A stretch of DNA of 23,574 bases. Source: a virus. Below the pieces are notes generated by a model. The model saw only the letters and a list, made by a program, of their open reading frames with translations, ran no database searches and was not told where the DNA came from. This document shows, piece after piece, positions 1 to 23,574 of this stretch; the stretch's first letter is position 1; each line of letters begins with the position of its first letter. The DNA lies in IMG/VR virus record IMGVR_UViG_3300047481_001051, positions 1-23,574 of that record; one strand, 5' to 3'. The position numbers and the translations under genes are program-made.

Positions 1-148
1 TTTTTACCAGGAGCGTTTGAGATACGTTAGGTATAGCTAGGCATAGGCTGGAGGCTTTGAGGCCTCCTGCGACCGTTTAAACGCAAAATAAACGTATTGC
101 AGCAGCGGGCCGTGAGTATACGGTAGCTGGGTGTGTTGGGAGGGAAGA

Positions 149-217
149 ATGGCGGAATACCCCTGCATGTTACAAGAATATGTGGAAATTTGGTTGCATT
201 TGCCGCATTTACTATAA
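149..217 (+). CDS. Possible 22-residue small ORF with strong ribosome binding site
   Basis: ATG at 149 is preceded by GGGAGGG (138-144) at near-ideal spacing, and the frame runs 22 codons to TAA. The peptide begins MAEYPCMLQEYVEIW and is mildly hydrophobic and aromatic. I recognise no family. It could be a real micro-protein, a leader peptide, or a chance ORF behind a G-rich stretch. No promoter is obvious immediately upstream. Low confidence. Confidence 0.25.
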   Translation: MAEYPCMLQEYVEIWLHLPHLL

Positions 218-333
218 ACTGTACACTATAAAATAAACAGGCCTATACAGTGAACAGTACCTATTTAATGCGTATTGGCTGTAGATACTGTACCCATTTA
301 CAGCCTATGTGGTATCAAATTGACATAGTTTGC

Positions 334-357
334 ATACCCATAAATATACCCATAAAT
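334..357. repeat. Tandem direct repeat, 2 x 12 bases
   Basis: ATACCCATAAAT occurs twice without a gap (334-345, 346-357). A related TACCCATTTA lies at 291-300. The repeat overlaps the possible weak promoter beginning at 320 and precedes the two dyads. It could be a protein-binding iteron or a by-product of slippage. Confidence 0.8.
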
Positions 358-364
358 AGCCATA

Positions 365-380
365 TGTAACGAAAGTTACA
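365..380. promoter_or_regulatory. Dyad TGTAAC-GAAA-GTTACA, candidate operator or RNA hairpin
   Basis: A perfect 6-base inverted repeat surrounds GAAA, which would be a stable GNRA-type loop if transcribed. A further TGTTAC half-site follows at 386-391. It lies about 70 bases upstream of the -35 at 448. The symmetry fits either a dimeric DNA-binding protein site or an RNA hairpin. Confidence 0.4.
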
Positions 381-391
381 AAAAATGTTAC

Positions 392-414
392 TTACTGTCA
401 CTTTTTGACAGTAA
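392..414. promoter_or_regulatory. Nine-base perfect dyad, candidate operator
   Basis: TTACTGTCA (392-400) and TGACAGTAA (406-414) are perfect inverted repeats around CTTTT. A 23-base dyad with a 5-base centre is typical of a repressor or activator dimer site. It ends 33 bases before the -35 of the strong promoter, a position where an activator or distal repressor could act. It could also be a hairpin in a transcript from further upstream. Confidence 0.45.
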
Positions 415-447
415 TATGCAAAATTTAGCGGCGGTTAAAAAAAAAGC

Positions 448-476
448 TTGACAAACGCTTTTGGCTGTGGTATAGT
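448..476 (+). promoter_or_regulatory. Near-consensus sigma70 promoter (P1)
   Basis: TTGACA (448-453) and TATAGT (471-476) are separated by exactly 17 bases, with a TG at 468-469 giving an extended -10 (TGGTATAGT). Initiation is expected near 482-484, just before the structured leader. It probably drives the small protein at 666 using host RNA polymerase. Confidence 0.8.
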
Positions 477-481
477 TATGA

Positions 482-665
482 TAAACTAGCCGAACTTCAC
501 GGTTCGGCACATCTTCCTTAGTTAGGCGTTCGCCTAGCTGGATTGGCGTCACCTGCCCGGCTGCAAGAGAAGTGCAGCCCTTCTCCTAGAAGTGGTGAGC
601 GGCCCGGCGGCATCCCGGGTTCATTCTCTGGTTACAACCGCTTGTTCGAAAGGATCAAAGCGACA
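482..665 (+). ncRNA. GC-rich structured leader RNA with overlapping hairpins
   Basis: From the predicted start of P1 to the ATG at 666 lie about 184 bases with unusually dense pairing. Stems include 489-495/502-508 (7 bp); 520-527/532-539 (8 bp with one G-U); 559-565/573-579 (7 bp, loop AGAGAAG); and 603-607/615-619 (5 bp). Within this, GAGAAG (567-572) lies in the loop of the 559-579 hairpin and is complementary to CTTCTC (580-585), which can instead pair with AGAAG (588-592). These pairings compete, as in an attenuator or riboswitch-like leader. The segment is much richer in GC than its surroundings. It matches no RNA family I know and does not fold as a tRNA. It may be a 5' UTR regulating the 666 gene or an independent small RNA. 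Confidence 0.4.
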
Positions 666-977
666 ATGAGTAAACTAAAAGCGCGGCTACGGCTATCGAA
701 AGCTGCTAAACGCACAAAAGACGATAAACCATTTGAAGGCTACAGCCCCTCCAAACACTCGCGTGAGGGTGGGCTTAACGATGAGTATCGCCGTAAGCTT
801 AACCGGGAAACTGGCAGTAACTTGCAACGGCCTGTAACTGGCAAGGTTAAACCTGGCTCAAAGGATGCTAAACGTAGGAAATCGTTTTGTGCCCGCATGA
901 GCGGGGTCAAAGGGCCGACGTCGAAGGACGGCAAACTGACGCCAAAAGGCGCGGCGTTGCGGCGGTGGAAGTGCTAG
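666..977 (+). CDS. Small basic phage protein, DUF6321-like
   Basis: The 103-residue, strongly basic protein has a conserved-looking C-terminal half: GGLNDEYRRKLNRETGSNL, then PVTGKVKPGSKDAKRR, then KSFCARMSGVKGPTSKDGK, ending LRRWKC. I recognise this pattern (RKSFCARMSGVKGP and a terminal RxWxC) as the small protein family called DUF6321, frequent in uncultured marine and freshwater phages. Its function is unknown; the charge suggests nucleic-acid binding. I chose ATG 666, preceded by GAAAGGA (648-654, 11 bases away), over an in-frame TTG at 543, because residues before it lie in the structured leader and do not resemble the family. It has its own promoter (448-476) and is separated from the structural operon by 232 bases, which suggests separate timing. 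The two cysteines near the C-terminus are the only candidate metal ligands. Confidence 0.8.
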   Translation: MSKLKARLRLSKAAKRTKDDKPFEGYSPSKHSREGGLNDEYRRKLNRETGSNLQRPVTGKVKPGSKDAKRRKSFCARMSGVKGPTSKDGKLTPKGAALRRWKC

Positions 978-1131
978 GGCCGGGCTGCTAGGGCAGCCTC
1001 GCGTAAAACGTATACTGGCAGCCCCTAAAGGGCTGCAACGTAATCGGCAGCATACGTAAAAGCGTAGGCTCTATATACGTAAGCTCTATCTTGCGGGAGC
1101 ACTAACGATTATATCACAAAAACCAGTACTT
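978..1131. other. Intergenic region with two hairpins sharing a GGCTGC stem
   Basis: GGCTGC/GCAGCC (983-988 with 993-998) and GCAGCCC/GGGCTGC (1018-1024 with 1030-1036) are perfect stems with short loops. Neither is followed by a T-run, so they are not textbook terminators, although their place just after a stop codon suggests 3' end protection or weak termination. The same GGCTGC stem sequence occurs in the leader hairpin at 559-579. Downstream come two TACGTAA elements and paired GCTCTAT words within about 1053-1090. Confidence 0.5.
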
Positions 1132-1156
1132 GTCAAGAAAAATCTTTTTACTTGAC
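1132..1156. promoter_or_regulatory. Inverted repeat overlapping the -35 of P2, candidate operator
   Basis: GTCAAG (1132-1137) and CTTGAC (1151-1156) are perfect inverted repeats. The interior continues as AAAA/TTTT (1139-1142 with 1146-1149) around TCT, with one A-A mismatch. The right arm contains most of the -35 hexamer TTGACT (1152-1157), so a protein bound here would compete with RNA polymerase. Transcribed from upstream it would also be an AT-rich hairpin followed by TTTTT, a weak terminator shape. Confidence 0.4.
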
Positions 1157-1180
1157 TTTTTGCCCAAAGTGTGCTATATT
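1152..1180 (+). promoter_or_regulatory. Extended -10 sigma70 promoter (P2) for the structural operon
   Basis: TTGACT (1152-1157), a 17-base spacer and TATATT (1175-1180), with TG at 1172-1173 (TGCTATATT). It lies 30 bases before the first fibre ATG, in an AT-rich setting. It is the only strong promoter I see before a run of closely spaced + strand genes, so it probably transcribes the late operon. It resembles P1, including the TGTG-N-TATA around the -10. Confidence 0.8.
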
Positions 1181-1209
1181 ATATAAAACAGTTAGAGAGG
1201 GTCTAAAAA

Positions 1210-2601
1210 ATGGGATTTTTAATTACTCAGCCAGGCGAGGGATCGCAGAATTACAAAACTGCTGTCCGAGCCGCTAGCTCAGCTAATGTGGCTCTAACAG
1301 GCTCTGCGCCTATCCTACTGGGTGGAGTAACCCTAGCTAACAACGACCGTATATTATTAAAAGATCAAGCTAATCCAGTCGAAAATGGTATTTACGAGAT
1401 AGCCATTTCAGGCGGTAGCTATGTTTTAAGTAGAGCAGTAGATGCTAATACTAGTCGTGAAGTAGTACCCAACATGCTAGTACCTGTATCTGAAGGTACA
1501 TATGCAGAACAACTTTTCCAACTAACAACTGATGGTCCTATCATTTTAGATACAACACCGCTAAGCTTTGGCTTTGCAGTTCTATATGAACACGGTTTAT
1601 TACCAGGTTTATTAGACGATGATCATACACAGTATGTAAAGTTTCAAAATACCTCCGTGCCAACATCTATACCTGTCTTTGCTGACGGGAGCGGTCGAGT
1701 TATTAAAGATAACTCAGGTTGGCGTATTACTGGCTCAGCGCTAATCCCATTTGCTGACGGTGTTGGTGATATCGGAGGTTCCGCTATTGCACGGCCAGGC
1801 GAAGTCTGGGTAAAAACTCGCATCAACTTAGATAGCTTAACTGCTGCCAAAGTAATGATTACTAGCAGTGGTAAAGATCTTGCTAGCTCAAGCTTAGATG
1901 CTGCACAACTACTGTACTTAGCAAATGTAACCAGCGATATTCAAGCACAACTAAATGATAGAATCGTTGGCCCTGCAAGTGCTATTGATCGTTCAATTCC
2001 AGTATTTGATGGTACTACTGGAAAACTATTACGGGATGGTTCTGGGTACTCAATCCAAGGTTCGGTGCTACGATCATTTACTGATGGTGGTTCAGACATT
2101 GGACAAGTTACTAGCTACAGACCTGGTAACGTATTTATTAAAACGAAAATCAACTTAGATTCTTTAACAGCATCTAGAGTTGTTATTTCGAATGCTAGCA
2201 AAGATTTGATATCTTCTGCTACAACATCAACTGAATTAGGCTTTTTAAGTGGTGTTACAAGTTCAGTACAAAATCAGTTAAATGGAAAAGAAAACAAAGC
2301 ATCTGTTACCAGAATTACAAAGACAGCTAATTACGCAGTTGCTGCTACAGACGACTATATAGGATGTGATAGCGCAACGCCAGCTGCTAGTTTTACTTTG
2401 ACTTTACCAGATGCTAGCACAGCTTACAGTGGTAAGCGTTTAATTATCAAAGACGAAGGTGGTCTTTGCACAACATACAATATTATCGTAAATGCTGCTG
2501 GAGGACAAACAATTGACGGAAGCAGTTCCTATACTCTTAATAGCAATTACGAGTCAGTCACTCTTATCTGTAATGGGACAGATAAGTGGTTTATCATTTA
2601 A
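1210..2601 (+). CDS. Tail fibre protein with N-terminal fibre domain and two internal repeats
   Basis: 463 residues. Residues 16-122 follow the common phage fibre pattern VRAASSANVALTG, then NDRILLKDQANPVENGIYEI, then a predicted beta strand set ending TTPLSFGF. LLPGLLDDDHTQY (130-142) is a motif seen in many phage fibres. Residues 149-251 and 257-360 are tandem repeats sharing IPVF, DIG, RPG, VWVKT/VFIKT and INLDSLTA. Residues 363-463 form a C-terminal beta domain (TIDGSSSY, YESVTLICNGTDKWFII) that is paralogous to the end of the next gene. Start ATG 1210 has AGAGAGG (1194-1200) upstream. It would be displayed on the virion and take part in host binding. Whether it attaches to tail or capsid cannot be told. 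No enzymatic motif is seen. Confidence 0.8.
   Translation: MGFLITQPGEGSQNYKTAVRAASSANVALTGSAPILLGGVTLANNDRILLKDQANPVENGIYEIAISGGSYVLSRAVDANTSREVVPNMLVPVSEGTYAEQLFQLTTDGPIILDTTPLSFGFAVLYEHGLLPGLLDDDHTQYVKFQNTSVPTSIPVFADGSGRVIKDNSGWRITGSALIPFADGVGDIGGSAIARPGEVWVKTRINLDSLTAAKVMITSSGKDLASSSLDAAQLLYLANVTSDIQAQLNDRIVGPASAIDRSIPVFDGTTGKLLRDGSGYSIQGSVLRSFTDGGSDIGQVTSYRPGNVFIKTKINLDSLTASRVVISNASKDLISSATTSTELGFLSGVTSSVQNQLNGKENKASVTRITKTANYAVAATDDYIGCDSATPAASFTLTLPDASTAYSGKRLIIKDEGGLCTTYNIIVNAAGGQTIDGSSSYTLNSNYESVTLICNGTDKWFII
1654..2289 (+). repeat. Two tandem repeats of about 104 codons inside the first fibre gene
   Basis: The segments encoding residues 149-251 (1654-1962) and 257-360 (1978-2289) align along their whole length at protein level, for example INLDSLTAAKVMI with INLDSLTASRVVI and DIQAQLND with SVQNQLNG. 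DNA identity is lower, so the duplication is old or maintained by selection. Repeat number often sets fibre shaft length. Confidence 0.75.
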
Positions 2602-2620
2602 CTATTGAAAGGAATAGTAA

Positions 2621-4033
2621 ATGGCATTTATTAGAAATACCGATAAGTTCGTAGAAGGCTTAAGTAATAAGTTTTTTACGGACGGCAGGGCACAATTAGC
2701 TCTGCAAGAAACTGTCACAAGCCTAGAAGGTGAAGACAGTGGAATGAAATTACGCCTTGATGTGATCGAAGGCGGAGCCGGAGTTGAAGGCTCAATTGCA
2801 AAAGCTCAAGCAGACGCTCAGAGCTATGCAGATCAACAAATCGCAGCTCTAGTTAATAGTGCTCCTGAAGTTCTTGATACCCTCAAAGAACTTTCTGACG
2901 CTATTGGCGGAGACGCATCGTTTGCTAGCACGGTTGCTGGACAAATTGGCGCAGTTGATGCAAAAGTAGACCAAGAAGTTATTGATAGAGCAGCTGCTAT
3001 TAGCGCTCTTGAAAGTTCTCTTGGAGCTGATGTATCCGATCTTGAATCAGCTGACAGCTCGCTTTCGTTACGTTTGGACGAGCTTGAGCTTGACCCAGTA
3101 ACCAAGAGCTATGTTGACAGCCAAGATTCTGCTGAGCAATCGGCTAGACAGTCTGCAGATTCTGCTTTAAGCGGAAGACTCGATACGCTAGAAGCTGATC
3201 CTACAACGAAAACTTATGTCGATTCGCAAGACAGCGGATTGCAATCTCAAATCAACACTGAAAAAGGTCGAATTGATGCAATTCTTTTGTCTGCCGATGC
3301 TGACAAAGATTCGTTTGCTGAAATCGTTCAGTTAATCAACAGCGTTGATACTACTAATGACCAAGCTTTTGCTGGTTATGTTGCTAGTAACGATGCTGCA
3401 TTAGCTCAAGAAGTATCTGACAGACAATCTGGTGACAGCGCTCTTTCAGGACGTTTAGACGTTCTCGAAGCTGATCCTACTACAAAAACATATGTTGATG
3501 GACAAATCTCTTCAGAAGCTTCTGCTCGTTCAGCTGAAGATGCTACGATGTTCAAAAAAGATGGAAGTAGAAATCTTGAAGGAAACTTCTTGTTTTCTAA
3601 CGAAACTTTTAACATCGGGTCTTCATCAGCCAACAGACCTAACAATGTTTACGTAAAAACGTCTGTTAAAGTTGGCAATCATCTTATAACAGATCAAGTT
3701 GGCGGTATTGGTTTCAATAATGTATTTATAAATGGTGGACAACGTACTAAATTTTTAGCACGTTCCAGTAGTTATTCCGTAACACTAAATGATTACATTA
3801 TTGGTATGACAAGTGTTACTGGATCACCAGTGATAACATTACCAACATCTAATCTGTTTTCAGGTGTGACTTGTATTGTAAAAGATTTAACTGGACAAGC
3901 ATCTGAAACAAACTACATTGAGATTGCACCACAAGGTGGTAAACTTATTGATGGGCAATCAAGTTATAAAATTACAGTTCCTTATGAATCTGTAACTATT
4001 ATAAGTGACGGCACAAATTGGTTCATAATCTAA
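2621..4033 (+). CDS. Tail fibre protein with coiled-coil shaft
   Basis: 470 residues. The first 310 are rich in A, D, S, Q and E with heptad-like spacing, consistent with a trimeric coiled-coil shaft. AAKAQADAQSYADQQIAALV-like and SAPEVLDTLKELSDAIGGD (80-98) segments are very common in phage fibres. An 18-residue unit RLDxLEADPTTKTYVDSQ occurs at about 151-168, 186-203 and 278-295. Residues 330-347 (IGSSSANRPNNVYVKTS) resemble the repeat unit of the preceding fibre, and residues 378-470 are paralogous to its C-terminus (IDGQSSY, YESVTIISDGTNWFII). Start ATG 2621 has AAAGGA (2608-2613). The shared ends suggest the two fibres trimerise or dock in the same way. Confidence 0.8.
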   Translation: MAFIRNTDKFVEGLSNKFFTDGRAQLALQETVTSLEGEDSGMKLRLDVIEGGAGVEGSIAKAQADAQSYADQQIAALVNSAPEVLDTLKELSDAIGGDASFASTVAGQIGAVDAKVDQEVIDRAAAISALESSLGADVSDLESADSSLSLRLDELELDPVTKSYVDSQDSAEQSARQSADSALSGRLDTLEADPTTKTYVDSQDSGLQSQINTEKGRIDAILLSADADKDSFAEIVQLINSVDTTNDQAFAGYVASNDAALAQEVSDRQSGDSALSGRLDVLEADPTTKTYVDGQISSEASARSAEDATMFKKDGSRNLEGNFLFSNETFNIGSSSANRPNNVYVKTSVKVGNHLITDQVGGIGFNNVFINGGQRTKFLARSSSYSVTLNDYIIGMTSVTGSPVITLPTSNLFSGVTCIVKDLTGQASETNYIEIAPQGGKLIDGQSSYKITVPYESVTIISDGTNWFII

Positions 4034-4044
4034 TATAACGGGAG

Positions 4045-4064
4045 GCCCCTGGGAAACCAGGGGC
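4045..4064 (+). other. Intercistronic GC hairpin with GAAA tetraloop
   Basis: GCCCCTGG (4045-4052) and CCAGGGGC (4057-4064) are perfectly complementary around GAAA, a GNRA tetraloop. It lies between the stop of the second fibre and the ATG of the third. What follows (TAACCCATTTCTAAAG) has no T-run, so it is more likely an RNA stability, processing or partial attenuation element than a full terminator. The following gene has AAAGGG at 4077-4082. Confidence 0.65.
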
Positions 4065-4089
4065 TAACCCATTTCTAAAGGGTAATGCA

Positions 4090-5763
4090 ATGGCATACAA
4101 ACCACCCAAACAATCGATAGATAATAATGACCTCAAAAATATTCCTTCCTCTGAGGCAATCTACGAAGCTTTCAAAGAAAAAATTGATCAACCTGCAGTT
4201 TCAGGTACAGCTGGGCAATTGCTACAGCTTGACGGGTATGTGAACGATCCCGATGGTGATCCCGAACCTGTGACTTCTTGGGTTAATCCTCCTGCTGGTG
4301 GGGCTAATACTACCCTTAGCAATCTCACCGCGCCTACGGCTGTTAATCAGGATTTGAATTTAAATGCGGGAAAAGTATTGGGTACAAACGGTATTTCTAT
4401 TCCTAGCTATACGAATACCGCCGGTTTTCAAAATGACATATTTTTTCGAGCAGGGTCAATTGCGACCTATATACGACCCGATAGTGCTCCTGCTGGAGGA
4501 CAAGTTCCATGGAAACAAACCTCTTATTTAACAAATGCCTATATTGATAACCAAGTTGCTAAAAGAATAGTACAAGGACCTGCAGCTCGAATAAATATAA
4601 GTACTGGAACACTAGCAACAGTTCAGCCATCAATAACCTTTGATTATGCTGTACAGGGAAATGCTGGAACCGATATTACTTGGGTAAATATGACATCTTG
4701 GAATGTCGGTGCAATATCTACAAATGGAACTTTTAATAGCAGCGCTTCATCAAATGTTTTTGATAAAGCCGTTTTAGCATCTGGATTTCAATGTAATACT
4801 GACAATCAATTATCTATTGGTTTATCTCAAGCTAATAGACCACGAGCCGGGTATTTTGGTAAACAGGTTACAATTGGACAAAAAGATTTAACTACAGGTA
4901 CTAGAGTATCTCCGGCTGCGTTATACGTGCGTATTCCAGATATGGAATCCACTGGGACGACAAGTAATGTTAACGATACAAACACAATAACTCTAACAGG
5001 ATCGGGTGGAGGAAACATACGATTTGCAGTTGGCGATTATATACAATTGCAAGGACTATCTACGATTGCACGAGTGCTTAGTGCAACTAATGCAGGCGCT
5101 AGTCCAGTTACCTACACGTTGGATAGAAATATTGGCGATGGCACTAGTAGAAATGTTTTACGATATGATGCAGGATTTATTGTTTCTAAATCTGACAATA
5201 CACAAATATTTGAAATTGATTATCAGGGTAATTGTTTTATTGATAGCGCGGTCGTTATCAACGATTCTGGAGCAGATAAAGACACTCGCATCGAAGGCGA
5301 CACCGACGCTAACTTAGTATTCGCAGACGCTAGCACTGACCGTGTAGGTATCGGAACTGCAACCCCTGCCGAAAAACTAGAAGTTGCAGGCGCAGTTTTA
5401 GCAACCGAATATCGAGTACCTAACTATCGCTTAGACCCGCACACTCACGACGAAGGTACTGAAACAACCGATTTCACAATTAACTGGTCTAACGGAGCAG
5501 TACATACAGTTACACTAAACGCTGCTGGGCCTTTAGTTATTACAATGAATAACCCAGTAAACGGTGGAGCATATTCTTTAAGAATTATCCAAGGGGCAAC
5601 CCCCGGAACGGTTACATGGCCTGCAAACGTAAAATGGCCAGGAGGAACTCCACCAACGCTTTCAACTAACACCGGCGATGTTGATCTTGTTAACTTGCTG
5701 TACTTTGATGATGGCGGCGGCAACACTTATTATTATGCAACGTCAGCATTAGCATTTGCTTAA
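4090..5763 (+). CDS. Tail fibre or appendage protein with C-terminal tip domain
   Basis: 557 residues. The N-terminus (LKNIPSSEAIYEAFKEKID) looks like an attachment helix. Two segments similar to fibre repeats follow: VLGTNGISIP near 92-108 and a long S/T/N-rich beta region. DSGADKDTRIEGDTDANLVF and then DRVGIGTATPAEKLEVAG (about 391-435) is the VGIGT-P-KLEV signature common before chaperone or tip domains in phage fibres, but no peptidase S74 chaperone follows. Instead the end (HTHDEGTETTDFTINWSNG, VTWPANVKWPGGTPPTLS, LLYFDDGGGNTYYYA) is a beta domain found at the tips of many phage fibres. Start ATG 4090 is supported by AAAGGG seven bases upstream. Host receptor binding is the likely role, by inference. 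Confidence 0.75.
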   Translation: MAYKPPKQSIDNNDLKNIPSSEAIYEAFKEKIDQPAVSGTAGQLLQLDGYVNDPDGDPEPVTSWVNPPAGGANTTLSNLTAPTAVNQDLNLNAGKVLGTNGISIPSYTNTAGFQNDIFFRAGSIATYIRPDSAPAGGQVPWKQTSYLTNAYIDNQVAKRIVQGPAARINISTGTLATVQPSITFDYAVQGNAGTDITWVNMTSWNVGAISTNGTFNSSASSNVFDKAVLASGFQCNTDNQLSIGLSQANRPRAGYFGKQVTIGQKDLTTGTRVSPAALYVRIPDMESTGTTSNVNDTNTITLTGSGGGNIRFAVGDYIQLQGLSTIARVLSATNAGASPVTYTLDRNIGDGTSRNVLRYDAGFIVSKSDNTQIFEIDYQGNCFIDSAVVINDSGADKDTRIEGDTDANLVFADASTDRVGIGTATPAEKLEVAGAVLATEYRVPNYRLDPHTHDEGTETTDFTINWSNGAVHTVTLNAAGPLVITMNNPVNGGAYSLRIIQGATPGTVTWPANVKWPGGTPPTLSTNTGDVDLVNLLYFDDGGGNTYYYATSALAFA

Positions 5764-5765
5764 TT

Positions 5766-6488
5766 ATGAGCTTACTACGATTAATTACATTTCGGCAGCA
5801 GGCAACAGAAGATGAGTATCGTGTTGTGCCAACTAATGGATTAATGTTGTATTACGATTTTACTAATTCAAATTGTTATTCAGGCACTGGCTCTACGGTT
5901 AATGATTTATCCGGTAATTCATATAACGGAACTTTAGTTAATTCTCCAGTTTATAGCTCTACAGATGGTGGCGAATTATTATTTAATCCTGCGACTAATA
6001 CACATATAAATATTGACGCTGGGTTATCAACAAATTTTGGTAGTAAGCAAATTACTATATTTTCTGTTTTTACAAATAATGCTGTTGTAAGTAAACCAGG
6101 AGCTTTAAGTTTTACAAATAGCGCTTCTCCTGGAGGACTTGCAAACTTTAACGCATTTTATCCGGGAAATAGATTAACTAACAATCAAACGATTCAACAA
6201 TTGTGGTGGCCGGGTTGGAAGGGTGGAACAAAAACGGACCATGTTTTAGATACATGGTACACCGGAGTGTGGGCTGTTAATAATACAAACATATCATTTT
6301 ATATTGATAATGTAAGTAACGGCGGTGGTACAGTTAGTTCATTTAGTCCTACTTCTAATACGATTACCAGAATTGGGTACGCTAATGGAACCGAATCGCA
6401 CTCGGGTAAAATACAAGTAATGATTGTATATAACAGAATTTTAACAACACAAGAATTGACTGATTTACATAATACTTTTGCTATATAA
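5766..6488 (+). CDS. LamG/concanavalin A-like lectin fold appendage protein
   Basis: 240 residues. NGLMLYYDFTNSNCYSGTG, then VNDLSGNSYNGTLVNSPVYS, and the end IQVMIVYNRILTTQELTDLH are the classic marks of LamG-like (concanavalin superfamily) domains in phage and bacterial surface proteins: a LY-DF opening, DLSGN-NGTL, and YNR-LT-xEL near the C-terminus. Such domains bind carbohydrate, which fits adhesion to a host surface polysaccharide. The domain fills most of the protein, leaving only about 25 residues at the N-terminus for attachment. The ATG lies 2 bases after the preceding stop with no clear ribosome binding site, so translation is probably coupled. Confidence 0.8.
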   Translation: MSLLRLITFRQQATEDEYRVVPTNGLMLYYDFTNSNCYSGTGSTVNDLSGNSYNGTLVNSPVYSSTDGGELLFNPATNTHINIDAGLSTNFGSKQITIFSVFTNNAVVSKPGALSFTNSASPGGLANFNAFYPGNRLTNNQTIQQLWWPGWKGGTKTDHVLDTWYTGVWAVNNTNISFYIDNVSNGGGTVSSFSPTSNTITRIGYANGTESHSGKIQVMIVYNRILTTQELTDLHNTFAI

Positions 6489-6809
6489 ATGTCCTTCGTT
6501 AAACTACAAGACGGTCGCAGCACATATGCACTAGACAGCATACGTCTGCGTAACCAGCGGGAAGCTAGCAGCGCTCCACAGGCAAATACTGTAGAGCTAT
6601 ATATGAAAGAAGGCGTCCTCTACCAAGTTGACGAACAAGGACGTGAAAACAAAGTTAGCATTTTACAAAGTTTACAAGTTATACCGCTAGAAGGTATAAC
6701 GCAAGCTGAACGCTTAGCCTTGTCAGCAGTTGCTGGCATGATCGTATATGATACGACAAACAATAAACACTACGGCTATGATGGAACAGCTTGGCAAGCT
6801 TTGTATTAA
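6489..6809 (+). CDS. Short fibre-like structural protein
   Basis: 106 residues, with the ATG immediately after the previous TAA. The centre (SSAPQANTVELYMKEGVLYQVDEQGREN) and the end (GMIVYDTTNNKHYGYDGTAWQALY) match a pattern seen in phage fibre and neck appendage proteins. The end resembles residues 183-205 of the collar fibre at 16306 (GSILYNTTDKRVQYRTDTEW). It could be an attachment adapter for the lectin protein before it. It does not look like a small terminase despite preceding the large subunit. Confidence 0.6.
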   Translation: MSFVKLQDGRSTYALDSIRLRNQREASSAPQANTVELYMKEGVLYQVDEQGRENKVSILQSLQVIPLEGITQAERLALSAVAGMIVYDTTNNKHYGYDGTAWQALY

Positions 6810-6811
6810 AA

Positions 6812-8524
6812 ATGGCTAAACATTTTACAAAAAAGTTTAAAGAAGCCTATGAAAAGGTTTTATTGATAGCGGAGCTTGAAGGGCCAGAGAGGGGCATGCT
6901 GGCCTTTCGAGACGCTATGTTAGAGCTGGGACACGAAGAAAGAGTCCGTAACCTTTATAGGGTTCAAGATAAGCTCACAAAGCAAGCTAAGTTTTTTGTA
7001 CCTAACGCTCCACAAGAGCAGTACTTAAAAACTAAAGATACTAGAAACATTATTCTCAAATGCAGGCAAGTTGGCTTTACAACGCTGAACTGTATCAGAG
7101 CACTTGATTATGCATTATGGGAATCCAACATGAGGACTGGCATTTTATGCCACAAACTGCAAGTTGTTAAAACGATTTTTAATGATATCACAAAGTTCTG
7201 TTATAATTGGTTTGTACGCGATTGGGGCCATCTTTACAAACCGGTGGAAAAAAGCGACTCTAATACAGCGCTTTCTTTTGCTAGCGATGGTCTTGGCCGT
7301 CCCCTGGAGTCTTCTATTCTTGTATTACATGACTTCCGTGGTAAAACGATTCATTTCATGCACGTTTCAGAAGCTGCGCGGATCGAAAAAGACAGGCTAG
7401 TAGGATCGCTAAACGGAGTGCCAGACAACGGCGAGATTACTTTAGAATCAACCGCTGCTGGTAGGTCTGGGGAATTTTACAGACTATGGCAAAGCTGGCG
7501 AGCTAAAGGAGCTAGCGCTCCTTACAAAGGCTGCTTCGTGCCATGGTATAAACACTATCCGGAAAACCCAGAAGACTGGGATATGCCTGATGGTACAACG
7601 CTTACTAATCGAGAGCGAGAGCTACTAAGCTCATATAAGAATAAGATTAGTGAAGCACACATTTTTTGGCGTCGCTGGTGCATTGAAGCAAAGTGTGGAG
7701 GGGATGAGGAGCTATTTGAAAACGAATACCCTACCAACGACCAAGATTGCTTTTTAACCGGCGATGCAAACGTGTTCTCAAGTAGCATCCTAAAGATGCA
7801 AGACCGGAACACAAGAGACCCTATTTTCGTTGGCCACTTGATTGCAGACGGCAACAAGATGGAAATACACGACGACCCAAAGGGATGCATCGCTATCTGG
7901 GAAGAACCTGACCCGTCGCATACTTATTCGATTGGGGCAGATCCCAGTGGCGGTGTGGGTCAAGATAATGGAGCTGCTTATGTCAAAGACAACAAGACTA
8001 ATAAACTTGTTGCTCGCATTTGGGGTGACCTTGCTCCTGCTGATTTTGCTAGAGAACTATACAAGCTTGGTAGATTTTATAATAACGCTTGGGCATGCGT
8101 TGAAGCCAATAATCATGGTCATGTAGTTGTCCATGTGTTAAAAGAAATGGGTTACCGGAATTTATATAAGCGGTCAACCATAGATGAAATGACTAACAAA
8201 CCGACAAAAAAAGTAGGTTTTGTTACCACGAATCAGACTAAGATTATGATTACCGAGAAGCTTAAGAGTGCTTCTAAAGAAGGTAAACTTATCATACTTG
8301 ATAAGGAGCTAATCTCGGAAATGTCAACATTTGTTCAAATATCGGGTAAAAGCGGTGGAACTGTAAAGAGACAAGCAACCGCAGACGCACATGATGATTT
8401 AGTGATGGCAGCTGCTTTAGCCGAAGAAATGAGTACCTCTCGTAATTGGGATAGCGATGAGCAACCTTCATATGAAGTAAGCGAGTATGCTATTGACCCC
8501 GAAACGGGATTTATAATAGGGTAA
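6812..8524 (+). CDS. terL: Terminase large subunit (ATPase and nuclease)
   Basis: 570 residues, a normal length. The ATPase domain has CRQVGFTT (84-91), the Walker A variant with Arg and Gln typical of phage terminases, Walker B with catalytic Glu in IHFMHVSEA (E187), and LESTAAG (211-217) as coupling motif. YPTNDQDCFLTG (306-317) is the familiar linker. The nuclease (RNase H fold) has D377 in GADPSGG, E431 in VEANNHG and the aspartates of ADAHDDLV (524-531). It cuts concatemeric DNA and pumps it into the procapsid through the portal. I chose ATG 6812, two bases after the previous stop, rather than an in-frame TTG at 6791 that overlaps the previous gene and encodes only seven extra residues. 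No Shine-Dalgarno is evident, so coupling is likely. No partner small subunit is visible in the window. Confidence 0.96.
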   Translation: MAKHFTKKFKEAYEKVLLIAELEGPERGMLAFRDAMLELGHEERVRNLYRVQDKLTKQAKFFVPNAPQEQYLKTKDTRNIILKCRQVGFTTLNCIRALDYALWESNMRTGILCHKLQVVKTIFNDITKFCYNWFVRDWGHLYKPVEKSDSNTALSFASDGLGRPLESSILVLHDFRGKTIHFMHVSEAARIEKDRLVGSLNGVPDNGEITLESTAAGRSGEFYRLWQSWRAKGASAPYKGCFVPWYKHYPENPEDWDMPDGTTLTNRERELLSSYKNKISEAHIFWRRWCIEAKCGGDEELFENEYPTNDQDCFLTGDANVFSSSILKMQDRNTRDPIFVGHLIADGNKMEIHDDPKGCIAIWEEPDPSHTYSIGADPSGGVGQDNGAAYVKDNKTNKLVARIWGDLAPADFARELYKLGRFYNNAWACVEANNHGHVVVHVLKEMGYRNLYKRSTIDEMTNKPTKKVGFVTTNQTKIMITEKLKSASKEGKLIILDKELISEMSTFVQISGKSGGTVKRQATADAHDDLVMAAALAEEMSTSRNWDSDEQPSYEVSEYAIDPETGFIIG

Positions 8525-8527
8525 CAC

Positions 8528-10405
8528 ATGTATAATCCATTTGACAGAGACGTAAACGAAGCTCCTGAGCGTGATAAAGAGATTCATGCTGTACGTGTCG
8601 TTCGTGCTTTTATGACAAAAAGCGACGAATACCGTGAGCCACATGTTGAAATCGCTCGCAAATCTCGTGAAATCTATGAAAACTGGTCTCCTGCTAGCCG
8701 TTCTATCGTTCAACGAGCCAACCTTAAACTACCTTTCGGGTTTACTATCATCGAAACCCAAACTCCACAGATTATTGACATCTTTTTCCGCGGTGGTTCT
8801 GTCATTTCTTTCAAAGGACAGGACGCTGAGGATGCACAATTTGAAGATCCTATCACCGATTTCCACGTCCATCAATTTGAAGAGATGGGATTCCAAGCCA
8901 AAACAGCTGCTTTTATCAAAGCTATGCTATTAGACGGTACTGCTTTTGCAAAAGTACCCTATCGCTACAAAGAAATTGAGACCATGCGAAGGACTACGCA
9001 AGTAGACCCACAATCTGGCGTATCCGTATCTATTAAAGTACCTACCACAGAAGTCTTATTCGACGGTCCTGACCTAGAACTTATCCCCATTTATGACTTT
9101 TTTCCTGACTGGACAGTTAAAAAGCCTGGCGATATCGCCTCCATGCGCGCATGCGTACACAGGACTTTCAAAACTGTAGCTAGCCTTAAAGCAAATCCAC
9201 TTTACAAAAACGTAGACGAACTAGAGTATAGCGTTGCAACTAAAGGTTCTGACGCTTGGACTAGACCTTACTACTCCGACGCTTATAAAGACGAATTCGA
9301 TAAGCTCAATGATAATGAGGAGGGGGTAAAAGAAGAAGGTCCAGTAGAGGTATGGGAATACTGGGGGCTATTCGACCCTAAAGGTGACGGTGAATTCGAA
9401 GAATATATTATCGTTATCGGTAACGGGGACGTAGTGCTACGTTGCGAGCGTAACTTCTACGATTACAAGTTTAAGCCATTTGTAGCATGCCCCAACTACA
9501 TCCGAGAGTCTGAATTTTATGGCATACCAGAGCTGATGGCAGTACGCTCACTAATCAAAGAAGCTAACACGCTACGGAACGCTAGGCTCGATAACATTAA
9601 CTTGTCGGTAAACCCAATGTGGATTGCAGACCGGGCCGCAGGAATCAACACCAAGAGCTTGTTCTCTAGACCAAACGGGGTTATCTGGACAAACGACGTC
9701 AACGCAATAAGACCCCTCCCACCCCTAGATCCTTCGATTGGATCTCGTGAGGAAATGGCATTCATCCAGAATGACATCCAAAACGCTACCGCCATGGTTA
9801 ACGCTGCACCTGTTGCATCAAACTTAGGCAAACAATTTGGACGTTCAGCCACTGGAGTCAACTTTATTCAAAGCTTTGCTAGCTCACGTATCAGCTTAAA
9901 AGCTCGCATGCTAGCTGAAATGTACTTTAAACAAGTAGCTAAGATTATGCTACTTACTAATCGGCAGTTTGTAACCGAAGAAAAATGGGTACGCGTACTA
10001 GACCCCAATACGCCAAACCCCTTCGTGCAATTACCGCCAGATGCATTTTTCAGGGCCTTCGATTTCCACGTCGAGACAACGTTGGAAAATGGAGGCCCAG
10101 AGGGGCAGTTTCAAAAGATACAAACCGTATCGCAAATCCTGCAGGCTGTAGAAAACAGCCAGCCTGGTACTATTAAGAGTGAAGTGATACTAGAAGCTCT
10201 CTTGCGGCCTCTATTAGGTCGCCAAGTTAAACGCTTTGTAAACACACCAGAAGAACGGCAACAAATGCAAATGCAGCAAATGGCAGCTCAGCAAGCTATT
10301 AACGCTCAGCAAGGAGCAGCAGCTCCTCAGCCTAACGCAGCTCAACCTGAGCTAGGTGTTAACCCAACTATGGATGCATTAGCAGCACTAGGACTAGGAC
10401 AATAA
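8528..10405 (+). CDS. Portal protein
   Basis: 625 residues, directly after the terminase by four bases. The length, position and pattern (MTKSDEYREPHVEIARKSREIYENW at the start given in part, LLDGTAFAKVPYRYKEIE near 135-151, many amphipathic helices, and a Q/A-rich tail from about 577) match podovirus-type portal proteins. Twelve copies form the ring at one capsid vertex through which DNA enters and leaves. The region around 350-450 (SLIKEANTLRNARLDNINLSV-like) fits the stem and crown helices. The last 45 residues (MQMQQMAAQQAINAQQG) are low complexity and may form a crown or barrel extension inside the head. Confidence 0.9.
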   Translation: MYNPFDRDVNEAPERDKEIHAVRVVRAFMTKSDEYREPHVEIARKSREIYENWSPASRSIVQRANLKLPFGFTIIETQTPQIIDIFFRGGSVISFKGQDAEDAQFEDPITDFHVHQFEEMGFQAKTAAFIKAMLLDGTAFAKVPYRYKEIETMRRTTQVDPQSGVSVSIKVPTTEVLFDGPDLELIPIYDFFPDWTVKKPGDIASMRACVHRTFKTVASLKANPLYKNVDELEYSVATKGSDAWTRPYYSDAYKDEFDKLNDNEEGVKEEGPVEVWEYWGLFDPKGDGEFEEYIIVIGNGDVVLRCERNFYDYKFKPFVACPNYIRESEFYGIPELMAVRSLIKEANTLRNARLDNINLSVNPMWIADRAAGINTKSLFSRPNGVIWTNDVNAIRPLPPLDPSIGSREEMAFIQNDIQNATAMVNAAPVASNLGKQFGRSATGVNFIQSFASSRISLKARMLAEMYFKQVAKIMLLTNRQFVTEEKWVRVLDPNTPNPFVQLPPDAFFRAFDFHVETTLENGGPEGQFQKIQTVSQILQAVENSQPGTIKSEVILEALLRPLLGRQVKRFVNTPEERQQMQMQQMAAQQAINAQQGAAAPQPNAAQPELGVNPTMDALAALGLGQ

Positions 10406-10406
10406 T

Positions 10407-10748
10407 ATGTTATACGAAAACGAAAGCATAAAGCTATGGAATCCTGAGACCGGAGAACTCTCTGGTAAGGAAGAAGTTATCGATAGCGAAGTTACACGCG
10501 TTATTGAAGAAGGTTATGCTGTTCAAGCAATGGCACGCAGTGCTGGCTGGGAAATCATTGCTAACTTATTAAAAGATACTTGTATAGATTTAAAAGATAA
10601 ACTCGCTTATGAAAGCGATATCGAAAAGTTTCGGCGCCTCCAAGAAGCCGTAAAAGCTTACCAAAATGTCTTGACCTTTGTCGATTATAAAATCGCCGAA
10701 GGCAAGGCTTTGGAAGAACAACAAAAACAGTCCCCTGATGAGGGCTAA
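10407..10748 (+). CDS. Small helical protein between portal and scaffold, unknown
   Basis: 113 residues, starting one base after the portal stop with AGGA in the portal end as probable ribosome binding site. It is mostly predicted helix (VTRVIEEGYAVQAMARSAGW, YESDIEKFRRLQEAVKAYQN) and acidic overall, without membrane segments. I do not recognise a family. Position suggests a role in head assembly, such as a portal or scaffold partner, but nothing in the residues proves it. Confidence 0.7.
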   Translation: MLYENESIKLWNPETGELSGKEEVIDSEVTRVIEEGYAVQAMARSAGWEIIANLLKDTCIDLKDKLAYESDIEKFRRLQEAVKAYQNVLTFVDYKIAEGKALEEQQKQSPDEG

Positions 10749-10764
10749 ACTGTAGGAGGATAAC

Positions 10765-11586
10765 ATGACAGACGAGAAAATCGCGCAGCCACAAGCGACC
10801 TCGCAAGAAAGCCAGGCTGAAGCTTCAATTCAGCCGCAGACCCCTGAGATCTCTACTCAAGGACAATCTGACGCAGTGGAAGAGGCAAACTCAATACCTG
10901 AGAAATTCGTTGGAAAGTCTCCAATGGAGATTATCCAGGCCTATCGCGAACTCGAAAGAGATCGTGGAAGGTTAGCATCAGAGTTGGGTTCTACTCGAAA
11001 AGAGAGGGAGTCGTTAGAGGAACAGTATCGTGCTCTTGAGCGGGAACGAATCGCTCAATCGCAGATGCCTACACAGCGACCGCCAAAAGTGGTAGAACTA
11101 GAGGAAGAACTGGACCCCGTTTCTGTATTCGAGTCCAAGTTTGAAGAAGATCCGAAAGAAGCTATTAAAGCTGCTCTTAAAGGGCTTAATCAATCGGTAT
11201 CTAGTAAATTCAAACAACAGACTCTGCAGCAGATTCAAGCAGAAGGCGCTGAATACTACTGGACACAGAAAAAGGCAAATCCAGATTATGCCCGTCGTGA
11301 GCCACTTATGCAGCAGCTAGCATCGGAGCTTCAAGATATCGTTAAGCCTGAGTTTCTTAACTCTGCAAAAGTGTTAAAAGCTTTAGACTTAATGTCAAAA
11401 GGAGCTGACCTAGATTACTATTCTAAGCAAGCTGTTGAGCGCGTTCAGAAAGATGGTCTTTCTGTGCGATCAGAAAAACAACGAGCGCAGTCCGAATCCG
11501 CCGTATCATACGGCGACAAGTCCGTGTCATTCGAAAAATTATCATTAGACGAAATGAGACGAGCACTTGGTCGGTCTGACGATTAG
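10765..11586 (+). CDS. Scaffold-like assembly protein
   Basis: 273 residues. The N-terminal 45 residues are disordered and rich in Q, S, T and P. IPEKFVGKSPMEIIQAYREL (44-63) is a motif seen in many podovirus scaffold proteins, and residues 60-105 form a highly charged coiled coil. ELEEELDP and later acidic and basic helices follow, and the C-terminus (SLDEMRRALGRSDD) ends in a mixed-charge helix that could contact coat protein. It sits between portal and major capsid gene, where scaffolds usually lie. Ribosome binding site AGGAGG just upstream is one of the strongest in the window. No protease motif is visible. Confidence 0.82.
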   Translation: MTDEKIAQPQATSQESQAEASIQPQTPEISTQGQSDAVEEANSIPEKFVGKSPMEIIQAYRELERDRGRLASELGSTRKERESLEEQYRALERERIAQSQMPTQRPPKVVELEEELDPVSVFESKFEEDPKEAIKAALKGLNQSVSSKFKQQTLQQIQAEGAEYYWTQKKANPDYARREPLMQQLASELQDIVKPEFLNSAKVLKALDLMSKGADLDYYSKQAVERVQKDGLSVRSEKQRAQSESAVSYGDKSVSFEKLSLDEMRRALGRSDD

Positions 11587-11595
11587 GAGTAATAA

Positions 11596-12537
11596 ATGGC
11601 TACTTCAACTACATCAACGAATGCAGCAAATCTGCATTTGTATTATGAAAAGAAGCTGTTATCGGTCCTTGAGCCTCGTCTTGTCCTTATGCCTCTTGGA
11701 AAAAAACAACGTCTTCCAAAAGGAAATGGAAAGCAGGTTAAATGGTTACGATACAGCGCAATTGCTGGTTCAACCAGTCCGCTGACTGAAGGTACACCAC
11801 CTTCTGAAATCAGCTTCAGCACCTCGAACGTAACAGCAGATATCGTTCAATACGGACAATATGCTAAAGTGTCTGATCTTTTGTCAGATACAGCGATTGA
11901 TCCAGTGTTGGAGAATCTGTCTGAGCGTTTCGGTATTGCTGCTTCAAAGACGATCGAAGAGTTGATCGTTTCTGAATTAGCAAATAACTGTGCTAACCAA
12001 AACGTAGCAAATGCTGCAAACTTTGCTGCTATCACATCTGCCGATGTTCTTACTCACAAAGAACTTATCGAAGCTATGATCAGCCAAAAAGCAGCTTTCA
12101 TTGGACCACACGAGTCTGGTGACTATGTTGTGGTATTGCATCCACGAGCTGAGTACGATCTATTGTCTGATAGCCAAGCTGGTAGCTGGCTAGACATCCA
12201 GAAGTACACTGATAACCGTCCTTTAATGAACGGTGAAATCGGCAGAATGTACGGAATGAGATTCCTCGTTTCTGACAAAATGCTGACCTCAGTTGGAACT
12301 GGATCGGGTGGAATTGACGTTTGTCAATCATTCGTGGTCGGTGAAGAAGCATTTGGATGTGTGGAGCTTAACGGCGACGCCATGAAAATGTTTATCAAAA
12401 GACACGGTTCTGCAGGTGCTAACGATCCTCTGGATCAGTTTGCAACTGTTGGATACAAGATTCACGGCTTTGTTGCCAAGTATCTTGATGCTGGTTCTAA
12501 GCGAGTAATCGCAGTGAATGGCGCATCCGCGTTATAA
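11596..12537 (+). CDS. Major capsid protein, N4-gp56-like (HK97 fold)
   Basis: 313 residues. The N-terminal arm then EPRLVLMPLGKKQRLPKGNGKQVKWLRY (given in part) with TSPLTEGTPPSEISFSTS and VQYGQYAKVSDLL is the pattern of the N4-gp56 family of HK97-fold capsid proteins. LHPRAEYDLLSDSQ (residues about 176-189) and GEIGRMYGMRFLVSD (about 213-227) are also family-like. It forms the icosahedral shell. AGGAG overlaps the preceding stop, and ATG follows at ideal spacing, consistent with high expression. A GC-rich hairpin follows the stop and could set how much transcription continues. Confidence 0.9.
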   Translation: MATSTTSTNAANLHLYYEKKLLSVLEPRLVLMPLGKKQRLPKGNGKQVKWLRYSAIAGSTSPLTEGTPPSEISFSTSNVTADIVQYGQYAKVSDLLSDTAIDPVLENLSERFGIAASKTIEELIVSELANNCANQNVANAANFAAITSADVLTHKELIEAMISQKAAFIGPHESGDYVVVLHPRAEYDLLSDSQAGSWLDIQKYTDNRPLMNGEIGRMYGMRFLVSDKMLTSVGTGSGGIDVCQSFVVGEEAFGCVELNGDAMKMFIKRHGSAGANDPLDQFATVGYKIHGFVAKYLDAGSKRVIAVNGASAL

Positions 12538-12540
12538 TAT

Positions 12541-12567
12541 GGGGAGGGGGTGGGGAGACCTGCCCCC
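12541..12567 (+). other. G-rich/C-rich hairpin after the capsid gene
   Basis: Runs of G at 12541-12544, 12546-12550 and 12552-12555 are followed by CCCCC at 12563-12567. GGGG (12552-12555) can pair with CCCC (12563-12566) across AGACCTG, or GGGGG (12546-12550) with CCCCC. It begins just after the capsid stop and is followed by GACTTTACTG, not a real T-run. It may be a partial terminator or a 3' stabiliser for capsid mRNA. The G runs could also form a two-layer quadruplex. Confidence 0.5.
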
Positions 12568-12616
12568 GACTTTACTGTCAATGGCTTTTACACTAATACC
12601 TTGGGAGCAACCAAAG

Positions 12617-13069
12617 ATGCTATTACTGAATCTGCAGCGCAGGTTAAAGCAATTAGATACCAAACTGTATATTGACACTGATAGCACGCAAGTACGTGAA
12701 AACGGGCTTAAATTTGCCCCTTTATATTTAAAAAAAGCTAGACGGTCAGAATCACGTGTACAAAAAGCAGACAGAAATGCTGTCCATGAAGGGCATGCCA
12801 AATATTTAGACGCTTTAGAAAGTGGCGTAATGGATACGTATGTAACTGCGATTTGTCTTGACTTTATCCCAGAATATGATATATTCAATATGGAGTATAC
12901 GAAATTAGCGGTACTGGGGTGGAGATCGCTAGCTTTAATGCTAGCTGAGAGAAAGATAGCACCGCTAGATAAAATTAAAAAAGTTTTTGAGTGCGAAGGA
13001 TTAGGCGATTCTGATTACGACCGGGCCTCGTTCTTCGGTAAAATAGAAATTGCAAAGAGGTTAGCATAA
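12617..13069 (+). CDS. Unknown protein between capsid and adaptor genes
   Basis: 150 residues from ATG 12617, which has GGGAG (12603-12607) nine bases upstream. An in-frame ATG at 12518 overlaps the capsid gene and reads through the G-rich hairpin (residues like GRGWGDLPP), so I reject it. The first 60 residues are basic (LYLKKARRSESRVQKADRN), the centre is aromatic and hydrophobic (VMDTYVTAICLDFIPEYDIFNM) and the end is helical. I recognise no family. Position suggests a head completion or connector role. It overlaps the adaptor start by one base (TAATG), which indicates translational coupling. Confidence 0.75.
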   Translation: MLLLNLQRRLKQLDTKLYIDTDSTQVRENGLKFAPLYLKKARRSESRVQKADRNAVHEGHAKYLDALESGVMDTYVTAICLDFIPEYDIFNMEYTKLAVLGWRSLALMLAERKIAPLDKIKKVFECEGLGDSDYDRASFFGKIEIAKRLA

Positions 13070-13812
13070 TGACTTTCGTAGGTTTTAATTACGGTCAAAT
13101 AAAAGACATGATCGTAAACTATATTGGTAAAGCACCTGAAGATTTAGAGTTTCAACGCTACATGCGACAGATGCTAGTGTTAGCAGAAATGCGGTATTAC
13201 AAAATGCACGACTGGAGCTTTTTAAGAAAGACTGATTTAAGTCTTCCGGTAGTTTCTGGTACTGCAGAGTATAATTTAGCATTTACTATCAATGCTGCTA
13301 ACTTTACGATGGCGGCTAACGAAGTCGAAACTATTAGGGCTGAAGCAGATAACGTAGTTTTAAAACGTGTTATACTTGACGAGATCAGGCGATTAGACCC
13401 GGATAACAATGATGGCTCTGCAAATGATACGCCCTCCTACTGGTCAGTAGCAGGTGAAAATCGTATTCGTATTTGGCCTCCTACCACAAAAAATATTACA
13501 TTAAAGATTGATGGTAAAGTTATTCCTATTTTACCAGACCCGACTGATACAGTTACATCAAACTTTGATAACCAATACCCGCAAATTCCTCTTCGATTTC
13601 AAGAGGGGTTTATTGAATACATTAAAGCAATGGCATTAGATCGTGAAAACGATGACCGCGCTCTTGCTAAAAAGCAAGAAGCTATGACGCTTATCTTGCA
13701 AGATATACAGTCTGACCTTGAAGTTGATGATCGCATTCGTTCAATGGAAGAGTTTAGATACGATGGTATTGGTAGTTTGTTAGATATCCCTGGCTTTAGA
13801 CCTTGGGATTAA
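13069..13812 (+). CDS. Head-tail adaptor protein (gp4/tail tubular A-like)
   Basis: 247 residues. The N-terminal helices with RYMRQMLVLAEMRYYKMHDW then SFLRKTDLSLPVVSGTAEYNL (26-65 in part) follow the adaptor pattern of podoviruses: a helical ring-forming segment, then a W-x-FLRK-x-x-x-L stretch, then a beta part with ...EYNL. The C-terminal half has a beta domain (RIRIWPPTTKNITLKIDG) and a helical end. Such proteins bind below the portal ring and join it to the nozzle. AGAGG lies just before the TAATG overlap with the preceding gene. Confidence 0.82.
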   Translation: MTFVGFNYGQIKDMIVNYIGKAPEDLEFQRYMRQMLVLAEMRYYKMHDWSFLRKTDLSLPVVSGTAEYNLAFTINAANFTMAANEVETIRAEADNVVLKRVILDEIRRLDPDNNDGSANDTPSYWSVAGENRIRIWPPTTKNITLKIDGKVIPILPDPTDTVTSNFDNQYPQIPLRFQEGFIEYIKAMALDRENDDRALAKKQEAMTLILQDIQSDLEVDDRIRSMEEFRYDGIGSLLDIPGFRPWD

Positions 13813-13830
13813 TTTCGGAGCATCGCAAGA

Positions 13831-15903
13831 ATGGGTACAAACCGTTACGTAGAAGAACTAGAATATAGTGATGCTAAAGGCTTAGATACAACTTCGCCTA
13901 TAAATTTACTAGCTCCTGGTTTCGTCCGCGTTGCAAATAATGTTAATCTCGGATATACTGGTGGTTATAGCAAACGAAGCGGGTATGCAAATCAGTTTTT
14001 GGTTGCTAATCAGTTAAACGGGTTTTCGATTAGGCAAGGTTTAGAGTATCGTTACAAGTTTCAAGCTAATACAGCACCTTTGACTGAGATTCTGCTATAT
14101 GCCACAGATAATAGTACAACCGGTCGATTAGGTAAAATACAGTCAGGAGTGTTCACCGATTTACAGGATAACAGTGGCTCGAATCTAGTGTTAACTGCTA
14201 CAGTTAGACCTACGTTTGCACAGGTGAATAACAGTCTTTTTGTATTTAATGGTGCTGATGCACCGTTTGTGTATGAACAAAATGTTGAGTACACAAGACT
14301 AGCTGGAATTGATCCGCCAGCAGCAGCTCCCACTGGTACTTTAGCAGTTGGTACTGATTTAAATGTTGGCGATTATGTATACGCGTACACATACGCTTTT
14401 GAACAAGATGGTCAGATTATAGCTGAGAGTAGCCCTTCGCCATTGTCAGCTACGATTACTACAACATCTGGAAATCAACGTGTTAGCCTAGTGCTATCCT
14501 CATTCCCAGATGATTCGTTTGGCAATCAAAATTTATCACACTTAACAGTGTACATTAGGTTATGGCGTACGGTTGTAAACGGTAGTATTTTGTTTTTGGA
14601 AAAGGGAGATATCCCTGCTATTTCCGTAAACCCAACTATTACCTATGTATCAGAAGCATCAGATGATGCTTTGTTACCTGAGCAAATGCCGTTTGACAAT
14701 ACTAAGTTAACGGAATACACAGATTATGCACAAGCTAGGTTCCCAGTCGTTGCAAGAAACAGACTCGTAGTATTTCATCCTACGGTTAACAAAGGTCGTT
14801 TTTCAAAGATTGGCGTGAATGGTCCACTGCCAGAAAGTTTTCCGGTAACCCATGAATTTTCAGTAGAAGGTAAATTCGGAGCTGCAGATGGGCTAGTAGG
14901 ATGCGGTCAAATTAAAGGTGTGCCAATTGTTTTAAAAGAGAGATCGATTGGTCGCTTAGAAGAAATCGGTTTACCAGACCTAGGCAATAGTGAAGATAAC
15001 GTAGCATATCTGTACCGAGAAATTTCTGAAACAGTAGGAGCAGTATCTAACTTTGCACAATGCCAGGTATTTGACGAGCTTATCTTTTTAGGTCGTGATA
15101 ACATATACGCTACGGACGGTCAAAACGTACGACCAATTGCAACACAGATTCAGTCGATTATTAAGGCAGCTGACTTTAGCGGGTTGAAAGCTGAAAAGCT
15201 TTCTGCAATTAATGATACAAAGAACCGTCGCATTTATATGCAGATTTGTGAGAATACATCGGAAGCTGAGCCTAACATCACACTAGTTGGTGACTATCAG
15301 CAGTATCCCACATTTCGTTGGACTACGTATGAAAAGGGACCCGAAGCTAACATGCCAGGGATTAAAGCTGGCTGCTTCTTTCAAACTGAAGCTACTGCAA
15401 GTGGCGGGCTAGACATCTATTTTGGCTCTGCAACTGATGAGGGGCAATATTATAAAATGAACACCGGCGGCTCGGATTTAAAAACTGAGCGCGACGCGGT
15501 CTCTATCACCCCCTCCATACCATACATGCGCCTCGTTAGCAGGCCGTATATGTTCGGGCAGCCGATGATAACAAAGCTGTACAAAACAGCTAAGATCTAT
15601 GCGGAAGGTCAGGCACAAAGCTATGACTTTAAGTTTGGAGCAATATTTGATTTAGCACAAGCTCCAGTAAACACACTTTCGTTATTCGTTCCAGGCACTG
15701 GAACAACATGGGATTTTTTTAATTGGGCACCGCCAGTAAACGTAAGTACGTTAATCTGGTCTGGGCAAGCGTTAAACGAGTTTAAGTACACGACGCATCG
15801 CAAAGCCCAAATGATGCAATTAGTTTTTACACAAGACGACCTAGATGCACCAGCGACTCTCCTCGGTTGGGGAGTATCGGGGAGCATCTTTTCGGGTATT
15901 TAG
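13831..15903 (+). CDS. Tail nozzle/stabilisation protein (tail tubular B-like)
   Basis: 690 residues. GLDTTSPINLLAPGFVRVAN (17-36) with GGYSKRSGY (43-51) is the usual start of nozzle proteins that form beta-propellers. Repeats of beta strands follow, including FVFNGADAPFVYE (about 147-160) and RLVVFHP (about 310), which look like propeller blades, and the end (RKAQMMQLVFTQDD, LLGWGVSGSIFSG) forms the last blade. Directly after the adaptor, this fits the short tail tube. CGGAG (13816-13820) precedes the ATG. Assignment rests on position plus the N-terminal motif. Confidence 0.82.
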   Translation: MGTNRYVEELEYSDAKGLDTTSPINLLAPGFVRVANNVNLGYTGGYSKRSGYANQFLVANQLNGFSIRQGLEYRYKFQANTAPLTEILLYATDNSTTGRLGKIQSGVFTDLQDNSGSNLVLTATVRPTFAQVNNSLFVFNGADAPFVYEQNVEYTRLAGIDPPAAAPTGTLAVGTDLNVGDYVYAYTYAFEQDGQIIAESSPSPLSATITTTSGNQRVSLVLSSFPDDSFGNQNLSHLTVYIRLWRTVVNGSILFLEKGDIPAISVNPTITYVSEASDDALLPEQMPFDNTKLTEYTDYAQARFPVVARNRLVVFHPTVNKGRFSKIGVNGPLPESFPVTHEFSVEGKFGAADGLVGCGQIKGVPIVLKERSIGRLEEIGLPDLGNSEDNVAYLYREISETVGAVSNFAQCQVFDELIFLGRDNIYATDGQNVRPIATQIQSIIKAADFSGLKAEKLSAINDTKNRRIYMQICENTSEAEPNITLVGDYQQYPTFRWTTYEKGPEANMPGIKAGCFFQTEATASGGLDIYFGSATDEGQYYKMNTGGSDLKTERDAVSITPSIPYMRLVSRPYMFGQPMITKLYKTAKIYAEGQAQSYDFKFGAIFDLAQAPVNTLSLFVPGTGTTWDFFNWAPPVNVSTLIWSGQALNEFKYTTHRKAQMMQLVFTQDDLDAPATLLGWGVSGSIFSGI

Positions 15904-15912
15904 GAGACTAAA

Positions 15913-16293
15913 ATGGGAGTACCTTCAGTAACAGCAAGCGCTTCGAGCGCAACATATCACAGCTACAATGCAAACCTAGATGCCTCACCAGTTCTTGTTT
16001 TCCAAGGACGAGGAAACCTTTATGGTTTCTTAGTCGAGGACAATAGTGGTGATGACATCTTCGTACAAGTGTTTGATGCTGCATCAGCAGCCTCAGTCAC
16101 AGTAGGAGTAACCGTACCAGTTTTTACCTTTAGAGTAAAAGCTGACCAAGCATTCGGTAAGGATGTCAATGACAGCCCTTACAAATTCTTTGCTAACGGC
16201 TGCGTAGTAGCAGTAACAACCTTAAGAAACAACAGCGTATCGCCTTCTGCAGGCGCTGCAGCTCAGTTCTGGTTTGTTAACCGTCAGCCTTAA
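15913..16293 (+). CDS. Small beta-rich virion protein
   Basis: 126 residues. NLYGFLVEDNSGDDIFVQVFDAAS (given in part), VTVGVTVPVFTFRVKA and VAVTTLRNNS alternate strands and turns, as in small jelly-roll proteins often coded beside phage tail genes. The pattern L-x-N-x-xx-D-x-FVQ-FDA and V-T-x-G-x-T-x-P is one I have seen in many phage hypotheticals. It may decorate the capsid or sit at the tail tip. AGGAG (15902-15906) supports ATG 15913. No precise function can be given. Confidence 0.75.
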   Translation: MGVPSVTASASSATYHSYNANLDASPVLVFQGRGNLYGFLVEDNSGDDIFVQVFDAASAASVTVGVTVPVFTFRVKADQAFGKDVNDSPYKFFANGCVVAVTTLRNNSVSPSAGAAAQFWFVNRQP

Positions 16294-16305
16294 TAGGAGT
16301 TAGAG

Positions 16306-17406
16306 ATGGCAACGCTTATTTTACCGTATCCAGCGTTTACAGCAGGTACACCTGCCGTCGCAGCGGAAGTACAAGATAACTTTACAACTATACGTGACCA
16401 TATAAATGGTCAGAATATCGGTACTGCTAACCTTGAGAGTACTTTAGTATCTCGTGTTGGCGGACCTATCTTGTTTTTGAATCAAGCTAGCCAGGAGCAA
16501 ATTGCTCTTAGCATTCTTAATTCACGGACAAAGTCAGCGTTGCAAATCACTCAAAGTGCAGTTTTAAGTGCTGGTAGTTCTATTATACATATTGATGATA
16601 ATGCTACGCAGACGACTGGAGATGCTAATTTATTCTTAGACTTGCAGCCGTTATCAACAATACCTGCTATTTTAGTAAAGCATGGCGCAGTTGAGACGAT
16701 GAGTTTAACTAAGACTCAGTTAAACTTATTTAATAGTACAGTACACGCTACAAATAGCACATTATCCCTTTTTACGAATGCTGTTGAATTTAGTAATGCT
16801 CGAATTAAATTACCAGTTAGAACTGGCGCTGAAAGAGATACAGTAACTCAAGAAGGTTCAATACTTTATAATACTACGGATAAAAGAGTACAATATAGGA
16901 CTGATACAGAGTGGAGGGATTTTACACCGTCAGGGGTTATTCAAATGTTTGCAGGTACCTCAGCGCCGACAGGGTGGTTATTTTGTAATGGGGCAGTCAT
17001 ATCACAAACAACATATGCCACTTTATTTGCAGTAATTGGTACAACATATAACACAACTGGTGAGGGTGCTGGTAATTTCAGATTACCTAATTTTGTTGGG
17101 ATTTTTCCACGCGGCTGTGAAATGGGGGGTATAACTACACAAGATATTTCTGGTATAACTTATACGGGTGGTAGTTTAAATACAAAACAAGCAGACCAAA
17201 TGCAAGGGCACATTCATAATCAAACAGGTACTTCTACAACCAATACAGATCTAGGCACTATCCCAAAACTACAACCAGCGGATAACAAAATAAACTCAGC
17301 GTATGATACAAATGTCCCAAAATCAGATGGTACAAATGGCACTCCACGTACCGGGACAGAAACCAGACCAGCAAATATTGCAATAGCATATATAATTAAA
17401 ACATAA
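16306..17406 (+). CDS. Tail fibre with phage tail collar domain
   Basis: 366 residues. The start (LPYPAFTAGTPAVAAEVQDNF) is a common attachment segment. The middle is beta-rich and repetitive, and 183-205 (GSILYNTTDKRVQY) resembles the small protein at 6489. Residues 210-270 form the collar domain (Pfam Phage_Collar): GVIQMFAGTSAPTGWLFCNG, TTYATLFAVIGTTYNTTGEG and FRLPNFVGIFPRG, with HIHNQT following at about 302. The end, ETRPANIAIAYIIKT, is also typical of collar fibres. It lies apart from the first fibre cluster, after the nozzle gene. AGGAG (16295-16299) supports ATG 16306. Confidence 0.9.
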   Translation: MATLILPYPAFTAGTPAVAAEVQDNFTTIRDHINGQNIGTANLESTLVSRVGGPILFLNQASQEQIALSILNSRTKSALQITQSAVLSAGSSIIHIDDNATQTTGDANLFLDLQPLSTIPAILVKHGAVETMSLTKTQLNLFNSTVHATNSTLSLFTNAVEFSNARIKLPVRTGAERDTVTQEGSILYNTTDKRVQYRTDTEWRDFTPSGVIQMFAGTSAPTGWLFCNGAVISQTTYATLFAVIGTTYNTTGEGAGNFRLPNFVGIFPRGCEMGGITTQDISGITYTGGSLNTKQADQMQGHIHNQTGTSTTNTDLGTIPKLQPADNKINSAYDTNVPKSDGTNGTPRTGTETRPANIAIAYIIKT

Positions 17407-17407
17407 C

Positions 17408-17914
17408 ATGCACTTCCGACGCGTAACATCACAAGACCTACCCCTCTTAATCGAGTGGGCAACCGATGAAAGATACGACGAGTTCTTTCGTAGGATTCCT
17501 CCAGTCTGTGACTGGTCGCATCCAGCATTGGTTGAAAGTTCATTTGCAAACTTTTACATCATGATGAAAGATGGGCGTGAGTTAGGGCTAGCGTCAATGG
17601 GGATTGAAGACCCCTATGCTAAAGTATTTAAAGTAGGGGGCCTACTCGTAGCAGGGCATACAATGGACGAAAGCAAGCTAATGCTAGACTATATGGTAGA
17701 CCTTGCATTTAATAAGCTTAGCATGAATAAGATTATTACAATAATCCTAGCTCACCGGCACAAGCTACACGAGAGATTTTTAGGATACGGTTTCAGGTTA
17801 GAGGGGGTGTTTAAAGAATCGGCACTCCATCGAGGCAAACTAGCAGACGAGCATCAATACGCTCTAAGGAGAGAAGAATGGCAGGCATCTTCGGCGGCTC
17901 AGCTGGGCCGGTAG
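17408..17914 (+). CDS. GNAT-type N-acetyltransferase domain protein
   Basis: 168 residues. The start MHFRRVTSQDLPLLIEWATD and the end FLGYGFRLEGVFKESALHR, with DEHQYALRREEW, are hallmarks of RimJ/GNAT-3-like acetyltransferases, which use acetyl-CoA to modify amines. The usual pyrophosphate-binding Q/R-x-x-G-x-G/A is not clear at 80-90 (VAGHTMDESKL), so it may be divergent in cofactor binding. No Shine-Dalgarno is seen and the ATG lies two bases after the previous stop, so it is probably coupled. It overlaps the next gene by 37 bases. The target is unknown: a virion protein, a host factor or an antibiotic-like small molecule are all possible. Its place among tail genes argues for expression with virion proteins. 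Confidence 0.8.
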   Translation: MHFRRVTSQDLPLLIEWATDERYDEFFRRIPPVCDWSHPALVESSFANFYIMMKDGRELGLASMGIEDPYAKVFKVGGLLVAGHTMDESKLMLDYMVDLAFNKLSMNKIITIILAHRHKLHERFLGYGFRLEGVFKESALHRGKLADEHQYALRREEWQASSAAQLGR

Positions 17915-18207
17915 GCAGTAACATCTCAGACTATACAAGTTTACCCAATGCACCGGGCATGTCAGGCATGGGTCCCGTAGCAAGCGGTCAGCAGTATGGC
18001 CAGTTCTTGCAGTCGCAGCAGCCTAGTGCTCTTGAGCAGTTTGGCGCTGGACTACAAAACGCTGGGCAAAGTTACAAGGCTATTTCGTCAATGTTTGCAC
18101 CACAGCAGCCAATGCAGTTTAATCTATTAATGCCGGCTAGGCCACAGGTCCAGCTGCAGCAATCTAATCTTATGGACTTTTTAAATATGTTGGGAGGACC
18201 TCGATAA
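17878..18207 (+). CDS. Small G/Q/P-rich virion-associated protein, unknown
   Basis: 109 residues beginning MAGIFGGSAGPVGSN. It is rich in G, Q, S and P, with no catalytic motif, and ends LMDFLNMLGGPR. AAGGAG (17866-17871) lies ideally before the ATG inside the end of the GNAT gene. It starts the block of low-complexity genes and overlaps the next gene by one base. The composition resembles small internal virion proteins, but no family is recognised. Confidence 0.7.
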   Translation: MAGIFGGSAGPVGSNISDYTSLPNAPGMSGMGPVASGQQYGQFLQSQQPSALEQFGAGLQNAGQSYKAISSMFAPQQPMQFNLLMPARPQVQLQQSNLMDFLNMLGGPR

Positions 18208-18959
18208 TGCGTAACCTATGGAAAGCCTGTTTAGCAATAGCAGGTGTAATTGCAATCTACAAACTAAGAAATTTATTTAATGTGGATGGTCTTATTTTAG
18301 CTGACCCTGTTACTGGAGCTATTGGTGGGGGATTAGCATTGGGTCAAGGCATGTTTGGCACTAGCAGTAAACAACAACAAAACCAGAGGCAATACACGCA
18401 ATTTAGGCCAGAAGACCTAGCTGCTATTGAAGCAGCTCGTGGGGGCTTCCAACAAGGAGTGCAGGGTTTACTTGGTCAAACTGAGGCTTCTAGAGAAGCT
18501 CTTAGACAAGGGTTTATACAACCTACAAGTCAATTTCAATTTGCTCAAGCACCGGATGCGATGACTAGAGCTATTGCAGCTCAGGCTACTCAAGGCCTAG
18601 GACAGCAAGCTGCAGCTCAACGCCAGCAGTTAGCTCAGCAGTTTAGAGGACCAGTAGGTCAGATTTTAGGACGACAAGCTGAAATGCAATCACGCTTGCA
18701 GCAAAACCCGCTGCTATTCCAAGCTTTCCAACAACAGCAAGGTAGAGAGTTAGCTCAAGCGCAACAGCAAACGGCAATGCAACAAGCTGCTAACCAAGCA
18801 TTGTTACAACGAGAGCAAGCTTTAACTGGATTAGCTGGTACTGGTATGTCAGCTCAACAACAATTATTAGCTCAGCAGTTGGGACTAGGACAAGCCCTAG
18901 GAGAGCAAAGAACAGAAGCGCTAGCACGCGGTCGCTCTGGTGGATTATTTAGTAAATAA
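18207..18959 (+). CDS. Q/A-rich internal virion (ejection) protein candidate
   Basis: 250 residues. A hydrophobic stretch at about 4-20 (LWKACLAIAGVIAIYKL) and a glycine-rich hydrophobic segment DPVTGAIGGGLALGQGMFG (about 33-51) could insert into membranes. The rest is helical and about 20 percent Gln overall (51 by my count), with repeats such as QQQTAMQQAANQALLQ. This composition is common in the smaller ejection proteins of podoviruses. Its start overlaps the preceding stop (TAATG) with GGGAGG (18192-18197) upstream. Function is inferred from composition and from the genes that follow. Confidence 0.75.
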   Translation: MRNLWKACLAIAGVIAIYKLRNLFNVDGLILADPVTGAIGGGLALGQGMFGTSSKQQQNQRQYTQFRPEDLAAIEAARGGFQQGVQGLLGQTEASREALRQGFIQPTSQFQFAQAPDAMTRAIAAQATQGLGQQAAAQRQQLAQQFRGPVGQILGRQAEMQSRLQQNPLLFQAFQQQQGRELAQAQQQTAMQQAANQALLQREQALTGLAGTGMSAQQQLLAQQLGLGQALGEQRTEALARGRSGGLFSK

Positions 18960-18968
18960 GAGGGTATC

Positions 18969-19892
18969 ATGGCAAACGGATTCTTATTCGACAGTGAACA
19001 AATTCAGCAGTCTCCGCAGCAGCAACAGCTAGCTGCGCAACAGCCAACTCCGGCTCAGGGGCAGGGTAAGAACTTACTAAGTTTCTTAGGAGATTTAGGC
19101 ACTGGATTACTTCGTGGTATCGAAGCTGCAGGCGCTTCATATGCTGCAACTCAAGGTCGGCCACAAATGTTAGAGGCTATTCAAGCACGTAAACAGCAGC
19201 AAAATTTATTAACGCAATTGCAAAGCATCTCTAAGCAAGAAATGGAAGGCCCGTTTGGAGGAGCGCTATCGCAAGCTTTAAACATGGGCGATCTGCAAGG
19301 CGCTCAAAAAATTGTTAGCAATATTCCTAAGTATCGTGAACTTGAAAAGACTTTGCCATCATTAGACCTTTCTGAAGCTGAGCGACAGTCAGTAAAAGCA
19401 ATTGGCGCTCTAGACCCGCAAATTGCACTAGATTTAACGAAACGAATTCTTGGTGAGAAAGCAGTATTAGGAAGACAAAAAGAAGTAGTAGCAACTACTG
19501 AAGCCGCTAGAAGCGCTAGAGAGGAACGTAAACTAGCTAGACAAGAAGCAAAGCTTCCAGGAGCAGTAGTAGCACGGGCTATTAAAGAAGGGCAAGTTAC
19601 AGCTGACGATATCCCTGGTATTGTTGGAGTATTGCAATCCTCTGGCGTAAAATTACCCACTAACGAAAATGAGGCTAGACTTTTTGCAAGCCGTGTGTTA
19701 GAATCGCCTGAGATTAAAAAGCTTATCCCAAAGAAAGATGAGCGTGGATTTTTTAGACGTATGATTGATGCATTTTCACCCAAGCAAGCGCCAGCTGCTG
19801 CAACACCCGCTCCGGTAATCCCAACGCCAGCAGCCCCCGCTGCTCCAGCTGCCCGTAAACGCTTTAACCCTCAGACAGGTCAACTTGAATAA
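18969..19892 (+). CDS. Internal virion protein candidate, helical
   Basis: 307 residues. A Q-rich start leads to LLSFLGDLGTGLLRGIEAAG (about 36-55), a possible amphipathic membrane helix, then RPQMLEAIQARKQQQNLL and long helices (VATTEAARSAREERKLARQE). The end is a proline/alanine linker (PAPVIPTPAAPAAPAA) with a basic tail. It resembles the mid-size ejection proteins encoded before the giant one in podoviruses. The stop overlaps the next start (TAATG). AGAGGG lies before ATG 18969. Confidence 0.75.
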   Translation: MANGFLFDSEQIQQSPQQQQLAAQQPTPAQGQGKNLLSFLGDLGTGLLRGIEAAGASYAATQGRPQMLEAIQARKQQQNLLTQLQSISKQEMEGPFGGALSQALNMGDLQGAQKIVSNIPKYRELEKTLPSLDLSEAERQSVKAIGALDPQIALDLTKRILGEKAVLGRQKEVVATTEAARSAREERKLARQEAKLPGAVVARAIKEGQVTADDIPGIVGVLQSSGVKLPTNENEARLFASRVLESPEIKKLIPKKDERGFFRRMIDAFSPKQAPAAATPAPVIPTPAAPAAPAARKRFNPQTGQLE

Positions 19893-22783
19893 TGCCACAA
19901 ATAATCGAAATACCAAATGTCGGAGAAGTAGAGTTTCCTGATACGATGAGCGAAGCGGATATTTCCGCAGCTGCTCAAAAACTGTACCAGCAATCTGCCC
20001 CTATCCAAGCGCCTACGGAAGTAGCACTGCCTACGGTTAGTGAATTAGATATTCCTGCTATGGAAGCCGCTAGGCGTGAACAAATGCCTAGTCCAGCTGA
20101 GCAATTGCAAGACTTACGGCAACAATCAGAGCGCTTTAAACAAGCTTTCGTTGCAGGCCAAGCATCCTTACCTCTAGGCATATTGCAAGCGCAAGAACAA
20201 TTTCAACAGCGAATACCAGCTGTGCAAGCATTGAAAGAGATGGGCATTGAAGTGCCGTCTTTACGACAAGAGTTAGCAGCTACGCTGCCTACTCCACTAG
20301 CAGAAACAGTTACATTCGAGCCAAAAGGCTTAGCTGAAACTGGGGTGATGATTGGAGGGGGGTTATTAGCATTCGAAGAGCCTGCATTGCAAGCCGCCGC
20401 TAAACTTGGCAAGGCTGCAAGCAAGGTTCAAGAAAAAGTCACAGCCTACGACGATGCTGCCGGTGCTCTATTTAAGCGTGGTCAGCTAGGCGAAGCCCAA
20501 GCTCGCTATGAGTTACCTGCTGTTAATGCTCTTACTTTAAATGCTGATGAAGTTAAGAAAGCTAAGGGCTTAGAAAAAACTTTATCACGACAAGAAAATC
20601 TTATTGCCCGTATCGATCAGCAGCAGTTAGCACTTGAGGCACTGCCTAATAAAACTTTAGAGCAATCACTAGAAGTTGCTAAGTTAAAAGGGCAATCAAA
20701 TAAAGCCTACCAAAAATACTATACCACAATTCGTGACAATCAGCAAATCCTTGAATCCGAGCCTTATAAGCTTATCAAAAAAACTCAAGCCGAATTTAAC
20801 GGTAAAGTTATAACCGTCAATAACAAAGAAGTACCTGCATTTTCACAAGCTATCAGTAGCAAAGGTGTATACGTACCACCTGCTGAAATGGACGTATTGA
20901 TGAATCCTACGCAGCCACTTTCAAAGCCCGGTATTGGTGGGGCACTTAACCGCATCTCTGCTGGTCCACTTTCTACCACTGACCATCTTCGATTAATTCA
21001 AGAAGCAGATGGCAACCGATTGCAAGGGCCTTTGTATAAATTACTAGTCGAGCCTGCTGAAATTGCAACGAGAGATCGACAAGTGTGGGCAAACAAAGTT
21101 AAAGAAGAATTTAGACTGAAAGCCCAAGAACTAGGCTTGAACAACATGTCTAAGGAAAGAAATAAGTTTATATTCAGAGTAGCTGACGGTAAGATTCCTA
21201 GAGAAACAGCAAACCTAACCCCTCAAGAAAATGAATTTATAAACTTCTTTACAAAGAATTACAGTGACTGGATTGATATGGCAAACGCAAAGCGAGCTGA
21301 ACGCGGAATGGATTTGATTAAAAAGCGTCAGAACTATATCACGCACATTACCGAGATGTCTTTATTTGACGAGTTAGGATTCGGTATTGATGCTGCTACT
21401 GCCGACGTAAAATTATCTAAATTGAAGAAAGCGGAAAAAGCACGCTTTCAATTCGAGAAAGCCCGTACCGGTGAGCAAGCTATAGAAGATGTTTTTGGTG
21501 CAGTTGAACGCTATGCGGACTCGATTAGTAAACAAATTTACTATACGGATACAGCTGCCGTATTGCAAGCACGAACGGACGTAATTACTGACCCAGCTCT
21601 TAAAGTCGCTCAACAGCGATTTCTTAATGAAGCTTTTTTGGGGCAACTTGATTTTAAAGACGAGGTGTTAGTACAGTTAGGTATGCGTGGTCCATTAAAC
21701 CTTGCAGCAAAACTTAGCTCTAACTTTACAACGGCTGCTATTCTGGGTAACATTAACGTCTTAGCATCTCAGTTCAGCCAAATCCCAGCCACTGTTAAAG
21801 AGGCTGGTACATGGCCTGCACTAGTCGGACTATATCGTGCAGCTAGACCCCTTCCAAAAGAGGTTGCAAATGCGTCGTCGTTCTTAACTTTACGACAAAT
21901 CTCTGATGAAGTAATACCATTAAAAAGTACTGTCCTAAATAAAGCACAAGACTTTGTTCTCAAAGGCCTAGAATTTACTGACAAATACGTAGCACGGGCT
22001 AGCTGGGAAGCTGGCTTTGTAAATGCTAAGCGGCGTGGATTTAGCAACGAAGCTGCTATTAAGCATGCAGATGATATTGCTCGCATGTTACATGCTAACT
22101 ATGGTAACATTTATAAGCCCGCTTTATTGAGGGGTCAAACTGGTAAAGCTGCGCTGCCTTTGCAATCGTTTTTCTTAAACTTTTGGAACTACCTGTCAAA
22201 AGACCAAAAGGCTCTTGCTGAGTTAAAAAATACTACTCGCCTACGAGAAACCATGAAAGCTATCGGCGCTATGGCAGCTGCAAATCAGGTTTACCGAGCT
22301 GTAGGATTACCTGATGTATTTGCAGTTAATGTTCCTGAGTCAACTGAACCGGAAGAAATATTGCGCGCAACACGAGCCAACATAGTTGGCAATGTACCCG
22401 TTGCAAAGATACTGCTCGAAGGAGTACAGCCGCCTGCAAGTCGTATTGTAACCTCTGAGGCAGGGATGAAAAAAGATAGCGTGATGCGTAATGCGTACAC
22501 GCTAGCATTCAGTGATGACCCTGATAAAAAAGAGGAGGCCTTAAAGTCTCTGCGTAAATCAGGATTTAAGTTTGTGCCGGGCGGTATTCAGATTAACAAA
22601 ACGCTTGACGGCATGGAAGCTTCAAGAGATGGTTATGTAAATATTGGTCGAGAGATTATACCGTTGACTGCTGAAGATCGCCGTCTTGCACCTATCGTAG
22701 GAAAGTATCAAGTACCAAGTGTGGTTAAGGCACGTAAAGAGATGGATCGCAGGCGTATGAAAAGATTCTTGGAGGGTAAGTAA
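19892..22783 (+). CDS. Large internal virion (DNA ejection) protein candidate
   Basis: 963 residues. The N-terminus IIEIPNVGEVEFPDTMSEADI (3-23 in part) is the opening often found on large internal phage proteins (x-VGEVEFPD-x-M-x-x-x-I). A glycine-rich hydrophobic stretch lies at 151-160 and coiled coils at about 220-300. Residues 470-490 (RGMDLIKKRQNYITHI) and 697-737 (DKYVARASWEAGFV, then AAIKHADDIARMLHANYGN) match a pattern shared with large polyvalent phage proteins, and ALPLQSFFLNFWNYLSKDQ (754-772) is another such mark. I see no lysozyme or transglycosylase active-site motif, unlike T7 gp16. It would be packed in the head and ejected to form a conduit. It overlaps the previous stop by one base. 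Confidence 0.78.
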   Translation: MPQIIEIPNVGEVEFPDTMSEADISAAAQKLYQQSAPIQAPTEVALPTVSELDIPAMEAARREQMPSPAEQLQDLRQQSERFKQAFVAGQASLPLGILQAQEQFQQRIPAVQALKEMGIEVPSLRQELAATLPTPLAETVTFEPKGLAETGVMIGGGLLAFEEPALQAAAKLGKAASKVQEKVTAYDDAAGALFKRGQLGEAQARYELPAVNALTLNADEVKKAKGLEKTLSRQENLIARIDQQQLALEALPNKTLEQSLEVAKLKGQSNKAYQKYYTTIRDNQQILESEPYKLIKKTQAEFNGKVITVNNKEVPAFSQAISSKGVYVPPAEMDVLMNPTQPLSKPGIGGALNRISAGPLSTTDHLRLIQEADGNRLQGPLYKLLVEPAEIATRDRQVWANKVKEEFRLKAQELGLNNMSKERNKFIFRVADGKIPRETANLTPQENEFINFFTKNYSDWIDMANAKRAERGMDLIKKRQNYITHITEMSLFDELGFGIDAATADVKLSKLKKAEKARFQFEKARTGEQAIEDVFGAVERYADSISKQIYYTDTAAVLQARTDVITDPALKVAQQRFLNEAFLGQLDFKDEVLVQLGMRGPLNLAAKLSSNFTTAAILGNINVLASQFSQIPATVKEAGTWPALVGLYRAARPLPKEVANASSFLTLRQISDEVIPLKSTVLNKAQDFVLKGLEFTDKYVARASWEAGFVNAKRRGFSNEAAIKHADDIARMLHANYGNIYKPALLRGQTGKAALPLQSFFLNFWNYLSKDQKALAELKNTTRLRETMKAIGAMAAANQVYRAVGLPDVFAVNVPESTEPEEILRATRANIVGNVPVAKILLEGVQPPASRIVTSEAGMKKDSVMRNAYTLAFSDDPDKKEEALKSLRKSGFKFVPGGIQINKTLDGMEASRDGYVNIGREIIPLTAEDRRLAPIVGKYQVPSVVKARKEMDRRRMKRFLEGK

Positions 22784-23574
22784 ATGCTTCCAAAAATGCC
22801 ACCGCCAATGTTACCTCAACCAATTAATCAACCAGCAGTTATACGTAGTTCATTACAACCGCCACAACAAATCCCGTCATTGCTACAAATTCTTGGTCAG
22901 TTTGCTACTCCTGAAAATCGACAAGCAGGTAAAGAAGAAGCATCTCAGTTTCAATTATCCGATGAATTTTTTGATAAATATGGCAATTGGTTAATAGCCT
23001 CCACACCTAAGCCCGTTGAAAATAAATCAAAAACACACAGAGTTAGTTTACAAAATCCAGAAACTGGTGAAATACAGCAGTTTGAATTAACTGGAGATAA
23101 AAACTCTCGGACACTTAATCCGGGTAATGTTGCAACAACACAAGGCCAAATAGGTGGAGTACCGTTAGGCAAACCCCTAAGTTCTGTGTTTGATGTGGGA
23201 GCGCGGAAAACTATTTTGAGTAAAACGGCAAGACCCGTTTTGATAAAACAAAACGAAGGTGATACAATGCTAACGGAAATTCCCGGTAGCAATAAGACAT
23301 ACATGGAAAAAAATCTAAAAGATTTTGTTCGAACATACTTGCCAGAAAATATAACCATCAATGCCCCTAAGAATCTTGCGGACGTAGACCGGATATTAAA
23401 GTTAAAAGGACGAGATCAGCAGTCAGTTTACAGTGCTGAAGACAAAGCCAAAATCTCTAAAATACTGTCCTCAAACAAATCAGAAAAACAAAAATTAGAA
23501 GAGATACGGGAATTTCCTCGATTGTTATTTCAAGAAAATTCTGAAAAAGAACAAGAAGCATACTACAATAAATT
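22784..23574 (+). CDS. Partial gene cut by the window edge, unknown
   Basis: ATG 22784 directly follows the TAA of the large protein, with GGAGG (22771-22775) eight bases upstream inside its end. The frame stays open to the last base, giving at least 263 codons. The N-terminus is proline and glutamine rich (MLPKMPPPMLPQPINQPAV). Later parts include LSDEFFDKYGNWLIASTPKP, HRVSLQNPETGEIQQFELTG and a charged helical end. No family is recognised. It continues the internal virion block and could be another ejected or structural protein. Confidence 0.85.
   Translation, partial: MLPKMPPPMLPQPINQPAVIRSSLQPPQQIPSLLQILGQFATPENRQAGKEEASQFQLSDEFFDKYGNWLIASTPKPVENKSKTHRVSLQNPETGEIQQFELTGDKNSRTLNPGNVATTQGQIGGVPLGKPLSSVFDVGARKTILSKTARPVLIKQNEGDTMLTEIPGSNKTYMEKNLKDFVRTYLPENITINAPKNLADVDRILKLKGRDQQSVYSAEDKAKISKILSSNKSEKQKLEEIREFPRLLFQENSEKEQEAYYNK

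Follow-up and report, generated by a model that had tools for sequence, protein, structure and literature searches.

The window analysed here, comprising the whole stretch of 23,574 nucleotides, is a linear virus record of 23.6 kb whose plus strand carries the genes of a phage terminase, an SU10-type portal, a major head protein, and an adaptor. The closest cultured relatives share approximately 35% of residues in the terminase and 33% in the head protein. The locus considered below contains the following features.

448–476, plus strand: sigma70 promoter TTGACA-17-TATAGT with an extended −10 element (TG before the −10), 11/12, by consensus match only
489–508, plus strand: 5′ hairpin A, 7 bp, GCCGAAC/GUUCGGC, retained in L124 and L126
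520–539, plus strand: 5′ hairpin B, retained with altered sequence in L124 and L126
666–977, plus strand: gene of the small basic protein DUF6321 (Pfam PF19846; score 58.4 bits, cut-off 28.5), an optional neighbour
1108–1136, minus strand: perfect sigma70 promoter (12/12) facing the RNA in a convergent manner, its position kept in the group
1152–1180, plus strand: promoter belonging to the tail gene itself, TTGACT-17-TATATT
1210–2601, plus strand: tail-fibre-like gene (PHROG 11518 match), the next constant gene to the right

The promoter at 448–476 lies ahead of a GC-rich, stem-packed stretch, as an earlier note made from the letters of this DNA had described: the GC content rises from 0.32 (301–450) to 0.59 (501–650). 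From the position of this promoter, transcription would start at approximately 482–484. Although the promoter is identified by consensus match only, its position is conserved across the phage group described below. The segment 482–665 was evaluated to have a minimum free energy of −69.5 kcal/mol (z = −2.6), and none of 200 shuffled sequences was as low. When the contig was scanned in 255 windows of the same size, this segment ranked second by energy and 25th by z, so that its folding energy does not by itself mark it as unusual; the comparison between relatives does. Far stronger folding was observed at 2598–2781, about where the first tail gene ends, and at 7474–7657, within the terminase gene (z of approximately −7.2 for both, 30 shuffles).

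The part of the RNA that is shared between relatives spans 545–619, and consists of a hairpin (P1) with an H-type pseudoknot (PK1) followed by a GC hairpin (P5). In the window, two competing helices (P3 and P4) are inserted into it. These elements are located as follows.

545–557, plus strand: P1 hairpin, stem 545–547/555–557, conserved 7-nt loop GUCACCU at 548–554, with covariation
549–553, plus strand: 5′ strand of PK1, UCACC, partner 594–598, 100% paired in 20 sequences
559–579, plus strand: P3 hairpin, GGCUGCA-AGAGAAG-UGCAGCC, an optional insert within the pseudoknot, found in five differing sequences
567–585, plus strand: P4 alternative helix, GAGAAG (567–572)/CUUCUC (580–585), retained in 6/6 long forms
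590–600, plus strand: conserved AAGUGGUGAGC, comprising the end of the long loop, the 3′ strand of PK1 (594–598), and then GC
603–619, plus strand: P5 hairpin, CCCGG/CCGGG, stem 603–607/615–619, loop CGGCAUC

The loop segment UCACC pairs with GGUGA located 40 nt downstream, and the long loop between them ends in AAGU, giving the order AAGU, GGUGA, GC over 590–600. Covariation was seen in P1, P3, and P5. The compensating variants of P1 are GGC/GCC, GGU/ACC, CGC/GCG, CCC/GGG, and AGC/GCU, while the PK1 strand is nearly invariant, with a single compensatory change (CCACC/GGUGG in L124). For P1 and PK1 together, 98.7% of the cells were paired in 20 distinct sequences. Their covariation value was 0.250, compared with 0.065 ± 0.018 in shuffles that ignore relatedness (0/500 as high), and 0.00–0.06 in slid controls. 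The P5 loop is CGGCUA or AGGCUA in most relatives, versus CGGCAUC in the window. A nested hairpin, in which GGC-bulge-UCACC pairs with GGUGA-GCC, was considered in place of the pseudoknot and rejected, as it paired 47/72 cells against 68/72 for P1; RNAfold favours this nested hairpin over the pseudoknot in several members. The G–U pairs occurring in the helices on the plus strand point to this strand as the probable RNA and make it less likely that the structure is carried by the antisense strand.

Ten related contigs extend as far as this site, and every one of them carries the RNA: the window, L001/L132, L082, L124, L126, L128, L130, L131, L141, and L153. This group was assembled by pattern searches and by using the head and terminase proteins as queries for neighbourhood searches. 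A TTGACA/TTGACT-17 promoter lies upstream at a similar place in the nine contigs that extend that far (L141 ends earlier). The gene of DUF6321 follows the RNA in 7/10 contigs; the other three (L082, L128, and L141) lack it, and in these the gap between the RNA and the tail gene is just 160–290 nt or so. Judging from this presence and absence between the RNA and the tail gene in close relatives, DUF6321 looks like an exchangeable small gene, and in the window genome it would be an optional passenger that is merely co-transcribed behind the RNA. A translated leader was also considered for this region and rejected, as the in-frame extensions of DUF6321 are wholly different between relatives and are missing where the gene is missing.

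Conserved structure upstream of DUF6321 homologues, for which the earlier note had proposed a search, is kept within the phage group and absent elsewhere for most homologues, whose upstream sequences are unrelated; the exception is L001, in which the core lies approximately 170 nt before the gene with a leftward promoter in between. This indicates that the gene is the wrong handle for collecting the RNA, and that the tail/terminase neighbourhood should be used instead. The outcome that the note would have counted as a refutation thus holds for most DUF6321 homologues at large but not within the group, where it is the RNA that stays constant rather than the gene. Its suggestion that the element controls the small basic protein was not borne out, as 3/10 relatives are devoid of DUF6321 and distant members precede other genes, tRNAs, or tmRNA. 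The RNA is hence more than a mere switch of the gene next to it.

The same note had emphasized competing pairings, and the positions it gave (GAGAAG at 567–572, CTTCTC at 580–585, and AGAAG at 588–592) were confirmed. The stem 559–565/573–579 has 7 bp and encloses GAGAAG in its loop. The energies are −10.7 kcal/mol for P3, −4.9 kcal/mol for the GAGAAG/CTTCTC hairpin, and −1.6 kcal/mol for the hairpin at 580–592. In six long forms the insert reads GGCUGCA-AGAGAAG-UGCAGCC-CUUCUC or its equivalent, and both helices are kept with compensation: the five sequences of P3 are paired in all but one cell (one bulged base in L082), and P4 occurs as GAGAAG/CUUCUC, GGGAAG/CUUCUC (L126), and GAAGAUC/GAUCUUC (L082). 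The geometry of the pseudoknot, with 0–1 nt between the 3′ strands, suggests that P3 with all of its 7 bp and a complete P4 would be mutually exclusive, so that the note described them fairly as competing. Either P3 and P4 may exchange, or P3 may open at its base to permit a second pseudoknot. The third pairing (580–584 with 588–592) did not hold up, as it is present in the window and the near-identical L124 only and is absent from the other long forms. Furthermore, the short forms L128, L130, L131, and L153 have neither P3 nor P4 and still retain the core, and three of them (L130, L131, and L153) directly precede DUF6321. The competition is thus an optional feature, and the idea that it is the main function of the RNA is not supported.

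Scans of genome and viral collections gave loci that share the P1-loop-GGUGA core but carry a different terminal hairpin, GG-AAGCAGAG-CC; the loop of the terminal hairpin is not conserved between subtypes. A search with AGUGGUGAGC...GGAAGCAGAGCC, in which GUCACCU was left unspecified, yielded eight contigs, all of which contained GUCACCU and the flanking stem, and a looser pattern search added L230, L231, L233, and L234. A model built on distant members only (R1) matched the window at an E-value of 8e-4 and L128, L130, and L153 at 7–8e-7, while the reverse test recovered L160 at 4e-7; these E-values are optimistic, since the members were fetched through sequence boxes and the likeness of the boxes is partly selected. 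The flanking stems, together with whichever box each search left unnamed, were unselected in these searches. The pattern gave 30 hits in the genome collection, where about as many were estimated to occur by chance, and only four of the 30 (L173, L178, L189, and L195) had the flanking stem context with the GGAAGCAGAGCC hairpin. L147, L151, L156, and the repeated GTCACCTAC gene hits (L157–L159 and L162–L169) were set aside as chance or coding matches.

One copy of the core was seen per genome. Unrelated phages contain it, in several cases with a tRNA or tmRNA gene next to it; its occurrence in Patescibacteria is rare (4/380 genomes, two of them with degenerate forms). In L203, a tRNA lies 14 nt upstream of the core and a tmRNA downstream; L204 has a tmRNA neighbour, and tRNAs are adjacent in L202 and L234. 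The tmRNA genes just downstream of the core are permuted (RF04321, RF01849; L203 7115–7477, minus strand; L204 1193–1552, plus strand). In L178 and L226, the core adjoins chromosomal-looking genes, such as hrcA-like and smc-like genes, by ORF reading. A strong terminator lies 205 nt downstream of the RNA in L226, and another is located upstream of it in L233. In nearly every locus the next gene is on the same strand, and the distant members mostly head co-directional units. Hammerhead-like ribozymes were observed 90–140 nt behind the degenerate core relatives in Patescibacteria, at 1421–1474 of L227 (minus strand, scoring below the Rfam gathering score) and at approximately 1640–1690 of L228 (plus strand, by pattern only). 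Tandem weak matches to YrlA (Y RNA-like, with tRNA-like modules), all below the gathering score, occur within 1 kb of the core in L204 (1911–2040) and L233 (1019–1154, minus strand).

A scan with Rfam 15 (4227 families, both scan modes) gave no family over the RNA in the window and no match over the core in any relative or distant locus scanned. The best score in the window was a chance lncRNA match on the other strand, 16.8 bits against a threshold of 70. DNA similarity searches in the phage collection gave weak scattered hits, and none of these revealed the RNA in a cultured phage. Likewise, no description of it was found in the literature as covered by open-access main text, with supplements and subscription journals outside this scope. 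The proposal of the earlier note that this is an undescribed phage RNA element is supported, the element being real and conserved in view of the covariation and the Rfam blank; a free small RNA was one of the options that the note itself named. The family is new to Rfam, while the kind of object, a structured phage non-coding RNA, is already known.

Several known systems resemble parts of it. In the pistol ribozyme, a hairpin loop forms a pseudoknot with the strand just before a second hairpin; the topology of our core is similar, but the conserved letters differ and no Rfam match was obtained. The put and EAR elements, of which put belongs to phage HK022, are structured RNAs found a short distance after a promoter or preceding a long unit, whereas the RNA described here has an H-type pseudoknot core in which GUCACCU/GGUGA is conserved, and it matches no Rfam family. 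The RNA antitoxins of the ToxI type in type III toxin–antitoxin systems are H-type pseudoknot RNAs that are mimicked by a phage (PMC3475682). This core has the H-type pseudoknot in common with ToxI, without tandem repeats and without an Rfam match. GOLLD and ROOL are also structured phage non-coding RNAs (PMC12286853). GOLLD often adjoins tRNA genes. They are much longer than the RNA described here, and their Rfam models gave no match at the window locus or in the distant loci searched.

We consider there to be an even chance that the segment from 482 to approximately 640 encodes a member of an undescribed family of structured non-coding RNAs and that this RNA functions as a molecule in its own right. 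The strong promoter at 448–476 would produce this RNA, which would then work separately from its neighbours; a conserved host factor, be it an RNA-binding protein, RNA polymerase, or the ribosome, may dock on its nearly invariant pseudoknot letters, and the inserted P3/P4 may be a peripheral element able to rearrange. That the pseudoknot is kept nearly letter for letter suggests docking on something conserved in bacteria. Signs of an independent transcript are the tRNA/tmRNA neighbours (L202–L204 and L234) and the terminators (L226 and L233). Counting against it are the same-strand next gene in nearly every locus, the group of the window, which has no intrinsic terminator after the RNA nor one between the RNA and DUF6321, and the DUF6321 start codon, which lies within approximately 15–30 nt of P5 in L126, L130, and L153, an arrangement expected of a leader. 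A broader and more tentative proposal, to which we give somewhat less than even credence, is that the core represents an undescribed RNA class, a module by which many unrelated phages and some Patescibacteria bind one highly conserved bacterial machine. If true, such a target would explain both the near-invariant letters and the tRNA/tmRNA placement. The compact pseudoknot spans the phage group (contigs up to 40 kb), phage contigs of 60–210 kb, of which some carry tRNA/tmRNA clusters, and a few Patescibacteria, and this spread points to a common bacterial target. Well-defined RNA families are few in phages, and a core of approximately 50–110 nt is open to direct probing, mutation, and use as bait, while its covariance model can find it in transcriptomes.

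The main rival to a free RNA is a cis-acting leader that alters the transcription complex started at its own promoter, like HK022 put/EAR, in which the folded nascent RNA would let the polymerase pass downstream hairpins and untranslated RNA genes. It holds this place because the members mostly head co-directional units and the group of the window has no terminator. The RNA lies directly behind the promoter, strong GC hairpins separate it from the late genes, and the units headed by distant members include tRNA/tmRNA units that need protection from termination. However, the tail gene has its own promoter, the RNA of L226 is followed by a strong terminator, that of L203 stands behind a tRNA and not at a promoter, and no Rfam match to a known antitermination RNA was obtained; we regard the cis-acting leader as rather unlikely. 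It is decidedly improbable, and largely refuted, that the competition of P3 and P4 switches the expression of DUF6321 in the manner of an attenuator or a riboswitch-like leader. Such a switch would account for the compensating changes of both helices in six long forms and for the RNA adjoining the DUF6321 start in three relatives, but L130, L131, and L153 precede this gene without P3/P4, the long forms L082 and L141 possess P3/P4 and no DUF6321, and no terminator lies between the RNA and the gene. There is also no constant gene partner, as other genes, tRNA, or tmRNA follow in distant members.

A self-cleaving or self-processing RNA was considered improbable. Its order of hairpin, loop pseudoknot, and second hairpin, together with the A-rich linker, recalls pistol, and the two degenerate relatives lie upstream of hammerhead-like ribozymes, but these hammerheads adjoin the core, which therefore need not cut; moreover, the core matches no Rfam ribozyme and its terminal hairpin loop varies between subtypes. 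Very improbable is a replication primer or control RNA with a convergent antisense promoter, as in ColE1 RNAII/RNAI: the group has convergent strong promoters and the intergenic position is divergent, but distant relatives are found within tRNA clusters or between other genes. That the locus is GC-rich DNA with chance hairpins and no RNA function has a negligible probability. This would agree with the low rank by z, and is already refuted by the covariation and the conservation across groups.

The leftward promoter at 1108–1136 was observed at the same place in L082, L124, L126, L128, L130, L131, L132, L141, and L142. Its leader, extending to approximately 978, holds GC hairpins and mostly also repeated TACGTA/TATACGTATA palindromes, which may serve as operator sites or belong to a second structured RNA.
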